DNA from: Bacteroidales bacterium
GTDB lineage: Bacteria; Bacteroidota; Bacteroidia; Bacteroidales; UBA932
Assembly: GCA_017398335.1 (NCBI GenBank)
Contig: JAFQGK010000062.1
Coordinates: 1-63,569 of the forward strand
Length of the DNA: 63,569 nt
Direction of reading: 5' to 3'
The number at the start of each line of letters is the position of its first letter. Within the stretch, counting starts at the first letter, position 1. The translations under genes were made by a program, and so were the position numbers. A model generated the notes under the pieces. That model was given only the letters and a program-made list of their open reading frames with translations. It had not been told where the DNA came from and made no database searches. Positions 1 to 63,569 of the stretch are shown here, in pieces.

Positions 1-27
1 AAAACGAATTTAAAAAAGAATAATATT

Positions 28-300
28 ATGACAAAGGCAGAAATCGTAAATGAGGTTGCAAAGGCAACTGGTATTGAGAAAGCTACAGTACAGATTGTTG
101 TAGAATCATTTATGGAGAGCGTCAAGGGCTCACTCGCAAAGGGCAACCCTGTTTACCTCCGCGGATTCGGCAGCTTCATCATCAAGCACAGAGCAGAGAA
201 GGCAGCAAGAAACATCACCAAGAACACAACCATGACTATTCCTGCTCACAACATTCCTGCATTCAAGCCTGCAAAGGTATTCGCAAACGAAGTTAAATAA
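28..300 (+). CDS. hup: HU family DNA-binding protein
   Basis: A 90-residue histone-like protein that would bind and bend DNA as a dimer in the nucleoid. The whole HU fold is visible: an N-terminal helical dimerisation region beginning MTKAEIVNEVAKATG, then the beta-arm segment with GFGSFIIKHR near residues 47-56 and the conserved IPAHNIPAFKPAK tail near residues 71-83. Length matches the family. The following 30-residue gene begins 26 bp later, so the two are probably co-transcribed. Its own promoter lies off the left edge. Sequence alone cannot separate HU from an IHF-type subunit, but it looks like the ordinary Bacteroidota HU. Confidence 0.95.
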   Translation: MTKAEIVNEVAKATGIEKATVQIVVESFMESVKGSLAKGNPVYLRGFGSFIIKHRAEKAARNITKNTTMTIPAHNIPAFKPAKVFANEVK

Positions 301-325
301 GTATCACTTTATAAATTAATAAACC

Positions 326-418
326 ATGCCAAACGGAAAGAAGCATAAAAGGCATAAGATGGCTACGCACAAGCGTAAGAAGCGCCTGCGTAAGAACAGA
401 CACAAGAAGAGAAAGTAA
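326..418 (+). CDS. 30-residue, highly basic small protein, possible ribosomal peptide
   Basis: The reading frame starts ATG at 326, encodes 30 residues and stops at 416-418. Almost every residue is Lys, Arg or His (MPNGKKHKRHKMATHKRKK at the start). The composition and the HK-KK-RLRKNRHKK pattern resemble the very short ribosomal peptides related to mitochondrial mS38 (AURKAIP1/COX24 domain), and peptides like this are common in Bacteroidota. Assignment to the ribosome is inference from resemblance. It sits directly behind HU and ahead of a stem-loop. It is too short for many gene callers. Confidence 0.75.
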   Translation: MPNGKKHKRHKMATHKRKKRLRKNRHKKRK

Positions 419-453
419 TTTTTCCGCAGTGTCTGCCATTTTAGCAGTCTGCT

Positions 454-490
454 AAAGAGAGGCTGGCCTGGGGGTCGGCCTCTTTAGTTT
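454..490 (+). terminator. Probable terminator behind HU and the basic peptide
   Basis: An AAAGAGAGGC arm at 454-463 faces GCCTCTTT at 478-485 across a GC-rich loop, followed by a short T-containing tail. It would end the HU/basic-peptide transcript before the RNase G gene. The stem is short and imperfect. Confidence 0.5.
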
Positions 491-518
491 CAAAAAGTTC
501 TAAACATTGAAATTCCTG

Positions 519-2075
519 ATGGAGTCTGAAAAGGATCTGATCGTTGACGTAGGTACAACGGAAGTATCGATCGCACTGATGGAAAATCACAGGCTGATCG
601 AGCTCAACAAGGAGTCCAGCCAGGGGCATAGCTTTTCAGTAGGAGATGTATACCTCGGAAAGGTTAAGAAGATTCTTCCTGCCCTTAATGCTGCCTTTGT
701 CGACATCGGAGATGAGAAGGAGGCTTTTGTACACTATCTGGACCTGGGATTGTATTTCGAAGCATTCGACGAATTTGTCAGAAGGATAAATCCGAACACG
801 GATGCAAAAGGAATCTACAAACATATCAAGCCAGACAAGATTCTCGAAAAGGAAGGACGTATTGAAGACGTGCTTACTCCGGGACAGATGATCATCGTAC
901 AGATTGTCAAGGAGCCGATTTCGACAAAAGGGTCACGACTGACTGCGGAAATTTCATTGGCAGGACGAAACATTGTACTGCTTCCCTTCGCCGAGAAGGT
1001 AAGCGTATCACAGAAGATTTCCTCAAAAGAGGAGAAAAGAAGACTTGAGACACTTGTCAGGAGTATTCTTCCGAAAAACTATGGAGCCATCATCCGAACA
1101 GCAGCTGAGGGAAAGAACGCAGCTGTCCTTGATGCAGAACTGATGTCTCTGATTGAAAAATGGGAGAATTCCTGGAAGAAACTAGCTCAATCAAAGGGAG
1201 TACAACTGCTGTTCACAGAATACAGCAAGACCACCACTATTCTCAGGGACCTTCTGAATGACTCATTCACAAACATCTACGTGAATGATGAGACAATTTA
1301 TGAAGAAACCCGCAAATACATCTCGCTGATCTCACCGGAGCAGGAAAAGATCGTCAAGTTATACAAAGACAAGACCCCTATCTTCGACCACTTCGAAGTT
1401 ACGAGACAGATCAAGAGTTCATTTGGAAAGGTGGTTCCCATCAGGCAGGGAGCATATCTCGTGATTGAGCACACAGAAGCATTGCACGTAATAGACGTCA
1501 ACAGCGGCATCCGGAACAAGAACAAGGAGCAGGAACAGAATACATTTGACGTCAACTGCAACGCTGCCGAGGAGATTGCAAGACAGCTCAGACTTCGAGA
1601 CATGGGAGGTATCGTAATCGTAGACTTCATTGATATGGAGACCAACGAGCACAGAAATGCTCTCTACAAGAAGATGACAGAGCTTATGGAGTCTGACAGA
1701 GCTAAGCACAACGTGCTGCCTCTCACAAAGTTCGGACTGATGCAGATCACCAGGCAAAGAGTCCGTCCGGCAACAGAGATCAACACTCAGGAAGTTTGTC
1801 CGGTGTGCAACGGAACAGGAAAGATATCATCAAGTGTCGTTATCGATGAGGCTATAGAGAGACGTCTGTCATATTATGTGATGGAGAAAGGTCTCAAGAA
1901 CCTCACCCTTAAGGTCAGCCCTATTCTTGGAGCCTACCTTACGAAAGGACTCTTCAATTCAATTCTGGGACGCTGGAAAAAGAAGTACAGATGCAAGATC
2001 GAACTGAATGAAATCACTGATTTCACAGTCCTGCAGAATGAATTCTTCAATGAAAAAGGAGAGAAGCTCGACTAG
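519..2075 (+). CDS. rng: Ribonuclease G/E family endoribonuclease
   Basis: Single-strand-specific endoribonuclease of the RNase E/G family, acting in rRNA maturation and mRNA decay in the cytoplasm. The N-terminal S1 region contains GDVYLGKVKKILPALNAAF. The catalytic core has DVNSG (around residue 330) and IVIVDFIDM (around residue 370), which supply the metal-binding aspartates, and CPVCNGTG gives the zinc-link cysteines. About 518 residues is RNase G length, with no long RNase E scaffold tail. I chose ATG at 519, because the protein then begins MESEKDLIVDVG as relatives do; a TTG at 507 in the same frame would add four residues. The gene ends inside a terminator shared with the convergent rluD-type gene. 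Confidence 0.93.
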   Translation: MESEKDLIVDVGTTEVSIALMENHRLIELNKESSQGHSFSVGDVYLGKVKKILPALNAAFVDIGDEKEAFVHYLDLGLYFEAFDEFVRRINPNTDAKGIYKHIKPDKILEKEGRIEDVLTPGQMIIVQIVKEPISTKGSRLTAEISLAGRNIVLLPFAEKVSVSQKISSKEEKRRLETLVRSILPKNYGAIIRTAAEGKNAAVLDAELMSLIEKWENSWKKLAQSKGVQLLFTEYSKTTTILRDLLNDSFTNIYVNDETIYEETRKYISLISPEQEKIVKLYKDKTPIFDHFEVTRQIKSSFGKVVPIRQGAYLVIEHTEALHVIDVNSGIRNKNKEQEQNTFDVNCNAAEEIARQLRLRDMGGIVIVDFIDMETNEHRNALYKKMTELMESDRAKHNVLPLTKFGLMQITRQRVRPATEINTQEVCPVCNGTGKISSSVVIDEAIERRLSYYVMEKGLKNLTLKVSPILGAYLTKGLFNSILGRWKKKYRCKIELNEITDFTVLQNEFFNEKGEKLD

Positions 2076-2089
2076 CTTCTCTCCTTTTT
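2053..2089. terminator. Bidirectional terminator between rng and rluD-type gene
   Basis: A perfect 16-bp inverted repeat, arms 2053-2068 and 2074-2089, with a 5-nt loop. It carries A-runs on the left and T-runs on the right, so it can work on both strands. It overlaps the last codons of both convergent genes, including the rng stop codon. Confidence 0.93.
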
Positions 2090-3201
2090 CATTCTTCTTC
2101 CAGAAACTGTGACATATTTTCTGAATATTTACGCCACTTGTCAATCAAGGCCTGCATGTCATCAGGCAGAGGAGAATCGAAACGAACCATCTGCTTCGTG
2201 CTAGGATGGATAAAACCAAGTGTCTTCGCATGCAGAGCCTGACGTGGAAGTAATTTGAAGCAGTTCTCTATGAACTGACGATATTTCGCGTAAATCGTTC
2301 CTTTACGTATTTCAGCTCCATCATATCTTTCGTCGTTGAAGAGCGGATGGCCTATCCAGTTGAAATGTACGCGTATCTGATGGGTTCTGCCGGTCTCGAG
2401 ACGGCACTCGACCACAGTCACATATCCAAAACGTTCCAACACGCGATAGTGGGTAACAGCATGCTTGCCATGGTCTCCATCAGGAAAGACCTTGAACCTC
2501 ATCCTGTCATTAGGGTCGCGTCCGATATTGCCTGTGATAGTTCCTTCGTCTTCCTTAAGATTTCCCCACACGATAGCTACATATCTGCGCTCGATCGAAT
2601 GTACGAAGAACTGTTTTGCAAGGTTCAGCTGAGATTCATCATTCTTGGCGACAACCAGAAGACCTGAGGTATCCTTATCTATCCTATGGACAAGAACTCC
2701 CATCCTTTCATCCTCTGCATCGGGGCCTTGCGATATGCCGAGATGATACGCCAGCGCATTTACCAAAGTGCCGCTGAAGTGTCCGTGTCCCGGGTGCACG
2801 ACCATACCTGCCTCCTTGTTCAGGACAAGAAGGTCGTCATCTTCATATACTATATTCAAAGGTATATTTTCCGGCAGAATCTCCAGTCCCCTTCTCTGAT
2901 ACGGCATCACGAACTTCACCACATCACCCGGACGGACAATATAGTTGGCCTTGACTATCTTCTCATTCACCCGGATATACTCAGCCTTGATAGCCAGCTG
3001 GATACGATGACGGGAAGTATATTCCATATGAGTGGAAAGATACTTGTCGACACGCATCGGCTCCTGACCGGAAGAAATGTCAAAACGGTAATGCTCGAAC
3101 ATTTCCTGCTGATCATCATCCGAGTCAGCACATTCCTCTATATTCTGACTTTCTTCAGAGAGTTCCTCGTCAAAATCAAAAAAAAGATCCTTTTCCATCA
3201 T
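2089..3201 (-). CDS. rluD: RluA/RluD family rRNA pseudouridine synthase
   Basis: Converts uridine to pseudouridine, probably in 23S rRNA. An acidic N-terminal extension of about 45 residues comes first. An S4 RNA-binding domain follows (VDKYLSTHMEYTSRHRIQ). The catalytic domain has HRIDKDTSGLLVVAKN with the catalytic Asp in the HR[IL]D-x-TSG motif, and GRTHQIRVH near the C-terminus. The start ATG at 3201 lies just past the stop of the upstream PASTA gene; the frame is open upstream to 3252 but that part overlaps the PASTA gene. It is the last gene of a four-gene minus-strand run from lysE. The exact target uridines cannot be told from sequence. Confidence 0.92.
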   Translation of the reverse strand: MMEKDLFFDFDEELSEESQNIEECADSDDDQQEMFEHYRFDISSGQEPMRVDKYLSTHMEYTSRHRIQLAIKAEYIRVNEKIVKANYIVRPGDVVKFVMPYQRRGLEILPENIPLNIVYEDDDLLVLNKEAGMVVHPGHGHFSGTLVNALAYHLGISQGPDAEDERMGVLVHRIDKDTSGLLVVAKNDESQLNLAKQFFVHSIERRYVAIVWGNLKEDEGTITGNIGRDPNDRMRFKVFPDGDHGKHAVTHYRVLERFGYVTVVECRLETGRTHQIRVHFNWIGHPLFNDERYDGAEIRKGTIYAKYRQFIENCFKLLPRQALHAKTLGFIHPSTKQMVRFDSPLPDDMQALIDKWRKYSENMSQFLEEE

Positions 3202-3202
3202 C

Positions 3203-4033
3203 CTATTTTCCTGAATACTTCTTCTCGAGCCTCTGAGGCACCTTATTCTCATCTATGGTAAGATAAAGGGTAACTTCATCTCCCTTGCGTGCATACAGGC
3301 TGTCCGAAGGTTCCGGAGTCTGTTTATATACTACTGCTGCCAGTGAATCATCATAATTCTTGACAGTTGCATCAAATCTCAGTCTGTTCACATTAAGAGA
3401 ACTGCTGTGTACGGCATCGACTGCGCTCAGATTCCTGAGTCCCAGTACATCAGGCACATATGTCCTGCTGTCACTTGAATTAAGACCGACAACAAGATCG
3501 ATGACAGACTCGCTCTCTATCTGGGTGCCGGGATCGATTTCCCTGTTCCGCATAAGCTGACGCAATACATTGTTGGTTGCCATATCCTGAACGTAGATAA
3601 GTCTGCCCAGGACAAGACCACGCGACTGAAGTTCAGCCATTGCCTGCCTCATGGAATATCCTATAAGATTCGGCATCGTCACTTTCTTGGCATTCAATGC
3701 ATTGATAGTAAGAGCGATACGGCGCCCGTCCTTCACCTTGCTTCCTGCTGAGGGATTCTGTCTGTATACAGCGCCTTTCTTCATCCTCTTGACATAGACA
3801 GAATCTACGACCTCCACTCTCATGCCTTCGGAAGAGGCCACGCCGGCAGCTTCTTCCACACTCATGTTCGAAAGATCGGGAACTATGAGTTCCTGATTAT
3901 GCTTGGTAACAATATTAAGGAATATCACTGCTCCTGCTATGAGTACAATCATTATAATCAAAGCTGCCAGAAGATTCTTCACGATCCAGTTTCCGAGAAT
4001 CCCCGATTTATTGTCCTTTACTGCCATTTTCAT
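3203..4033 (-). CDS. Membrane-anchored PASTA-domain protein
   Basis: Single-pass protein with a short basic cytoplasmic tail, one membrane segment at about residues 20-43 (LLAALIIMIVLIAGAVIFL) and three PASTA repeats outside (roughly 47-113, 115-183 and 190-262), each with the VPDL/MPNL start and the Pro/Gly-rich end. PASTA repeats bind peptidoglycan or muropeptides in other proteins; there is no kinase or penicillin-binding domain here. The ATG overlaps the stop of the DUF362 gene, so translation is probably coupled. PASTA-only proteins next to an RluD gene are common in Bacteroidota. Role inferred: wall sensing or scaffolding. Confidence 0.88.
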   Translation of the reverse strand: MKMAVKDNKSGILGNWIVKNLLAALIIMIVLIAGAVIFLNIVTKHNQELIVPDLSNMSVEEAAGVASSEGMRVEVVDSVYVKRMKKGAVYRQNPSAGSKVKDGRRIALTINALNAKKVTMPNLIGYSMRQAMAELQSRGLVLGRLIYVQDMATNNVLRQLMRNREIDPGTQIESESVIDLVVGLNSSDSRTYVPDVLGLRNLSAVDAVHSSSLNVNRLRFDATVKNYDDSLAAVVYKQTPEPSDSLYARKGDEVTLYLTIDENKVPQRLEKKYSGK

Positions 4034-5166
4034 CAGATTTTTATGAGTTCATACGAACGGGTACCCAGACCGATCTTCTCACCATATTCCACACCTGCCT
4101 CCCAATTGGTATCCGGATGGACAATGTGGAACTTATCCTCACCTCTATGATGATGGCTGCAGCTACAAGTACCGTCTGCTGCCTTATCTGAAATCGCATT
4201 CCCCATAAGGCTTGGAGCCGCCTTGACAAGATCTGCACACGCACAGTCCAATGCTACCGGATCGAATGATGCCGCTATACCGAGATCCGGCACGATTGCC
4301 GCATCATTATGGTTCCAGCAATCGCAGTTCGGAGATACGTTCATGATGAAACTGATATGGAATGACGGCTTGTCCTTTACCACTGCATATGCATATTCAG
4401 CTATCTTGCGGTTCAGGACTTCCGATGTATCATAGTCCTTGACTACAGCTGCCGACTTCTGACATACCGCAACACACTGGCCGCAACCTACACACTTGGC
4501 ATAATCAATAACGGCCTTCCTGTCCACAACCTTTACGGCATCATGGCGGCAATATTTCTCACAGATACGGCAACCGATGCAATTATCAAGATCAATCTGC
4601 GGCTGTGACGAAGAATGCAGCTCAAGCTTTCCTCCAACGCTTGCCGAGCCCATTCCGAGATTCTTCAACGCGCCTCCGAAGCCACTCTGCTCATGTCCCT
4701 TGAAGTGACTCATGGAAATAACGATATCAGCATCTGCGATAGCAGCACCTATCTTCGGAGACGGGCAATATGAGCCCCCGCAGGGAACCTCCTTGAAGTC
4801 TGTTCCCTTCAGTCCGTCAGCTATTATCACATCCGCATGGGCAGAGATTCTGTTGAAGCCGTTTTCCATGGCGGCATCCAGATGGTCTACTGCATTGGAA
4901 CGGCCTCCGGAATACAGTGTGTTTGCATCTGTCAGGAATGGCTTACCTCCTAAAGAACGGATCACATCCACCACGCGTGCTGCATAGTTCGGCCTTATAT
5001 AGGCAAGATTGCCGGGCTCACCGAAATGAATCTTGATGGCTGCAAACTTGTCCTTGAAATCAATGTCCGATATACCGGCCCTTCTGACAAGTCTCTCCAA
5101 CTTTGTCATAAGGTCGTTACCGGGAGTTGTCCTTAAATCTGTAAAGTAAACTTTTGACGGTTCCAT
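4033..5166 (-). CDS. DUF362 protein with two [4Fe-4S] clusters
   Basis: 377 residues: a DUF362 domain fills most of the protein and a 2x[4Fe-4S] ferredoxin insert sits in the middle. Cluster cysteines are C196, C199, C202, C206 (CIGCRICEKYC) and C225, C228, C231, C235 (CVGCGQCVAVC). The region HFKGHEQSGFGGALKNLGMG is the typical DUF362 core. The C-terminal part has a CSCSHHH stretch that could bind metal. No membrane segments, so probably a cytoplasmic redox protein; the reaction is unknown. It starts 11 bp after lysE and overlaps the PASTA gene start. Confidence 0.9.
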   Translation of the reverse strand: MEPSKVYFTDLRTTPGNDLMTKLERLVRRAGISDIDFKDKFAAIKIHFGEPGNLAYIRPNYAARVVDVIRSLGGKPFLTDANTLYSGGRSNAVDHLDAAMENGFNRISAHADVIIADGLKGTDFKEVPCGGSYCPSPKIGAAIADADIVISMSHFKGHEQSGFGGALKNLGMGSASVGGKLELHSSSQPQIDLDNCIGCRICEKYCRHDAVKVVDRKAVIDYAKCVGCGQCVAVCQKSAAVVKDYDTSEVLNRKIAEYAYAVVKDKPSFHISFIMNVSPNCDCWNHNDAAIVPDLGIAASFDPVALDCACADLVKAAPSLMGNAISDKAADGTCSCSHHHRGEDKFHIVHPDTNWEAGVEYGEKIGLGTRSYELIKI

Positions 5167-5177
5167 ATTGTTGTAAA

Positions 5178-5819
5178 TCAGTGCGTTGCCTGAAAAAAGC
5201 TATTGAAAAGTCCCTCACCAAGCAATGCTATACCTAATATAATGATTACCGCACCGGCAATCCTGTTTATCCATAAAATCGTCCTCATCTGGAACTTCTT
5301 TCTGAAATGATTCAGAAGCCACGACAGACTGAACCAGTAGGCAGCGGATCCTGCACTCACGGAAAGAATTATCGGCATGATGCTCCAGTTATGAGGTGCA
5401 TCATCCGCCAGACCGAAGAAGGCGAACAAAGCCAGAATGACGAAAACAGCTCCAGGATTGGAGAAGCCCATTACTACGGCCTGCATGAAATCCGTAAGAG
5501 AGACCGAACTTCCAGCGCCTTTCTTCATCTTCCTGAAAGGGTCTGAAAAAGTCATTGAAATTCCCAGACTCGCTATGACAAGGCCTCCGACAATCAGAAT
5601 GACATTCTGATGGGCATTGATGAACTCCTGCACAATAGCCAGAGCAAATATAGCTATGACTGCATACAACGTATCGACCACACATGCTCCCAAGCCTGTT
5701 ATAAAGCCTGACTTGTGCCCTCCGCTCAATGATTTCTGGATAACAAGGATTGCTATCGGTCCGATCGGAACCGATGCGCATATTCCTACAATGAATGCTT
5801 TAAGTATATCCAGAAACAT
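5178..5819 (-). CDS. LysE/RhtB family amino-acid exporter
   Basis: 213 residues with about six hydrophobic segments. The N-terminal GICASVPIGPIAILVIQKSLSGGHKSGFITGLG carries the family signature (P-GP in the first helix and the G-x2-SG loop); it is interrupted here only for reading. The family exports basic or neutral amino acids and derivatives by proton exchange; the substrate cannot be assigned. First gene of the minus-strand run lysE, DUF362, PASTA, rluD, with a -7 box 33 bp upstream of the start. Confidence 0.88.
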   Translation of the reverse strand: MFLDILKAFIVGICASVPIGPIAILVIQKSLSGGHKSGFITGLGACVVDTLYAVIAIFALAIVQEFINAHQNVILIVGGLVIASLGISMTFSDPFRKMKKGAGSSVSLTDFMQAVVMGFSNPGAVFVILALFAFFGLADDAPHNWSIMPIILSVSAGSAAYWFSLSWLLNHFRKKFQMRTILWINRIAGAVIIILGIALLGEGLFNSFFQATH

Positions 5820-5851
5820 AGGTATCGAAAATCAAAGTATTTGTAAACGGA

Positions 5852-5859
5852 CAAAGATA
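5852..5859 (-). promoter_or_regulatory. Promoter -7 box for lysE
   Basis: TATCTTTG on the minus strand matches the Bacteroidota TAnnTTTG box, 33 bp upstream of the lysE start. No good TTTG box at the expected distance. Confidence 0.55.
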
Positions 5860-5873
5860 AACAAATTTCTTCA

Positions 5874-5881
5874 TATCTTTG
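5874..5881 (+). promoter_or_regulatory. Promoter -7 box for lnt
   Basis: TATCTTTG followed by C on the plus strand, 21 bp before the lnt ATG. It is divergent from, and 14 bp away from, the lysE box. Confidence 0.65.
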
Positions 5882-5902
5882 CAGTGAGCGACACTACTGA
5901 AA

Positions 5903-7528
5903 ATGAAAAAGGAAAACATATTGTTATGGGGACTCGTACTGCTGTTTGCAGCATTGATGTCTGTCCCATTTCTCGTACCTCATACAGGCTTTCTTGCCTT
6001 ATTCGGACTGATCCCCCTTCTGTGCATGGACAGGATAGCGGACATGCTGGAGAAGAAAAGGGTCTGGATATATCACTACAGTGCATTCGTATTGTGGAAT
6101 GCAATCACTACATTCTGGGTATGCAATGCCACAATCGGAGGAGGATTGTTCGCCATTTTTGCAAATTCCCTCCAGATGTCCACAGTCTTCGCATTGTTCA
6201 GATGGAGCAAAAGAAGATTCCGCGGTGCGCTCCCATACATATTCCTGATGGTAACATGGATTGCCTGGGAAAGGTTCTATTTCGATGCCGAGATATCATG
6301 GCCTTGGCTGGTGCTCGGAAATGCGTTCGGCAGAACGACATGGGCTGTCCAGTGGTATGAGATTACCGGAGCGCTCGGAGGATCACTTTGGGTTTGGGCC
6401 TGCAACCTCGGACTCTTCGGACTGATGACCGTACTTTCTGACGGCAGCTGGCACGATTTCAACCGGAAAGCAAAATTTGCAGCAGTTTCCGGCTATATTA
6501 CCATACTTGTCGTCCCATTCATCCTCTCCGCATCAATAGCGAAAGAGTACAGGGATGCCATGGAGGCTGATGAAATGCTGGAGACTATAATAGTACAGCC
6601 TAATATCGATCCATACAACAAGTTTCAAGCACTGACTCAGTCGCAGCAGAATGCCATCCTGCTGAAGCAGGCAGAAGAAATGCTTCAATACAGGAAAAAC
6701 GACTCGACTGCCGCACCACTCCTCCTCCTTGCGCCAGAGACCTTTACGAGCGACATAATTGTCGGACAATATGACAGGAGCATGACATGGAGGGCCTTCA
6801 CATCATTCCTTAAAGACTATCCTGACGTAAACCTATTGTTCGGTGCATCCAGCTACGACTATATCCAGTCTGCACTGAGGCCTTCACACACTGCAAGAAA
6901 GGTCGGTGACAGAATGTGGGTGGAATCCCATAACTCCGCCCTGATGACAGACGGTACAGGACGTACCGAGATATTCCATAAAAGCAAACTTGTAGTTGCA
7001 GTCGAACACACTCCGTATCCAGCCATACTCTGCAGGATAGACGATCTGCTAGGAGGCGTCATGGGAAGATGTGTCGGCCAGGACGAAGTCAGTCTTCTGA
7101 ATGTGAAGGATACAGAAGGCAATACCATTCCTATAGGATGTGCAGTCTGCTACGAATCTGTCTATGGAGAATATTATACAGAATATATAAGAAAAGGTGC
7201 CCGGGCCATGACCATCATCACAAACGATGCGTGGTGGGGAAATACGCCTGGATACAGACAGCATCTGAGCTACGCATGTCTGAGGGCCATAGAGACCAGA
7301 AGAGCAATTGCAAGATGCGCAAATACAGGTATTTCGGCCATTATAAGCCCGTCCGGCGAAATCGTTTCTGAAACCGGATGGTGGCAGTCAGACGTTTTGG
7401 AAGGACAGATTCCTCTGAGAAACGACATTACATTCTTTGTAGATCATGGAGATATCACCGGACGTCTATGCTCTTTCCTGTCCATACTGCTTCTGCTCGC
7501 ACTCATCGTGCGCTTCAGAACTTTCTGA
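5903..7528 (+). CDS. lnt: Apolipoprotein N-acyltransferase
   Basis: Adds the third acyl chain to lipoproteins at the inner membrane, after Lgt and LspA. The N-terminal half has several membrane helices (residues about 5-215). The periplasmic nitrilase-like domain follows, with the catalytic triad visible as E279 in LAPETFT, K362 in FHKSKLVV and C416 in IGCAVCYESV. One last membrane helix ends the protein. At 541 residues it is normal length for Bacteroidota. The 3' end overlaps the convergent lipoprotein gene by 14 bp. The window holds several lipoproteins that would be its substrates. Confidence 0.95.
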   Translation: MKKENILLWGLVLLFAALMSVPFLVPHTGFLALFGLIPLLCMDRIADMLEKKRVWIYHYSAFVLWNAITTFWVCNATIGGGLFAIFANSLQMSTVFALFRWSKRRFRGALPYIFLMVTWIAWERFYFDAEISWPWLVLGNAFGRTTWAVQWYEITGALGGSLWVWACNLGLFGLMTVLSDGSWHDFNRKAKFAAVSGYITILVVPFILSASIAKEYRDAMEADEMLETIIVQPNIDPYNKFQALTQSQQNAILLKQAEEMLQYRKNDSTAAPLLLLAPETFTSDIIVGQYDRSMTWRAFTSFLKDYPDVNLLFGASSYDYIQSALRPSHTARKVGDRMWVESHNSALMTDGTGRTEIFHKSKLVVAVEHTPYPAILCRIDDLLGGVMGRCVGQDEVSLLNVKDTEGNTIPIGCAVCYESVYGEYYTEYIRKGARAMTIITNDAWWGNTPGYRQHLSYACLRAIETRRAIARCANTGISAIISPSGEIVSETGWWQSDVLEGQIPLRNDITFFVDHGDITGRLCSFLSILLLLALIVRFRTF

Positions 7529-7922
7529 CAACTACTCCGATTTTCTTGGACTGACACCACAACCAGTACTTTCCGCTGGCCGGAAGGATTCTTTCGACCT
7601 TGAATGTCAGTTCCTTTTCAGTTCTGACATTACTTGCTGTCGTATATTTAAGATCAGCGACGACTTCCTGTCCTTCCGTGCTGATATCAGAGCTGCATTT
7701 CAGCACGAAATAATCAGCCATATCGTCGTCCATAGCCCTGAATTCATTATTCCGGGCATTATATGCCATCTGACACGTGTCTCCGTCATATTCAAAGACT
7801 ACCACTCCTTTGACAATCAGTGACACTTCCTCCTTTGTAAAAAGGATTTCATCAACTTTATACTCTTCACATGAAACAAAAACAGCTGACAGAAGCAATG
7901 CAACAAATATCTTAATCTTCAT
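7515..7922 (-). CDS. Small lipoprotein encoded behind the M6 protease
   Basis: 135 residues. A signal peptide ends at VFVSC, with the lipidated cysteine at residue 18. The mature part is about 118 residues, predicted mostly beta, with no domain I recognise. The start overlaps the 3' end of the M6 protease gene by 11 bp, so the two are translated from one message. That coupling suggests a partner role for the protease (inhibitor, anchor or chaperone), but this is inference from position only. Confidence 0.8.
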   Translation of the reverse strand: MKIKIFVALLLSAVFVSCEEYKVDEILFTKEEVSLIVKGVVVFEYDGDTCQMAYNARNNEFRAMDDDMADYFVLKCSSDISTEGQEVVADLKYTTASNVRTEKELTFKVERILPASGKYWLWCQSKKIGVVVRKF

Positions 7923-10143
7923 ATACCTCCTCCAGGTTTATCTCTTTGATTATAATCTCTTCACTTCCATCCTCCCATACGACATAAGCCCTGAGAGTGC
8001 CTGCATGCCTGATTTCATAATAGCAGTCCTCCCCTACAGTAATAGGTTCGTCGTTGAATGACCATCTGATTTCCTTAGCATCACGTGCATTGAAAAGCCT
8101 CAACGGAAGCTTGCTTCCTGCCGGGAATCTTCCATCATCAGCCCTTCGCACATTCCCAAGATATATATACGGATAAGCCATACTCTGCTTCCTTTTCGTC
8201 ATGAATGAAAAAGAGCTCGTCTCGCTAATATAATCACCGTCTGAAAAATTAATGTGTACAGTATAGCTTGTCGAATAGTCAAGACTGTCCAGAAGGCATG
8301 CCCATTTCCCCGGTTCATAGGAGCTGACTTCTACGGTATGAACTGTTTCATCTGAGTGTTTGCAGACCACCTGTGCCTTTCCCTCGAACGGATAACTGCT
8401 TGAAAATCTTATTATTGCAGCATCCTGGAAAATATCTGCCCCGATACTGGCAGGAACTGGAAGACTGCCTTCGGAAAATCCGGAAAGATTGAATGTCACC
8501 TTACCATCCTTATATGATATTCCAGTTATAGCCTGAGATACTTTGGCGTCTCCCCAGCATTGGAATCCCGGAGTGCTGACGGGGGTTATCGCTGTTGCAC
8601 TCAGATTAGGGAAGAAAAGACCGGATGTCGACATCAGATAATTCTGATATGCGTTGTCATAAATGTTGCTGAATGAATCCGGTCTGCTGTCCGCCTCCAC
8701 AAGATCTGCGCATTGATGGCTGGCAAGAGCATTCACCTCATTACTACCTCCCCAGCGCTGAAAAGCGGTGACATCCTTCTCGTATATTTCGGAATACCCC
8801 GCAGGATTCTGAGATTTGTCTATATGGTACACCAGCAGGCCCTCCCCTCCGATATAAGTGTCCCAACCTTTGGCAGTACGGCATTCCAAGAGGAAATATT
8901 CCCCTTCATTGTCTGAGTCAATGCGGAAATATCGTCCTTCATTTATCGGATTCAACGAATATTCCCCTGACTCGACCAGAACTTCGGGCTCGGTCATCAT
9001 AAGGAGATCACGTTCAATGGCCGTATAGTTCGGAGGTGTGTTGCCGTTATTGTTGTAATTACCGCCATCCATCAGCGACAGACGTCTCCATGTAGCTGCG
9101 GCATAACCTCCTGACTGATAATCAGTATCATATAGATCCGGAAGACCGAACGTATGACTGTACTCATGACAGAAAGTGCCTATCGCCGCCAAAGATGTCT
9201 CAGTCCCGCCCAACGTCCTCAGTTCCGATGCACAGGCGTATCTGTTTATTCTGACACCATCCAGAACAAGGTTCCTACCAGCTCCATCCTTTATATACCA
9301 GGCATGCGACCATATGTGATCTTCTGAGGCACCTTCTGCCTCATCTTCCCCGGCAAAGAAAAGAAAGACATTGTCAACCTCGCCATCGCCATCCTGATCA
9401 TATTTTGCAAAATCCACCTCCTCATCAGCCAGCTGACATGCCTCGACAACCATCATATGAGGATTCTCATCCTGGTCATCTTCATTATTCTTTCCATAAT
9501 ATGCCATCTCCTTGTCAAGGGTGACGATATCCGTCACATGGAAATCGAAATCGTACTGTCCGCCGAACTGATCGTTGAAATATTCCTTTGCACAGCCTGT
9601 GGCACCAAAAGAAGAATAGCCTTCCTGAGTAAGCATATTGATGAAGTCCTCTCTGGTATATTTGAATTTCTCATTCTCACCCTTGAACTGTACAAGAATC
9701 ACAATACCGTACTTCACTGAAGGAGTTTCACTTCTCGTCAATGTACGGCGCCGGATTCTGGAAAGTATGCCACGTTCTGCAAGCTCTGCTTCCTTGACAT
9801 AGCTACGCCTTTCTGAAACCCTTGATGCGAGTACCTGAAGCGGTATTTCACAGCTCTTCATAAGTATATCGGCCGGTACATTCCCGCCGACTCTGCATCC
9901 GGTGGATGTCTTGTGTCCGGCAGCATCATATACTGCGTAGCACCACCACCCGTCCTCATCCTGCACAATTGCATTACCCCCCTCCGTCATCTTTACTCTC
10001 ATATGCTCGTCACCTTGAAACAAGGCATAAAAACCACTGCCGTCAGGCTGAGACAGAAATATCCTGCCCGGTCTTGCCGGCTTGGCAAAGGCTGAAAATG
10101 ACAAAATAAGTGCAATATATAACAATAAAAGGCGCTTCAGCAT
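7912..10143 (-). CDS. Secreted M6 family metalloprotease
   Basis: 743 residues. A signal peptide (MLKRLLLLYIALILSFSAFA) starts at the ATG at 10143; the frame runs back to a GTG at 10155 but the ATG gives the cleaner signal. A propeptide-like region follows, then the M6 (immune inhibitor A type) catalytic domain with the zinc motif HEYSHTFGLPDLYD near residues 326-339. An acidic Asp-rich stretch (DQDGDGEVDNV) about 90 residues before it may bind calcium. The C-terminal 200 residues look like Ig or fibronectin-type beta domains. No clear type IX secretion tail. Probably degrades host or dietary protein outside the cell; no target can be assigned. Confidence 0.9.
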   Translation of the reverse strand: MLKRLLLLYIALILSFSAFAKPARPGRIFLSQPDGSGFYALFQGDEHMRVKMTEGGNAIVQDEDGWWCYAVYDAAGHKTSTGCRVGGNVPADILMKSCEIPLQVLASRVSERRSYVKEAELAERGILSRIRRRTLTRSETPSVKYGIVILVQFKGENEKFKYTREDFINMLTQEGYSSFGATGCAKEYFNDQFGGQYDFDFHVTDIVTLDKEMAYYGKNNEDDQDENPHMMVVEACQLADEEVDFAKYDQDGDGEVDNVFLFFAGEDEAEGASEDHIWSHAWYIKDGAGRNLVLDGVRINRYACASELRTLGGTETSLAAIGTFCHEYSHTFGLPDLYDTDYQSGGYAAATWRRLSLMDGGNYNNNGNTPPNYTAIERDLLMMTEPEVLVESGEYSLNPINEGRYFRIDSDNEGEYFLLECRTAKGWDTYIGGEGLLVYHIDKSQNPAGYSEIYEKDVTAFQRWGGSNEVNALASHQCADLVEADSRPDSFSNIYDNAYQNYLMSTSGLFFPNLSATAITPVSTPGFQCWGDAKVSQAITGISYKDGKVTFNLSGFSEGSLPVPASIGADIFQDAAIIRFSSSYPFEGKAQVVCKHSDETVHTVEVSSYEPGKWACLLDSLDYSTSYTVHINFSDGDYISETSSFSFMTKRKQSMAYPYIYLGNVRRADDGRFPAGSKLPLRLFNARDAKEIRWSFNDEPITVGEDCYYEIRHAGTLRAYVVWEDGSEEIIIKEINLEEVYED

Positions 10144-10155
10144 ACAAAAAGTCAC

Positions 10156-10163
10156 TATCTTTG
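10156..10163 (+). promoter_or_regulatory. Promoter -7 box for PCMD-type gene
   Basis: TATCTTTG followed by C on the plus strand, 48 bp before the ATG at 10212 and 13 bp from the protease start on the other strand. Confidence 0.6.
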
Positions 10164-10211
10164 CAAACGAATTGCATATTTAACCATTTTTCACGAGAGA
10201 AGCAAAAAATT

Positions 10212-11210
10212 ATGAAATCATCACATATCTTCAGCCTCATAGCATCAGCTCTTATTTTATCGGCAACCTGTTCCTATGCCCAGAGCAAAATTTCTCCCGA
10301 AGACACAAAGACGCTGGAAGCAATAAATTCATATGGCAACTTTGACAGATGGTGCATCAGAGAGGTCAAGGAATCCGGCCTCATCGGAGGTGCAACCGAA
10401 CAGCTCTACGAATTCTATGGCGACCAGAGCACAGAATTCACAGGAAAAAAACCGTTCACGGCCCCAGCCGGTTACCTATGGAGAACAAACAATGTGCTTG
10501 CCATAGTTGCAGGAATAGTCAAGACCAACAACACAGTTTATCCTGAAGAGAGGGGCAACGGCTACTGCGCACGGATCGAGACTCATCTGGAAGAGGTCAA
10601 GGTGATGGGAATGATCAATATGGATGTATGCTGCCAGGGAGCCATGATGATAGGTATTCTGCCTGAACCTATAACCACGACCAAAGACCCTATGTCGAAG
10701 GTACTATACGGAGTGCCTTTCACAAGCTGTCCGAAGGCCGTTCAGTTCGACTACAAGGCAGACGTAGGTAACGAAGTATATAGAGGAACCGGCTTCTCCA
10801 AACTTAAGCCGATGGGCTATCCTGACTATGCAGAAGTCACATTCATCCTTCAGAAAAGATGGGAAGACGAAGAGGGCAACATACATGCTCTCAGAGTGGC
10901 TACAGGCATCGAGCGCATCATGAAGGATGCCACGGAGTGGAAGAACGGCTACCAGGTGAAGCTCCATTACGGTGACATCACGGGAGAAGATTTCTACAAG
11001 GAATATATGGGACTTAAGACAGATCCTAAGACAGCATACCATGCACTTAACAGTGCAGGAAAGGACAGGATTATTCAGGAAGAAGGATGGGCAGAGCCTG
11101 GCACAGAACCGACCCACATGCTCCTTCACTTCATCACAAGCTGCGGAGAAGCATTCTACGGTGGCCTTGGCAACACCCTTTGGCTTGACAATGTTCAGAT
11201 CGTGATGTAA
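10212..11210 (+). CDS. Exported PCMD-type (putative carbohydrate metabolism) protein
   Basis: 332 residues from the ATG at 10212; the frame is open upstream to 10110 but that part overlaps the protease start and the promoter. A signal peptide ends near TCSYAQS. The mature part has features of the PCMD domain (PF13201), a beta-sandwich common in Bacteroidota outer-membrane and secreted proteins: AVQFDYKADVG in the middle and the closing strand TLWLDNVQIVM. The function of the family is not established; glycan binding is assumed. It stands alone between the protease and the tRNA, with a strong terminator behind it. Confidence 0.78.
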   Translation: MKSSHIFSLIASALILSATCSYAQSKISPEDTKTLEAINSYGNFDRWCIREVKESGLIGGATEQLYEFYGDQSTEFTGKKPFTAPAGYLWRTNNVLAIVAGIVKTNNTVYPEERGNGYCARIETHLEEVKVMGMINMDVCCQGAMMIGILPEPITTTKDPMSKVLYGVPFTSCPKAVQFDYKADVGNEVYRGTGFSKLKPMGYPDYAEVTFILQKRWEDEEGNIHALRVATGIERIMKDATEWKNGYQVKLHYGDITGEDFYKEYMGLKTDPKTAYHALNSAGKDRIIQEEGWAEPGTEPTHMLLHFITSCGEAFYGGLGNTLWLDNVQIVM

Positions 11211-11233
11211 GGTAAAGAAAAAGTATATATTGA

Positions 11234-11264
11234 AAAAGGAGATAGATTGAATCTATCTCCTTTT
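11234..11264. terminator. Bidirectional terminator
   Basis: A perfect 14-bp inverted repeat, arms 11234-11247 and 11251-11264, with loop TGA. It is A-rich on the left and T-rich on the right, so it can stop both the PCMD gene and the convergent tRNA transcript. Confidence 0.92.
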
Positions 11265-11270
11265 CTTTAG

Positions 11271-11343
11271 TAGCGGGAGGAGGACTCGAACCTCCGGCCT
11301 CCGGGTTATGAGCCCGACGAGCTACCAACTGCTCTATCCCGCG
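11271..11343 (-). tRNA. Initiator tRNA-fMet (CAT)
   Basis: All cloverleaf arms can be drawn: acceptor CGCGGGA/TCCCGCT, D arm GAGC/GCTC, anticodon arm TCGGG-CTCATAA-CCCGG, T arm GGAGG-TTCGAGT-CCTCC. The anticodon is CAT. Three consecutive G-C pairs in the anticodon stem and an unpaired first position (C1 opposite U72) mark it as the initiator and not the elongator tRNA. CCA is not encoded. A canonical promoter lies directly upstream and a hairpin terminator directly downstream, so it is a single-gene transcript. Confidence 0.95.
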
Positions 11344-11354
11344 ATATTGGACTG

Positions 11355-11385
11355 CAAATATACGGACATTTTTTGAAACTGCAAA
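11355..11385 (-). promoter_or_regulatory. Canonical promoter of the initiator tRNA
   Basis: On the minus strand, TTTG (11382-11385), 19 bp, then TATATTTG (11355-11362), 11 bp before the tRNA. This fits the Bacteroidota TTTG-N19-21-TAnnTTTG consensus fully. Confidence 0.88.
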
Positions 11386-11423
11386 TTTTATTGCACATTT
11401 TCATCAGAATGCCCGTATTTTTA

Positions 11424-12833
11424 TTATGACATGAATGCTACCATTGCACTCAGATCTTCCTTAGCAAATGATTTCTGCTCGCCTGTAGTGAGGTTCTTGA
11501 TGTTAACGACACCTTCTTCCATTTCATTGCCACCGACGATGGAAAGGAACGGGATGACCTTCTTATCGGCATAGTCGAACTGCTTCTTCAGCTTGGTCTG
11601 TTCAGGGTATATTTCACAAGCGACACCAGCCTCACGGAGAGACTTCACGACCGGTATCAGATACTTGAGTTCGTCATGTCCCATGTTAGCAAAAAGGAGT
11701 CTTGTTGTGGATGTCACCTCAGACGGGAACTTGTCAAGTCCCTTGAGGACATCGTAGATTCGGTCTGCGCCGAATGAAATTCCCACTCCGGACATATTAG
11801 GAAGGCCGAATATTCCTGTAAGGTTATCGTAACGTCCGCCACCGCATATACTTCCTATGGCATAATCCTTAGCCTTTACCTCAAAGATGGCTCCCGTATA
11901 GTAGTTCAGTCCGCGCGCCAGAGAAAGATCTATCTCCACATCGCACTTCACACCTGCGGCATCAATGAATCCGAAAAGCTCCTCCAATTCGTCAAGTCCC
12001 TTGAGTCCGGTCTCGGAAACAATGCCAGATGCAGACTTTCCGCTCATCAGCTCGCGCATTACAGCCAGTTTCTCTGCGGTAGTGCCCGACAGCGTGAGCA
12101 CAGGACGTATCACCTCGACAGCTTCCTGAGTAAGTCCCTTCTCAGACATCTCCGCTTCTACTGCCTCGAGACCGATCTTATCAATCTTGTCGATAGCAAC
12201 TGTTATATCGACAACCTTATCCGGGAATCCGCATATCTCTGCCATTCCGGTCAGTACCTTACGGTTATTGATCTTGACGCAAACATTCACATCAAAAAGT
12301 GCAAACACCCTGTCCACAATCTGGACAAGTTCAAGCTCGTTAAGCTGAGATGTCGATCCGATCACATCCACATCACACTGATAAAACTCTCTGTAGCGGC
12401 CTTTCTGAGGACGGTCGGCACGCCATACCGGCTGGATCTGGAACCTTTTGAAAGGGAAGGTTATATCATTCTGATGCTGTACGACAAAACGTGCAAAAGG
12501 CACGGTCAGATCATACCTGAGTCCTTTTTCGCAGACCTTCAGGGAGAGTGCCTTGCTGTTGTATCCATTCTCTGTACCTTCCACGCGATACTCGTCATAG
12601 TTGATCTTCGAGAAGGCGTCTCCAGAGTTAAGGATACGGAAAAGCAGTTTATCTCCTTCCTCACCATATTTACCGAGGAGAGTACTGAGATTCTCCATGG
12701 AAGGAGTCTCAATCGGAGCATATCCATAAGTCTTGAACACCGAACGGATGGTGTCGAATATATAGTTACGTCCTGCCATTTCCGCAGGTCCGAAGTCTCT
12801 TGTTCCCTTTGGGATAGATGGTTTCTGTGCCAT
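11424..12833 (-). CDS. hisS: Histidyl-tRNA synthetase
   Basis: Class II aminoacyl-tRNA synthetase charging tRNA-His. It begins [19 protein letters not shown] with the PKGTRDF motif. Motif 2 lies in the [19 protein letters not shown] region. The histidine-specific segments are visible as [10 protein letters not shown] and [13 protein letters not shown]-terminal anticodon-binding domain (about residues 375-469) completes it. 469 residues is usual for Bacteroidota. Single gene with its own -7 box upstream. Confidence 0.96.
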
Positions 12834-12856
12834 ATCTTCTTTTTTAGTAAATCATA

Positions 12857-12864
12857 CAAAAATA
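12857..12864 (-). promoter_or_regulatory. Promoter -7 box for hisS
   Basis: TATTTTTG on the minus strand, 24 bp upstream of the hisS ATG. No TTTG box at the usual distance. Confidence 0.5.
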
Positions 12865-12877
12865 GTAATAAATTCTT

Positions 12878-12885
12878 TAGATTTG
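12878..12885 (+). promoter_or_regulatory. Promoter -7 box for esterase
   Basis: TAGATTTG followed by C on the plus strand, 22 bp before the esterase ATG; divergent from the hisS box. Confidence 0.6.
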
Positions 12886-12907
12886 CACTGAAAAGACATA
12901 ATATGAT

Positions 12908-13789
12908 ATGAAGAGACTACTTATCACAGCTATTCTGATTTCAGCAGCCTGCTGGAGCCTAATGGCAGAAGGTCTGAACGGCACGGGGACCCTGACAGAA
13001 CACGCCTTCCGCCACAAAGGTGTCGACTACGTTTACTATCTGTACATTCCGGAAGGATTGAAGGAGAACGCGCCATTGGTCATGGTCTTTCATGGCTATG
13101 GATCACGTGACATTCCGTCAATCAAATACGGTTTCCACCCTGTTGCCGACAAACACGGTTTTGCAGTCTGCTACCCCCGCGGTCCGAAAGACCATAAGGG
13201 AAAGGAATACTGGAGCGTAGGATATCAGTTCCATATTGACAACGGCCTTATGCGCGACGATATCGGCATGGCCGTAAGTCTGGTCAAGCATCTTCAAAAG
13301 ACATATAAGTTATCGAAACATAATGTATTCGCAACCGGTCACTCGAACGGCGGAGCGATGAGTTACATGATAGCATACAAGGCTGCTGACACATTTGCTG
13401 CCGTAGCACCTGTTTCCGGACATATCATGGAGTGTATGTACCGTACGCTGAAACCAAAGCGCCCGATTCCTCTGATGGAAGTGCACGGGACCCACGATGC
13501 CTTGTCAAAATGGAACGGAGACCCATATAACGATGACGGATGGGGGTCGGATATAGCTATTCCATGCGCCGTAGGGCTATGGACTGCAGTCAACCACTGC
13601 ACTCATGAAGAGACCGAAGTCCTGCCGGTAAGACGCAACAAGGTGATAGTCCACCGTTTTGTCAACGGTACCGGAGGTAACGAAGTATGGTTATATGAAG
13701 TCGTGAACGGCCAGCACTCATGGGCTGACAAGGATATGGATACGGCCTCGGAAATATGGAAATTCTTCAGCAAGTATCTGATGAAGTAG
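12908..13789 (+). CDS. Exported alpha/beta-hydrolase, CE1/PHB-depolymerase-like esterase
   Basis: 293 residues. A signal peptide (cleavage near LMAEG) is followed by an alpha/beta-hydrolase domain of the LpqC/feruloyl-esterase (carbohydrate esterase family 1) type. The oxyanion region is PLVMVFHGYGS. The nucleophile elbow is GHSNGG near residue 145. The acid is probably the Asp in VHGTHD and the His lies in NGQHSW near the C-terminus. Relatives cleave ferulate or acetyl esters from plant polysaccharides, but substrate cannot be read from sequence. No glycoside hydrolase genes are nearby. The 3' end overlaps the convergent lipoprotein by 23 bp. Confidence 0.85.
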   Translation: MKRLLITAILISAACWSLMAEGLNGTGTLTEHAFRHKGVDYVYYLYIPEGLKENAPLVMVFHGYGSRDIPSIKYGFHPVADKHGFAVCYPRGPKDHKGKEYWSVGYQFHIDNGLMRDDIGMAVSLVKHLQKTYKLSKHNVFATGHSNGGAMSYMIAYKAADTFAAVAPVSGHIMECMYRTLKPKRPIPLMEVHGTHDALSKWNGDPYNDDGWGSDIAIPCAVGLWTAVNHCTHEETEVLPVRRNKVIVHRFVNGTGGNEVWLYEVVNGQHSWADKDMDTASEIWKFFSKYLMK

Positions 13790-14276
13790 GAAGAGATGGA
13801 TCGGGATTAAGGGATTCGTTCTTCAGAAGCATCTTCACTTCAACTTCGGATGCAAACCAATATCCCCTGTAGTTAAGGTCATCTCCGGCATCCCTCTGCC
13901 GGAGTATGACCGTCTTGCTCTGCTTCTGATATGGTCCTCCATTGGCATACCTGTCCTCATCAGTAAATACCAGAGGCACACTGCTGCCAGGAACAGAACG
14001 TCCGTATATGACAAAGCTGCCGTCTGAACCGGTATATACCGCTTCAGAATTGCCTGATGTAACCCTTATGCCCTTGACCGGCAGTGTGACAAGCACACTG
14101 TCTCCCTCCTGAGGGGTGCTTTCATCTGCAACCTTATGGTCACCATACACCGTTCCATGAACCTCAAAAAGCATATAGGGATCACCGATGGTCTTCTTCT
14201 TGCTGCAGGAGAAGGCCGTCAGTGACAATGATGCTACCAGCAGAAGGACAGTCCTTAGAAACCGCATCATCCGCAT
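13767..14276 (-). CDS. Lipoprotein with carboxypeptidase-regulatory-like fold
   Basis: About 169 residues from the ATG at 14276, which sits 4 bp after the stop of the HMA gene; the frame is open to 14303 but that overlaps the HMA gene. A signal peptide ends at LTAFSC. The mature part has the pattern VHGTVYGDHK ... VKGIRVTSGN ... YTGSDGSFVIYG seen in peptidase-regulatory-like (transthyretin-type) domains and in the radical-SAM-associated lipoproteins of Bacteroidota. No radical SAM gene is nearby. Last gene of the putative metal operon; role unknown. Confidence 0.72.
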   Translation of the reverse strand: MRMMRFLRTVLLLVASLSLTAFSCSKKKTIGDPYMLFEVHGTVYGDHKVADESTPQEGDSVLVTLPVKGIRVTSGNSEAVYTGSDGSFVIYGRSVPGSSVPLVFTDEDRYANGGPYQKQSKTVILRQRDAGDDLNYRGYWFASEVEVKMLLKNESLNPDPSLPTSSDTC

Positions 14277-14280
14277 ATGA

Positions 14281-14628
14281 TTACTTTCCTTTCGGATATT
14301 CAACAGATTTCACCTCAACATTGAGCTTTTGGATCGCTGCCTTGAGTACATCGGCAGAAGTCTTTGCTGCATCATACTTGACAGTGATGGTCTGCTTGTC
14401 AAGAGAAACATCAAGAGCCTTGACACCCTTCTCGAAACCGATATTCTCCTGTACCTTCTTCACGCAGTTGTTGCAATGAAGATGAGCGTGAAAAATCACT
14501 TCCTTCACTTCTCCCTTTGACTTCTTGAAGATCTGGCTTGAAGCAACTGTTTCAGTTGACTCGAATCCGGCAGCGGCTGCAGAGAATGCGACAAACGCAG
14601 CAACAGCTATTACAAATATTCTTTTCAT
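14281..14628 (-). CDS. Exported HMA (MerP/CopZ-like) metal-binding protein
   Basis: 115 residues from the ATG at 14628; an upstream in-frame ATG (14664) would precede an unlikely signal peptide. The signal peptide is MKRIFVIAVAAFVAFSAAAA. A single heavy-metal-associated domain follows, with the metal site HCNNC at residues 51-55 and the beta-alpha-beta pattern VKALDVSLDKQTITVKYD. HMA domains of this kind carry Cu(I) or other soft metals. Export to the periplasm and position directly behind a TonB receptor point to metal handover after uptake. The next gene starts 4 bp downstream of its stop. Confidence 0.88.
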   Translation of the reverse strand: MKRIFVIAVAAFVAFSAAAAGFESTETVASSQIFKKSKGEVKEVIFHAHLHCNNCVKKVQENIGFEKGVKALDVSLDKQTITVKYDAAKTSADVLKAAIQKLNVEVKSVEYPKGK

Positions 14629-14671
14629 AATGGTATAAAATTTATAATAATTATCTGAATTCAATGATTTT

Positions 14672-16840
14672 CTATGCTTTTTTCCAAAGAGTGAAACGGA
14701 AGCCTACATGAGCCTTGATACCCATAAGAGGTCCCCAGATGCAGCTTGCATCGAATGAAGCGAATCGAGGATTCACCAATCCGTCTGCCCCCTTGGTACC
14801 CACAATGACATCCTTCTGTCTGAAGTTGGTGAGATTCTCAGCACCTATGTACACATCCCATCCCTTGAATCGGCGTGTCACCTGAGCATAAAGCAGAGGA
14901 TATACTGGCGAATAGTACTTGCCGTTGCGTTCCTTGATGCCTTCCATATCCTTCATGAAGCCATACACTCGTGACGGTCCGTTAACTGAAGCGGTAAAGT
15001 CGAATATCCACTTATTGAGGTTTGTCGCATACTGAAGGTTAAGGACACCCTTATACTGGCTTGTCATCGGCTTCTCAACCAATCCCTGACCTTCGAGTTC
15101 GATTCTAGCGTTAGTATAACGGAATGTAGCGGTAATATTGAATCGTTCTACAGGATCCACAGAGAAATCAACCTGGAAATTATCAGTATATGAACGCTTG
15201 TCATTCAACGCGTAGAAGCTTATCTGATTCTGATAATGCTCATAGTCGACAACCATCTGCTGGGCAAACTGAGTCCTGAAATAGTCGAAACTTATATATG
15301 TGTTCGAAGAAGCTCCGAAAGGCATATAATATGTTATATTGCCTCCGAAAGTCCAGGCATCCTCGAGGATATGCTTGTCATATGCACCTGCAAAGGCTTT
15401 TCCCGTAGAGAACACTCCGATATTGTCAACCAATGGGGTAGAATATCTGAGTCCACGTCCACCGTTGGCTCTGATTACGATTTCATCAATCGGCATATAT
15501 TTAAGTGTCACGCGTGGGGACACCTTGAAGCCTTCCTTAAGGAACCAGTCGCCGCGAAGACCGGCTATAGCAGAGAACTTGTCGCCTGCATGGAAAGTAT
15601 ACTCACCGAATACACCTGCATTCGCAAGATCTGTGATTCCGTTCCATCCCTGGTTTTCAACAGTTATCATCCAGTACTTCCTCATGAAATCCTCATTGTA
15701 CCTGTCGAATGTTCCGTTAAGACCGAGAGTGAATCTGTGCGAATCGTTTATCACATTCTGATACAGAAGGTTGGCATATGCGGAATGCTGACCTGCAAGA
15801 TACTGGGTGGCACCGAAATACGAATCCATATCCTGATAGCTGTAATCAGCGATAAGTGCTATATTCTGAGAATTATCCTCGTTGAGCGGAACTCCTATCT
15901 TGAGATAGCCGTTGATCGAGCGGTTGAAGATATCTGATCCCCACGGATTGACCTTTCCTGTAGCAGCAGCTTCGAGCGGATTAAGTATGAACGAGTCCTT
16001 GTCATACAGGTGCTTGTTTCCATCCTTATCCTTAAGGACCTGACCACCATGACGGCTGTCCTGCAAAGCCCTTACACCGAAACGGATCTGCATACCGTTG
16101 TCCGCCATATAGAGCCAGCGGTTGGAAAGGTTGAACTGCAGCATCTTAGGCTCATCCAGGAATCCGTCGTTATTCATGTCATGAGTAGCGATGTTACCGG
16201 AAACATGTCCGAGAAGTACAGTGCTCCACTTATAACCCATCTGGAGAGAAGAAGCGATATTGAGGTCGAGCTTGGTATCGCTCATGACTGCACCGTTTAT
16301 AAAGAGAGGCTTCTCATCTGTAGGCTTGCGGTGCTCCATATTGATCTGACCGGTCATGCACTCGACACCATTGATTACAGATGACGATCCCTTGGCAATC
16401 TGGATGCTTTCCAGCCACTGACCTGGCACATATGAAAGGCCGAATGGAGCGGAAAGGCCGCGCATTACCGGACGTGTCTCATCCAGCATCTGAGTATATA
16501 CACCCGAAAGGCCGAGGAGACGGATCTGACGCGCTCCGGTCACGGCATCCGAATAGCCGACAGTCACACTTGCCGAGTTCTCAAAGCTTTCTGCAAGATT
16601 ACAGCATGCCATCTTGCACAATCCTGCAGCCGAGATGACTTCCGTACGTATCTCCTTTCCTTTTGAGAGATAGTTTCCTGCCTGTCTTGACACGAAGACT
16701 GCAGCATCAAGACTGTCGGCACGTTCACCATATATGTCTGTCGTATCGATAACCTGACCGTTGGCACCGGTCACCTGGGCGTACGTAGAAGGTATTGCGG
16801 CACATACCGCCGCCAAAATTATGATCAAATGTTTTTTCAT
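14672..16840 (-). CDS. TonB-dependent receptor, probable metal (copper-type) transporter
   Basis: 722 residues with signal peptide (ending near STYAQ), plug and 22-strand-type barrel. There is no N-terminal carboxypeptidase-regulatory domain, unlike SusC proteins. The plug holds LCKMACCNLAESFENS and YSDAVTGARQIRLLGLSG, a form I associate with Bacteroidota receptors paired with HMA proteins; the Cys pair may bind metal. The protein ends in an aromatic-rich beta-strand (GFRFTLW). It sits between a Cys/His-rich exported protein and the HMA protein on the same strand. Copper is the most likely substrate, by context; another metal or a metallophore is possible. Confidence 0.87.
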   Translation of the reverse strand: MKKHLIIILAAVCAAIPSTYAQVTGANGQVIDTTDIYGERADSLDAAVFVSRQAGNYLSKGKEIRTEVISAAGLCKMACCNLAESFENSASVTVGYSDAVTGARQIRLLGLSGVYTQMLDETRPVMRGLSAPFGLSYVPGQWLESIQIAKGSSSVINGVECMTGQINMEHRKPTDEKPLFINGAVMSDTKLDLNIASSLQMGYKWSTVLLGHVSGNIATHDMNNDGFLDEPKMLQFNLSNRWLYMADNGMQIRFGVRALQDSRHGGQVLKDKDGNKHLYDKDSFILNPLEAAATGKVNPWGSDIFNRSINGYLKIGVPLNEDNSQNIALIADYSYQDMDSYFGATQYLAGQHSAYANLLYQNVINDSHRFTLGLNGTFDRYNEDFMRKYWMITVENQGWNGITDLANAGVFGEYTFHAGDKFSAIAGLRGDWFLKEGFKVSPRVTLKYMPIDEIVIRANGGRGLRYSTPLVDNIGVFSTGKAFAGAYDKHILEDAWTFGGNITYYMPFGASSNTYISFDYFRTQFAQQMVVDYEHYQNQISFYALNDKRSYTDNFQVDFSVDPVERFNITATFRYTNARIELEGQGLVEKPMTSQYKGVLNLQYATNLNKWIFDFTASVNGPSRVYGFMKDMEGIKERNGKYYSPVYPLLYAQVTRRFKGWDVYIGAENLTNFRQKDVIVGTKGADGLVNPRFASFDASCIWGPLMGIKAHVGFRFTLWKKA

Positions 16841-16860
16841 TGCGTAATTTTCTGATTATA

Positions 16861-16917
16861 AACCTTTTCACTAAGTCAAGCCAACAGGACGGCCTGTCGG
16901 CATCGGAATAAAAGGTT
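16861..16917 (-). promoter_or_regulatory. Nested hairpin in the leader of the TonB receptor gene
   Basis: An outer inverted repeat AACCTTTT (16861-16868) and AAAAGGTT (16910-16917) encloses an inner hairpin at 16880-16901, where GCC-ACAGG pairs with CCTGT-GGC around an ACGG loop. It fills most of the 81-bp gap between two genes of the metal operon. It could set relative expression or be an attenuator. No T-run follows on the minus strand, so it is not a plain terminator. Confidence 0.45.
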
Positions 16918-16921
16918 CAGA

Positions 16922-17419
16922 TCAGATACGCCAGACATTGCACGAAAGCCGGACATCCCGGGCATATAGCTGCGAGATGGGTAAAGAGTGGGCCCTGAGG
17001 CCCGAATTCAAGGCTAGTGAATGAATGTCCGCTTCAGAAGCAACATGATGAATTGCAATGATCTGCACATCTGACACGCGCTGATACCCCTCACCATGAC
17101 CGCCTCCTGTCAGAGTCAGGACCTGATAGTCATTAGAACAGCATGAAGGTGCCTTGAAGACTATACCATCTTCATCATCACAAGGCATTTCATGCTGGTC
17201 ATTGTGGTCATGTCCGCAGCTGCATGCCGGTGCAGCATGATCTGCAGCGCTGCAGCAGAGATCCGCATCGCAGATATGCTCCGGATGGATATCCTCACAA
17301 GCACTGCCCTCTATGAACGTTACGATGAAACTGCGTCCGCTTTCGCTGCAAGTATGTATACCGAACCCTATGACACTCATACAGTACCATAAAGTCAGCA
17401 GAGCTGCAACAACACGCAT
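16922..17419 (-). CDS. Cys/His-rich exported protein, HYC_CC_PP-like, first gene of metal operon
   Basis: 165 residues from the ATG at 17419. The longer frame to 17464 is unlikely because a TAACTTTG promoter box (17444-17451) lies inside it. An N-terminal hydrophobic segment (VVAALLTLWYCMSVIGFGI) should act as signal or anchor. The mature part has cysteines at about 24, 41, 50, 55, 56, 66, 68, 80, 93 and 94 with a HPEHICDADLCC motif, a CSCGHDHNDQHEMPC cluster and CCSNDYQVLTLTG. It resembles the HYC_CC_PP small proteins that accompany metal TonB receptors in Bacteroidota. Metal buffering or sensing in the envelope is inferred. Confidence 0.75.
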   Translation of the reverse strand: MRVVAALLTLWYCMSVIGFGIHTCSESGRSFIVTFIEGSACEDIHPEHICDADLCCSAADHAAPACSCGHDHNDQHEMPCDDEDGIVFKAPSCCSNDYQVLTLTGGGHGEGYQRVSDVQIIAIHHVASEADIHSLALNSGLRAHSLPISQLYARDVRLSCNVWRI

Positions 17420-17443
17420 ATGGACATTATTCTTCACAATCTG

Positions 17444-17451
17444 CAAAGTTA
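17444..17451 (-). promoter_or_regulatory. Promoter -7 box of the metal operon
   Basis: TAACTTTG followed by C on the minus strand, 24 bp upstream of the ATG at 17419. It decides the start choice for the Cys/His-rich protein. Confidence 0.65.
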
Positions 17452-17464
17452 GTATTTTTTTCAT

Positions 17465-17472
17465 TATATTTG
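17465..17472 (+). promoter_or_regulatory. Promoter -7 box for sppA
   Basis: TATATTTG followed by C on the plus strand, 42 bp before the sppA ATG at 17515; back-to-back with the metal-operon box, 13 bp apart. Confidence 0.62.
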
Positions 17473-17514
17473 CAATGATATCAATTGCAACAAACGGACT
17501 TAAATATAAAGGTT

Positions 17515-19290
17515 ATGAAGAATTTTGTAAAAATGACACTGGCGACCCTTACCGGTCTTCTTGTATTCTGCTTCGTCGGATTCTTCCTTTTCGCTGCTGT
17601 AATCGGGGCTGCGGCCGCACTGGGAAACAGCGAGCCGGTACTTCCGGCTGAGGGTATGCTGGAAATAGACATGGCGGCATTCAACATTGCCGAACAGGAT
17701 CAGGAAGCTGATCCTTTCGCTGCCATACAGTCAGGCGAACAGGTACCTGCAACCATAGGTATCCTTAAGGCTATCAATGCTTTGAACGTTGCAGCACAGG
17801 ACCCAGGTGTGAAATTCATCTACATGAAGCCTGATATGACTTCCGGCGGCACTGCCCACATAGAAGAATTCAGGACAGCCTTGCAGAATTTCCGTAACAG
17901 CGGCAAAGCTATTGTTTCATTCATCGAGAATCCGTCGAACGGAGGATACTACCTCGCATCCGTATCTGACAAGATATATATGTCTGACAATGACGGATGC
18001 ATGAATATGATTACAGGAGTATCGTCACAGATGATTTTCCTAAAGGACCTTCTTGACAGGCTCGGAATAAATGTACAGCTTATCCGTCACGGAAAATATA
18101 AATCAGCAGGCGAGATGTTTGTACGCAGTTCATCCAGCAAGGAGAATCTAGAGCAGAATCAGGTTCTTATCGACTCAATCTGGGAAAGCTGGGTTTCAAA
18201 AATAGCGGAAGGAAGAGGCGTCAGCGCTGATGACATCAACCGCATGATCAACGGACTGGAACTGAATTTTCCACAGGATTTCCTTGAAAAAGGTCTTGTA
18301 GATGAGCTTGTGACAAGAGAAGAAATGGAAGAAAGACTTACATCCCTGTATGTTGCAGACAAGTTCAAGGATGTGAAATCTATCCCGTTCGCATCATATG
18401 CAAAGGCTAAATTTGCTGTTGACTTCAAGAAGAAACAGAAGGTTGCAATAATCTATGCAGACGGCGACATCGTGGACGGCAAGGCCAAGAAGCAGGTAGC
18501 AGGAGACAGATTTGCCTCCCTTATTGCCAAAGTACGCCAGGATTCGACAATAAAGGCCGTTGTCCTCAGGGTGAATTCACCGGGAGGAAGCGTGCTGGCA
18601 TCATCCAAGATCAAGAATGAGCTGGATCTCCTGCGTGAATCCGTTCCTGTGATTGCATCATACGGAAACTATGCTGCATCCGGAGGATACTGGATCTCAG
18701 CCAACACAGACAAGATATTCTCGAACGCAACAACCCTTACCGGATCCATCGGAGTTTTCAGCATGATTCCGGATTTCAGCGGTACATTGAAGAACAAAGT
18801 GCATGTCAACGTCACGACAGTCAATTCAAACGAGCATAGTGACATGTACACACTCTTCAGACCTCTTGACGCAGCAGAGACTGCATATATGCAGGCATCT
18901 GTAGAGAACATCTACGACAGGTTCACCTCAATTGTTGCTACAGGACGAGACATGACTGTCGAGGAAGTGGATGCAATTGCGCAGGGACGTGTCTGGGCCG
19001 GATCTGAAGCTGTGAACATCGGTCTTGTCGATCAGATTGGAACTCTTGAGGATGCTTTGAACTATGCTGCCATATCAATTGACGGAGTAAGCGGATATGG
19101 CGATGTACAGATCGTAGAATATCCTAAGCCTCAGACAAGCATGGAGATGATTCTTGAAGCCCTCGGAGCTGAGAAATCGATTTTCGCAGGAACAGCATTC
19201 GAGAATGTAGAGAAAGCTTTTGCCGGATGGGATGCATCACAGTCCGGAAAGGCTTATGCAAGATTGCCATACGAAATCAGTATAAGATAA
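17515..19290 (+). CDS. sppA: Signal peptide peptidase SppA, long (67 kDa) type
   Basis: Inner-membrane serine protease that degrades cleaved signal peptides. 591 residues from ATG 17515; an upstream in-frame start at 17485 would lie almost on the promoter. One membrane anchor at about residues 7-40. Two tandem S49 domains follow: the first supplies the general-base lysine in RHGKYKSAGE, the second the nucleophile serine in YAASGGYWIS. That split Lys/Ser dyad is typical of the E. coli-type enzyme. cutC starts 1 bp after the stop, so both are on one transcript. Confidence 0.93.
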   Translation: MKNFVKMTLATLTGLLVFCFVGFFLFAAVIGAAAALGNSEPVLPAEGMLEIDMAAFNIAEQDQEADPFAAIQSGEQVPATIGILKAINALNVAAQDPGVKFIYMKPDMTSGGTAHIEEFRTALQNFRNSGKAIVSFIENPSNGGYYLASVSDKIYMSDNDGCMNMITGVSSQMIFLKDLLDRLGINVQLIRHGKYKSAGEMFVRSSSSKENLEQNQVLIDSIWESWVSKIAEGRGVSADDINRMINGLELNFPQDFLEKGLVDELVTREEMEERLTSLYVADKFKDVKSIPFASYAKAKFAVDFKKKQKVAIIYADGDIVDGKAKKQVAGDRFASLIAKVRQDSTIKAVVLRVNSPGGSVLASSKIKNELDLLRESVPVIASYGNYAASGGYWISANTDKIFSNATTLTGSIGVFSMIPDFSGTLKNKVHVNVTTVNSNEHSDMYTLFRPLDAAETAYMQASVENIYDRFTSIVATGRDMTVEEVDAIAQGRVWAGSEAVNIGLVDQIGTLEDALNYAAISIDGVSGYGDVQIVEYPKPQTSMEMILEALGAEKSIFAGTAFENVEKAFAGWDASQSGKAYARLPYEISIR

Positions 19291-19291
19291 T

Positions 19292-20026
19292 ATGTACAGG
19301 TTTGAAATTTGCGCCAATTCTGTGGCCAGCTGCATAGCTGCCCAGGAAGGCGGAGCAGACAGGGTGGAGCTTTGTGCCGGTATACCGGAAGGAGGCACCA
19401 CCCCTTCTTTTGGAATGATCTGGAACGCGCGTGAAAGCATAGACATCGCTCTTAATGTTATCATCAGGCCTCGCGGTGGAGATTTCCTATATAATGAATC
19501 CGAACTCGCAGAAATGCTGTTCGATATTTCAGCGGCAAAGGAGCTCGGAGTGGACGGACTCGTATTCGGATGCCTGAACCCGGACGGAAGTGTGGACATG
19601 GAGAATATGGCGCTTCTGATGGAGGCCGCCGGTGATACTCCTGTCACATTCCATAGAGCTTTTGACCATACATCTGACCCGTTTAAGGCACTTGAGGACA
19701 TCATATCGCTTGGATGCAGGAGGATATTGACTTCCGGATGCAGGCCGACCGCGATGGAAGGTGCGGAAATGCTGGCGCAGTTGGTCGAAAAGGCAGGAGA
19801 CCGCATAATAATAATGCCGGGATGCGGAGTCAACGAAAGCAACATTGCAGAAATAGCAAGACTCTCCGGCGCGAGAGAATTCCATTTCTCAGCCAGAGAG
19901 TCTGTAGAAAGCAGTATGGTATTCCGCAATCCAAAGGTTGCAATGGGAAGCGAAGAAGACCCATACGGAACCGTTCAGACGACAGCCCGCAGGGTTGCCG
20001 CCACTATAGAGCCTTTGAAGTCTTGA
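19292..20026 (+). CDS. cutC: CutC family protein (copper homeostasis protein)
   Basis: A 244-residue TIM-barrel protein. The start MYRFEICANSVASC and the segment GADRVELCAGIPEGGTTPS are the family signature, and FHRAFD and LTSGC are also present. CutC was named for a copper phenotype in E. coli; its biochemical role is not settled. Here it lies 2 kb from a TonB/HMA operon that is probably copper-related, which is suggestive, but it is co-transcribed with sppA and not with that operon. The 3' end overlaps the convergent transglutaminase gene by 23 bp. Confidence 0.92.
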   Translation: MYRFEICANSVASCIAAQEGGADRVELCAGIPEGGTTPSFGMIWNARESIDIALNVIIRPRGGDFLYNESELAEMLFDISAAKELGVDGLVFGCLNPDGSVDMENMALLMEAAGDTPVTFHRAFDHTSDPFKALEDIISLGCRRILTSGCRPTAMEGAEMLAQLVEKAGDRIIIMPGCGVNESNIAEIARLSGAREFHFSARESVESSMVFRNPKVAMGSEEDPYGTVQTTARRVAATIEPLKS

Positions 20027-22637
20027 CCAGGCTGTCTCCCAGACCGATATTATATCCTTGAGAGAAGAATACGACTCTGTTGAATGTATCTGCGAGCACT
20101 ATGAGCGGCAGACGGCCGCCTTTGTCAAGCTTCATTTCAGAAGCGATCATCTTCCTCATCCTACCATCGGCATCAACACCGAAGTGTACCGTTGATGGAA
20201 GTTTGAAGTCCTGAGCACGGAATTTTCTATAGTCATCTTCTGTAGCGAATACCACAAGAATAGGTCTCCCCCACGCCTCAAGTTCCGCAGCAGCAGCTGA
20301 AATATCCATGAAGGCATGATTTGTCGGTTCTGTTCCGTAGTCCACCAACGCGACGGCGAAATATCCACGACCTGTGGTTTCGAGTACGGATTTCTCGACA
20401 CGGCTCTCTGCATCAGCGGTATTGACGGCATTATATTTCATCTCAGAGTCGAAGCTTCCGATAACACGGATCTGGTCCTTTACGTCGCGCATCACAAGGT
20501 CCACCACCGTAGTCTTTCCTTCCTCGACAGTAAAGAACTCCACATCTGCAAAGACATTTCCTCCGGACATCCTGGACCCGCTGACCAGCATATAGTAACC
20601 ACAGTCCATTTCTTCAGGCGATTTGAAAAGGCTTGACCATGTGGCGGACTTTCCATAATTAAGGAGATTGAATGAATCACCGTCAAATTTAGAAAGAGTG
20701 AAATGCACTGAATATTTAGGATCGTCAAGCATCGGTATTTCCTCATACTTCAGTCTCAGGTAGCCCTTAGGAGAGACTTCCTGCCTTGCTGCCTCAAAGT
20801 CGACATCATACACAAGACCTGCATTCTCATATTTCACAACTCCTGTAACGGTGTCTTTCCACGCCTGGACACCGAGACTCCTGCAGACAGCAACAAAGAA
20901 TATCTCCCTTGATTCCTTGTCGGCAAGCCTGGTCTCCCACACACGCTGAGGTTCAAGCTGAACATATCTGAGACTAATACTGTCAACCTGAGTAAGATTA
21001 TTCCTGCACCAATTGACGAACGAAGACGGATTGCGTCGGACAGAATCAGCAAGAGACTCCGGCAGATTCTTTTGAAAATACGCTCTATATGATGTCAGGA
21101 GTTCTGTCGACACACGCGGGCACAGCACCTTGGCGACATCCGCATCCTCCTGAGTATTGTAAAGATGATCCTCAAGAATATATGCCGGCGTATCACGCAG
21201 GTCCTTTTCAGCAATGCTGCATAACAATGCAAGCGCTCTTTCTCCTTTTCCTGCAGCCACGGCCCTGTCAAGGAATGCCGTAATATCCGAACGATTTCCT
21301 CTTGAACCGACAAGAACCTTCACTGTCCGGCTCACATCAAGTCCTTTTGCCACCGCATATTCCTCGGCTTCCTTCATCGTAAAGAAGGTTGCCACATAAG
21401 CATTTCTCAAGGAATCCTCATACTCCATCCTGCAGGTATTCTCCTTTCTCTGTTCATCAGTAACATCCGGAAGCTGTGCATTCTCTACTGGAGGGACAAC
21501 TTCCATTTCCATATGGCTGATCTCATCTCCTTCTGAATGTTCAAGCTTTAGACACACATCCTGATCTTTTCCGAATGTCACCTTTGCAAAGCCGAAACGG
21601 CCATTATCGGACGCATATACCATCATGTCACCCAAACCCGCAGTCAGGCTGCTGATTCCCTCTTCATCCGTGTGGCGGTATGCTACACTATTGAATTCAG
21701 AATAGTTATATATCTGAAAATACACCTTCGCTCCCTGTACCGGGGCACCTGATGCATCCACGACCTTCACCCTCAGATTCGCAGATTCAGGCGCATAATT
21801 CTCAATAACATTGATTTCTGTATAATTCGGTGTACGACGCACAATCTCCTCAGGGCCGTCATAATGGCCGAAGACATTTGTATGCATAAGAAGTCCCCGG
21901 CTTGCCGGAGCATTGAACCAACCGAGATTCAGCACCGGTTCCGGTTCACAGGCACCAAGAAAGCACCATTCTCCGTCAACCCAGGCCTCGACCCAGGCAT
22001 GGTTGCTGTCTGTATGCGCCCATCTAGGCGTATATACCTGGCGTGCAGGAATACCTACCGACCTTAGTGCTGAAACGAGAAGTGTCGATTCCTCGCCACA
22101 TCGTCCGTATGCAGTCTTTATTGTAGCCAATGGCGAACTGGTTCTACGGTCTGAAGGCATATACACAGCCTTTTCATGACACCAGTGATTGATTTCAAGA
22201 ACAGCTTCACGCATTGACATATTCTTAACACGAGGAGAGAGTTCCTCAATGAAAACATATCTCGAAGAGTCTATGTTTTCATTATTCACCCTGACCGGCA
22301 GGACGAAATGCCTCATCTCACGCTCAGGGATGCTTTTCCCCCAAGGCATTTCCTTCAAGGCCCTCCTTGTCATACGATATTGGTCAAGATAGAAAGACTG
22401 TTCTCTGTTGACAATATCCCCCAACGGCATGTATGCATACATGAATTCAAGTGCCTCTTTCTCGAGTTTAGAGATATTCATTGCTTCCAGTTCAACTCCT
22501 GAGGCTTCAAGAATGGCGGCACGTGATGCAAAGTCATCACTTACCTTCCCCCTCAAGGAGTCATCTGTGATAAAATGAGACGTGCAGGAATTCAGCAAGA
22601 GAACACATCCTGCAATAAGTCCGAACTTCCTTATCAT
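20004..22637 (-). CDS. Large lipoprotein with transglutaminase-like domain
   Basis: 877 residues. The signal peptide ends at LLLNSC (Cys18). A transglutaminase-like cysteine protease core lies at about residues 150-260: the Cys in YGRCGEESTLLVSALRSVG, the His in SNHAWVEAW and the Asp/Trp in WVDGEWCFLGACEPEP. Beta-sandwich domains follow in the middle, and the last 120 residues (RPILVVFATEDDYRKF and later) look like a thioredoxin-like fold without a CxxC. Presumably outer-membrane anchored. The domain can act as peptidase, peptide N-glycanase-like enzyme or inert scaffold; which one applies here cannot be said. It begins 9 bp after tilS. Confidence 0.85.
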   Translation of the reverse strand: MIRKFGLIAGCVLLLNSCTSHFITDDSLRGKVSDDFASRAAILEASGVELEAMNISKLEKEALEFMYAYMPLGDIVNREQSFYLDQYRMTRRALKEMPWGKSIPEREMRHFVLPVRVNNENIDSSRYVFIEELSPRVKNMSMREAVLEINHWCHEKAVYMPSDRRTSSPLATIKTAYGRCGEESTLLVSALRSVGIPARQVYTPRWAHTDSNHAWVEAWVDGEWCFLGACEPEPVLNLGWFNAPASRGLLMHTNVFGHYDGPEEIVRRTPNYTEINVIENYAPESANLRVKVVDASGAPVQGAKVYFQIYNYSEFNSVAYRHTDEEGISSLTAGLGDMMVYASDNGRFGFAKVTFGKDQDVCLKLEHSEGDEISHMEMEVVPPVENAQLPDVTDEQRKENTCRMEYEDSLRNAYVATFFTMKEAEEYAVAKGLDVSRTVKVLVGSRGNRSDITAFLDRAVAAGKGERALALLCSIAEKDLRDTPAYILEDHLYNTQEDADVAKVLCPRVSTELLTSYRAYFQKNLPESLADSVRRNPSSFVNWCRNNLTQVDSISLRYVQLEPQRVWETRLADKESREIFFVAVCRSLGVQAWKDTVTGVVKYENAGLVYDVDFEAARQEVSPKGYLRLKYEEIPMLDDPKYSVHFTLSKFDGDSFNLLNYGKSATWSSLFKSPEEMDCGYYMLVSGSRMSGGNVFADVEFFTVEEGKTTVVDLVMRDVKDQIRVIGSFDSEMKYNAVNTADAESRVEKSVLETTGRGYFAVALVDYGTEPTNHAFMDISAAAAELEAWGRPILVVFATEDDYRKFRAQDFKLPSTVHFGVDADGRMRKMIASEMKLDKGGRLPLIVLADTFNRVVFFSQGYNIGLGDSLVKTSKAL

Positions 22638-22646
22638 AGCTAATTA

Positions 22647-24314
22647 TTATAATACAGTTATCCTTATTACTGAAGCTGTCGATTCATCGACCTTATAAGC
22701 GTCATCGGAGCGCACGCCCATTACCGCTGCAACGTGCTGTTTTTCAGCCATTTCCCCTCTACAATCCACTATCATCAATGCTGACTCCTTTTCCAAAGCG
22801 TCATATTTCAGGTCAGCAAAGAGGTCGCTGATCTTTTTCCTTCCGCGCATTCCGAAAGGTATCATCCAGTCTCCTTTCCTCCACTTTCTGCAGACAAAAG
22901 GAAACTTCAGTTTGCCGGCATCGAAGATAAGTGTTCCTGCAGGCTGTTGCAACGGCATTTCTGCAGACCATGGCAGGACCTCGACAACAAACCTTCGTCC
23001 GTTGCAATGATAGGTTCCCGCTCCGCGCACCGGCATGAAGGGATCCCCGATCAGGTCGGGGATGACGGTGACGTCATGGCCGGGGTGGGTCGCAACGTCA
23101 TGACCGGGATGGCTTGCGACGTCATGGCCGGCTTGACCGGCCATCTTCCGAACAACCACAAGACTTTGACGTTCCGTACGTAAAACATACCCGGCAGACT
23201 CGAAGCGCTTGCCCGAAACGGTTCTGTCTGACTTCAGCAGATTCTCCAGAGACTCGAGGACAGAAGTGTTGAAACCGTACGGTTCAAGAATATAATATAA
23301 AAGATAGCGCCACTGAGGAATTTCCAACAGCCGTGATGTTGAAATACTGATATCTTCACCCGTCCCATGATGACCGTCTGTAGTGCCATCATGATTTATT
23401 ACTTTCGGGAGTTGGGCAAGACACCACTCATCTACGATGGAAGAGGCGTCTGAAAGGTAGGTCATTTCGCGGTTGAGCGTACGTACATATGAAGGGTTCA
23501 TACGTTCGAAGAGCGGGAAGATTTCGTGACGGATGCTGTTGCGACGATATTCCACAGAAGAGTTTGTGCTGTCTTCACGATATGGTACTTTCCAGGCGAA
23601 TACGTGGCCTTCGATCTGCTTGCGGGTAAAGGTCAGGAGGGGGCGCAGAAGGGAGACAGATCCCCGATCAGGTCGGGGATGACAAAAGTCGTCATGGTCA
23701 GGATGACAAAAGTCGTCATGGTCGGGATGACAAAAGTCGTCAAGGTCAGGATGACAAAAGTTGTCAAGCCCGGCCTGACCAGGCTTCTGCTGCAATGGTA
23801 GCGGAGATACCGTCTTCATGCCTGTGAGGCCTTTGAGACCTGCTCCACGTACCATATTCAGAATCAACGTCTCTGCATTGTCATCAGCATGGTGTGCAAC
23901 GACTACTGCCTCATAACCATGTTCTTCGCACAATTCTCCGAACCACCTGTACCTCAATTCCCTGGCTGCCATCTCTATGCTCACGCCATTCTCTGCCGCA
24001 TAGCCGGCTGTATCGAAACCGACGCGATGCATACGCACACCATTCTCCTCAGCCCACTTGGTCACAAGCGCCTCGTCTCCGTCACTTTCCTCACCACGAA
24101 GATGAAAATTGCAATGCGCAATGGCGAAGCTATCCGGGCCGAAGCAGCGGAGCCATAGGTCGGCCAGGCACATCGAGTCGATGCCGCCGCTTACCGCCAG
24201 AAGGTAGAGATTTCTCGACTCACTTCGCTCGCTCGAAATGACAGGTGAGGCTGACCGTAAATCTGCGATCAGCCCCCTCAATTCTTCTACCTTATGCCTG
24301 AAGCGTTCAAGCAT
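22647..24314 (-). CDS. tilS: tRNA(Ile)-lysidine synthetase carrying in-frame repeat insertions
   Basis: Modifies C34 of the CAU-anticodon isoleucine tRNA to lysidine, using ATP and lysine; essential in most bacteria. The PP-loop SGGIDS is at residues 42-47, HHADDNAETL at about 141-150, and the RPLL, REDSTN and RRNSIRHEIFP segments are all intact, as is the C-terminal domain (RKWRKGDWMIPFGMRGRKKISDLF). At 555 residues it is about 100 longer than usual. The excess falls in three places: residues about 22-35 (ISSERSESRN), 177-218 (DDFCHPDH repeats) and 391-429 (HPGHDVA repeats ending VIPDLIGDP). Each matches a repeat element in the DNA. All three sit between conserved motifs, so the enzyme is probably active. 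The start ATG shares its A with the stop of the DUF3078 gene. Confidence 0.93.
   Translation of the reverse strand: MLERFRHKVEELRGLIADLRSASPVISSERSESRNLYLLAVSGGIDSMCLADLWLRCFGPDSFAIAHCNFHLRGEESDGDEALVTKWAEENGVRMHRVGFDTAGYAAENGVSIEMAARELRYRWFGELCEEHGYEAVVVAHHADDNAETLILNMVRGAGLKGLTGMKTVSPLPLQQKPGQAGLDNFCHPDLDDFCHPDHDDFCHPDHDDFCHPRPDRGSVSLLRPLLTFTRKQIEGHVFAWKVPYREDSTNSSVEYRRNSIRHEIFPLFERMNPSYVRTLNREMTYLSDASSIVDEWCLAQLPKVINHDGTTDGHHGTGEDISISTSRLLEIPQWRYLLYYILEPYGFNTSVLESLENLLKSDRTVSGKRFESAGYVLRTERQSLVVVRKMAGQAGHDVASHPGHDVATHPGHDVTVIPDLIGDPFMPVRGAGTYHCNGRRFVVEVLPWSAEMPLQQPAGTLIFDAGKLKFPFVCRKWRKGDWMIPFGMRGRKKISDLFADLKYDALEKESALMIVDCRGEMAEKQHVAAVMGVRSDDAYKVDESTASVIRITVL
23041..23144. repeat. Composite palindromic repeat, copy 2, inside tilS
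   Basis: The left palindrome is ATCCCCGA-TCAGG-TCGGGGAT (23043-23063). Then comes an array with CGTCAT at 23072, 23096 and 23120, a period of 24 bp. The right palindrome is ATGGCCGG-CTTGA-CCGGCCAT (23124-23144). In the tilS frame it reads MAGQAGHDV ... HPGHDVA ... VIPDLIGDP. Same architecture and orientation as the copy at 23660-23786, but the terminal palindrome is read in a different frame. Confidence 0.88.
23660..23786. repeat. Composite palindromic repeat, copy 1, inside tilS
   Basis: The left palindrome is ATCCCCGA-TCAGG-TCGGGGAT (23660-23680). Four 24-bp units follow with GATGAC at 23678, 23702, 23726 and 23750, giving the peptide repeat DDFCHPDH. The right palindrome is AAGCCCGG-CCTGA-CCAGGCTT (23766-23786), with one mismatch. 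It lies in a loop between the GLTGM and LLRPLL motifs of TilS. Confidence 0.9.
24209..24243. repeat. Short dispersed repeat-like segment at the tilS 5' end
   Basis: The plus-strand segment contains TTTCTCGACTCACTTCGCTC followed by GCTCGAAATGACA. In tilS it reads VISSERSESRNL, just before the PP-loop. From memory, this kind of TTCGCTCGAAATGACA sequence is a frequent dispersed intergenic repeat in Bacteroidota and other genomes. There is only one copy in this window, so the call is inference. Confidence 0.5.
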
Positions 24315-25489
24315 TACTTCTTGCTGGCGATTGTGTAGGTGAATCCGAATGCGAGCGACTCCTTGAACTGAACCCTCTGTCTTCCATTCGGATACATATC
24401 TATATCCTTGTCGTTCTTGATCATGATCTTGTCATCATAGATCAGATTGGTAGTAAGAGTGAACGAGAAATATTTGGCGAGTTTCCAATCAAGACGGTTA
24501 TCCCAGTTCACACGCATGTTCTGAGGCTTGTCCAGATAGTTGGAGAATAGCACGACCTGAGTGCTGTATGAGAAATTATCATTGATATTGACCTTGGCAT
24601 CAACCTTCAGCTGGGCACCGAACTCGAAGCGGGCACCTCTGTATGCCTCACCGTTGTCCATTGCTGCCTTATATCTTTCGTACGCTGCAAGGTCATTTCC
24701 TGTCAATGCGGACGGATCCACATCGGCATATCCAGCCTTCATTGTCTCATACTCCTTCTTCAGTTCCATCGAATAGCTCTTCCTGAGTTCAGCATCCTTC
24801 ACGATTACGAAACCTCCGGTAAGAGGTGCAAAATTGACTGAAAGCCACTTGGTCGGCTTGTAATCGATACCGAGCGCGAGATTTGTATATGCAGGAGCGA
24901 GGAAATTCGACTTAGGGACACGCGCATTCCTCCAAAGATCCACCTGATCCTTACGTTCAAGGTCGTCAAGATCACGGATATTACCACTTTCATCCTTGAA
25001 TCTGTCCTCATCCGGTACCGCAGGAGTCTTATATGTGTAACCTGTGGTGAACTGAGACTTGAAGTCGTAGTTTGCAGACAGATAAAGCACATCCTTGCTC
25101 ACATTGTATCCCCACTTGCTCTCAAGATAGATACGGTCAGTACTCTTCTGAAGAATAGGCTTCGAAGATGCGTAGAGGAAACCATAGTCGAGCTGGAGAC
25201 GGTTGTTCCAGAACATCTCGTTCTTCTTCCAGTTGGCATTCGCATCAATGAAACCCTGGAGGCTGATGGTATTGTCACCACCGGCTGCCCAATTGGTAAG
25301 CGATGTCTGTCCCACATTGACCTGAGTCTTGAGAGACTTTGCCCAATATTTAGGCTTTTCCACTTTCTGCTGCTCTGCCGGAGCATCCATCATTGCCTTT
25401 GCAGCATCTGCTGCCGCCTGCTGTACATCCTGAGCATAAACTGAATAGGACACAACCAGCATTGCAAGTATTGTCAATATTTTTCTCAT
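24314..25489 (-). CDS. DUF3078 outer-membrane-type protein
   Basis: 391 residues. A signal peptide (ending SVYAQ), an Ala/Gln-rich linker, then a DUF3078 domain with the signature GQTSLTNWAAGGDNTISLQG and alternating beta-strands to a barrel-like C-terminus (FKESLAFGFTYTIASKK). The function of the family is unknown; an outer-membrane beta-barrel is likely. It lies 21 bp downstream of proS and shares a base with the tilS start, so it belongs to the proS-DUF3078-tilS-transglutaminase run. Confidence 0.87.
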   Translation of the reverse strand: MRKILTILAMLVVSYSVYAQDVQQAAADAAKAMMDAPAEQQKVEKPKYWAKSLKTQVNVGQTSLTNWAAGGDNTISLQGFIDANANWKKNEMFWNNRLQLDYGFLYASSKPILQKSTDRIYLESKWGYNVSKDVLYLSANYDFKSQFTTGYTYKTPAVPDEDRFKDESGNIRDLDDLERKDQVDLWRNARVPKSNFLAPAYTNLALGIDYKPTKWLSVNFAPLTGGFVIVKDAELRKSYSMELKKEYETMKAGYADVDPSALTGNDLAAYERYKAAMDNGEAYRGARFEFGAQLKVDAKVNINDNFSYSTQVVLFSNYLDKPQNMRVNWDNRLDWKLAKYFSFTLTTNLIYDDKIMIKNDKDIDMYPNGRQRVQFKESLAFGFTYTIASKK

Positions 25490-25510
25490 AGCTTTTATTT
25501 CTAAGTTCGA

Positions 25511-26992
25511 TTAATATGATATGGCAAATAGCACCCTCTGCTTTGAAGGCTTTCCTGAATATATACATGTACCCTCCTCGACGCATACAGCGCTGTCTAC
25601 AGGGATACAGCGTATAGTAGCCTTGGTTTCTTCCTTGATCTTCTCCTCGGTCTCCGGAGTACCGTCCCAATGGCAGAGAAGGAATCCGCCCTTAGTGATT
25701 TCCTCCTTGAACTCTTCCCAAGTATCGACCTTGCGGATGCTGTCGTCACGGAACTTGAGTGCCTTTGCATAGATGTTATCCTGGATCTCGTCAAGAAGAG
25801 CTGCAATAACGTCTGCAACGCCTTCCTGAGAATGAGATGACTTCTCACATGTGTCACGACGGGCAAGTTCCACTGTACCGTTTTCAAGATCACGTGCGCC
25901 CATAGCGAGACGTACAGGAACTCCCTTGAGTTCCCACTCCGCAAACTTGAATCCAGGACGGAGAGTGTCACGGCTGTCGATCTTCACGCTGATGCCCTTT
26001 GCAAGAAGTTCCTTCCTGAATGACTCCATCTTGTCGAGGATGGCATTGTTTACTGCCTCATCCTTACCTGTGATAGGAACCATTACAACCTGAATAGGAG
26101 CAAGCTTCGGAGGAAGTACGAGACCATTATCATCTCCGTGAGCCATGATGAGCGCACCCATAAGACGTGTGGAAACTCCCCAGGATGTTGCCCACACATA
26201 CTCCTGCTGCCCCTCCTTGTTGGTGAACATGACATCGAATGCCTTCGCAAAATTCTGTCCGAGGAAGTGCGATGTACCTGCCTGCAGAGCCTTTCCGTCC
26301 TGCATGAGCGCCTCGATTGTCATTGTATCGAGAGCTCCGGCAAAACGCTCGTTAGGGCTCTTGTGACCAACAACAACAGGGACACCCATATAATTGCGTG
26401 CGAAGTCAGCATATACATTTACCATCCTCATTGTCTCCTCTTCAGCCTCCTGACGTGTAGCATGAGCTGTATGGCCTTCCTGCCAGAGGAACTCGGCAGT
26501 ACGCAGGAAAAGACGGGTACGCATCTCCCAACGGACAACATTCGCCCACTGGTTGCAGAGAATCGGGAGGTCTCTCCATGATGTCACCCAGTTCTTATAT
26601 GTGTTCCATATGATTGTCTCGGATGTAGGCCTTACGATGAGTTCTTCCTCAAGCTTTGCTGAAGGATCCACTACCACACCGTTGCCATTCGGGTCTGCCA
26701 TAAGTCTGTGGTGTGTCACCACCGCGCATTCCTTAGCAAATCCTTCGACATGCTCCGCCTCACGGCTGAGGAAGGACTTAGGAATGAAAAGAGGGAAATA
26801 TGCGTTCTGCACACCTGTTTCCTTGAACATCTTGTCAAGCACGTCCTGCATCTTCTCCCAGATTGCATATCCGTAAGGCTTGATCACCATACATCCCCTG
26901 ACCGCAGAACGCTCGGCGAGATCCGCCTTCACAACGAGGTTGTCATACCACTGCGAGTAGTTGTCAGACCTCTTGGTTACTTCTTTTGCCAT
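25511..26992 (-). CDS. proS: Prolyl-tRNA synthetase, archaeal/eukaryotic type
   Basis: 493 residues, charging tRNA-Pro. It is the short class without the bacterial editing insert: [20 protein letters not shown] at the start, then [23 protein letters not shown], the motif 2 region [24 protein letters not shown], and an anticodon-binding domain followed by the C-terminal zinc-like domain ending in a conserved Tyr (FAISY). Bacteroidota normally carry this type. It is preceded by a 168-bp intergenic region with a TATCTTCG box 126-133 bp upstream. Confidence 0.95.
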
Positions 26993-27160
26993 TGTATTCT
27001 TATTATTTGATTATATTTTATAACTTTGTAATGCAACTAAACCATTGGATCCGGCATCCATCTAATATAAAAAGGATGATCTTACTGCGGTATGGTTATT
27101 GCATTTAATAACAAGTTGCGAAGATACGAAATATTATTTATAAACATAGGAGAAAAGTCT
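26993..27160. promoter_or_regulatory. Shared divergent leader region of proS and the WY/Ser-rich lipoprotein
   Basis: A 168-bp intergenic region. The plus strand has TAACTTTG at 27021-27028, which would give the lipoprotein a leader of about 125 nt. The minus strand has TATCTTCG at 27119-27126, a near-match -7 box giving proS a leader of similar length. The two predicted transcripts would overlap by about 80 nt. An AGGAG Shine-Dalgarno-like sequence lies about 8 bp before the lipoprotein ATG, unusual for this phylum. Confidence 0.45.
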
Positions 27161-28384
27161 ATGAAAAAGATTATTACCCTGCTTGCAGGCGCCCTCTTCA
27201 TATTCTCCTCGTGCGGAACAACCGCCAGGTATTCCTCTGCTGACAGCGGACAGAGGTTTGCAGACGGGATTTACAGTTCAACCCCTTCCTATAAGGACAA
27301 GAACGCTACAGAGGCTTCAAAAGCCGGATTGCAGGAACTTGCTGAAAAGACCAGATCGTCACAGATATACTTGTTCGGGGACAAGAAGGACAGTGTGATG
27401 ATACCGGAAAACATGGCTGCCACCATCAGATTCGACAAGAATCTCGGCACCAGCGTTACCGTAGCGGATTTCGATCCATATGATTATTCTTCAGGGTGGT
27501 ACGCCGACAGATACAGATACAACAACTGGAACTGGAATTTCGGCGGCTACTATGACTGGCATTATGGCGGATGGTACGGTCCATGGTACTACAGCAGCAT
27601 ACATTACCCATGGCACTACAGAGGTTTTTATAACCCTTGGTATTACGGAGGCTGGTATGATCCGTGGTACGGAGGCGGTTTCTATGATCCTTGGTACTAT
27701 GGTTACAGAGGATGGTACGATCCGTTCTACGGCTATATGAACCCTTATTACTGCGGATGGTACGGCGGTTGGGACCCATACTGGCATCATCATCACCACC
27801 ATGTCGTTCTACCGTCACCGGGACATCATCCGACAAGAGAAGTATACAGAGGCTCCCGGGTAGAGACCGAGGGCAACAGAATGGTTGCAGGCAACAGAGT
27901 CACTGCCAGCACGGCAGGTTCGACGAACAGACGGGTCACCACGACCAGCAGAAGTTCATTCGGCACCAGCAGGTCATCCGCTTCACGAGATGTTCTCGGA
28001 AGAGGTACTGCTGCAGCAAGCCGCCCGTCTTCTTCATCATCCCCATCCGGCAGGGCAACAGTATCCGGCCAGAGCTCTACCAGATCGACAGCCACATACA
28101 GAAGGCCTTCAGGAATGTCTTCGCGCAGCTCGGCAAGTTCAACCGGCTACAGCAGAAGCACATCTTCCGGCAGCAACTCTTCTTATAGCAGAAGTTCGTC
28201 TTCAAGCAGCAGCTCTTCCTACAGCAGAAGCAGTTCGTCTGCAAGCCGCTCAAGCTACAGCACAGGATCTTCCGGCAGCTACAGCAGAAGCAGTTCGTCA
28301 AGCGGTGGTGGAGGTTACAGCAGGGGCAGTTCATCCGGTGGTGGCGGAGGCTACAGCAGGAGCAGTTCAGGAGGCCACAGATAA
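27161..28384 (+). CDS. Lipoprotein with Trp/Tyr/Gly repeat region and Ser-rich tail
   Basis: 407 residues from ATG 27161, chosen because it starts the signal peptide ending IFSSC (Cys18); the frame is open upstream to 27092. Residues about 20-105 are an ordinary globular segment. Residues about 112-208 are low-complexity repeats around G[WF]Y[DNG]PW[YF], such as GGWYDPWY, GGFYDPWYY and RGWYDPFY, at least seven times. Then come six histidines (209-214) and GHHP. The last 150 residues are Ser/Arg/Gly/Tyr repeats (SYSRSSSS, GGGGYSR) that would be unfolded. I do not recognise a function. A surface adhesive or matrix role is possible. The FadL-type gene follows 15 bp later. Confidence 0.85.
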   Translation: MKKIITLLAGALFIFSSCGTTARYSSADSGQRFADGIYSSTPSYKDKNATEASKAGLQELAEKTRSSQIYLFGDKKDSVMIPENMAATIRFDKNLGTSVTVADFDPYDYSSGWYADRYRYNNWNWNFGGYYDWHYGGWYGPWYYSSIHYPWHYRGFYNPWYYGGWYDPWYGGGFYDPWYYGYRGWYDPFYGYMNPYYCGWYGGWDPYWHHHHHHVVLPSPGHHPTREVYRGSRVETEGNRMVAGNRVTASTAGSTNRRVTTTSRSSFGTSRSSASRDVLGRGTAAASRPSSSSSPSGRATVSGQSSTRSTATYRRPSGMSSRSSASSTGYSRSTSSGSNSSYSRSSSSSSSSSYSRSSSSASRSSYSTGSSGSYSRSSSSSGGGGYSRGSSSGGGGGYSRSSSGGHR

Positions 28385-28405
28385 ACGATTCAAACTTATA
28401 TGATT

Positions 28406-30076
28406 ATGAAAAAGACAGCATTAACCGTTCTACTGGCAGTATTTGCATCCAGTCTGTACGCTCAGACTGCGTATGATGCACTTATGCTAAGTGAAAACAG
28501 CTATGAAGGGACCGCGAGATCGGTGGCAATGGGAAACGCCTTTACCGCATTGGGAGGAGATCTTGGAGCTGTCACCATCAATCCGGCAGGAAGCGCAATG
28601 GCTTCATACTCACAGATTACCGTAACTCCGGGCATTACAATATCATCCACTATAGCCCAGGGAGTCTCTCCTTATGAAAACGGAGACCTTCCATATTTCC
28701 AGAGGAAGATGAAAAGCGACCTGACCAAGTTCAACCTGCCTAACATAGGATTTTCAATTCATTTTGACACAGGCCGTAATTATGGAGTCAAGGGCTGGAA
28801 TCTCGGATTCATTGTAAACAGGACAGCTGACTACAATCAGGATGTATACGCCAACGGCAGGAACTCAACGACTTCCTTCATCGGCAAGATGGCATATGAC
28901 GCATCCATTGACGGATATTATCCTGAAGAACTTGGAAGTGACGACGCATATGACATAGGAATACCTTGGAAATATGTGACAGGATTCCAGAGTGCGATGT
29001 TCGATCCTTTCGATGACATCTATGTTGCGGCAACCGAGAAGGTCTTTGACGATAAGACAGCATTCGTTGCAGGAGAACTTGACCAGACATATGGCAGGAG
29101 AATCAGCGGCAACAAATATGAATATATAATCAATGCCGGACTGAACATCTCAGATTTTATATTTGTCGGAATGAATCTGGGGCTGAACTCCATGTCATAT
29201 TCATACAGCGAATATTTCAAGGAGAGAGCGGTCAATCCTGACGACTTCCTTATAGAGTATAAGGATGAGAACGGAGATGTAGTTTCCACGAGCTATTTCA
29301 ATCAGATGAAATACAAGAGCGGATACTCCCTTTCCGGTACAGGATATTTCGCAAAATTCGGAATCATAGTCAATCCGGTGAAAGGTCTGCGTTTCGGAAT
29401 AACATTGCAGACGCCTACAAGGACACAGATCGATGAGAGATGGGAAGACGAAGGCGAAACTGACTTCGTCGGTCCTGATGGAAAGAGCTACTCAGCACTC
29501 AGCCCATATGGAGAGAACAGCTGGACATTCACATCACCGCTCAAGGCAGGATTCGGTGCAGCATTTACATTCGGACAGGTCGGTTCAGTAAGTGCAGACT
29601 ACGAACTGAGCAACTACGGAAACATCAGATACCGCAGTTCAGATTATACAGACCGCGATATACTTGAAGACATCAACGAAGATATCAGAAACTCATACGG
29701 AGTTTCCCACAATATCCGGGCAGGTATTGAAATTAAACCGACTCCAGCATTTGCTGTAAGAGCAGGATACAACATGAAGAGCTCAGCCCAGAAGGCAATA
29801 TGGGACAGTTTCAGCGGAGAATACCTCAAGATGAACAAGGTATTCACCCATAAGGCATCAGTCGGTCTCGGATACAGCAGCAAGGGTTCCTTCTTTGCAG
29901 ACCTTGCATTGACCCGAACATTCATTCCACGTGAATACTTCATGCCATACGACGATTATGTATTCACAGCTGACAAGAACGGAGAGCCTATGATTGACCC
30001 TAACTACTATGCTCCCGAGCTCCTTATAAAGACAGCACAGTGGAAGGCCGTCCTGACCCTCGGATTCCGTTTCTAG
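28406..30076 (+). CDS. OmpP1/FadL/TodX-type outer membrane protein
   Basis: 556 residues from the ATG at 28406; an ATG two codons upstream (28400) is equally possible. Signal peptide ends SSLYAQ. The mature N-terminus has ARSVAMGNAFTALGGDLGAVTINPAGSA, the family hatch/plug signature (interrupted only for reading). The barrel ends in the aromatic strand VLTLGFRF. The family carries hydrophobic compounds such as long-chain fatty acids across the outer membrane; many Bacteroidota members have no assigned substrate. Follows the WY/Ser-rich lipoprotein on the same strand and ends at a strong terminator. Confidence 0.88.
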   Translation: MKKTALTVLLAVFASSLYAQTAYDALMLSENSYEGTARSVAMGNAFTALGGDLGAVTINPAGSAMASYSQITVTPGITISSTIAQGVSPYENGDLPYFQRKMKSDLTKFNLPNIGFSIHFDTGRNYGVKGWNLGFIVNRTADYNQDVYANGRNSTTSFIGKMAYDASIDGYYPEELGSDDAYDIGIPWKYVTGFQSAMFDPFDDIYVAATEKVFDDKTAFVAGELDQTYGRRISGNKYEYIINAGLNISDFIFVGMNLGLNSMSYSYSEYFKERAVNPDDFLIEYKDENGDVVSTSYFNQMKYKSGYSLSGTGYFAKFGIIVNPVKGLRFGITLQTPTRTQIDERWEDEGETDFVGPDGKSYSALSPYGENSWTFTSPLKAGFGAAFTFGQVGSVSADYELSNYGNIRYRSSDYTDRDILEDINEDIRNSYGVSHNIRAGIEIKPTPAFAVRAGYNMKSSAQKAIWDSFSGEYLKMNKVFTHKASVGLGYSSKGSFFADLALTRTFIPREYFMPYDDYVFTADKNGEPMIDPNYYAPELLIKTAQWKAVLTLGFRF

Positions 30077-30100
30077 ACATCTGACATACAGCATTATAAA

Positions 30101-30140
30101 GAACAAGGTGTGGAAAGACTCAGTCTTCCACACCTTGTTC
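30101..30140. terminator. Strong stem-loop behind the FadL-type gene
   Basis: Arms GAACAAGGTGTGGAAAGAC (30101-30119) and GTCTTCCACACCTTGTTC (30123-30140) pair along their whole length, with one bulged A. It could act on both strands, towards infB as well. Confidence 0.85.
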
Positions 30141-30184
30141 TCATATAGTTACCGGATACTGTACAGATACAGAACATTTGCTTC

Positions 30185-30212
30185 ATCATCTGCCGACCGG
30201 TCAGCAGATGAT
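30185..30212. terminator. Inverted repeat downstream of infB
   Basis: ATCATCTGC (30185-30193) and GCAGATGAT (30204-30212) form a perfect 9-bp stem with GACCGGTC inside the loop. It lies 13 bp after the infB stop on the minus strand but has no T-run. Possibly a 3' end processing or stability hairpin. Confidence 0.45.
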
Positions 30213-30224
30213 ATTAAATATATC

Positions 30225-33038
30225 TTAGAGCTTTCTCTTGATCTCTTCAATAGTATAGGCCTCGACAACGTCACCTACCTTGATATCATTGTAGCCCTGA
30301 ATGTTAAGACCGCAATCCATTCCCATCAGAACCTCCTTGACATCATCCTTGAACCTCTTGAGAGAGCCGAGCTCGCCTGTGTATACAACGATACCGTCAC
30401 GGATTACGCGGACCTTCGCTGTTCTCTGAAGCTTACCCTCACGGACGATACATCCGGCAATGGTACCGACCTTTGAAATCTTGAATGTCTCCTGAACCTC
30501 AGCGGTTGCAGTGACAACCTCCTTCTGCTCAGGCTCGAGCATACCCTCGATACCGCTCTTGAGTTCATTGATACAGTCATAGATGACTGAATACAGACGG
30601 ATTTCAATCTCCTCCTTCTCAGCAAGCTTTCTTGCAGAAGGCATAGGACGAACCTGGAAACCGATAATGATCGCATCGGAGGCAGCTGCAAGAAGGATAT
30701 CCGACTCCGAAATCGCTCCGACAGCCTTATGGATCACATTCACGCGGACCTCCTCGGTAGAGAGCTTGATGATTGAGTCAGAAAGAGCCTCAACCGATCC
30801 ATCCACGTCTCCCTTGACGATGACGTTGAGTTCCTTGAAGTTACCGATGGCGATACGGCGTCCGATCTCCTCGAGGGTCATATGCTTCTGAGTCTTGATA
30901 CCCTGGATACGGATAAGCTGCTCACGCTTGTTGGCGATATCCTTGGCCTCCTTCTCATCTGCCATTACCACGAAAGTCTCACCCGCAGTAGGTGCGCCGT
31001 TCAGACCGAGCACGGAAACCGGTGTCGAAGGTCCTGCCTCTTCCACCTTCTGTCCACGCTCGTTGAACATAGCCTTCACCCTACCGGTATAGCATCCTGA
31101 AAGCATCACATCGCCGACACGGAGAGAACCGTTCTGAACAAGAATAGTAGCGAGATATCCACGTCCCTTGTCAAGTGAAGACTCGATGACGGCACCAGAC
31201 GCCTTCTTGTTAGGATTAGCCTTAAGCTCAAGCATCTCCGCCTCAAGAAGGACCTTGTCAAGAAGAAGGTCTACATTGATACCCTTCTTTGCCGATATTT
31301 CCTGACACTGGTATTTTCCTCCCCAATCCTCAACAAGGATATTCATATTTGACAGCTGCTCACGTATCTTGTCCGGATTTGCACCAGGCTTATCGATCTT
31401 GTTGATGGCAAACACCATCGGAACGCCTGCCGCCTGCGCATGGTTGATAGCCTCAACTGTCTGAGGCATGATGCAGTCGTCGGCAGCTACAATGATGATA
31501 GCCACGTCAGTCATCTTCGCACCACGGGCACGCATCGCCGTAAACGCCTCATGACCTGGAGTATCAAGGAATGTAATCCTCTGACCATCAGCAAGTTCAA
31601 CATGATATGCACCGATATGCTGAGTGATACCGCCGGCCTCACCAGCAATCACATTCGCACTACGGATGTGGTCGAGAAGCGAAGTCTTACCGTGGTCAAC
31701 GTGACCCATCACGGTAATTACCGGTGGACGTGGAAGAAGATCCTCATCTGAATCCTCGACCTCTCCCTGAGCAATAGCATCAGTAAGGTTGGCTGTCACG
31801 AACTCGACCTCATATCCGAACTCCTCCGCAACCAGAACAAGTGTCTCTGCATCAAGACGCTGGTTGATGGACACCATCATACCGAGGCTCATGCAGGCTC
31901 CGATGACCTTTGTCACAGGAGTGTTGTTCATAAGGGTCGCCAGATCGTTGACAGTAACGAACTCCGTCACCTTGAGAACCTTCTGCTCGAGTTCCTGCAT
32001 CTCCATCTCCTCCTGCATTCTCTGCGATGCGAGTTCCCTCTTCTCCTTTCTATGCTTGGCTCCGAAATTCTGCTTCTTGTTCTCGTTCATGCGGGCATAT
32101 GTCTCCTTGATCTGCTTCTGGATTTCCTTCTGCATCTCTTCCTGCTCCGCCTCAGTCATTGCCGGCTTGAACTTGTCACCACCACGGTCACGACGGTTCT
32201 TCTTGCCGTTCTTACCCTGATTCTGCTGCTGTGCAGGGGCATTCCCACCTTTGTTCTTATCCTTACGGCTGACCTTATTATCAGCCTCTACCTTAGTGAC
32301 ATCCACCTTCTGGCTTCCGCCTTTCTCGATTCTCTCTCTCTTCTTCTTTTTCTTCTTGTCAAACTGAGAAAGATCGATCTTATCGACAACCTTAGGTCCG
32401 GCAAGACGTTCTACCTCAACCTTGATTTCCCTTGGCTCAGCCTTGACTTCTTCCTGCTGTCTGATTTCCTCAACAACCTCTGCCTTCTCCTCCTGTACCG
32501 GAACAGCGACAGGCTCTGCTGCCACTTCCTCTTTTTCCGCTGGGGTCTGGGCGGATACAGGTTCTGGCACAGGTGCTGGCTCCGGCTCAGCAGCCATCTC
32601 TACTTGTGCAGGTTTCTTATCAAATTTCGAAAGGTCTATCTTATCTACGATCTTAAGCCCTGCCGACTCCTCCACCTTCGGTTCTTCCTTAGGAAGATCC
32701 TGCTTAGGGAGTTCCTGAGGCACAGATTTCTCTTCAACAAGGACATTGCTCTTGATGACAACCTCCTTCTCCGGAACATCTTCCTCCTCCTGGACTGTCT
32801 GCTTCTTCTTTGAACCAAGCTCAATAATTTCCTTGAGCTTGATTGTGACTTTTTCTGAGTCTTTCTTAAGTTTCAGGTCTTCTCCGAACTTGGCTTCTAT
32901 AGCCGGAAGATATTCATCCGACACCTTAGCATTCGGATTCATTTCCACGTTAGCGCCTTTCTCATTGAGAAAATCAACGAGTCTTGCCAGTCCGATACTG
33001 AATTGTTTTGTAAGTTTGCTTAGTCTTATTTCTGCCAT
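30225..33038 (-). CDS. infB: Translation initiation factor IF-2
   Basis: A 937-residue GTPase that places initiator tRNA on the 30S subunit. An N-terminal IF2_N helix bundle ([20 protein letters not shown]) is followed by a long Glu/Pro/Val-rich and then Lys-rich linker (about residues 80-330), a second IF2_N segment, and the G domain with [17 protein letters not shown] and NKIDK. Domains II, III and IV complete the protein. The repeated phrase [14 protein letters not shown] in the linker occurs twice in near-identical form. Last gene of rimP-nusA-infB. Confidence 0.97.
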
Positions 33039-33061
33039 ATTTTACCCCCAGATTTAAATTC

Positions 33062-34315
33062 CTACTCTTCGTCTTCAAATTCTGCGCGGAGGATATCAAG
33101 TACCTCAGCCACAGTCTCATCTTCAAGGTCTGCTCTCTTAGCGATATCAGCAGCAGAAAGAGCGAGAACGCTCTTTGCAGTATCGCAGCCGATACCCTGA
33201 AGCTTCTCGATGATCCACTCTTCGATCACATCATTGAACTCACTGAGCAGTACATCCTCTTCATCATCATCTCCGCCTTCTGCAGAAAGTTCTCTCCAGA
33301 CCTCGATTTCCTTACCGACAAGCATACCGGCAAGACGAATATTGCATCCGCCCTTACCAATACCCTTCTTAACCTCATCAGGAAGCATATATACCTTGAT
33401 CTTATCATCTTCTCCGCCAAGAACCACTGAAGATATCTTAGCTGGATTGAGAGCTCTCTGGATGAGAAGCTGAGTATTGCTTGTCCACTGGAGGACGTCG
33501 ATATTTTCATTGCGGAGCTCTCTTACGATACCGATGATACGGGCACCCTTCACACCTATACAAGCTCCGATAGGGTCAATCCTCTCATCATATGACTCGA
33601 CAGCGACCTTAGCACGCTCACCCGGTACACGTACAACCTTCTTGATTGTGATGAGACCGTCATATATTTCAGGAACCTCCTGTTCGAAGAGTTTCTCAAG
33701 GAACTCTGGAGAAGTTCTTGAAAGAACGATATAAGGAGTTGTATTGTTCTTCATCTCAACACTCTTGATGATAGCCCTCACCGTATCGTTCTTCTTGAAG
33801 TGTTCTCCAGGGATCTGCTCTGACTTAGGGAGACGGAGTTCGTTTCCGTCCTCATCAAGGATAAGAACCTCCTTTGCCCAGGTCTGGTAAACCTCACCAG
33901 TGAAAAGTTCTCCGATCTTGCCTACATACTTGTTGTAAAGATTAGCCTTCTCGATATCCATGATACGACCCTGAAGGTTCTGACGGATATTGAGGATACC
34001 ACGGCGTCCGAAATCCTTGAGTTCGATCTTCTTGGCGAAAGTTTCTCCAAGTTCATAATCATCGTCGAGAGCCTCGTCATTGATGGCAATCTGAGTATTA
34101 GGGTCTTCCACCTCCTCAACGACTTCCCTGTTCCAATAGATCTCACAGTCACCCTTATCGATATTGATAATGATGTCAAAGTTGTCTGCCGATCCGTAAG
34201 TCTTTGTGATCTGAGTCCTGAACACATCCTCGAGAACACCCATCATTGTAGGTCTGTCGATATTCTTCTGGTTCTTGAACTCTGCAAAAGCATCTTTAAG
34301 TTCTATCTTTTCCAT
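33062..34315 (-). CDS. nusA: Transcription termination/antitermination factor NusA
   Basis: A 417-residue RNA polymerase-associated factor for pausing, termination and antitermination. An N-terminal RNAP-binding domain, an S1 domain (about 130-200), and two KH domains (CIGVKGARIIGIVRELRNE and GKGGCNIRLAGMLVGKEIEV) are visible. The C-terminus is a short helix-hairpin-helix-like region (LSAADIAKRADLEDETVAEVLDI). The acidic repeats of E. coli NusA are absent, as usual outside gammaproteobacteria. It lies 11 bp after rimP and 23 bp before infB. Confidence 0.96.
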   Translation of the reverse strand: MEKIELKDAFAEFKNQKNIDRPTMMGVLEDVFRTQITKTYGSADNFDIIINIDKGDCEIYWNREVVEEVEDPNTQIAINDEALDDDYELGETFAKKIELKDFGRRGILNIRQNLQGRIMDIEKANLYNKYVGKIGELFTGEVYQTWAKEVLILDEDGNELRLPKSEQIPGEHFKKNDTVRAIIKSVEMKNNTTPYIVLSRTSPEFLEKLFEQEVPEIYDGLITIKKVVRVPGERAKVAVESYDERIDPIGACIGVKGARIIGIVRELRNENIDVLQWTSNTQLLIQRALNPAKISSVVLGGEDDKIKVYMLPDEVKKGIGKGGCNIRLAGMLVGKEIEVWRELSAEGGDDDEEDVLLSEFNDVIEEWIIEKLQGIGCDTAKSVLALSAADIAKRADLEDETVAEVLDILRAEFEDEE

Positions 34316-34326
34316 TATGTTGATTG

Positions 34327-34794
34327 TTAATTAAATTCCACAAAAGGACGGACTGCATTGACCTGGTCCATCGTAAAACGGTCGACATGCTCGACCAGTT
34401 CCTTCTTCTTCTTTCCCTCCACTGATTCCTTGACAGTATACTTCAAAGTTACGCTTTCCTCGTCAGCAGCCTCCAGCACCGCTACCATCTTCTTTCCCCC
34501 CTTCAGCTGCACTTCCACCTTCTTTCCGACAGCCTTGAGATACTGCTTGAGCACCTTGAACGGCTGGTCGAGACCAGCAGAAGTCACAGTAAGCGAATAA
34601 TCCTCCTTCTCTCTGTCGAAACACGACTCGAAGAAACGGCTCACTGCAACACAGTCATCAAGTTCTACTACACCATCTTCCGATTCTATGGTAAGTTCTA
34701 TATCATTATCCTTGCTGATATTTATATCAACAATATATAACCCACGTGCAACAATTTCAGCACCTATTGCATCTATTATCTCTGAAATGTTCAT
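34327..34794 (-). CDS. rimP: Ribosome maturation factor RimP
   Basis: A 155-residue factor needed for 30S subunit assembly. The N-terminal alpha/beta domain has LDDCVAVSRFFESCFDREKEDYSL and the sequence VTSAGLDQPF matches the V[SG]SPG[IL][DE]RP-type motif. An SH3-like C-terminal domain carries Lys-rich strands. First gene of rimP-nusA-infB; its leader holds a canonical promoter and a GC-rich hairpin. Confidence 0.93.
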   Translation of the reverse strand: MNISEIIDAIGAEIVARGLYIVDINISKDNDIELTIESEDGVVELDDCVAVSRFFESCFDREKEDYSLTVTSAGLDQPFKVLKQYLKAVGKKVEVQLKGGKKMVAVLEAADEESVTLKYTVKESVEGKKKKELVEHVDRFTMDQVNAVRPFVEFN

Positions 34795-34820
34795 TTGTCA
34801 ACGATGATTTGCATAAAATA

Positions 34821-34839
34821 AGGGGGCTTGCTGCCCCCT
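34821..34839 (-). promoter_or_regulatory. Hairpin in the leader of rimP-nusA-infB, possible attenuator
   Basis: On the minus strand AGGGGGC, a 5-nt loop and GCCCCCT are followed by TTATTTTA. It lies between the promoter at 34858-34888 and the rimP ATG at 34794. The T-rich tail is only on the operon strand. NusA autoregulates this operon in E. coli; here control by this hairpin is inference. Confidence 0.55.
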
Positions 34840-34857
34840 GAAATCTGTCTCACGCTG

Positions 34858-34888
34858 CAAATGTACGAATAATTTCCAAAAATACAAA
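34858..34888 (-). promoter_or_regulatory. Canonical promoter of rimP-nusA-infB
   Basis: On the minus strand TTTG (34885-34888), 19 bp, TACATTTG (34858-34865). Predicted start of transcription is about 60 nt before the rimP ATG, leaving room for the leader hairpin. Confidence 0.82.
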
Positions 34889-34913
34889 AATTAAAACCCG
34901 AACCTGTAGTGAT

Positions 34914-35903
34914 ATGGAATTCAAAGCCAGAGAAATAGCAGATATCTTAGGAGGAACGGTTGACGGCAATCCGGATGCATCAGTCACCACCTTTGCACGC
35001 ATTGAACAGGGCAAGCCTGGAGCCATCTGCTTTTTCGCAAATCCCAAATACGAACAATACGTCTATGAATGCAAGGCTGACATCATCATAGTGAACAAGA
35101 CATTCGAGCCGAAACACCCTGTTTCAGCAACGATGGTCAGAGTGGACGATGCCTATGCAGCCGTGGCTTCGCTTCTTGATTATGTCACAGCCAGAAAGCG
35201 TTCATACAAAAGATACCGCGGATGCCGTAGCAGAGTCAGATGGAGCTCAAGAATCGGCAGAAAAGTATATATCGGAGACTTCACATACGTAGGACGCAGA
35301 GCTGTTGTCGGAGATTACACCAAGATATATGAAAACGTATATATAGGAGATGACGTCAAGATCGGTTCTCACTGCATCATATATCCTGGGGTCAAGATAT
35401 ATCCTGGTATGGTCATCGGAAATAACGTGATTCTTCATGCCAACACTGTCATTGGCTCCGACGGATTCGGTTTCGCTCCGCTTGAGGACGGCACATGGAA
35501 GAAGATTGAGCACACCGGCAACGTAATAATAGAGGATGACGTTGAACTCGGAGCGAACGTATGCGTAGACAAGTCCCAGATGGGATCTACAGTCATCAGG
35601 AGAGGCACTAAGATTGACAATCTATGTCAGATCGCCCACAATGTCGAAATCGGAAGAAACACCGTAATGGCATCAATGACCGGAATTGCAGGATCCACCA
35701 AGATAGGTGAACACTGCATCATCGCAGGACAGGTCGGAATAGCCGGACATATAACCATAGCCGACAACACGACACTCGGAGCTCAGACCGGAGTCATGTC
35801 ATCGGTCAAGGAGTCAGGACAGACCCTTATGGGATCTCCTGCCATACCATATCGTGACTATCTGAGAAGTTATGCGGAATTCAAGAAGGCCGGCAGGAAA
35901 TAG
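34914..35903 (+). CDS. lpxD: UDP-3-O-(3-hydroxyacyl)glucosamine N-acyltransferase
   Basis: Third enzyme of lipid A synthesis, adding the N-linked acyl chain. 329 residues. The N-terminal LpxD uridine-binding domain (about 1-100; AREIADILGGTVDGNPDASV) is followed by left-handed beta-helix hexapeptide repeats (VYIGDFTYVGRRAVVGDYTK onward) with the catalytic-His segment DNLCQIAHNVEIG. It opens a lipid A cluster with lpxC, lpxA and a wbqC-like gene. Confidence 0.94.
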   Translation: MEFKAREIADILGGTVDGNPDASVTTFARIEQGKPGAICFFANPKYEQYVYECKADIIIVNKTFEPKHPVSATMVRVDDAYAAVASLLDYVTARKRSYKRYRGCRSRVRWSSRIGRKVYIGDFTYVGRRAVVGDYTKIYENVYIGDDVKIGSHCIIYPGVKIYPGMVIGNNVILHANTVIGSDGFGFAPLEDGTWKKIEHTGNVIIEDDVELGANVCVDKSQMGSTVIRRGTKIDNLCQIAHNVEIGRNTVMASMTGIAGSTKIGEHCIIAGQVGIAGHITIADNTTLGAQTGVMSSVKESGQTLMGSPAIPYRDYLRSYAEFKKAGRK

Positions 35904-35921
35904 CATATGAAAAATATTGTC

Positions 35922-35929
35922 TATCTTTG
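35922..35929 (+). promoter_or_regulatory. Internal promoter -7 box for lpxC-lpxA-wbqC
   Basis: TATCTTTG followed by C in the 70-bp gap between lpxD and lpxC, 44 bp before the lpxC ATG. It would let lpxC be expressed apart from lpxD. Confidence 0.6.
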
Positions 35930-35973
35930 CAGGATGATTCAGAATCGAAGAATTAAATAAAGACACAGAGAAG

Positions 35974-36891
35974 ATGCAATTGCAGCAGACTTTAAGAAAA
36001 AACTATTCATTCGAAGGCAAAGGCCTGCACACTGGAAAAGTCGCAAGAATGACAGTGTGTCCGGCACCAGCCGACACCGGCATCCGCTTCATCAGGACTG
36101 ACATCGGGAAAGATGCAGTAATAGAAGCATTGGCTGAAAACGTTTCCAACACAGCCAGAAGCACTACCATATCCAAAGGTGATGCTTCAGTTTCCACAAT
36201 AGAACATATCATGTCAGCCCTTACCGGTATGGGCGTAGACAACGCACTCATCGAAATAGACAATATCGAAGTGCCTATACTTGACGGAAGTGCGAAACCA
36301 TATATCGATGCGATCTGGAATGACGGCTTCGAAGAGCAGGACGCTCCTAGAAGATATATCGAGATTCAGGAGACCATCGAGATAGTCAACAAGGAGAAAG
36401 GTTCCGTAGTGAGGATTGAGCCAGCCGAAGAATTCTCCTATGACATTCTGGTTGACTTCAATTCAAGGGTACTCGGAGTTCAGAACGCAGTCTGGAATGC
36501 GGGAGTCACATATGCCGAGGAAATAGGTACCTGCAGGACTTTCGTCTTCTTCCATGAAATCGAATTCCTGTTCAACAACGGACTGGTCAAAGGAGGTGAT
36601 GTAGACAATGCCATAGTCATAGTCGAGCATCCTGTGACAGAAGAACAGGTAAACAGAATGTCACAACTGTTCAACGTTCCGGCACTGTCTGTGCGTGAAG
36701 ACGGCTATCTGAGCAATCTCACACTCCGTTTCCCTAACGAGTGCGCAAGACATAAACTCCTTGACCTCATAGGAGACCTCCGTCTTTGCGGCGGATTCCT
36801 GAAGGCAAGGATAACAGCTGAGAAGGCTGGACATGGGATCAACACAACTGCAGCTAAAGCAGTAAGGCAGCAACTAACAAAATCTATATAA
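35974..36891 (+). CDS. lpxC: UDP-3-O-acyl-GlcNAc deacetylase, stand-alone (no FabZ domain)
   Basis: A zinc enzyme for the committed step of lipid A synthesis. 305 residues. STIEHIMSAL carries the catalytic Glu77 and zinc ligand His78; RHKLLDLIGD supplies His260 and Asp264; His287 in AGHGIN fits the second catalytic His. All LpxC residues are present and the protein ends at KSI with a TAA stop. Most Bacteroidota have a fusion of LpxC with FabZ of about 460 residues in this position; here the FabZ half is absent and lpxA starts 2 bp later. No fabZ is seen elsewhere in the window. Confidence 0.95.
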   Translation: MQLQQTLRKNYSFEGKGLHTGKVARMTVCPAPADTGIRFIRTDIGKDAVIEALAENVSNTARSTTISKGDASVSTIEHIMSALTGMGVDNALIEIDNIEVPILDGSAKPYIDAIWNDGFEEQDAPRRYIEIQETIEIVNKEKGSVVRIEPAEEFSYDILVDFNSRVLGVQNAVWNAGVTYAEEIGTCRTFVFFHEIEFLFNNGLVKGGDVDNAIVIVEHPVTEEQVNRMSQLFNVPALSVREDGYLSNLTLRFPNECARHKLLDLIGDLRLCGGFLKARITAEKAGHGINTTAAKAVRQQLTKSI

Positions 36892-36893
36892 TT

Positions 36894-37706
36894 ATGGCAA
36901 ATATTCATCCACTCGCGACAGTTCATCCAAACGCCAAGCTTGGCGAGAACGTAGAAGTAGGTCCATACGCATATATTGAAGAGCATGTAGAAATCGGTGA
37001 CGGATGCAGAATTCTTCCTCACGCTACCATCTTCAACTACGTCAAGATGGGCAGGAACTGTACAGTATTCCCTGGAGCTGTGGTAGGAGCTGTACCGCAG
37101 GATCTCAAGTTCGAAGGTGAAGTGACTTATGTAGAGATCGGTGACAATGTGAACATCCGTGAGTGCGCTACCATCAACCGCGGAACCAAGGCCAGCGGAA
37201 GAGGCGTGACCAAGATAGGCAACAATGTACTCCTTATGTCATACACCCACGTTGCTCATGACTGTACCGTAGGAAACAACTGCATTCTCGTAAGTTATGT
37301 AGGAATTGCCGGCGAAACTGACGTAGATGACTGGGCTACGCTTGGTGGCAGCACCGTTGCACATCAGTTCTCAAGAATCGGAAAGCATGCTATGGTAGGA
37401 GGCGGTTCAAAGATCAACAAGGACGTACCTCCATATGTACTTTGCGGACGTGACCCTCTCACTTATGCAGGAGTGAATATCGTAGGACTTAGAAGAAGAG
37501 GCTTCACTTCAGAGCAGATCCGCAACATCAAGGATATGTACGACATCGTATATGGCGGAGGTATGAACACAACTGACGCTTGTTCAAGAATCGAGTCCGG
37601 CTTCCCTCAGTCTGAAGAAAGAGACACAATACTCGAATTCATCAGAAATTCAAAGAGAGGCATCATCAAAGGATTCACTTCAGCTACAAAGGGAGATCAG
37701 GAATAG
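36894..37706 (+). CDS. lpxA: UDP-GlcNAc O-acyltransferase
   Basis: First enzyme of lipid A synthesis. 270 residues: hexapeptide-repeat beta-helix (ANIHPLATVHPNAKLGENVEVG onward, split here only for reading), the catalytic-His segment MSYTHVAHDCTVGNNC, and the C-terminal helical domain (LRRRGFTSEQIRNIKDMYDIVY). Usual length. The stop TAG shares its G with the GTG start of the next gene. Confidence 0.95.
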   Translation: MANIHPLATVHPNAKLGENVEVGPYAYIEEHVEIGDGCRILPHATIFNYVKMGRNCTVFPGAVVGAVPQDLKFEGEVTYVEIGDNVNIRECATINRGTKASGRGVTKIGNNVLLMSYTHVAHDCTVGNNCILVSYVGIAGETDVDDWATLGGSTVAHQFSRIGKHAMVGGGSKINKDVPPYVLCGRDPLTYAGVNIVGLRRRGFTSEQIRNIKDMYDIVYGGGMNTTDACSRIESGFPQSEERDTILEFIRNSKRGIIKGFTSATKGDQE

Positions 37707-38425
37707 TGGCAAAACTGCTGACAACAGCATATTTTCCACCGGTTTCATATTTCGCAGCAATAGCTGAGGATATGAAAGGGCTGGTAAAGTTAAAGGGAGG
37801 TGACAGGAAATCAATCCTGCCATCTCCTTTATCTTCATCAGTCATATATATAGAAGCCTGCGAAAACTACCAGAAGCAATCTTACCGCAACAGATGCCAT
37901 TTCTATGCGGCTGACGGGCTTCAGTCGTTGTCATTTCCTATCATTCACGATGCTGGCTCACATAAGCACCCCATATCAGAAGTAAGGATAGATTACAGCA
38001 AGCCCTGGGTCATCCAGCACCAGAGAGCCATCATATCAGCATACAGGACCTCTGCATATTTCGAATACTATCAGGATGAGCTTTTTGAAATCCTTGATTC
38101 CAGACCCGAGAAGCTGATAGACCTTAATACACGGATTCTCAAGTTCTTCATAGACAAGACAGGTCTGATGGCCGATATCAGGATGACAGATGAATTCCGT
38201 CCGGACGGATACATAGTCTCCAGCGACGGCATGGAAGTCAAATGCGAAGACCTGAGGGAATCCATCCACCCTAAGAGAGAGGACAGGCTCCTGAAGGACC
38301 TGAGACTTGAAAAGCCGTATTTCCAGGTCTTTGCTGAAAAACACGGCTTCATTCCGAATCTGTCAATCATGGACCTGCTGTTCAACGAAGGACCTGATTC
38401 AATTATGTATCTCAAGAACCTCTGA
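37706..38425 (+). CDS. WbqC family protein
   Basis: 239 residues starting with GTG at 37706, which overlaps the lpxA stop by one base; this start gives MAKLLTTAYFPPVSYFAAI, where relatives also begin. The WbqC core is seen in YQKQSYRNRCHFYAADG, HPISEVRIDYSKPWVIQHQRA and YFEYYQDELFEIL. The family is linked to O-antigen or envelope glycan loci, with unproven activity (glycine or acyl transfer has been suggested for some). Coupling to lpxA suggests an envelope role. It abuts the convergent folP with no gap. Confidence 0.85.
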   Translation: MAKLLTTAYFPPVSYFAAIAEDMKGLVKLKGGDRKSILPSPLSSSVIYIEACENYQKQSYRNRCHFYAADGLQSLSFPIIHDAGSHKHPISEVRIDYSKPWVIQHQRAIISAYRTSAYFEYYQDELFEILDSRPEKLIDLNTRILKFFIDKTGLMADIRMTDEFRPDGYIVSSDGMEVKCEDLRESIHPKREDRLLKDLRLEKPYFQVFAEKHGFIPNLSIMDLLFNEGPDSIMYLKNL

Positions 38426-39241
38426 TCAGCAGAGTCTCCAATAAACTTCCACGGTACGTTTGGCTTCAGCCACATCGTGTACCCTCAAAATATCCGCTCC
38501 TTCCTGCAGGGCCTTCAGATGAAGCACTTGGGTCTGAGGAAGAGACTCTTCTGGAGTTATATCCAACGCCTTATAAATCATGCTCTTGCGGGATACTCCT
38601 ACAAGAATCTTCGGAATTCCCGCCAGAGGATATGGCAGACGGAACCTGCGCAGGTTGCGCATCATCTGATAATTCTGGGAGACAGTCTTGGCAAAGCCGA
38701 ATCCCGGGTCAAGGATCCAGTTACGGACTCCGTTTTCCGCGGCCCGTACCGCAAAATCCTTGAAGAAGGCTATAACATCCTCAACAACATCTTCATAATC
38801 GGTCATGGACTGCATTGTCTTCGAATCCCCCCTCCTGTGCATCGCAATATACTTGAGACCAAGAGTGCCGACCAAAGGAAGCATCTGAGGATCATCATTG
38901 CCGGATGATATATCATTAACCCATATATCACCGACAAGGTCATATGCACGTGATACGACAGATGACCATGTCGTATCTATCGAGATCTCTATTCCCGGCC
39001 AACGCTTTCTCACTGCTGACAACGCCGGTTCCAGACGTTTCCATTCCTCTTCCGGTCCGACCGGTTCCGAACCGGGACGGCTTGAAGATGCGCCGAAATC
39101 AAGAATCGTAGCGCCCTCCGCCACCATCTGCCCTGCCTTCTCGAGCACTGCCTCAAGATTCAGGCAGCGACTCTCTGCATAAAACGAATCATCTGTCAGA
39201 TTGACGATTCCCATAATATCAATATGTCTTCCTTTCAACAT
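38426..39241 (-). CDS. folP: Dihydropteroate synthase
   Basis: Joins p-aminobenzoate to pterin pyrophosphate in folate synthesis; the sulfonamide target. A 271-residue TIM barrel. MGIVNLTDDSFYAESR is loop 1, with Asp where most bacteria have Pro (TPDSF). Loop 2 is DFGASSSRPGSEPV. IDTTWSS, WVNDISSG, and the C-terminal GVSRKSMIYKALD also fit. Own -7 box upstream on the minus strand. Its stop lies directly next to the wbqC-like stop, without room for a terminator. Confidence 0.92.
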   Translation of the reverse strand: MLKGRHIDIMGIVNLTDDSFYAESRCLNLEAVLEKAGQMVAEGATILDFGASSSRPGSEPVGPEEEWKRLEPALSAVRKRWPGIEISIDTTWSSVVSRAYDLVGDIWVNDISSGNDDPQMLPLVGTLGLKYIAMHRRGDSKTMQSMTDYEDVVEDVIAFFKDFAVRAAENGVRNWILDPGFGFAKTVSQNYQMMRNLRRFRLPYPLAGIPKILVGVSRKSMIYKALDITPEESLPQTQVLHLKALQEGADILRVHDVAEAKRTVEVYWRLC

Positions 39242-39263
39242 AGCACTATTCCTTGGTTATCCA

Positions 39264-39271
39264 CAAATTTA
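39264..39271 (-). promoter_or_regulatory. Promoter -7 box for folP
   Basis: TAAATTTG on the minus strand, 23 bp upstream of the folP ATG. Confidence 0.55.
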
Positions 39272-39282
39272 ATAAAGTTTCT

Positions 39283-39290
39283 TATCTTTG
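39283..39290 (+). promoter_or_regulatory. Promoter -7 box for tmk
   Basis: TATCTTTG followed by C on the plus strand, 22 bp before the tmk ATG; divergent from the folP box. Confidence 0.62.
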
Positions 39291-39312
39291 CATGGTTTGA
39301 AAAGAAATATTT

Positions 39313-39996
39313 ATGCTGACAGTCCTTGAAGGCCTGGACGGAGCTGGAAAGTCCACACAGGTCAAGAAACTCAGAGCCTACCTTGAAAGTCTTTCAGGCA
39401 GCCTCGAATACATCCACTTCCCACGTTACGACGCCCCGGTGTACGGTGACCTCATCAGCCGCTTCCTTCGTGGAGACTTTGGCTCGAATGATGCTGTACA
39501 TCCGCAGCTGGTGGCTCTTCTCTTTGCTGAAGACAGACACGGAGCAGGTCCGGAGATGAAAAAGGTCCTGGACCGAGGAGGAAACATCCTGCTTGACAGG
39601 TATGTGTATTCCAACATAGCATATCAATGCGCCAAGCTTGCAGATGAGGATGAGGCTGAAGCCCTCAGAGACTGGATATTCAACACCGAATACGGCAGTT
39701 TCGAGCTTCCGAAGCCGGACCTCAACATATTCCTCGATGTTCCCATAGCATTTGTAGAATCTAAGCTGAAAAGCCAGAGAGGAGGATCGGACAGGGACTA
39801 CCTTGAAGGGGGACAGGATATCCATGAGGCTGACATAGAGTTCCAGAAGCGTGTGCGCAGCATATACAGGAAGCAGTGCGAGTTCGACCCTAAGTTCATA
39901 AGGATCGACTGTTCTGACGAGTATGGAGAGATGCTGCCTCCTGACGAAATATTTGCAAAGGTCAAGGCTGTGGTAGATGCAGCGCTGAACATATAG
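39313..39996 (+). CDS. tmk: Thymidylate kinase
   Basis: Phosphorylates dTMP to dTDP. 227 residues: P-loop GLDGAGKST at residues 7-15, DRYVYSNIAYQ with the DR(Y/H) motif near residue 96, and a lid with KSQRGGSDRDYLEGGQDIHE. Slightly longer than the E. coli enzyme, as in other Bacteroidota. The next gene starts 4 bp later. Confidence 0.93.
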   Translation: MLTVLEGLDGAGKSTQVKKLRAYLESLSGSLEYIHFPRYDAPVYGDLISRFLRGDFGSNDAVHPQLVALLFAEDRHGAGPEMKKVLDRGGNILLDRYVYSNIAYQCAKLADEDEAEALRDWIFNTEYGSFELPKPDLNIFLDVPIAFVESKLKSQRGGSDRDYLEGGQDIHEADIEFQKRVRSIYRKQCEFDPKFIRIDCSDEYGEMLPPDEIFAKVKAVVDAALNI

Positions 39997-40000
39997 TACC

Positions 40001-41215
40001 ATGAATTATATTCTGCAGAAATTCAGAAGGTTCTGCGCCTTCTTCACAGGATTCGTATTCTTCATCTCGGGAATACTTAAAGTTCTCGACCCTGTAGGTT
40101 CCGGTCTGGTAATGGGAGAATATCTTGAATTCCTACATCTCGGCTTCCTCGGATTTGCGTCCAAGGCACTTGGGACCGCATTTGCACTGGCAGAGACAAT
40201 CATCGGAGCCGCCCTCATAACAGGCGTCTGGAGAAAATCGACAGGAATTGCGGCAATGACCCTTCAGGCATTCTTCACCATCCTGACACTGACTCTGGTA
40301 ATCTTCAACCCTCAGATGGACTGCGGATGCTTTGGAGAAGCCATCCATCTGACCCATATGGAGACATTCATAAAGAATGTCATACTGTGCATTCTCCTTG
40401 CCGCAGCATTCATCCCCATGAAAGAGTTGGGAGAACCTAAGAAAAGGAAATACGCCGCTTTCGGAGTCGTAGTGATATCTGTCATCGCCTTCTGCGTATA
40501 TTCGCTTCTATATATTCCTCTTGTTGATTTCACTGAATTCAGACAGACCGTATCCCTTCAGGCAGGAAGTACCTTCCAGACAGCGGAGGAAGACAGGTAT
40601 GAGGCTGTATTCATATATGAAAAAGACGGAGAAAAGCAGACATTCGACCTCCAGCATCTTCCCGACACGACATGGACATATGTCAGCACCGAGACAAGGC
40701 TTAAAGAGGAATACCGAGACAACGGCGTCACCCTTTCATTCTACAATGCCAAAGGAGAATACATGGACAATCTTGCCGCTGACGGCAATGTAATGGTCAT
40801 TTCTCTATACAAGCCGGACCTGAAGACCGCCAGATGGAAAGAAACGGCAGACTTCATGATGGCCGCCTCAGAAGCTGGTTTCACTCCCCTTCTGCTTGCT
40901 GCAGCCACACCTGAAAGCATGGCCGACTTCCTGAAAGATGCAGATGCCGCATACAGGGACATGATTGAAGATTGTCTATACTTTTCTGACTACAAGACAC
41001 TTCTTACGCTTAACAGGTCCAACGGCGGCGCCGTATGGTTCAGCGACGGCTACCTTATAAGAAAATGGGCACGCAGAGCACTCCCAGGCGAAGGTCAGAT
41101 GAAGCTGGACATCAATGGAGATGTTACCGAGGCAATCATCGAAAAGAGCACCAAAGGCAGTCTGGCCTTCCAGGGATTCCTACTCTATGTATTCGCCGTC
41201 ATGCTTCTCTTGTAA
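40001..41215 (+). CDS. BT_3928-type membrane protein (DoxX/MauE-like N-terminus)
   Basis: 404 residues. The N-terminal 160 residues hold four hydrophobic segments in the DoxX/MauE pattern (FISGILKVLDPVGSGLVMGEYL, ETIIGAALITGVW) with MDCGCFGEAI between helices. After another helix, the C-terminal 220 residues form a soluble domain (VMVISLYKPDLKTARWKETADFM) that looks thioredoxin-like but lacks CxxC. A last hydrophobic segment ends the protein (FQGFLLYVFAVMLLL). The family is conserved in Bacteroidota; DoxX-like proteins relate to quinone or thiol redox. Function not known. Confidence 0.82.
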   Translation: MNYILQKFRRFCAFFTGFVFFISGILKVLDPVGSGLVMGEYLEFLHLGFLGFASKALGTAFALAETIIGAALITGVWRKSTGIAAMTLQAFFTILTLTLVIFNPQMDCGCFGEAIHLTHMETFIKNVILCILLAAAFIPMKELGEPKKRKYAAFGVVVISVIAFCVYSLLYIPLVDFTEFRQTVSLQAGSTFQTAEEDRYEAVFIYEKDGEKQTFDLQHLPDTTWTYVSTETRLKEEYRDNGVTLSFYNAKGEYMDNLAADGNVMVISLYKPDLKTARWKETADFMMAASEAGFTPLLLAAATPESMADFLKDADAAYRDMIEDCLYFSDYKTLLTLNRSNGGAVWFSDGYLIRKWARRALPGEGQMKLDINGDVTEAIIEKSTKGSLAFQGFLLYVFAVMLLL

Positions 41216-41227
41216 TGAAACTTTGAT

Positions 41228-41235
41228 TATCTTTG
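41228..41235 (+). promoter_or_regulatory. Promoter -7 box for purB
   Basis: TATCTTTG followed by C, 23 bp before the purB ATG at 41259, right behind the BT_3928-type stop. Confidence 0.62.
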
Positions 41236-41258
41236 CACCGCATTTAAGAACAACAGAA

Positions 41259-42599
41259 ATGGAAAACAATTCACTTTTGGCAGTGTCGCCGATTGACGGA
41301 AGATATTCCCGTCAGACAGAAGCTCTCAGAGAATATTTCAGCGAATACGCTCTCATCAAATATCGCGTACGCATAGAGATCGAGTATTTCATCGCATTGT
41401 GCAGAATCCCTCTGCCTCAGCTTGCAGACTTCGACAGCAGCAGATTCGAGGCTCTCAGGGACATCTACAGGTCTATGACTCCCGAGGATGCAGCCAAGGT
41501 GAAGGAAATCGAGAAAGTGACCAACCATGATGTCAAGGCCGTAGAATACTACATCAAGGACAGATTCAAGGAAATGGATATAATCAAGTGGGGAGAATTC
41601 GTTCATTTCGGTCTTACATCACAGGATATCAACAACACATCGGTGCCGCTTTCGTTCAAGGAAGCTATCGAAGACAGCTTCATGCCTCTTCTCAAGGAGG
41701 TTCTAGGGCTGATCAAGGGCATGGCAGCTGATTGGGCTGACATACCGATGCTTGCTAAGACTCATGGCCAGCCGGCATCTCCGACACGCGTAGGCAAGGA
41801 ATTCAATGTGTTCGCCGTGCGTCTTGAGGAGCAGATCCGCCAGTTCGAGCAGCTTACATACCCTGCGAAGTTCGGTGGTGCTACAGGTAATATGAATGCA
41901 CACAAGGTTGCATATCCTGGCATTGACTGGATCGGATTCGGCAATGATTTCGTAGCATCACTCGGTCTGAAGAGATCATTCCCGACCACACAGATAGAGC
42001 ATTACGACAATCTTGCATCACTTTTCGACTGTCTGCGCAGAATCAACACGATACTCATCGACTTTGCACGAGACATATGGACTTATATTTCAATGGAATA
42101 CTTCCGTCAGAAGGTAAAGGCAGGAGAGGTCGGATCATCTGCAATGCCGCACAAGGTCAACCCTATTGACTTCGAGAATGCAGAAGGAAACTTCGGAGTT
42201 GCAAATGCACTTTACACCCACCTGTCGATGAAGCTTCCGATCTCACGTCTTCAGCGCGACCTTACCGACTCCACTGTCCTTCGAAATATAGGAATGCCGC
42301 TTGCACATTCAATGATTTCCCTCAACTCGCTTAAAAAGGGAATCGGCAAGCTCATTCTGAACGAAGATGCAATCCGCGCCGACCTTGAAAGAAACTGGGC
42401 CGTAGTGGCAGAGGCTATCCAAACCATACTCAGAAGGGAGAACTATCCTAATCCATATGAGACACTGAAAGCATTGACCCGTACAGGAGCAGGTATCAAT
42501 CACGAAATAATAGCTGACTTCATTGAGACTCTTGAAGTAAGCGAAAGCGTAAAGGATGAACTCCGTACGATCTCGCCTTGGACCTACACCGGATTCTAA
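41259..42599 (+). CDS. purB: Adenylosuccinate lyase
   Basis: Catalyses two fumarate-releasing steps of purine synthesis. 446 residues from ATG 41259; the frame is open back to 41115 within the previous gene, but MENNSLLAVSPIDGRYSRQT is the normal start. Signature segments TSQDINNTS, KTHGQPASPT and the superfamily motif GSSAMPHKVNPIDFENAEGN (residues about 285-305) are present. Long E. coli-like type. Followed by a composite repeat element 12 bp after the stop. Confidence 0.95.
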   Translation: MENNSLLAVSPIDGRYSRQTEALREYFSEYALIKYRVRIEIEYFIALCRIPLPQLADFDSSRFEALRDIYRSMTPEDAAKVKEIEKVTNHDVKAVEYYIKDRFKEMDIIKWGEFVHFGLTSQDINNTSVPLSFKEAIEDSFMPLLKEVLGLIKGMAADWADIPMLAKTHGQPASPTRVGKEFNVFAVRLEEQIRQFEQLTYPAKFGGATGNMNAHKVAYPGIDWIGFGNDFVASLGLKRSFPTTQIEHYDNLASLFDCLRRINTILIDFARDIWTYISMEYFRQKVKAGEVGSSAMPHKVNPIDFENAEGNFGVANALYTHLSMKLPISRLQRDLTDSTVLRNIGMPLAHSMISLNSLKKGIGKLILNEDAIRADLERNWAVVAEAIQTILRRENYPNPYETLKALTRTGAGINHEIIADFIETLEVSESVKDELRTISPWTYTGF

Positions 42600-42611
42600 G
42601 TCTTCTGACAG

Positions 42612-42750
42612 ATTGCCGGTCAAGCCGGCAATGACGAGACGTCACTCCGACATAACGTCATCCCCGACATGGACATAACGTCATCCCCAACATGGACATA
42701 ACGTCATCCCCGACATGGACATAACGTCATCCCCGACATGATCGGGGATC
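42612..42750. repeat. Composite palindromic repeat, copy 3, intergenic
   Basis: The left palindrome is ATTGCCGG-TCAAG-CCGGCAAT (42612-42632). After a spacer, CGTCATCCCC recurs at 42656, 42679, 42702 and 42725, an exact 23-bp period. The right palindrome is ATCCCCGA-CATGA-TCGGGGAT (42729-42749). The final C at 42750 is also the last base of the ftsB-like stop codon on the other strand. This is the opposite orientation to the two copies in tilS. It fills the whole purB/ftsB gap and could also stop transcription of both. Confidence 0.92.
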
Positions 42751-43052
42751 TACTCAACAATATACACATCGTCGCCAGGGGCAGCAAAATTAAACTGTTC
42801 CCTGGCGAATTTTTCCAGAGTGTCACGATCGGTCTTGAGCATATTGACATGCTTGTCCATCTCCTCGATCTCTTTTTTGTACTGCTCGATCTGCCTTTCC
42901 TGACGTTTAATCTCCACACCTGCCTTTATCCAATGTATCCAGGTATTGCCGGGACCGACAATCCAAATGATAATGAACACAGCAGTACTGAACGCCACGA
43001 AGATTCTGAATCTGCGATGTTCTCCCTGAAATATATTGCTGAACCTGCTCAA
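42750..43052 (-). CDS. FtsB/DivIC-type septum formation initiator
   Basis: 100 residues: short cytoplasmic N-terminus, one membrane helix at about 17-36 (IFVAFSTAVFIIIWIVG), then a coiled coil (EIKRQERQIEQYKKEIEEMD) and a C-terminal segment AREQFNFAAPGDDVYIVE typical of the family. It would join the FtsQ/FtsL divisome complex. Single gene. A symmetrical divergent promoter lies upstream and a composite repeat touches its stop codon. Confidence 0.88.
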   Translation of the reverse strand: MSRFSNIFQGEHRRFRIFVAFSTAVFIIIWIVGPGNTWIHWIKAGVEIKRQERQIEQYKKEIEEMDKHVNMLKTDRDTLEKFAREQFNFAAPGDDVYIVE

Positions 43053-43080
43053 AATACAAGCGATTAATGTATTAACTCGA

Positions 43081-43098
43081 CAAATTTAGTTAAATTTG
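43081..43098. promoter_or_regulatory. Symmetrical divergent promoter
   Basis: CAAATTTA-GT-TAAATTTG is a perfect inverted repeat. Each half is a TAnnTTTG -7 box: minus strand (43081-43088) for the ftsB-like gene and plus strand (43091-43098) for the nucleotidyltransferase gene. The boxes are only 2 bp apart. No clear TTTG boxes at the usual distance. Confidence 0.6.
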
Positions 43099-43140
43099 TC
43101 TGATTTTTGGTTATTTAACATATTAAACATATAAAATATC

Positions 43141-44073
43141 ATGAAACCTACACTTCTTGTACTTGCTGCGGGGATGGGCAGCCGCTACGGGGGTCTCAAG
43201 CAGATGGACGGTCTAGGTCCTAATGGAGAGACAATCATTGACTATTCCATTTATGATGCCGTAGAAGCCGGATTCGGCAAAGTCGTATACATAGTACGCG
43301 AATATTTCAAGGAGCAGATGGAGACTATGGTAAAGGAAAAGTACAGCAATGTAAAATGCATAGACGGAGAGCCACTGGAATTCCAGTTCGTGACTCAGGA
43401 ACTCGACAAGATTCCTTCCGGCTTCACTCTTAATCCTGAGCGTGAAAAGCCTTGGGGCACGGCGCACGCCGTCCTCATGGGCAAGGAAGTCATCAACGAA
43501 CCTTTCGCTGTAATCAACGGAGATGACTACTACGGCAAGGAGTCATTCAGGATTCTGGGTGACTGGCTCAGGGCAAATGAAGGAAAGACCGGAGAATATG
43601 CTCTCGTGGGATTCGAACTTGACAACACACTCTCTGAATCAGGCGGAGTCTCCAGAGGTGTCGGAACTGCAGACCAGACAGGCTTCCTCACCGACGTTGT
43701 AGAGCATCACAAGATAGCAAGAGCTGAAGATGGAGAGATCTATGGCGAAAACAACGTTACCGGTGAAACGGTAAAACTGGCTCCTAAATCCCTCTGTTCC
43801 ATGAATATGTGGGGCTTCACTCCTGACTATTTTGAAAAAAGCGAGAAAATATTCACCGGTTTCCTCGAGAAGAACATCAATGAGCTCAAGGCAGAATTCT
43901 ATATTCCGTTTGTCATTGACTGCATCATCAAGGAGGGCCTCGGCAGATGCGAACTTCTTTCGACCCCATCACGCTGGTTTGGAGTGACATTCAAGGAAGA
44001 CAGACCTGGAGTAGTCGCAAAATTCCAGGAATTTGCAGACAAAGGCATTTATCCTACCCCATTATATAAATAA
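43141..44073 (+). CDS. NTP-transferase (sugar-phosphate nucleotidyltransferase-like)
   Basis: 310 residues. It starts MKPTLLVLAAGMGSRYGGLKQ, the nucleotide-binding G-x-G-x-R loop, with INGDDYYG as the metal-binding Asp segment and KPWGTAHAVLMG as the substrate loop. It belongs to the same fold as glucose-1-phosphate nucleotidyltransferases, but the loops differ and no sugar can be named. The next gene starts 1 bp after its stop. Confidence 0.85.
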   Translation: MKPTLLVLAAGMGSRYGGLKQMDGLGPNGETIIDYSIYDAVEAGFGKVVYIVREYFKEQMETMVKEKYSNVKCIDGEPLEFQFVTQELDKIPSGFTLNPEREKPWGTAHAVLMGKEVINEPFAVINGDDYYGKESFRILGDWLRANEGKTGEYALVGFELDNTLSESGGVSRGVGTADQTGFLTDVVEHHKIARAEDGEIYGENNVTGETVKLAPKSLCSMNMWGFTPDYFEKSEKIFTGFLEKNINELKAEFYIPFVIDCIIKEGLGRCELLSTPSRWFGVTFKEDRPGVVAKFQEFADKGIYPTPLYK

Positions 44074-44074
44074 G

Positions 44075-44965
44075 ATGGCTGCAAAATTTTTCAGAAGACA
44101 TCAGGGAAGAGGTTCATACGACCTCTTCTCTAATTATTCCCACTTCCTTCCTGGCATAGGAGGAATATTCGGGATTTTCGGATTATTCATACTGGGAGCA
44201 ATACTTGGAAACATCATAGTAATTTGTCTTCAGATGTTCTCGCCTGCGTTTGCGGAACAATATGGTACAGTCATATCCTACCCTGTGATGTTCATTCCGG
44301 CGATGCTGTACGCATCATCCAAAAGCAGGTTTGATGAAAACTTCACAGAAGGCTACCGGATGGACAGCAACAATTTCGGCAGGTTTTCAGGGATACAGAT
44401 GGCTTTGATTGTCAGCATTGCAACACTGGCAGCCGCGTTCATATCAGACTCTGTGACTGCAATTATGCCACCTATGCCTGAATGGTTGGAAGAAGCGATG
44501 GCAAAACTTCTGGACGCACCTTTGTGGATTACTCTGCTTTCCGTATCCATCTTCGCACCGTTCTTTGAGGAATGGCTATGCAGAGGCGTTGTTCTCAGAG
44601 GTCTGCTCAGCAAGACAAGTCCTATGACAGCGATTACCGTATCTGCTGTATTCTTTGCTGTCATCCACCTGAATCCATGGCAGGCCATACCGGCATTTCT
44701 GCTGGGACTGCTTTTCGGATATGTATACTACAAGACCGGCTCACTCAAACTGACAATGCTGATGCATTGCGTCAACAACACACTGGCCGCCATATTCAGC
44801 AGAATACCTGCATGGGCGGATGCTGATACTTTCCTTGATATAATGAACCCTTGGGCGTATGCCGGCATCTTCATCTGCAGCATCGTCTTCATTATCTCAG
44901 CTATGATCGTTATGACCGGAATACCTCAGAAAGAGGGTAATCTGGGAGGATGCGACCGCGCCTAG
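44075..44965 (+). CDS. CPBP family intramembrane glutamic endopeptidase
   Basis: 296 residues from ATG 44075, directly after the previous stop; the frame is open to 44033 inside that gene. About eight hydrophobic segments. The CPBP/Abi motifs are EEWLCR at 165-170 (EExxxR), FFAVIHLN with His198, and LMHCVNN near residue 229. Related to Rce1 prenyl-protein proteases; bacterial members have mostly unknown substrates. The 3' end overlaps the convergent yccF gene by 4 bp. Confidence 0.88.
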   Translation: MAAKFFRRHQGRGSYDLFSNYSHFLPGIGGIFGIFGLFILGAILGNIIVICLQMFSPAFAEQYGTVISYPVMFIPAMLYASSKSRFDENFTEGYRMDSNNFGRFSGIQMALIVSIATLAAAFISDSVTAIMPPMPEWLEEAMAKLLDAPLWITLLSVSIFAPFFEEWLCRGVVLRGLLSKTSPMTAITVSAVFFAVIHLNPWQAIPAFLLGLLFGYVYYKTGSLKLTMLMHCVNNTLAAIFSRIPAWADADTFLDIMNPWAYAGIFICSIVFIISAMIVMTGIPQKEGNLGGCDRA

Positions 44966-45330
44966 ACTATCTTCTTGCCGAAAGGCACAAGAGCCAGAAG
45001 GGTCATCTTGAAATGCTGCAAGCCGAACGGGATACCGATAATCGTAAGACAGCATAAAATACCGAAACCGACATGGAGGGTTGCCACTTCAATTCCGCCG
45101 AACAGTATCCATAATACGTTCATAAGGATTGCAAGGCAACCCCCGTCGTTTGTATCAGACACCACCTCACTGCCGAAAGGCCACAATGCAAACAGTCCGA
45201 TCTTGAAAAGCTGGATTCCAAAAGGAATTCCTATGATGGTCAGGCAGAACACGGCGCCCACAAGAAAATAGCATAGAGAGACAATAAAGCCTCCCAGGAT
45301 GAACCACATGATGTTTCCAAAAATATTCAT
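44962..45330 (-). CDS. yccF: YccF domain membrane protein
   Basis: 122 residues with two repeats of the YccF unit, each containing LTIIGIPFG (LTIIGIPFGIQLFKIGLFALWPFG and LTIIGIPFGLQHFKMTLLAL, quoted as separate segments) and a preceding hydrophobic helix. An inner-membrane protein of unknown function. It lies 7 bp downstream of the MurU-like gene on the same strand, so it is probably the tail of that operon. Confidence 0.88.
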   Translation of the reverse strand: MNIFGNIMWFILGGFIVSLCYFLVGAVFCLTIIGIPFGIQLFKIGLFALWPFGSEVVSDTNDGGCLAILMNVLWILFGGIEVATLHVGFGILCCLTIIGIPFGLQHFKMTLLALVPFGKKIV

Positions 45331-45337
45331 ATCATCT

Positions 45338-46126
45338 TCATTCTAATGATTTCACAAAATCTTCAGCAGGCAATAGAGCATCCAGCTTACCGACATCCAG
45401 AAGTCTCAGGCCATCACGGACAACTCCATATACAGGTCTTCGGGAAGCAGCCCACAGATAGAAATCCTTTATAGAGAACTTCGAACCGGCAGGAAGTCCC
45501 ATTTCCTTCAAATACTCATCCATCAGTCCGAATACAGAATCGGAAAGTATGTGTATGCCGGAAAATCCGTAGGCAAGACAATCATCCGGGCCCAGAGAAG
45601 GGTCTGACATGACTACGTCCCCTGTAGCGACATTCTTCCACCCGACCAGTCTCATCGAATCCGGAGCGAAGAGAAAGAAACGGTTTGTCTTGCGGCTGCT
45701 TACCAGAAGAGTCGCCAATGCATCCTGACGCACATGCGACTCGAGCCAGCTGATATCACAGTCTGACAGGATATCCACATTATGTACCAGGAAACTACCG
45801 CATCCATCAAGAAAGCGGCGTGCATGCAAGACCGCCCCTCCCGTTTCAAGAAGCATGGCTCTTTCATCACTTATATGCACCAGCATCTTTCCCTGCCCTG
45901 ATTCATCGGAAAGTGAAATCCAATCCTGCGATGATATCCATGATTCCATCTTATCTGCAAAATGATGCACATTGATCACAGTCTCATTGATGCCTGAAGC
46001 CATCAGCTTGCGACAGACATGCTCCAGAAGTGTCCTGCCTGCTACCGGGACCAAAGCCTTCGGCAGAGTATCGGTCAAAGGTTTAAGGCGCGTACCCAGA
46101 CCAGCTGCAAATATCATTGACTTCAT
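45338..46126 (-). CDS. MurU-like nucleotidyltransferase
   Basis: 262 residues. MIFAAGLGTRLKPLTDTLPK is the nucleotidyltransferase loop, followed by ALVPVAGRTLLEHV, the metal Asp in VHNVDILSD and a C-terminal SIKDFYLWAA segment. It matches the MurU type (UTP: N-acetylmuramate-1-phosphate uridylyltransferase). Its start overlaps the stop of the kinase-RapZ gene by 4 bp, so the two proteins are translationally coupled. Inferred job: make UDP-MurNAc (or another UDP-amino sugar) from the kinase product, bypassing de novo MurA/MurB. Confidence 0.83.
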   Translation of the reverse strand: MKSMIFAAGLGTRLKPLTDTLPKALVPVAGRTLLEHVCRKLMASGINETVINVHHFADKMESWISSQDWISLSDESGQGKMLVHISDERAMLLETGGAVLHARRFLDGCGSFLVHNVDILSDCDISWLESHVRQDALATLLVSSRKTNRFFLFAPDSMRLVGWKNVATGDVVMSDPSLGPDDCLAYGFSGIHILSDSVFGLMDEYLKEMGLPAGSKFSIKDFYLWAASRRPVYGVVRDGLRLLDVGKLDALLPAEDFVKSLE

Positions 46127-47520
46127 AATACCTCCTCAATTCCTTGTTCGCGATGAATCAGACGCACCCTGACTTCCGGATATTTCCCTGAAATATGTCT
46201 TGCAAGATGTTCTGCACAATACACCGAGCGATGCTGGCCTCCCGTACAGCCGAAGCTGACCATAAGGTTGGTGAATCCGCGCGAGAGATATGTTTCCACG
46301 TGCGGGTCTATAAGCCCGTATACATTCTGAAGAAAGCCGGTAATTTCCCCGTCATCCTCAAGGAAACGGATTACGGCTTCGTCCCTTCCGGTAAGACGTC
46401 TGTATGGCTCGTATCTGCCCGGATTATGGGTGGAACGGCAATCAAACACATATCCGCCTCCATTTCCGGACAGGTCCTGAGGGATTCCCTTCTTATATGA
46501 AAAGCTGTACACCTTCACTTCAAGTCTGCCATCTGCATTCCGGTTGCCCGCGAATCTTGGCAGTGCGGAAAGTTCCTTGAGAACAGAAGTCAGATAGGGA
46601 TATCCTTCGAGAGGATGTTCCAACTGTCCGGCAAGGGAAGACAGGGCATCAGGTATGCTCACGACAAAACGGGCCTTCTGTTCGACAAGACCTCTGAATC
46701 CATATGCGCCAAGAAGCTGCAAAGTCCTGAAAAGCACGAAAGGGCGCAATTCCGCAAGAAAGGTATTCCTGTCGATATCTATGTATGCTGAAAGCGCTTC
46801 AAGATAAGCATCAACCATCTTCATCTTTAGTGCATCGGAATATCTCGCCCTCGCCTGCCATACGAATGATGCCACATCATAATATATAGGTCCGCGCATT
46901 CCTCCCTGGAAGTCAATAAAACATGGCTTGCCATCCCTTATCATCACATTCCTTGCGTTGAAGTCGCGATACATGAAGCCTCCGTTCTGCACACCTGACA
47001 GGGCATCTGCGAATCTTTCCAGTTCATCCTGAAGACGGACTTCATTGAAATCCAGGCCAGACGGCTTGAGAAAGCAATACTTGAAATAATTAAGGTCGAA
47101 CATCACCAGCCTTCTGTCGAAAGCCTTGACAGGATAACATATATCGAAGTCCAGCCCTTCCGCTCCCCTGAACTGAAAGTCCGGAAGAAGTTTCATGGTA
47201 GCACATAAAAGATTTTCCGCATCATCTGACCCAAGCATATCAAAAAGCACCGCATCTCCGAGATCCTCCTGAATGTATGCCATTCCATCCCCACTGACAG
47301 CATATATCTCAGGTACAGGAAGTCCCGCTGAAGAAAAATGCCTGGCAAGATCGACAAAGGCCCTGTTCTCTGAAAAGCTCACCCCGAGCACACCTATGCA
47401 GGAAGTGTCATCATCTCCAATTCTGAAATATCGTCTGTTGCTTGCCGATCCTGTCAAAGGCAGAGCGAATTTATGACTTCTGCCATAGTGACTCCGGAAC
47501 AACGCATATAGTCTGTCCAT
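46123..47520 (-). CDS. AmgK-like sugar kinase fused to RapZ C-terminal domain
   Basis: 465 residues in two parts. Residues 1-325 form an aminoglycoside-phosphotransferase fold of the AmgK type: YRDFNARNV (184-192; Tyr replaces the usual His of the HxD motif, catalytic Asp186 kept), FIDFQGGMRGPIYYDVAS with metal-binding Asp203. AmgK phosphorylates MurNAc and GlcNAc at the anomeric OH. Residues about 334-460 match the RapZ C-terminal domain: VYSFSYKKGIPQD, YVFDCR, NPGR, LTGRD and GCTGGQHRSVYCAEHLA. In E. coli that domain binds glucosamine-6-phosphate and regulatory RNA. The RapZ N-terminal nucleotide-binding domain is missing. Feedback control of salvage by an amino-sugar phosphate is inferred. 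Confidence 0.87.
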   Translation of the reverse strand: MDRLYALFRSHYGRSHKFALPLTGSASNRRYFRIGDDDTSCIGVLGVSFSENRAFVDLARHFSSAGLPVPEIYAVSGDGMAYIQEDLGDAVLFDMLGSDDAENLLCATMKLLPDFQFRGAEGLDFDICYPVKAFDRRLVMFDLNYFKYCFLKPSGLDFNEVRLQDELERFADALSGVQNGGFMYRDFNARNVMIRDGKPCFIDFQGGMRGPIYYDVASFVWQARARYSDALKMKMVDAYLEALSAYIDIDRNTFLAELRPFVLFRTLQLLGAYGFRGLVEQKARFVVSIPDALSSLAGQLEHPLEGYPYLTSVLKELSALPRFAGNRNADGRLEVKVYSFSYKKGIPQDLSGNGGGYVFDCRSTHNPGRYEPYRRLTGRDEAVIRFLEDDGEITGFLQNVYGLIDPHVETYLSRGFTNLMVSFGCTGGQHRSVYCAEHLARHISGKYPEVRVRLIHREQGIEEVL

Positions 47521-47538
47521 AGTAATATCAATAATTTG

Positions 47539-47546
47539 CGAATTTA
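47539..47546 (-). promoter_or_regulatory. Promoter -7-like box for the kinase-RapZ operon
   Basis: TAAATTCG on the minus strand, one base off consensus, 18 bp upstream of the ATG at 47520. Confidence 0.42.
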
Positions 47547-47569
47547 AGAAAATGTCAGAGAAAAAAGAC

Positions 47570-47577
47570 TACCTTTG
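47570..47577 (+). promoter_or_regulatory. Promoter -7 box for nicotinate phosphoribosyltransferase
   Basis: TACCTTTG on the plus strand, 21 bp before the ATG at 47599. A possible TTG start at 47575 falls inside this box, which argues for the ATG. Confidence 0.58.
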
Positions 47578-47598
47578 TCTAGTTTAAAGTATAAAACG

Positions 47599-49083
47599 AT
47601 GCATAATTACGCCTATTGCTCTGACAAGTACCAGTACACTATGGGAAAGTCGTTCTATGACAGCGGCATGAAAGACAAGACCGCCATCTTCAATCTTTTC
47701 TACAGAAAGGCTCCGGAAAACAACAACTGGGCTGTTGTCAGCGGAACAGATGAAGTGATAGAAATGGTGCAGAATCTGGGAAACATGAACCCGGTATTCT
47801 TCGAGAAGTTCCTCCCTGGTGAAGAATATTCCGAATTCAGGAAATACTTGTCGGCGATGAAGTTCACCGGCAACATATATGCGATGAGAGAAGGAGAAAT
47901 CGCCTTCCCTAACCAGCCGATCATCATAGTTGAGGGACCGCTTATCGAGGCGCAGGTGCTTGAGACACCTATGCTGTGCATCATGAACCATCAGATGGCT
48001 GTCGCGACCAAAGCATCAAGAGTATGCAGGGCGACCAACAGACCTGTGAGCGAATTCGGTTCAAGAAGGGCGCATGGTCCCTGGGCTGCGACTTATGGAG
48101 CAAAGGCTGCAATCATTGCCGGCTGCAGCGCCACATCGAACATTCTGACAGGAGCCATGTATGACTATGGCTCAACGGGAACAATGGCCCATAGTTATGT
48201 AACCTCGTTCGGCAGCAGCGTCAAAGGAGAATTCAAGGCCTTTGACACCTACATCAAGACACATAGGAACGAACCGATCATACTGCTGATAGACACATAT
48301 GACACTCTGAAATGCGGCGTTCTGAATGCAATGAAAGCATTCAGGGAGAACGGAATAGACGACAGCTATGCAGCAGGATATGGAGTAAGGCTTGACAGCG
48401 GCGACCTTGCATATCTATCGATGGAGTGCAGAAGGATGCTTGATGAAAACGGTTTCAAGAACTGCAAGATATTTGCGACAAATTCACTGGATGAATATCT
48501 GATCACCGACCTGGAGCGTCAGGGAGCATGCATTGATTCCTATGGCGTGGGAGATGCGATAGCTACCAGCAAGGCTGCTCCATGCTTCGGTAATGTTTAC
48601 AAGCTTGTCGAAATTGACGGAGAACCCGTGCTGAAACGCTCTGAGGACAAGATCAAGCTTATCAACCCAGGGTATCAGATCACATATAGGATCATGGTTG
48701 ACGACCCGTCAAAAGGAGAAATCTACAAGGCAGACGTAACATGTCTCCGTGGAGATTCTCTCAGCAAGCTGATTGAAGCCGGAGACACTTTCACTATCTG
48801 CGACGAATATGACAGGTACCGCAACAAGACATTCGAAGCCGGAAGCTACAAAGCTATGGTTCTGCAGCACAAGGTTATTGAAAAAGGCATCAGGTGCGTT
48901 CCTTTCCACACACTGGTAGAGAAGAAGGCATATTACAATGAGACTCTGATGCATTTCAGTCCGAGCGAAAGACGACTGATCAACCCTCATTACTATAAGG
49001 TTGACATTTCTGACGACCTCTACAACCTCAAGATGGAGATCATCAACAGGCTCAGTACAGAAATCAGGAATTTTAAAGGATAG
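47599..49083 (+). CDS. pncB: Nicotinate phosphoribosyltransferase
   Basis: Makes nicotinate mononucleotide in NAD salvage. 494 residues from ATG 47599 (MHNYAYCSDKYQYTMGKSF). The family signatures are FNLFYRKAP, SGTDEVIEMVQNL, EFGSRRAHGPWA (phosphorylated-His region), GVRLDSGDLAYLS and FATNSLDEYLI. A C-terminal domain of about 100 residues follows the barrel, as in the larger family members. The next small gene starts 4 bp after the stop. Confidence 0.93.
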   Translation: MHNYAYCSDKYQYTMGKSFYDSGMKDKTAIFNLFYRKAPENNNWAVVSGTDEVIEMVQNLGNMNPVFFEKFLPGEEYSEFRKYLSAMKFTGNIYAMREGEIAFPNQPIIIVEGPLIEAQVLETPMLCIMNHQMAVATKASRVCRATNRPVSEFGSRRAHGPWAATYGAKAAIIAGCSATSNILTGAMYDYGSTGTMAHSYVTSFGSSVKGEFKAFDTYIKTHRNEPIILLIDTYDTLKCGVLNAMKAFRENGIDDSYAAGYGVRLDSGDLAYLSMECRRMLDENGFKNCKIFATNSLDEYLITDLERQGACIDSYGVGDAIATSKAAPCFGNVYKLVEIDGEPVLKRSEDKIKLINPGYQITYRIMVDDPSKGEIYKADVTCLRGDSLSKLIEAGDTFTICDEYDRYRNKTFEAGSYKAMVLQHKVIEKGIRCVPFHTLVEKKAYYNETLMHFSPSERRLINPHYYKVDISDDLYNLKMEIINRLSTEIRNFKG

Positions 49084-49087
49084 GACT

Positions 49088-49447
49088 ATGAACAATAATG
49101 CATTAGTCATTGTCGGTACTCCGGAAGACAATCTGACGGAGATTCTGGCATTCATTGACGCACAGACCAAAGGAAGAGGCGGAGAAGACTACGAAATTCT
49201 CGATACATTTCCGATCCTTTATGCCTGCACTGACAAAAAGAAAGGCGTCCACAATGACCTCAGACCTTATATTTCCGAAGAGCTGACATTTATCAACGGA
49301 CGCAACGACGCCGACCAGACCCTGGAGGAGGTCCTGAATCTTCTGGATACTACCGATGTCTATATAGGAGGAGCTAAGGACTGTGCGGAGGTTTCCGAGA
49401 TCAGCAGCGTACTGAGTGACAGCGGCTTCAAGGTACATATGCTTTAA
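49088..49447 (+). CDS. Unknown 119-residue protein coupled to pncB
   Basis: It starts with ATG at 49088, 4 bp after the pncB stop. I do not recognise a family. The protein is acidic and soluble, with an alternating pattern: VIVGTPEDNLTEILAF at the start, an acidic middle (DTFPILYACTDKKKGVHNDL), TFINGRNDADQTLEEVLNLL, and a closing beta-like VYIGGAKDCAEVSEI. It has no signal peptide or membrane segment. The tight spacing suggests a function tied to NAD salvage, but that is position only. Confidence 0.72.
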   Translation: MNNNALVIVGTPEDNLTEILAFIDAQTKGRGGEDYEILDTFPILYACTDKKKGVHNDLRPYISEELTFINGRNDADQTLEEVLNLLDTTDVYIGGAKDCAEVSEISSVLSDSGFKVHML

Positions 49448-49466
49448 AAGCACTGACAGCCTGCAA

Positions 49467-49498
49467 TTTGCACATATCCCATATTATTATTAACTTTG
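49467..49498 (+). promoter_or_regulatory. Canonical promoter of the putative porin
   Basis: TTTG (49467-49470), 20 bp, TAACTTTG (49491-49498): a full consensus match. The porin ATG at 49509 lies 10 bp after the box, so the leader would be only a few nucleotides. Confidence 0.85.
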
Positions 49499-49508
49499 CC
49501 GGATTGTT

Positions 49509-52199
49509 ATGAAGAATCTTTTGGCGAAAATATGGGTACCGACCTTGCTCGTTACATTGGCTGCAATCCAGTCATTTGGCATTGACGCAGGCAGGGCATA
49601 CGGTTTCTTCAAGGTTGCAGACTCGCTGATCCTCAACAGATCAAGCGACTCTACCGCCATTGATTCTCTTATAGTTACAGCAGTGCAGGAAGATTCCATT
49701 CTTGCCGACAGTTCAATCGTCCTGACGGCACGAGACACCATTAAAGTGCCTGATTCACTCAAGTACACAGATCCATTCTTCTATAAATACTACATTGCAG
49801 TCAAGGACTCCGTCACAAGAGCTCAGGTCCGTGATTCACTCATACAGGCCCAGGATACTCTCGAGTTGATGAAGCTGGATTCCCTCTATATCAAGGACTC
49901 TACAGAGATTGCGACAGCAAAGTTCAACGCATGGTATGCTTCACTTACAAAGAAAGAGCGCAAGAAGTATGACTATGAGCAGGCGCTTCCTGCCAAAATA
50001 GCAGAGATGAACAGGAAGATGGAGGTCAAGGACAGCATCAAGGCTGCCAAGGACAGTATAATTGCAGCTACGCCCAGAATTCTTGAGACATTTGCCATCC
50101 CGGACTCAATGCAGTACAAGAGGATCATCACATGGAACGAAGACAGATATTTCCACGATGTGAACCTCAAGACACTCGACACTACATACAACTATCATTT
50201 CAACGAATATCCTTTCTACAAGGAAGATATCAATACGACCTGGCTTGGTGTAGCCGGTTCTCCGGAACAGACATACAATTATTTCAAGAGGGCGCAGACA
50301 GACAATGCCATATTCTATACGCCTCTGCAGCGCTACAGCTACTCTCCTGAGACCTTACCGAACTATAACACCAAGACCCCATACACCGAGCTTGCATATT
50401 GGGGAACCCTTTTCGCAAACAAAGAAAAGGAAGAGTCAAACATACATGTCCTCACGACTCAGAACATCCTTCCGGAACTGAACGTAACAATCGAATACAG
50501 GCGGTTCGGAGGTAACGGTATTCTCAAGAGAGAGGATACGAACAACAGAAATCTGGTTGTTTCAAGCAATTACATGGGTAAAAGATACCTCATGCATGCA
50601 GGCTACATATACAATAAGGTAGCCCGCAGCGAAAACGGAGGTATTGTGGATAATTTCTGGATCCGCGACACAACCGTGGATGCACGCGAGATTGACATAT
50701 ACCTTAAAGATGCCAGCAGCACGACAAAGAAGAACACCCTCTTCCTGGACCAGTCATACAGAATCCCTTTCACATTCCTTGAGAATCTCAAAGGCAGAAA
50801 GGAACGCAAGAGACAGGAGTTCGTACGAGACAGCATCATGGCAAGCGGAGACTCGACTGCCATAGCCGCCCTTATGCAGAAGGAAGCTGAAGAATTGGCT
50901 GCCAAGGAATCTGAAGCCGATACCGCATCCATCAACAAGGACATAACATCGGCAATCATCGGACACAGCAGCGAATACAGCGTATTCAGGAGACTTTATG
51001 ACGACAATATCTCCACATCCGACGATCTGGCCCGACAGTTCTTCAATAACCGATTCTATCTGAATCCGACCAGGAGTGCGGATTCCTTGAGAGTCATGAA
51101 ATTCGAGAACCGCGTCTTCATCAGACTGCAGCCTTGGAAGAGTGACGGCATTGTATCCAAGCTAGACGTAGGAATCGGCGACAAGCTGGCCAACTATTAT
51201 ACCTTCAAGATGTCCGACTACCTGCAAGGCAGCAGCAACACCCTCCTGAACTCAGTATATCTCTATGCAGGAGCGAAAGGTCAGTATAAGAAATACTTCA
51301 CATGGGATGCCAGAGGACAATACACCTTCCTCGGTTATGAACTCAATGACTTCGGAATTCAGGCGAACCTGTCATTCAGCGCATATCCGTTCAGAAGAGA
51401 CAGAAAGAGCCCGCTGACACTTAAAGCACATTTTGAAACCGACCTGAAGGAGCCTGACTACTACGAGCAGCACCTATGTACCAACCATTACAAATGGGAC
51501 AATGACTTCGGCAAGATTTCTTCCACCAAGATAGGAGCTGCCCTTGAAATCCCGAGATGGGACCTCCATGCTTCATTCGACTATGCTCTGTTGAGCAATA
51601 ACATATACTATGATTATGAAGGAATAGTCAGACAGAACACAGATCCTATGAGTGTTATGTCTGCCTCACTGAAGAAGAACTTCAAGGTCTGGAAGGTACA
51701 CCTTGACCATCAGGCTCTGTTCCAGCTTTCATCCAATAAGGACGTACTGCCTTTGCCGATGCTGGCCTTGAATCTCAGATACTATCTGCAGTTCGACGTT
51801 GTCAAGAAGGTGATGCAGATGCAGATAGGCGCAAATGCCGCATTCACGACCAAATGGTATGCTCCGGCCTTCAATCCGGTACTCGGAGTATTCCATAACC
51901 AGAATGTAGCTGAATACGGCAACTGCCCTTATATCGATGCTTTCGTAAACATCCAGTGGAAGAGAGCATGTATTTTCGTAAAAGTGGTTAACGTCAATAT
52001 GGGCTGGCCTAACAAGTCTGCAGACTATTTCTCTGCATCCGGTTACATAGCCCCTCAGAGAGCAATTAAATTTGGTATATCCTGGCCTTTCTACATTCAG
52101 CCGGGAAGAAGTAGCACAAATACCGGTGGAGCCGGGGCCTCGGGACGAGGCGGTAACGGCCCAAGTCTGCCAGGCGGCTTAAGGCCAAGCAGCAGATAA
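49509..52199 (+). CDS. Putative porin (PF14121-type) with long periplasmic N-terminus
   Basis: 896 residues. A signal peptide is followed by a region (about 35-215) rich in the tripeptide D-S-[LI] (VKDSVTRAQVRDSLIQAQDT and similar) that looks helical and charged. Then comes a long beta-barrel with the segments typical of Bacteroidota putative porins (YPFRRDRKSPLTLKAHFETD, WYAPAFNPVLGVFHNQN, VNMGWPNKSADYFSASGY). After the last barrel strand (ISWPFYI) there is a 30-residue Gly/Ser/Asn/Pro-rich tail ending PGGLRPSSR, unusual for a barrel whose C-terminal strand normally ends the protein. Substrate unknown. Confidence 0.82.
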   Translation: MKNLLAKIWVPTLLVTLAAIQSFGIDAGRAYGFFKVADSLILNRSSDSTAIDSLIVTAVQEDSILADSSIVLTARDTIKVPDSLKYTDPFFYKYYIAVKDSVTRAQVRDSLIQAQDTLELMKLDSLYIKDSTEIATAKFNAWYASLTKKERKKYDYEQALPAKIAEMNRKMEVKDSIKAAKDSIIAATPRILETFAIPDSMQYKRIITWNEDRYFHDVNLKTLDTTYNYHFNEYPFYKEDINTTWLGVAGSPEQTYNYFKRAQTDNAIFYTPLQRYSYSPETLPNYNTKTPYTELAYWGTLFANKEKEESNIHVLTTQNILPELNVTIEYRRFGGNGILKREDTNNRNLVVSSNYMGKRYLMHAGYIYNKVARSENGGIVDNFWIRDTTVDAREIDIYLKDASSTTKKNTLFLDQSYRIPFTFLENLKGRKERKRQEFVRDSIMASGDSTAIAALMQKEAEELAAKESEADTASINKDITSAIIGHSSEYSVFRRLYDDNISTSDDLARQFFNNRFYLNPTRSADSLRVMKFENRVFIRLQPWKSDGIVSKLDVGIGDKLANYYTFKMSDYLQGSSNTLLNSVYLYAGAKGQYKKYFTWDARGQYTFLGYELNDFGIQANLSFSAYPFRRDRKSPLTLKAHFETDLKEPDYYEQHLCTNHYKWDNDFGKISSTKIGAALEIPRWDLHASFDYALLSNNIYYDYEGIVRQNTDPMSVMSASLKKNFKVWKVHLDHQALFQLSSNKDVLPLPMLALNLRYYLQFDVVKKVMQMQIGANAAFTTKWYAPAFNPVLGVFHNQNVAEYGNCPYIDAFVNIQWKRACIFVKVVNVNMGWPNKSADYFSASGYIAPQRAIKFGISWPFYIQPGRSSTNTGGAGASGRGGNGPSLPGGLRPSSR

Positions 52200-52220
52200 G
52201 GTATATAAAATAATTTAGTA

Positions 52221-53285
52221 GTGACAGAAAAAAGAAAAAACAGACTTAGACACGCAATAGCATCCGTTCTGATTATTTTTATTGTCCCACTCTGTGAGAG
52301 AGGCAAGGACATGAGCGGAGCAAGTTCAGTAAATGCATTTGCAGGAAAGGAACTTGTATGCGGTATCGACTTAGGAGATGACATGTACGGCTCCCATGGT
52401 CTTGAAACAGGGTTCAATTACGAACTCCTGAACAGGTTTGCAAAAGACAACAGCTGCAACCTCAGAATCGTTGCATTCAGCAAGCACAACAACTATCTGG
52501 ACTCCCTGAAGGCAGGTAAGCTTGATCTCGTGATAACTCATGAACACGAACTTGAAGGACTTGAAGGTGTCGGACTCACCCGTAAGGTTGACGAATGTTC
52601 TGTATGGGCTGTAAAGGACAAGGAGGAAATCCGTCAGATGAACAGCTGGATCAGCCATATCACATCATCTCCGGAATTCATACAGATGAAAAGAAGGTAT
52701 AAAGGCAACTTCAACCCTCACAAACGTGCAGAGAAAGGCATTGTGACATCTGTTGTAAGTCCGTATGACGATATAATCCGCAAATATGCAAAGACATTGG
52801 GATGGGACTGGAGGATGCTTGCCGCAGTAGTCTATCAGGAATCGAAATTCTCGATCAATTCAGTATCCCACAGAGGTGCAATGGGCCTGATGCAGATCAT
52901 GCCTCAGACCGGCAGACATTATGGAGTCGAGGATCTGCTTGACCCTGACAAGAACATCGAGGCCGGCGTAAAACATCTCAGGAGACTGCAGAATCAGTTG
53001 AACAGTTCTGGAATGGAGCTGACTGAACTTATAAAATTCACTCTGGCGGCCTATAATGCGGGTGAAGGACGTATAGCGGACTGCCGTAACTTCGCATCAG
53101 CAAAAGGATATGACAACAACAGCTGGGACGAAATCCAGAAAATAATACCTCTTATGAGAGAAGAATCAATTCTTGATGAGCCGTCAGTGAAGTTAGGAAA
53201 GTTCCAGGGACATGAAACAATTGCTTATATAGACAGTATCATGTCCCACTATGAAGCGATATGCGCCATCTGTCCTGCAAGATAG
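52221..53285 (+). CDS. MltF-like lytic transglycosylase with substrate-binding-like domain
   Basis: 354 residues from GTG at 52221. An N-terminal hydrophobic segment (AIASVLIIFIVPLC) acts as signal or anchor. A solute-binding-like region (about 45-165; ELVCGIDLGDDMYG, AGKLDLVITHEHE) precedes an SLT lysozyme-like domain: catalytic Glu in AAVVYQESKFS near residue 214, then RGAMGLMQIMPQTG and AYNAGEGR. It cleaves peptidoglycan strands without hydrolysis, forming anhydro-muropeptides. Products like these feed muropeptide salvage, such as that suggested at 45.3-47.5 kb. It is convergent with the permease 6 bp away. Confidence 0.88.
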   Translation: MTEKRKNRLRHAIASVLIIFIVPLCERGKDMSGASSVNAFAGKELVCGIDLGDDMYGSHGLETGFNYELLNRFAKDNSCNLRIVAFSKHNNYLDSLKAGKLDLVITHEHELEGLEGVGLTRKVDECSVWAVKDKEEIRQMNSWISHITSSPEFIQMKRRYKGNFNPHKRAEKGIVTSVVSPYDDIIRKYAKTLGWDWRMLAAVVYQESKFSINSVSHRGAMGLMQIMPQTGRHYGVEDLLDPDKNIEAGVKHLRRLQNQLNSSGMELTELIKFTLAAYNAGEGRIADCRNFASAKGYDNNSWDEIQKIIPLMREESILDEPSVKLGKFQGHETIAYIDSIMSHYEAICAICPAR

Positions 53286-53291
53286 CAGTGA

Positions 53292-54455
53292 TTATCTTAC
53301 CCTGACCGTTTCCGCAGGATCCACTCTTGATATGAAGATGCAAGGTATCAGCAGAAGAACCATTATGACGACAAAAGAAATCACATCCGCAGTCAGAACG
53401 ATGCTCGGATCGATCCTTACAGGTACAAAAGATACGAAATAATTCTCAGGATTCAGTTTCAGGACATGAGTCAGATTCTGAATCACACAGAACAGAAAAG
53501 CAGTTACATTACCTATAAGCATTCCTTTCATGACCAGCACTGCCGAACTTGAAAGGAATATTTTTGATATGGCTTTGTCTGTCATGCCCAGAGACTTGAG
53601 AAGACCTATGGTCGATATGTTTTCAAAAAGCATTATCAGAAGACCGGATATCATATTGAATCCGGCTACGATAGTCATAAGTACAAGGATGAAGAGGACA
53701 TTGAAATCGATAAGACCAAGCCAGTCAAACAGTTGGGGATATCTGGACAACGTCGATGTCGCATAGACTGGGTCGTCATCTTCTTCTGCCTTCTCATATA
53801 CAAGTCCTCCGACCTCGTATGTAATATCCTCAATATGATTCTCCCCACGAAAGGCAGGATCAAGGATAATCTCCAGAGAAGAAACCTGGTCATCGCCCCA
53901 GCCGTTGACTCTCTGAATGTCACGCAAGGAAGCATATACGACCAGATTCTCATCCGTCTCAACCATAGCGTCATATACGGAAACGATATTGAATTGCCTT
54001 ACCTTGACCTTTTCACCGACAAAATACGTCTGCATTCTGTCTCCCGGCTGAAGGCCGGAGATTTCAGCCAGACGTCTTGGAATGGATACACCCAGGGCTG
54101 CCGTGTCGTCCGAGTGCTGGCCTTTGAATACGACCCCATGGATCTTTCCTTCGTTCTTCACTATACCGGCCCTATATACAACAGGACGGATATCAGCCAC
54201 ACCCTCTATATCCTTGATTTCAGGAAGATATGTAGGAGAAGCAGACATGGGCGCCTGTCCCTCGAACGGATCCGTATTCTGCGGAACAAGCTGTATATCA
54301 CCACAGATGGAAGACAGGCCGCTTCTGATTTCCTGACGGAATCCTGAAGATACCGCGAGCGCTATGATCATCACAAGATAGCTCACAGTGACTGATGCCA
54401 CTACGAGTCTGCCCTTGAACCTCAGGCGGGATGCTATGAAGAAAGATGCGTCCAT
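53292..54455 (-). CDS. FtsX/LolE-like ABC transporter permease
   Basis: 387 residues from ATG 54455, one base past the stop of the TPR gene; the open frame to 54584 overlaps that gene. One N-terminal membrane segment (VASVTVSYLVMIIALAV) with the GFRQEIRSGLSSICGDIQL segment, a large periplasmic domain (about 50-255), and three C-terminal helices (FILVLMTIVAGFNMISGLLIML and two more). This is the FtsX/MacB/LolE layout; lipoprotein release is the likeliest job. No ATPase gene is next to it, so the partner would be encoded elsewhere. Confidence 0.85.
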   Translation of the reverse strand: MDASFFIASRLRFKGRLVVASVTVSYLVMIIALAVSSGFRQEIRSGLSSICGDIQLVPQNTDPFEGQAPMSASPTYLPEIKDIEGVADIRPVVYRAGIVKNEGKIHGVVFKGQHSDDTAALGVSIPRRLAEISGLQPGDRMQTYFVGEKVKVRQFNIVSVYDAMVETDENLVVYASLRDIQRVNGWGDDQVSSLEIILDPAFRGENHIEDITYEVGGLVYEKAEEDDDPVYATSTLSRYPQLFDWLGLIDFNVLFILVLMTIVAGFNMISGLLIMLFENISTIGLLKSLGMTDKAISKIFLSSSAVLVMKGMLIGNVTAFLFCVIQNLTHVLKLNPENYFVSFVPVRIDPSIVLTADVISFVVIMVLLLIPCIFISRVDPAETVRVR

Positions 54456-54456
54456 T

Positions 54457-55374
54457 CTACTTGTCCAATGCTTCAAGACGAGCCTTTGCCGCCAGAGCCT
54501 CATTCTCCGGACCGTATTTTTCAAGCATCTGAAGATATTTCTTCTCCAACTTGACATTCTGCATTTTACGGGATGCCAACGCACTGTTCTTTATGGCCGT
54601 ATAATCTTCCGGCGACTTCTTCAACACCTTTGAATAATGCTTGAGCGCAGTCTTGTAGTCTTCCTTGAGAAGGTAATATGAGCCCATATTATTGACAAAC
54701 TGCAGATTGTCAGGGAAGATACCTGAGAGAAGCTCTGACATTTCCAGAAAAGCATCCCTGGATTGAGCAGAACCGATTGCATATAGACTATAACAGTATT
54801 CCTGCATGGCATCGGAAATAAAATCCTTCCCTACCTTTGTGCCGGCATAATCCCAGTCATCAGAACGTCTGGAAGCCTCTGCGACCAGAGATTTCAGATA
54901 GTTCATAGCCATATCCGGGCTTTCTTTCTCATATGCAATCAGAGCATTGGCCTTGACGAAACGGAAGTCAAGCCTGTCAGGCCAGACTGATATGGCCTTA
55001 TCGATAGCCTTGATTGAACGACCATACAGATCATCATCGAAGAAGGTCTCCTGATAACAGTACACATTTCTCTGAAGACTGTCCTTGAACGTAAGTATAG
55101 GGTCCATTCCAAGGTATTTCCTGGAATCCTTCATCACGACGTTTACAGACTGAGCCTTATTGAAGAGAAGGTCGAAACGGGCAAGTAGGAGCTTCGCATT
55201 AGTAGAATCCACCTTGGCCCAATTGTCCAGAACCGTCTCCACACCAATGCCTGCCGGACCGAACTGGGAGACAAGCATATTATATTTCTGTTCATATCTC
55301 TCCGATGGTGTCTGAGCCGACAACACGGAGGCTGCAAGCAGCATGATAGCTGCAAATATATTCCTCATATTCAT
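54457..55374 (-). CDS. Exported TPR-repeat protein
   Basis: 305 residues: signal peptide (MRNIFAAIMLLAASVLSAQ) and helical repeats. At least two clear TPR units are in the C-terminal third (LQFVNNMGSYYLLKEDYKTA, ALKHYSKVLKKSPEDYTAIK). Its ATG overlaps the rsmF-like stop by 4 bp and the permease follows 1 bp after its stop. A periplasmic scaffold working with the permease is possible but not shown. Confidence 0.82.
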   Translation of the reverse strand: MNMRNIFAAIMLLAASVLSAQTPSERYEQKYNMLVSQFGPAGIGVETVLDNWAKVDSTNAKLLLARFDLLFNKAQSVNVVMKDSRKYLGMDPILTFKDSLQRNVYCYQETFFDDDLYGRSIKAIDKAISVWPDRLDFRFVKANALIAYEKESPDMAMNYLKSLVAEASRRSDDWDYAGTKVGKDFISDAMQEYCYSLYAIGSAQSRDAFLEMSELLSGIFPDNLQFVNNMGSYYLLKEDYKTALKHYSKVLKKSPEDYTAIKNSALASRKMQNVKLEKKYLQMLEKYGPENEALAAKARLEALDK

Positions 55375-56735
55375 TTTATATCCATTCTGATGCGTCTGCT
55401 CTGAGGATAGAGGTTATTGCATCTGTTTCCTAAATTCTTTACAAATCCCAAAGGAAGCCCCTGATAACATATAAGGACAAAGCCTCTCGGAGCATCATCC
55501 AACCTGATGGAATCACGGTGCAGATATGCCAGGGCCGTATCCAAGTCTACCGAGACCTCCGGATAAACCGTTCTGTCCAGGGCCAGAGACAATGCCAGAT
55601 CGGCATCAGGAATAAAATCCCTTCCTTTAAATGATCCTGCAGCACATCCGGCGGCAATCACACTCAGCCTATTCTCCAGACATGCAACTTCCATAGCCAA
55701 TGTTGCCGGTACTGCTATGACAGTATCTCCCTTCTGCCTGAACACCATATCAACGGTGAACAGCTTCTTCAACTGCTCAGGAACTGCCATTGATTTTTCC
55801 TTTGAAGCTCTGCCTTTCTGAGGCTGCCGGAAGGTTTCTCCTCCTGATTTACGGACTGCTGAGCAGTATTGGCCTTCTCCTTTGACAAAGCCGGGAACAA
55901 GGCTGAAGCCGTATTCTGTAGCAATGACGCCGGGATATTGTGTTTCCGGGCGTACAAATACAGGAGTGGCATTCAAAGCCTCCGAGATCCATCTGACATT
56001 GCCGTCATTCTCATATCTATTGAATGTACAGGTGGAATATATCAGCAGGCCTCCTTCAGCAAGAGCAGGCCATACATCAGCGATTATACGTCTCTGTCTG
56101 CCTTCGCACAATGCGACATTATCCTCAGACCATTGCTCACATGCCTCCTCATCCTTCCTGAACATTCCCTCACCGGAGCAAGGCACATCTGCCAATATGA
56201 TATCGAAATAGCCTGACAATGAAGCGAATACCTTTGGATCATCCGATGTAACCACCACATTCGGATCGCCCCACAAAGCCACATTTCCGGCAAGTATACC
56301 GGCTCTCTGCTTCATTACTTCATTGGCAACCAGCAGAAAACCATCTCCGGCTTTTTCTCTGAGCGATGCCGCCAGGTCAGTTGTCTTGCCTCCGGGAGCA
56401 GCACACAGGTCCAGAACCCTCAAAGGCCTGTCCTGAGGCAGTCCATATTCATTCAGCAGATTCCGGAACACTTCCCCGACAAACATGGAAGATGAATCCT
56501 GAACATAATAGGCTCCTGCATGAAAGCATGGATCCAATGTAAACACGGGTCTTTCAGGAAGCATTACACCGTGGCTGCTCCATAATACCGGTTCTCCATC
56601 TGTCCGCAGCATCTTCTTGAAAGGATTGTAGCGCACAGATACCGAAGCCAGTTCTTCAAAAGCAGAAAAAGCGACAAGCGCATTTTCGCGTCCTATCGCC
56701 TCTTCAAGGTATTTTCTGAAAGATTCCTTAATCAT
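55371..56735 (-). CDS. rsmF: RsmF/NOL1-NOP2-Sun-type rRNA m5C methyltransferase
   Basis: 454 residues. The SAM site is LDLCAAPGGKTTDLA (around 110-124), then DIILADVPCSGEGMFRKD with the motif IV Cys, and LIYSTCTFNRYEND with the catalytic motif VI Cys. The C-terminal PUA-like domain follows. It modifies cytosine at C5, probably in 16S rRNA. Its start overlaps the SRPBCC stop by 4 bp and its stop overlaps the TPR start. Confidence 0.88.
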   Translation of the reverse strand: MIKESFRKYLEEAIGRENALVAFSAFEELASVSVRYNPFKKMLRTDGEPVLWSSHGVMLPERPVFTLDPCFHAGAYYVQDSSSMFVGEVFRNLLNEYGLPQDRPLRVLDLCAAPGGKTTDLAASLREKAGDGFLLVANEVMKQRAGILAGNVALWGDPNVVVTSDDPKVFASLSGYFDIILADVPCSGEGMFRKDEEACEQWSEDNVALCEGRQRRIIADVWPALAEGGLLIYSTCTFNRYENDGNVRWISEALNATPVFVRPETQYPGVIATEYGFSLVPGFVKGEGQYCSAVRKSGGETFRQPQKGRASKEKSMAVPEQLKKLFTVDMVFRQKGDTVIAVPATLAMEVACLENRLSVIAAGCAAGSFKGRDFIPDADLALSLALDRTVYPEVSVDLDTALAYLHRDSIRLDDAPRGFVLICYQGLPLGFVKNLGNRCNNLYPQSRRIRMDIK

Positions 56736-57190
56736 CTGTTAAAGCCTTCCGGATACATTGAAGGATCAATTCCCTCCGGAACCCGACCCTCGGACATTGC
56801 AGCAATCGCATCGACAACCTTATCAAGAGCATCCTGCAGCTTTGATCCAAGGAGCGTCTTCATCATGAAGTTGAGATCCGCATCAAGGCATATCTGATAA
56901 TCGGTCTTATATGGGTCTGAAGCTGGTTCGAAATGCATGGAAAGGGCGAACTTGAAAGGTGCCCCGTCATCTGCAAAGTCTATCCTTGAATAAGGAGTCC
57001 TGCTGCTGATGCGTACTCCGATGTTGAATCCCTGCACTGTAGCATGCAAAGAATCATAGTCCGCAGTAACGTCCGCCTTCCTCTCTTCAGGAAGGAAACG
57101 CACGAAATTGCTCATGTCGGTAAACACCATATAAAGTTCATACGGTGCCTTGGAAACTACAGCTCTCTTGCTCTTTATCTGGACTCCCAT
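56732..57190 (-). CDS. SRPBCC (START-like) domain protein
   Basis: 152 residues. A coenzyme-Q-binding/polyketide-cyclase-like fold: VSKAPYELYMVFTDMSNF is the typical first helix after strand 1, and the amphipathic C-terminal helix is LLGSKLQDALDKVVDAIAAM. Binds an unknown hydrophobic ligand. In Bacteroidota this gene is commonly found next to pyrE; here it starts 3 bp after the pyrE stop. Confidence 0.85.
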   Translation of the reverse strand: MGVQIKSKRAVVSKAPYELYMVFTDMSNFVRFLPEERKADVTADYDSLHATVQGFNIGVRISSRTPYSRIDFADDGAPFKFALSMHFEPASDPYKTDYQICLDADLNFMMKTLLGSKLQDALDKVVDAIAAMSEGRVPEGIDPSMYPEGFNR

Positions 57191-57193
57191 GAC

Positions 57194-57829
57194 CTACTCC
57201 TTTCCCCAGGTTGAAGGTGATATCCTCCACTCCTTAAGTACCTCTATATCAGATGACTTCACATATCCTGTCTCAGCAGCCACTTCAATAAGGCTGTCAT
57301 AGTTTGTCAATGTAGTCAGTTCCACATTTGCATCCTCGAAAGCCTTGCGGGCCTGGTTGAAATTGTATGAGAAGATGGCAACCATACCCATGATATCCGC
57401 GCCTGCATTCACAAGAGCATTCTTTGCCGCCAGACTGCTCATTCCTGTAGAAATAAGATCCTCAACGATCACAACCTTCGCTCCTTCAGGAAGTATGCCT
57501 TCAATCTGCGAACCGGTTCCATGATCCTTCGGCTTCGGTCTCACATAGCAGAACGGCTTGCCGAGAAGATGAGCTACGAGATAGCCATGCGCAATCGCGC
57601 CTGTCGCCACGCCGGCGATGACCTCTACATCCGGATACTTCTCTGATATTATATCTGCCATCCAACGGCAAACATTTTCTCTGTTCTCCGGATAGGAAAG
57701 GAGACGTCTGTTGTCACAATAAATAGGTGACTTCCATCCGGATGCCCATGTAAACGGACTCTCCGGTCTCAACATTACCGCCTTGATTCCCAGAAGGGAC
57801 TTTGCAACTGCTTTCTCTACTGATTCCAT
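57194..57829 (-). CDS. pyrE: Orotate phosphoribosyltransferase
   Basis: Makes orotidine monophosphate from orotate and PRPP in pyrimidine synthesis. 211 residues: RPESPFTWASGWKSPIYCDN is the orotate/PRPP entry region, VIAGVATGAIAHG a conserved loop, KDHGTGSQIEG the flexible loop and VVIVEDLISTGMS the PRPP-binding motif. First gene of a five-gene, tightly spaced minus-strand operon (pyrE, SRPBCC, rsmF, TPR, permease). Confidence 0.95.
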   Translation of the reverse strand: MESVEKAVAKSLLGIKAVMLRPESPFTWASGWKSPIYCDNRRLLSYPENRENVCRWMADIISEKYPDVEVIAGVATGAIAHGYLVAHLLGKPFCYVRPKPKDHGTGSQIEGILPEGAKVVIVEDLISTGMSSLAAKNALVNAGADIMGMVAIFSYNFNQARKAFEDANVELTTLTNYDSLIEVAAETGYVKSSDIEVLKEWRISPSTWGKE

Positions 57830-57859
57830 AATTTATATGATTTTATCGTTTCTTCTGCC

Positions 57860-57867
57860 TATATTTG
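57860..57867 (+). promoter_or_regulatory. Promoter -7 box for the Nudix gene
   Basis: TATATTTG followed by C on the plus strand, 72 bp before the Nudix ATG at 57940 and 30 bp after the pyrE start on the other strand. Confidence 0.55.
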
Positions 57868-57905
57868 CCGGAGACTATATATCTCACAGCGAAACACATA
57901 TCGTG

Positions 57906-57913
57906 CAAATATA
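57906..57913 (-). promoter_or_regulatory. Promoter -7 box for pyrE
   Basis: TATATTTG followed by C on the minus strand, with CAAA (minus-strand TTTG) at 57936-57939, 22 bp away. It points towards the Nudix promoter, so the two predicted transcripts overlap at their 5' ends. Confidence 0.58.
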
Positions 57914-57939
57914 ACCAAAACAAATCAGATTTCATCAAA

Positions 57940-58551
57940 ATGCGCAAAATATATCTTGAAAAGAGATGCATAATCATCTGTCTTCCTGACGACCCTGCTC
58001 TTTCCGACCCCAATGCCATACATTTTTCAATAGGAAAGAAAGAGGACATCGGAGACCTTATCAGACTTTTCGAGATATCCCCTTCCCTGCAGCGGATCTA
58101 CATACCATCCTCTGACATAGAATTCACTTATGGTCTTGTAAGAAATGAATTTCTGGAGGTCAATGCAGGCGGAGGGCTTGTCAGAAACCGTCGCGGCGAT
58201 TTCCTTCTGATCAGCAGAAACGGGCTCTGGGATCTTCCTAAAGGGCATCAGGACCCCGGAGAGGACATCAGAGTGACTGCTCTCAGGGAGGTGCAGGAAG
58301 AAACAGGAATTTACGACCTGCAGCTGAAGGAACTCATCTGCATTACAGACCATTGCTACAAAAGAAACGGGATATGGCACCTCAAGCACACATGGTGGTA
58401 CGATATGCTTGACGACAAGCCGATCGACTTGGTTCCTCAGACGGAAGAGGATATTTCAAAGGCAGCCTGGGTGGCCAAATCAAGCCTGCCGGCATTTCTC
58501 AGCAACACATATCCTTCAATTTCCGAGGTATTCAGAGAGGCAAAAGTATAA
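57940..58551 (+). CDS. Nudix hydrolase
   Basis: 203 residues from ATG 57940; the frame is open to 57865, which overlaps the promoter. A 65-residue N-terminal region of unknown type precedes the Nudix domain. The Nudix box is complete: GHQDPGEDIRVTALREVQEETGI, with the G-x5-E-x7-REUXEEXGU pattern (split: GHQDPGE, DIRVTAL, REVQEETGI). Cleaves a nucleoside diphosphate linked to an unknown moiety. Confidence 0.88.
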   Translation: MRKIYLEKRCIIICLPDDPALSDPNAIHFSIGKKEDIGDLIRLFEISPSLQRIYIPSSDIEFTYGLVRNEFLEVNAGGGLVRNRRGDFLLISRNGLWDLPKGHQDPGEDIRVTALREVQEETGIYDLQLKELICITDHCYKRNGIWHLKHTWWYDMLDDKPIDLVPQTEEDISKAAWVAKSSLPAFLSNTYPSISEVFREAKV

Positions 58552-58637
58552 TTTTTGAGTATATGTGAAACAAAATCTCGGAATTTCCGTATAATGTTAT
58601 GTATTTTGTATTATAAACACACCTTTTCAAGGCATAT

Positions 58638-59687
58638 ATGAAACTTTCACAATTCCAGTTCAATCTTCCATCCGAAAAGATTGCCACCGAGCCGCCGAGA
58701 TGGCGCGACGAGTGCAAACTGATGGTTCTGCACAAATCAACAGGAGAAATAGAGCACAAGCTCTTCAAGAACATCATTGAATATTTCGGCAAAGGTGACA
58801 CCTTCGTCCTCAACGATACTAAGGTATTCCCTGCCAGACTTTACGGAAACAAGGAAAAGACCGGTGCCGACATCGAAGTATTCCTTCTCCGCGAATTGAA
58901 TCGTGAGCAAAGACTCTGGGATGTGATTGTTGATCCAGCCAGAAAGATCCGAATCGGAAACAAACTTTATTTCGGCGAAGACGAAAGCCTTGTAGCTGAA
59001 GTGATTGACAACACGACATCACGAGGAAGGACTCTCAGATTCCTATACGACGGAAGCTATGAAGACTTCAAGGCAACACTTTTCGGTCTGGGCCAGACCC
59101 CTATTCCGGACTGGGTCAAGAAAGAAGTGACCGAGGAGGACAAAGAGAATTTCCAGACGATATTCGCAAAGAACGAAGGCGCTGTCTCCGCACCAGCAGC
59201 AGGTCTGCATTTCAGCCGAGAGCTCTTCAACAGAATGATTCTTAAGGATATAAACAAGGCATTCATCACTCTTCACATGGGCATCGGACATTTCAGGGAA
59301 GTTGATGTCGAGGATTTGTCGAAGCACAAGATGGATTCCGAAAGGCTCATCATTCCTGAAGAGGCTGCCGCACTTATCAATAAAACCAAAAGAGAGAAGC
59401 ACAAGGTTCTTGCTGTCGGCATAACTACTATCAGGGGTCTTGAGACATACGTAACGACAAATGACGAGGTTAATGCATACGACGGATGGACGAATAAATT
59501 CATATTCCCTCCTTACAGATTTGCCATTCCTGATGCAATCGTGTCGAACTTCCACCGCCCGGGATCGACAATGCTTATGTCTGTTGCGGCTTTCGGAGGA
59601 TACGAGAATGTAATGAAGGCATACAAGACAGCACTCGAGATGGACTATAAGTTCGGTCCATACGGAGATGCTCTGCTGATCATCTGA
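58638..59687 (+). CDS. queA: S-adenosylmethionine:tRNA ribosyltransferase-isomerase
   Basis: Transfers the ribosyl group of SAM to preQ1 in tRNA, the next-to-last step of queuosine synthesis. 349 residues. The segments [47 protein letters not shown] and [19 protein letters not shown] are all canonical. No other queuosine gene is in the window. A hairpin terminator follows 65 bp after the stop. Confidence 0.96.
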
Positions 59688-59751
59688 TGAATCATTATAA
59701 AAAAGACTGCATCTTTTAAAGAAAAAGAAAAAGTTTGCATAAAAAACAGAA

Positions 59752-59795
59752 AAACCGGCTTTCCCATTCATAAAGGAAAGTCGGTTTGCTTTTTA
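59752..59795 (+). terminator. Intrinsic terminator between queA and dprA
   Basis: AAACCGGCTTTCC (59752-59764) pairs with GGAAAGTCGGTTT (59775-59787), with one G-T wobble, followed by a T-run at 59790-59794. Classic intrinsic terminator for queA; dprA starts 10 bp later, so read-through or a hidden promoter is needed for dprA. Confidence 0.87.
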
Positions 59796-59804
59796 TTTGC
59801 AGGC

Positions 59805-60968
59805 ATGAAATATTTTGAAGAAAGGGCATACCTATGCGCATTGAACAGGATTTTCGGATTCGAGCCGAAGATAGCCCATGCACTGCTTTCACACTTCGGA
59901 AGCGCATCTGAAGTGTTTTCCATTAATGAGAGAGAGATGGACATGATTCTCGGGCCATACTCCAGATACCGTAAAAGCCTGCAGATCTCCGCTGTCGAAA
60001 AGGAAGCGAAGGAACTCGAGAAACTTGCAGAAAAAGGAATATGTTTCTTAGGATGGAACGAAGAAGCTTATCCTGATCTTCTCAGACAATGTGAGGATGC
60101 TCCTGCAGGATTATATATCAGGAGCATGACACCACCGGAAGAGCTGTTCCGGCCAAGAAAGGAAATCGGCATAGTAGGTACTCGCGACCTTTCACTTTAT
60201 GGGCGCGAATGGTGCATGAAGACTGTCGAAGCCATGGCAGAGACAAAAGTAAAGCCGAGGATAATAAGCGGTCTGGCCCTAGGAACAGACATTTGTGCCC
60301 ATAAGACAGCTGTCGAATGCGGACTGGAAACCATTGCCGTCATGGCAACAGGCCCGGAAACCATCTACCCTGCCCGGCATCGTGAATTTGCATTAAGGCT
60401 GTGCGAGACTCCCGGATGCGCCCTGATAACCGATTATCCTCCCGGTACAGCCCCGCTGGCTATCCATTTCCTCAGACGCAACAGAATCATAGCCGGACTC
60501 AGCGAGGCGCTGCTGCTTATGGAATCCAAGATCAGGGGAGGAGGAATGATGACATCGAGACTGGCGTTTTCATACAGCAGGGATGTCTATGCTCTGCCGG
60601 GGCGTGTCGATGACATCCGTTCGCAAGGATGCAATTACCTTATAAGGAACAAAATTGCAGAACCTATCATATCGACAGCTGACTTGATGGAAAGTCTTGG
60701 ACTAGGAAATCACAGAACAATCAATAAGAAAGACTGGAAAGATTGGCTTGCCAGAGAATATGAAGACAGGATGACAACAGACAGGATATCGGAGATGACT
60801 GCTATATTGGATGTGATCAGGAAGGAAAGAGGCATACAGCTAGAAGAGCTATGTTCCCGATGCGGAATGAGCTACAGTCAGGTTGCGATGCTCACCGGCA
60901 TTCTGGAAACCGACGGTTACATATCCATAGATCTGCTTCAGAGATGCGCCATTGTGTCACGCAAATGA
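59805..60968 (+). CDS. dprA: DNA-processing protein DprA
   Basis: 387 residues. Loads RecA on incoming single-stranded DNA during transformation; widely present also in species not known to be competent. A SAM-like N-terminal domain is followed by the Rossmann fold with IGIVGTRDLSLYGREW, SGLALGTDICAHKTA, and RRNRIIAGLSEALLLMES, then a C-terminal winged helix (LEELCSRCGMSYSQVAML). Ahead of tatD by 22 bp. Confidence 0.93.
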   Translation: MKYFEERAYLCALNRIFGFEPKIAHALLSHFGSASEVFSINEREMDMILGPYSRYRKSLQISAVEKEAKELEKLAEKGICFLGWNEEAYPDLLRQCEDAPAGLYIRSMTPPEELFRPRKEIGIVGTRDLSLYGREWCMKTVEAMAETKVKPRIISGLALGTDICAHKTAVECGLETIAVMATGPETIYPARHREFALRLCETPGCALITDYPPGTAPLAIHFLRRNRIIAGLSEALLLMESKIRGGGMMTSRLAFSYSRDVYALPGRVDDIRSQGCNYLIRNKIAEPIISTADLMESLGLGNHRTINKKDWKDWLAREYEDRMTTDRISEMTAILDVIRKERGIQLEELCSRCGMSYSQVAMLTGILETDGYISIDLLQRCAIVSRK

Positions 60969-60978
60969 AATAATTTAT

Positions 60979-60986
60979 TACATTTG
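60979..60986 (+). promoter_or_regulatory. Promoter -7-like box immediately before tatD
   Basis: TACATTTG followed by C ends 4 bp before the tatD ATG (60991). If used, transcription would begin at or next to the A of the start codon, giving a leaderless or nearly leaderless message. Confidence 0.45.
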
Positions 60987-60990
60987 CAAT

Positions 60991-61758
60991 ATGTTTACAG
61001 ACACTCATAGCCATCTGTACGATGAAGCTTTCGCCGGAGAGGAAGATCTTGCGGTGGAGCGTGCCGTCGACGCCGGTGTCACAAGAATGATCCTGCCGGA
61101 TATCGACGCAAGTACCAGAGAAGCCATGTTTTCTCTGGCAGACAGGCATCCTGATCATCTCTTCCCATGTATAGGACTTCATCCGACATCGATCGGTGAG
61201 GGCTGGAAGGAGGAGCTTGACCAAGTCCTTTCGTACGGCTTTTCAAGAAAGGTATGGGCGGTCGGTGAAATCGGACTGGACTGCTACTGGTCAAAAGAAT
61301 TCCTGAAAGAACAGCAGGAAGCATTCCGAATGCAGCTTGAACTTGCAGCGAAGATGTCATTGCCGGTAATAATACATTCACGCGAATCGACAGAACTTAT
61401 TCTGGACATTCTTAAAGATACACGGCATCTGGCGATACGCGGAGTCATGCACGCATACAGCGGCAGCATAGAGACATTCCGGGAATTTCAGAAGCTTGGG
61501 GACTGGTATATGGGAATAGGAGGTGTCCTTACATATAAGAAAGCTTCAATTGCTGAAACAGTCAGGCAGATTCCATTGGAAAGGATCGTACTTGAAACAG
61601 ACTCTCCATATCTCACACCGGTTCCTTTCAGGGGCAAGAGGAACGAAAGTTCATATATACCGCACATTGCCGGAAAACTTGCACTCCAGAAAGAGACAAG
61701 TATCGAGGAAGTGGCAGAAGTGACTACAGAAAACGCTAGAAAACTATTCGGAATATGA
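60991..61758 (+). CDS. tatD: TatD family metal-dependent DNase
   Basis: 255 residues from ATG 60991. MFTDTHSHLYDEAF holds the metal ligands of the HxH motif and fixes the start; an in-frame start at 60952 would overlap dprA. GEIGLDCYW, VIIHSRES and ETDSPYLTPVPFRGKRNES are the remaining TatD signatures. Family members are 3'-5' DNases. The ansA start overlaps its stop by 4 bp. Confidence 0.92.
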   Translation: MFTDTHSHLYDEAFAGEEDLAVERAVDAGVTRMILPDIDASTREAMFSLADRHPDHLFPCIGLHPTSIGEGWKEELDQVLSYGFSRKVWAVGEIGLDCYWSKEFLKEQQEAFRMQLELAAKMSLPVIIHSRESTELILDILKDTRHLAIRGVMHAYSGSIETFREFQKLGDWYMGIGGVLTYKKASIAETVRQIPLERIVLETDSPYLTPVPFRGKRNESSYIPHIAGKLALQKETSIEEVAEVTTENARKLFGI

Positions 61759-62798
61759 TGAAACAGGAAAGGTCTTCAATACTCCTGATATATACAGGAG
61801 GAACTATAGGAATGAAAGAGGACCCCTTCGAGCAGACGCTCAAGCCTTTTGACTTCAGCCAGATACTGGCAGAAGTTCCAGAGCTTGGGAAATTTGCGCA
61901 CAAGATAGACTCGTACACCTTCACTCCTCTTATAGATTCATCGGATGTAGAACCTGCCTTATGGGTCTCCATCGCAGAACTCATCGAAGACAGATATGAT
62001 GAATATGACGGATTCGTGATCCTGCACGGTACTGACACCATGGCATATTCTGCTTCAGTACTGAGTTTCATGATAGAGGGGCTTACCAAACCTGTCATAT
62101 TTACCGGAAGCCAGCTGCCGATCGGTTCTCCGAGGACGGATGGAAAGGAAAACCTCATTTCTTCAGTAGAGATCGCAGCAGCCAAAGACGAGGAAGGTCA
62201 CGCAATTGTTCCTGAAGTATGCATATTCTTTGACAACATGCTGATGAGGGGCAACAGGACCACCAAAATCAATTCGGACAACTTCAGAGCCTTCCGTTCA
62301 GAGAACTACCCGCTGCTTGCTGAAGCCGGCATAAACATACGGTACAACAGCAGCGCCATCATCAGACCGAAGGAGTGGGAAAAGACCCCAATATTCCACA
62401 AAGAACTTGACACGCGAGTATCGATACTGAAACTCCACCCAGGCATAACTCCCCAGGTAGTCGAACACATTCTATGCGGCAAGGAAAGCCGTGCAGTGAT
62501 ACTGGAGACTTACGGAGCCGGTAACGCACCATCCAAGAAATGGTTCCTGAACCTGATCCATAAAGCTGCAGAAATGGATAAGATTCTAGTGAACGTAACC
62601 CAGTGTCTGGCAGGAAGTGTCAACATGGATATTTATGCAACCGGCAAATGCCTGAAGGACGAAGGCGTATGCAGCGGTTATGACGGAACATCGGAGGGAG
62701 TCCTGGGCAAACTCTTTCATCTTATGGGAAATAGCGATGACAATGACATTGTGAAATCAAGGCTTGAGGATAATTTGAGGGGAGAAATATCAAAATAA
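61755..62798 (+). CDS. ansA: Type I (cytoplasmic) L-asparaginase
   Basis: 347 residues. LLIYTGGTIGM carries the first catalytic Thr, VILHGTDTMAYSASVLSFM the second Thr-Lys-Asp region, and FDNMLMRGNRTTK the subunit-interface region. No signal peptide. It overlaps the tatD stop (ATGATG at 61755), so translation is likely coupled. Confidence 0.94.
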   Translation: MMKQERSSILLIYTGGTIGMKEDPFEQTLKPFDFSQILAEVPELGKFAHKIDSYTFTPLIDSSDVEPALWVSIAELIEDRYDEYDGFVILHGTDTMAYSASVLSFMIEGLTKPVIFTGSQLPIGSPRTDGKENLISSVEIAAAKDEEGHAIVPEVCIFFDNMLMRGNRTTKINSDNFRAFRSENYPLLAEAGINIRYNSSAIIRPKEWEKTPIFHKELDTRVSILKLHPGITPQVVEHILCGKESRAVILETYGAGNAPSKKWFLNLIHKAAEMDKILVNVTQCLAGSVNMDIYATGKCLKDEGVCSGYDGTSEGVLGKLFHLMGNSDDNDIVKSRLEDNLRGEISK

Positions 62799-62923
62799 TT
62801 ATTGTCTATTGAAAATAAATTGCTAAATTGCACCGCTTTTTGGGGTGGACTATACCCAATTCGGAGATAATTAACTAAAAAACAATTCAATAACTTTAAT
62901 TAATTAAACACACAAAAACGATT

Positions 62924-63569
62924 ATGAAAAAAGTTTTCATGTTTTTGGCAGTAATGGGCGTTATGGCCTTTTCTGCACAGAACGTAGCTGCTCAGGATCA
63001 GACTGCTGAGCCAACTGCAACTGAGGAAACTGCAGCTCCTGCAGAAGAGGCTGCTCTCGAGGCTCCAGAGGAAGTGCCTATGCACCAGGCTCTCAAGACT
63101 AAGTTCATTGAGGGAGGAGCTGGTTTCATGGCACTCGTTATCGCCTGCCTTATCCTTGGTCTCGCTCTTTGTATCGAGCGTATCCTTTACCTTGGTTTCT
63201 CAAAGACCAACACCAAGAAGCTTCTTGCTAAGATCGAGGACGCACTTGCTAACGGTGGCGTAGCAGCAGCTAAGGACGTATGCGCTAACACTCGTGGTCC
63301 TATCGCATCTATCTTCACACAGGCATTCATCCGTCTCGCTGACGGTCAGAGCCTTGAGGAGGTTGAGAAGTCAGTTGTTTCTTATGGTGGAGTTGAAGCC
63401 AGCAAGATGGAGCAGAACCTCTCATGGATCTCCCTCTTCATCGCCATCGCTCCATCACTCGGATTCTTGGGAACAGTTATCGGTATGATCCAGGCGTTCG
63501 ACGCCATCATGGTTGCAGGTGACATGTCTCCGGCAGTCGTTGCAGGTGGTATGAAGGTCGCTTTGATCA
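62924..63569 (+). CDS. exbB: MotA/TolQ/ExbB proton channel protein, truncated by window end
   Basis: It starts ATG 62924 and runs off the right edge after about 215 residues. It has a cleavable-looking signal peptide (MKKVFMFLAVMGVMAFSAQ), an Ala/Glu/Pro/Thr-rich periplasmic stretch (about 25-55), then the first membrane helix (FMALVIACLILGLALCIERI) and the second (WISLFIAIAPSLGFLGTVIG). The signal peptide and acidic extension are common for ExbB in Bacteroidota but absent from E. coli ExbB. It powers TonB receptors such as that at 14.7-16.8 kb. The 125 bp before it are AT-rich and hold a long leader; no convincing promoter box. Confidence 0.92.
   Translation, partial: MKKVFMFLAVMGVMAFSAQNVAAQDQTAEPTATEETAAPAEEAALEAPEEVPMHQALKTKFIEGGAGFMALVIACLILGLALCIERILYLGFSKTNTKKLLAKIEDALANGGVAAAKDVCANTRGPIASIFTQAFIRLADGQSLEEVEKSVVSYGGVEASKMEQNLSWISLFIAIAPSLGFLGTVIGMIQAFDAIMVAGDMSPAVVAGGMKVALI

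Follow-up and report, generated by a model that had tools for sequence, protein, structure and literature searches.

Our findings make it very probable that a CGTC-type REP pair entered tilS twice in the genome of a gut bacterium, and that the copies lying in frame within loops survived and grew by tandem duplication. The sequence-only reading of this DNA had proposed that palindromic DNA was inserted twice in tilS, in frame, and that proposal is supported here by the dispersal of the repeat, by empty sites in relatives, by the frames in which it is read and by its location in loops.

The host gene lies in a window of 63,569 nucleotides, which is the whole stretch of DNA that was analysed. Its 555-aa ORF is TilS, as judged by a match to PF01171 (2.7e-43) and by TIGR02432 and TIGR02433, both TilS models, which exceed their cut-offs. 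As first noticed in the bare sequence, the same palindrome occurs twice in the gene, ATCCCCGATCAGGTCGGGGAT being found exactly at both sites (Table 1). The two copies are 617 nt apart and, because 617 equals 2 modulo 3, they are read in different frames, as HPRPDRGS at 23660 and VIPDLIGDP at 23043, just as had been described. Across the window four places fit the stem pattern at up to three mismatches, compared with 0.19 expected from 100 shuffles, none of which reached four. Concerning the extent of the element, the end palindrome of the earlier description stands, but the size had been understated: each tilS copy really spans about 106-131 nt, with an array and a second palindrome. In the direction of the gene, the inserts consist of the second palindrome, an array with a unit length of about 24 nt, which is clear at site 1 but weak at site 2, and GTCATCCCCGACCTGATCGGGGATC at the end, the site 1 insert reading KPGQAGLDNFCHPD...CHPRPDRGS. 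The third repeat of the gene belongs to another family, whose exact gapped pattern is found in six genomic copies. Elsewhere in the window, a Ser/Gly-rich tandem repeat of 36-nt units (28147-28369), unrelated to the palindromes, forms the C-terminal end of a 430-aa ORF (27092-28384).

Table 1. Positions of tilS, its palindromic inserts and two further copies of the element; positions refer to the window unless a locus is named.
Feature	Position	Strand	Remarks
tilS, tRNA(Ile)-lysidine synthetase, 555 aa	22647..24314	-	hosts three palindromic insertions
TilS site 2 insert, head-to-head REP pair and short array	23041..23146	-	residues ~391-425, read KMAGQAGHDV...VIPDLIGDP
Site 2 right-end palindrome, 8-bp stem and 5-nt loop	23043..23063	-	frame VIPDLIGDP
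Site 2 left-end palindrome AGATGGCCGGTCAAGCCGGCCATGAC	23121..23146	-	
TilS site 1 insert, REP pair and array of 24-nt units	23658..23788	-	residues ~177-219, after GLTGM
Site 1 right-end palindrome	23660..23680	-	frame HPRPDRGS
Site 1 tandem array, period 24, 3.8 copies, 93% matches	23677..23766	-	
Site 1 degenerate left-end palindrome AGAAGCCTGGTCAGGCCGGGCTTGAC	23763..23788	-	found by eye; missed by the left-end pattern search
Third palindromic repeat, other family, GTCATTTCGAGCG...CGAGAAATCT	24208..24242	-	read VISSERSESRN, residues 25-35, near the TilS N-terminus
Intergenic copy of the element	42610..42752	+	left end 42610-42635, period-23 array 42649-42740, right end 42729-42749
FAD-dependent protein, 544 aa	L020 4636-6270		insert read in frame as SGLPVAAGNDGKSGAGNDGKSGVGNDVASSSPTRSGI

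The right-end palindrome has the stem ATCCCCGA - 5 nt - TCGGGGAT and is predicted to form a hairpin. Each of the 25 copies with an exact stem in this genome has GTC ahead of the stem, preceded in turn by a variable base; behind the stem CT or CC is the usual sequence, the published tail consensus of CGTC REPs being CCA. The two GTC heads point inward. As a whole, the element consists of two unlike palindromes arranged head to head, and the stretch between the heads is often filled by a tandem array whose unit is specific to the locus. In the intergenic copy of the window the right end keeps the stem found in tilS and differs in the loop. On one side of this copy is an adenylosuccinate lyase gene (PF00206, PF08328), on the other a small ORF of the minus strand, and the period of the copy's array is not a multiple of 3.

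The source genome is a draft of 2.2 Mb in 73 contigs, 86% complete. Within it a search for the right-end palindrome with up to one mismatch gives 34 places, of which 25 have the exact stem, while the reversed control gives none; the expectation that the palindrome would be present elsewhere in the genome is thereby borne out. Two places were counted twice because contigs C57 and C44 overlap, and removal of the overlap leaves 32 distinct places, 24 with the exact stem, in 27 loci. The ends of these two contigs (L016, L021) overlap inside a repeat cluster and the contigs are thus probably adjacent. The second, left-end palindrome is found at 42 genomic places at up to three mismatches (control 0), and by hand comparison 14 of the 27 right-end loci have such a partner within 500 nt in matching orientation, a lower bound because degenerate left ends are missed. 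Beyond this genome, exact-stem matches are present in 14 of 61 genomes (this one, 36 congeners and 24 of other families of the order), all of one genus, and at two mismatches 54 of 121 genomes of the genus match. Of the four relatives that have a name, all are Bacteroidales MAGs, and three derive from the gut of goat or roe deer. Abutting palindrome dimers are found in loci L159 and L160. In genome G078 (L132-L147), which belongs to a related species, another partner repeat, TCATCCACCGATTTGGCGTTTTTGGTGGACAAGTTG, often comes after the right-end palindrome, and no long arrays were seen there.

Five of the 27 loci are within genes, namely TilS twice, TsaB (TIGR03725 over its cut-off), RimM (PF01782 over its cut-off, TIGR02273 under) and an FAD-dependent protein (PF21688, 1.1e-66); these five include the copy at C29:44464. 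The tsaB array, of about 150 aa, is the longest in-gene array seen in this analysis. Among the 18 exact copies that were examined in G078, four are in large ORFs, assigned by Pfam to YfhO, FtsX/MacB, DsbD and a TMEM260-like protein, the FtsX/MacB ORF corresponding to LolC/E by NCBIfam, under the cut-off. Spurious or unclear ORFs (L022, L024, L027, L138, L142, L143, L153, L158 and L163) were left out of the in-gene count, as was the second L154 copy, which precedes the likely start codon. Taken as a set, the nine gene insertions use five of the six frames (VIPDLIGD twice, HPRPDRGS once, SSPTRSGI once, IPDQVGDD three times, SPIRSGM twice). Four of the six frames are open in the standard repeat sequence; the SSPTRSGI frame, which has a stop in the standard loop, is open in the FAD gene because the loop of that copy differs. 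In RimM and in the four G078 genes the element is antisense. Since no peptide is common to all nine insertions, the conserved part is the DNA, which agrees with the view, taken earlier from the two tilS frames, that DNA rather than peptide is conserved. These data also bear on the alternative that a protein-level domain or repeat was duplicated within TilS. The occurrence of two similar-looking inserts in one protein is what such an event would leave, and yet the frames and end peptides of the inserts differ, and the genes of unrelated proteins contain this DNA too, in further frames and on the opposite strand. We consider this alternative ruled out by the differing frames and strands, its probability being negligible.

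The comparison of empty sites covered TilS, TsaB and RimM. For TilS, 33 relative rows were aligned, representing the best-scoring loci of 118 matching genus genomes and the four named MAGs; among them, L039 is identical in sequence to L069, and L057 and L059-L062 are without the C-terminal part. The site 1 array is present in none of the 33 rows, and in L068, L070, L071 and L055 site 1 is occupied by palindromes of other families. At site 2 the right-end repeat of tilS is found in 5 of the 33 rows, exactly in L068 and L070 and with two mismatches in L069/L039 and L058, while L071 has a palindrome of another family. Empty sites, as anticipated for inserted DNA, are therefore found in relatives, and the 33 rows do not share long TilS loops with a conserved peptide. 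A related palindrome (four mismatches), read SVIPGSTGNL, was observed at yet another place in TilS of L041, near residue 275. The long TsaB array is found in none of 28 relatives (29 loci, with L095 left out for lack of a usable ORF), and shorter or different palindromic inserts occupy the same loop in L073-L076 and, less clearly, in L077. For RimM, 1 of 29 relatives (L103) has a single palindrome, the others having no match at up to four mismatches. Hence, the presence of the element at a given gene differs between related species. The same rows speak to an artefact of assembly, a suspicion to which the fragmented and incomplete state of the draft lends some ground: separate MAGs of other samples (L068-L070) carry the site 2 insert in intact ORFs with varying array lengths, and this explanation is extremely unlikely.

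An AlphaFold model of TilS, built on 25 window and locus sequences, has a mean pLDDT of 77.5. Values below 50 are found at residues 23-33, 177-217 and 392-422, corresponding to the third palindrome, site 1 and site 2, and also at the short segments 251-254 and 310-318, which are not inserts. In the model the inserts are without confident predicted structure, i.e., loops, and the idea that they sit in TilS loops is thus upheld by their coincidence with low-confidence segments. In line with this, the alignment with the solved TilS structure 3a2k covers residues 37-171 and 214-308 but not the stretch between, leaving the site 1 insert without a counterpart. Comparison with L068-L070 gives a dN/dS of 0.07-0.08 for the TilS core (two further comparisons were saturated), which indicates that the core is under strong purifying selection. 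At site 2, pS is 0.23-0.35 versus 0.62-0.65 in the core (30-38 codons, L068-L070), so that the DNA there appears conserved or homogenised; selection on the hairpin or homogenisation could account for this low value.

Growth of the arrays seems to follow insertion. Upstream of pgk, identified by PF00162 in both genomes, the two palindromes abut in G032, and in the present genome the same pair, at the same place, has 26 nt between its heads. This dimer is a possible intermediate of array growth, and a 26-nt deletion in G032 accounts equally well for the difference. The spacing of the repeats is a multiple of 3 in 8 of 8 clear in-gene arrays versus 5 of 11 clear intergenic ones (p=0.018), where a clear intergenic period means an identity of 0.53 or more. 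The in-gene arrays are those of TilS site 1, TsaB and RimM in this genome and those of L070, L071 (two sites), L076 and L058; the five from relatives are mostly of other palindrome families, and the rows are related and not independent. Within this genome alone the difference in period is not significant (3/3 versus 5/11, p=0.21). A period of 24 is also seen at TilS site 2 and in the FAD gene, where it is weak (0.47) and falls below the threshold used. Repeat-to-repeat spacings alone were counted; in L058 the final step from the array to the end palindrome is 38 nt, which is not a multiple of 3. One might ask whether minisatellite growth in disordered loops, with no mobile element, would be enough, given that the arrays are tandem repeats with locus-specific units. 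However, the two end palindromes are common to many loci, where they bound arrays of unrelated units, and single or abutting palindromes free of any array are found in L103, L159 and L160. Pure minisatellite growth is rejected on account of the ends common to loci, and we regard it as very improbable.

Together, these observations allow us to propose a mechanism for the inserts of tilS. The CGTC-type REP would have entered both places as two unlike short palindromes joined head to head, in-frame insertions within loops would survive, and the DNA between the two heads would expand by tandem duplication, in steps of three bases inside genes. The copies may move as a hairpin substrate of a transposase, the arrays may be built by slippage or unequal recombination after insertion, and the insertions are presumed to be near neutral for the enzyme.

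An alternative that deserves consideration, although we hold it to be unlikely, is that the repeats are retained for a control function at the RNA or DNA level, their transcribed hairpins tuning expression of the downstream gene and the in-gene copies acting on the mRNA or being tolerated. Between co-directional genes, the array comes first and the right-end hairpin faces the next start codon in 13 of 14 cases in this genome and in 8 of 9 in G063, and this preference makes a transcribed-hairpin role possible for the intergenic copies. The same orientation is seen in 3 of 5 cases in G078 and 1 of 2 in G032. These counts rest on simple ORF calls, some read by eye. They leave out 8 of the 22 intergenic loci of this genome (tRNA neighbour, contig end, divergent or convergent genes), L158 and the second L154 copy in G063, convergent or divergent pairs and L138 in G078 (L138 would count against, giving 3/6), and L159, L160, L163 and L162, a copy without the exact tag, in G032. 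Relative to shuffles, folding is better in the TilS inserts (z -3.3 and -7.7), but the intergenic copy of the window folds less distinctively (z -2.8) and the right-end hairpin stretch of L160, with the left palindrome cut off, hardly folds (z -1.2). The low synonymous divergence at TilS site 2 would agree with a control function, whereas the variable presence at a given gene among related species, and the antisense orientation in RimM and the G078 genes, are against it.

With regard to the enzyme that may mobilise the repeat, three RAYT-like (Y1_Tnp) genes are present in this genome, and they are candidates only for moving CGTC REPs. None of the three is flanked on both sides by the palindrome, and the inverted repeats around them show by eye no resemblance to it. 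In L033 (1478-2395 and 2698-3879), one RAYT-like (Y1_Tnp) gene lies directly downstream of tsaB, about 0.7 kb from the tsaB insert. We discarded this gene as the cognate transposase, such a proximity being unremarkable by estimate with some 30 copies in 2.2 Mb. PF01797 and NF047646 were searched in 121 genomes of the genus and compared with palindrome counts at up to two mismatches; NF047646 gave no match over its cut-off. Y1_Tnp is present in 48 of 54 palindrome-positive genomes versus 41 of 67 others (p=0.0008), a comparison that ignores kinship and completeness. Among near-complete genomes of the genus, RAYT-like genes are found in 12 of 12 with at least five copies and in 31 of 41 with fewer (p=0.09). 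Four genomes with at least five palindrome copies, G001, G014, G143 and G144, all at most 83% complete, have no Y1_Tnp match, and G014 (70% complete, 10 copies) has a match to neither PF01797 nor NF047646. In view of the stricter comparison, the association is weak as evidence for a mobiliser and was not retained as such.

Taken further, and more doubtfully, head-to-head REP pairs might be growth points for new protein: several families, with hardly anything in common beyond a GTCAT head and an ATC tail, would insert into identical permissive loops in enzymes related to translation, and duplication of the head-proximal unit in three-base steps would give rise to fast-changing disordered segments. 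If this were true, a shared enzyme recognising the GTCAT head, possibly one of the RAYT-like proteins of this genus, would explain why families that differ in their stems share both their places and the side on which they grow. The case illustrates how repeat DNA can give rise to new disordered protein segments where the host gene is itself subject to strong purifying selection. Among the many related genomes of the genus, sites in named housekeeping genes are found filled, empty or filled differently, and upstream of pgk one species has a bare dimer where another has a spaced one, which allows insertion and array growth to be tested stage by stage.

The element can be placed among known repeats. 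The main text of Di Nocera, De Gregorio and Rocco (2013; PMC3733652) defines CGTC REPs by a CGTC (or TGTC, CCTC) tag, an 8-9 bp stem starting with A-T and a 4-5 nt loop, with head-to-head dimers predominating; family 2 has a 5-nt loop and mostly heterodimers. According to the same text, these repeats occur in five phyla including Bacteroidetes, in-gene copies exist and some genes are hit twice, clusters are rare and most dimer spacers measure 20-100 bp, and the repeats seem to be without a dedicated transposase, none being flanked by them (PMC3733652). The repeat described here likewise has a GTC head, an 8-bp stem starting with A-T, a 5-nt loop, head-to-head heterodimers and no flanked RAYT. 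Given that tag, stem, loop and head-to-head dimers match, it is a member of the known CGTC REP superfamily. It differs in what separates the heads, often a tandem array whose units are peculiar to the locus. The sequence-only reading knew of no such system in this lineage, a statement that does not hold, as CGTC REPs were reported from Bacteroidetes in 2013 (PMC3733652). The main-text sections of that article that were compared here, as distinct from its supplementary gene list, do not name tilS, tsaB or rimM, and no other relevant work on in-frame REPs in Bacteroidetes or in tilS was found among the listed titles of the open-licence literature, although such work may exist.

Among related systems, RPE-4 and RPE-6 are classed as CGTC REPs and dRS3 as CGTC-1 REPs, the Neisseria dRS3 being clustered with other repeats in intergenic mosaics (PMC3733652, main text); the likeness of our element to dRS3 is one of class. 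RPEs, of about 150 bp, encode a conserved peptide according to parts of a 2024 review (PMC10969869). Compared by description and not by RPE sequences, the present element resembles RPE-4, RPE-6 and RPE-1 as palindromic DNA lying in frame in housekeeping genes, and differs in being read in several frames and in its interior, which is often an array; the host's relatives, moreover, are Bacteroidales and not Rickettsia, which places it outside the RPEs. REPINs are non-autonomous elements made of two inverted REPs and a spacer that are dispersed as a unit, the classical ones having GTAG-type REPs and an adjacent RAYT. The first of these traits is found here too, but the tag is of the CGTC type (GTC) and no RAYT is flanked by the repeat, so that the element falls outside the REPINs as well. 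The kind of repeat is, in sum, known already, and tilS is an unusually clear and elaborate case of it; less usual are the frame-keeping arrays between the heads and the re-use of the same loops by unrelated palindromes.
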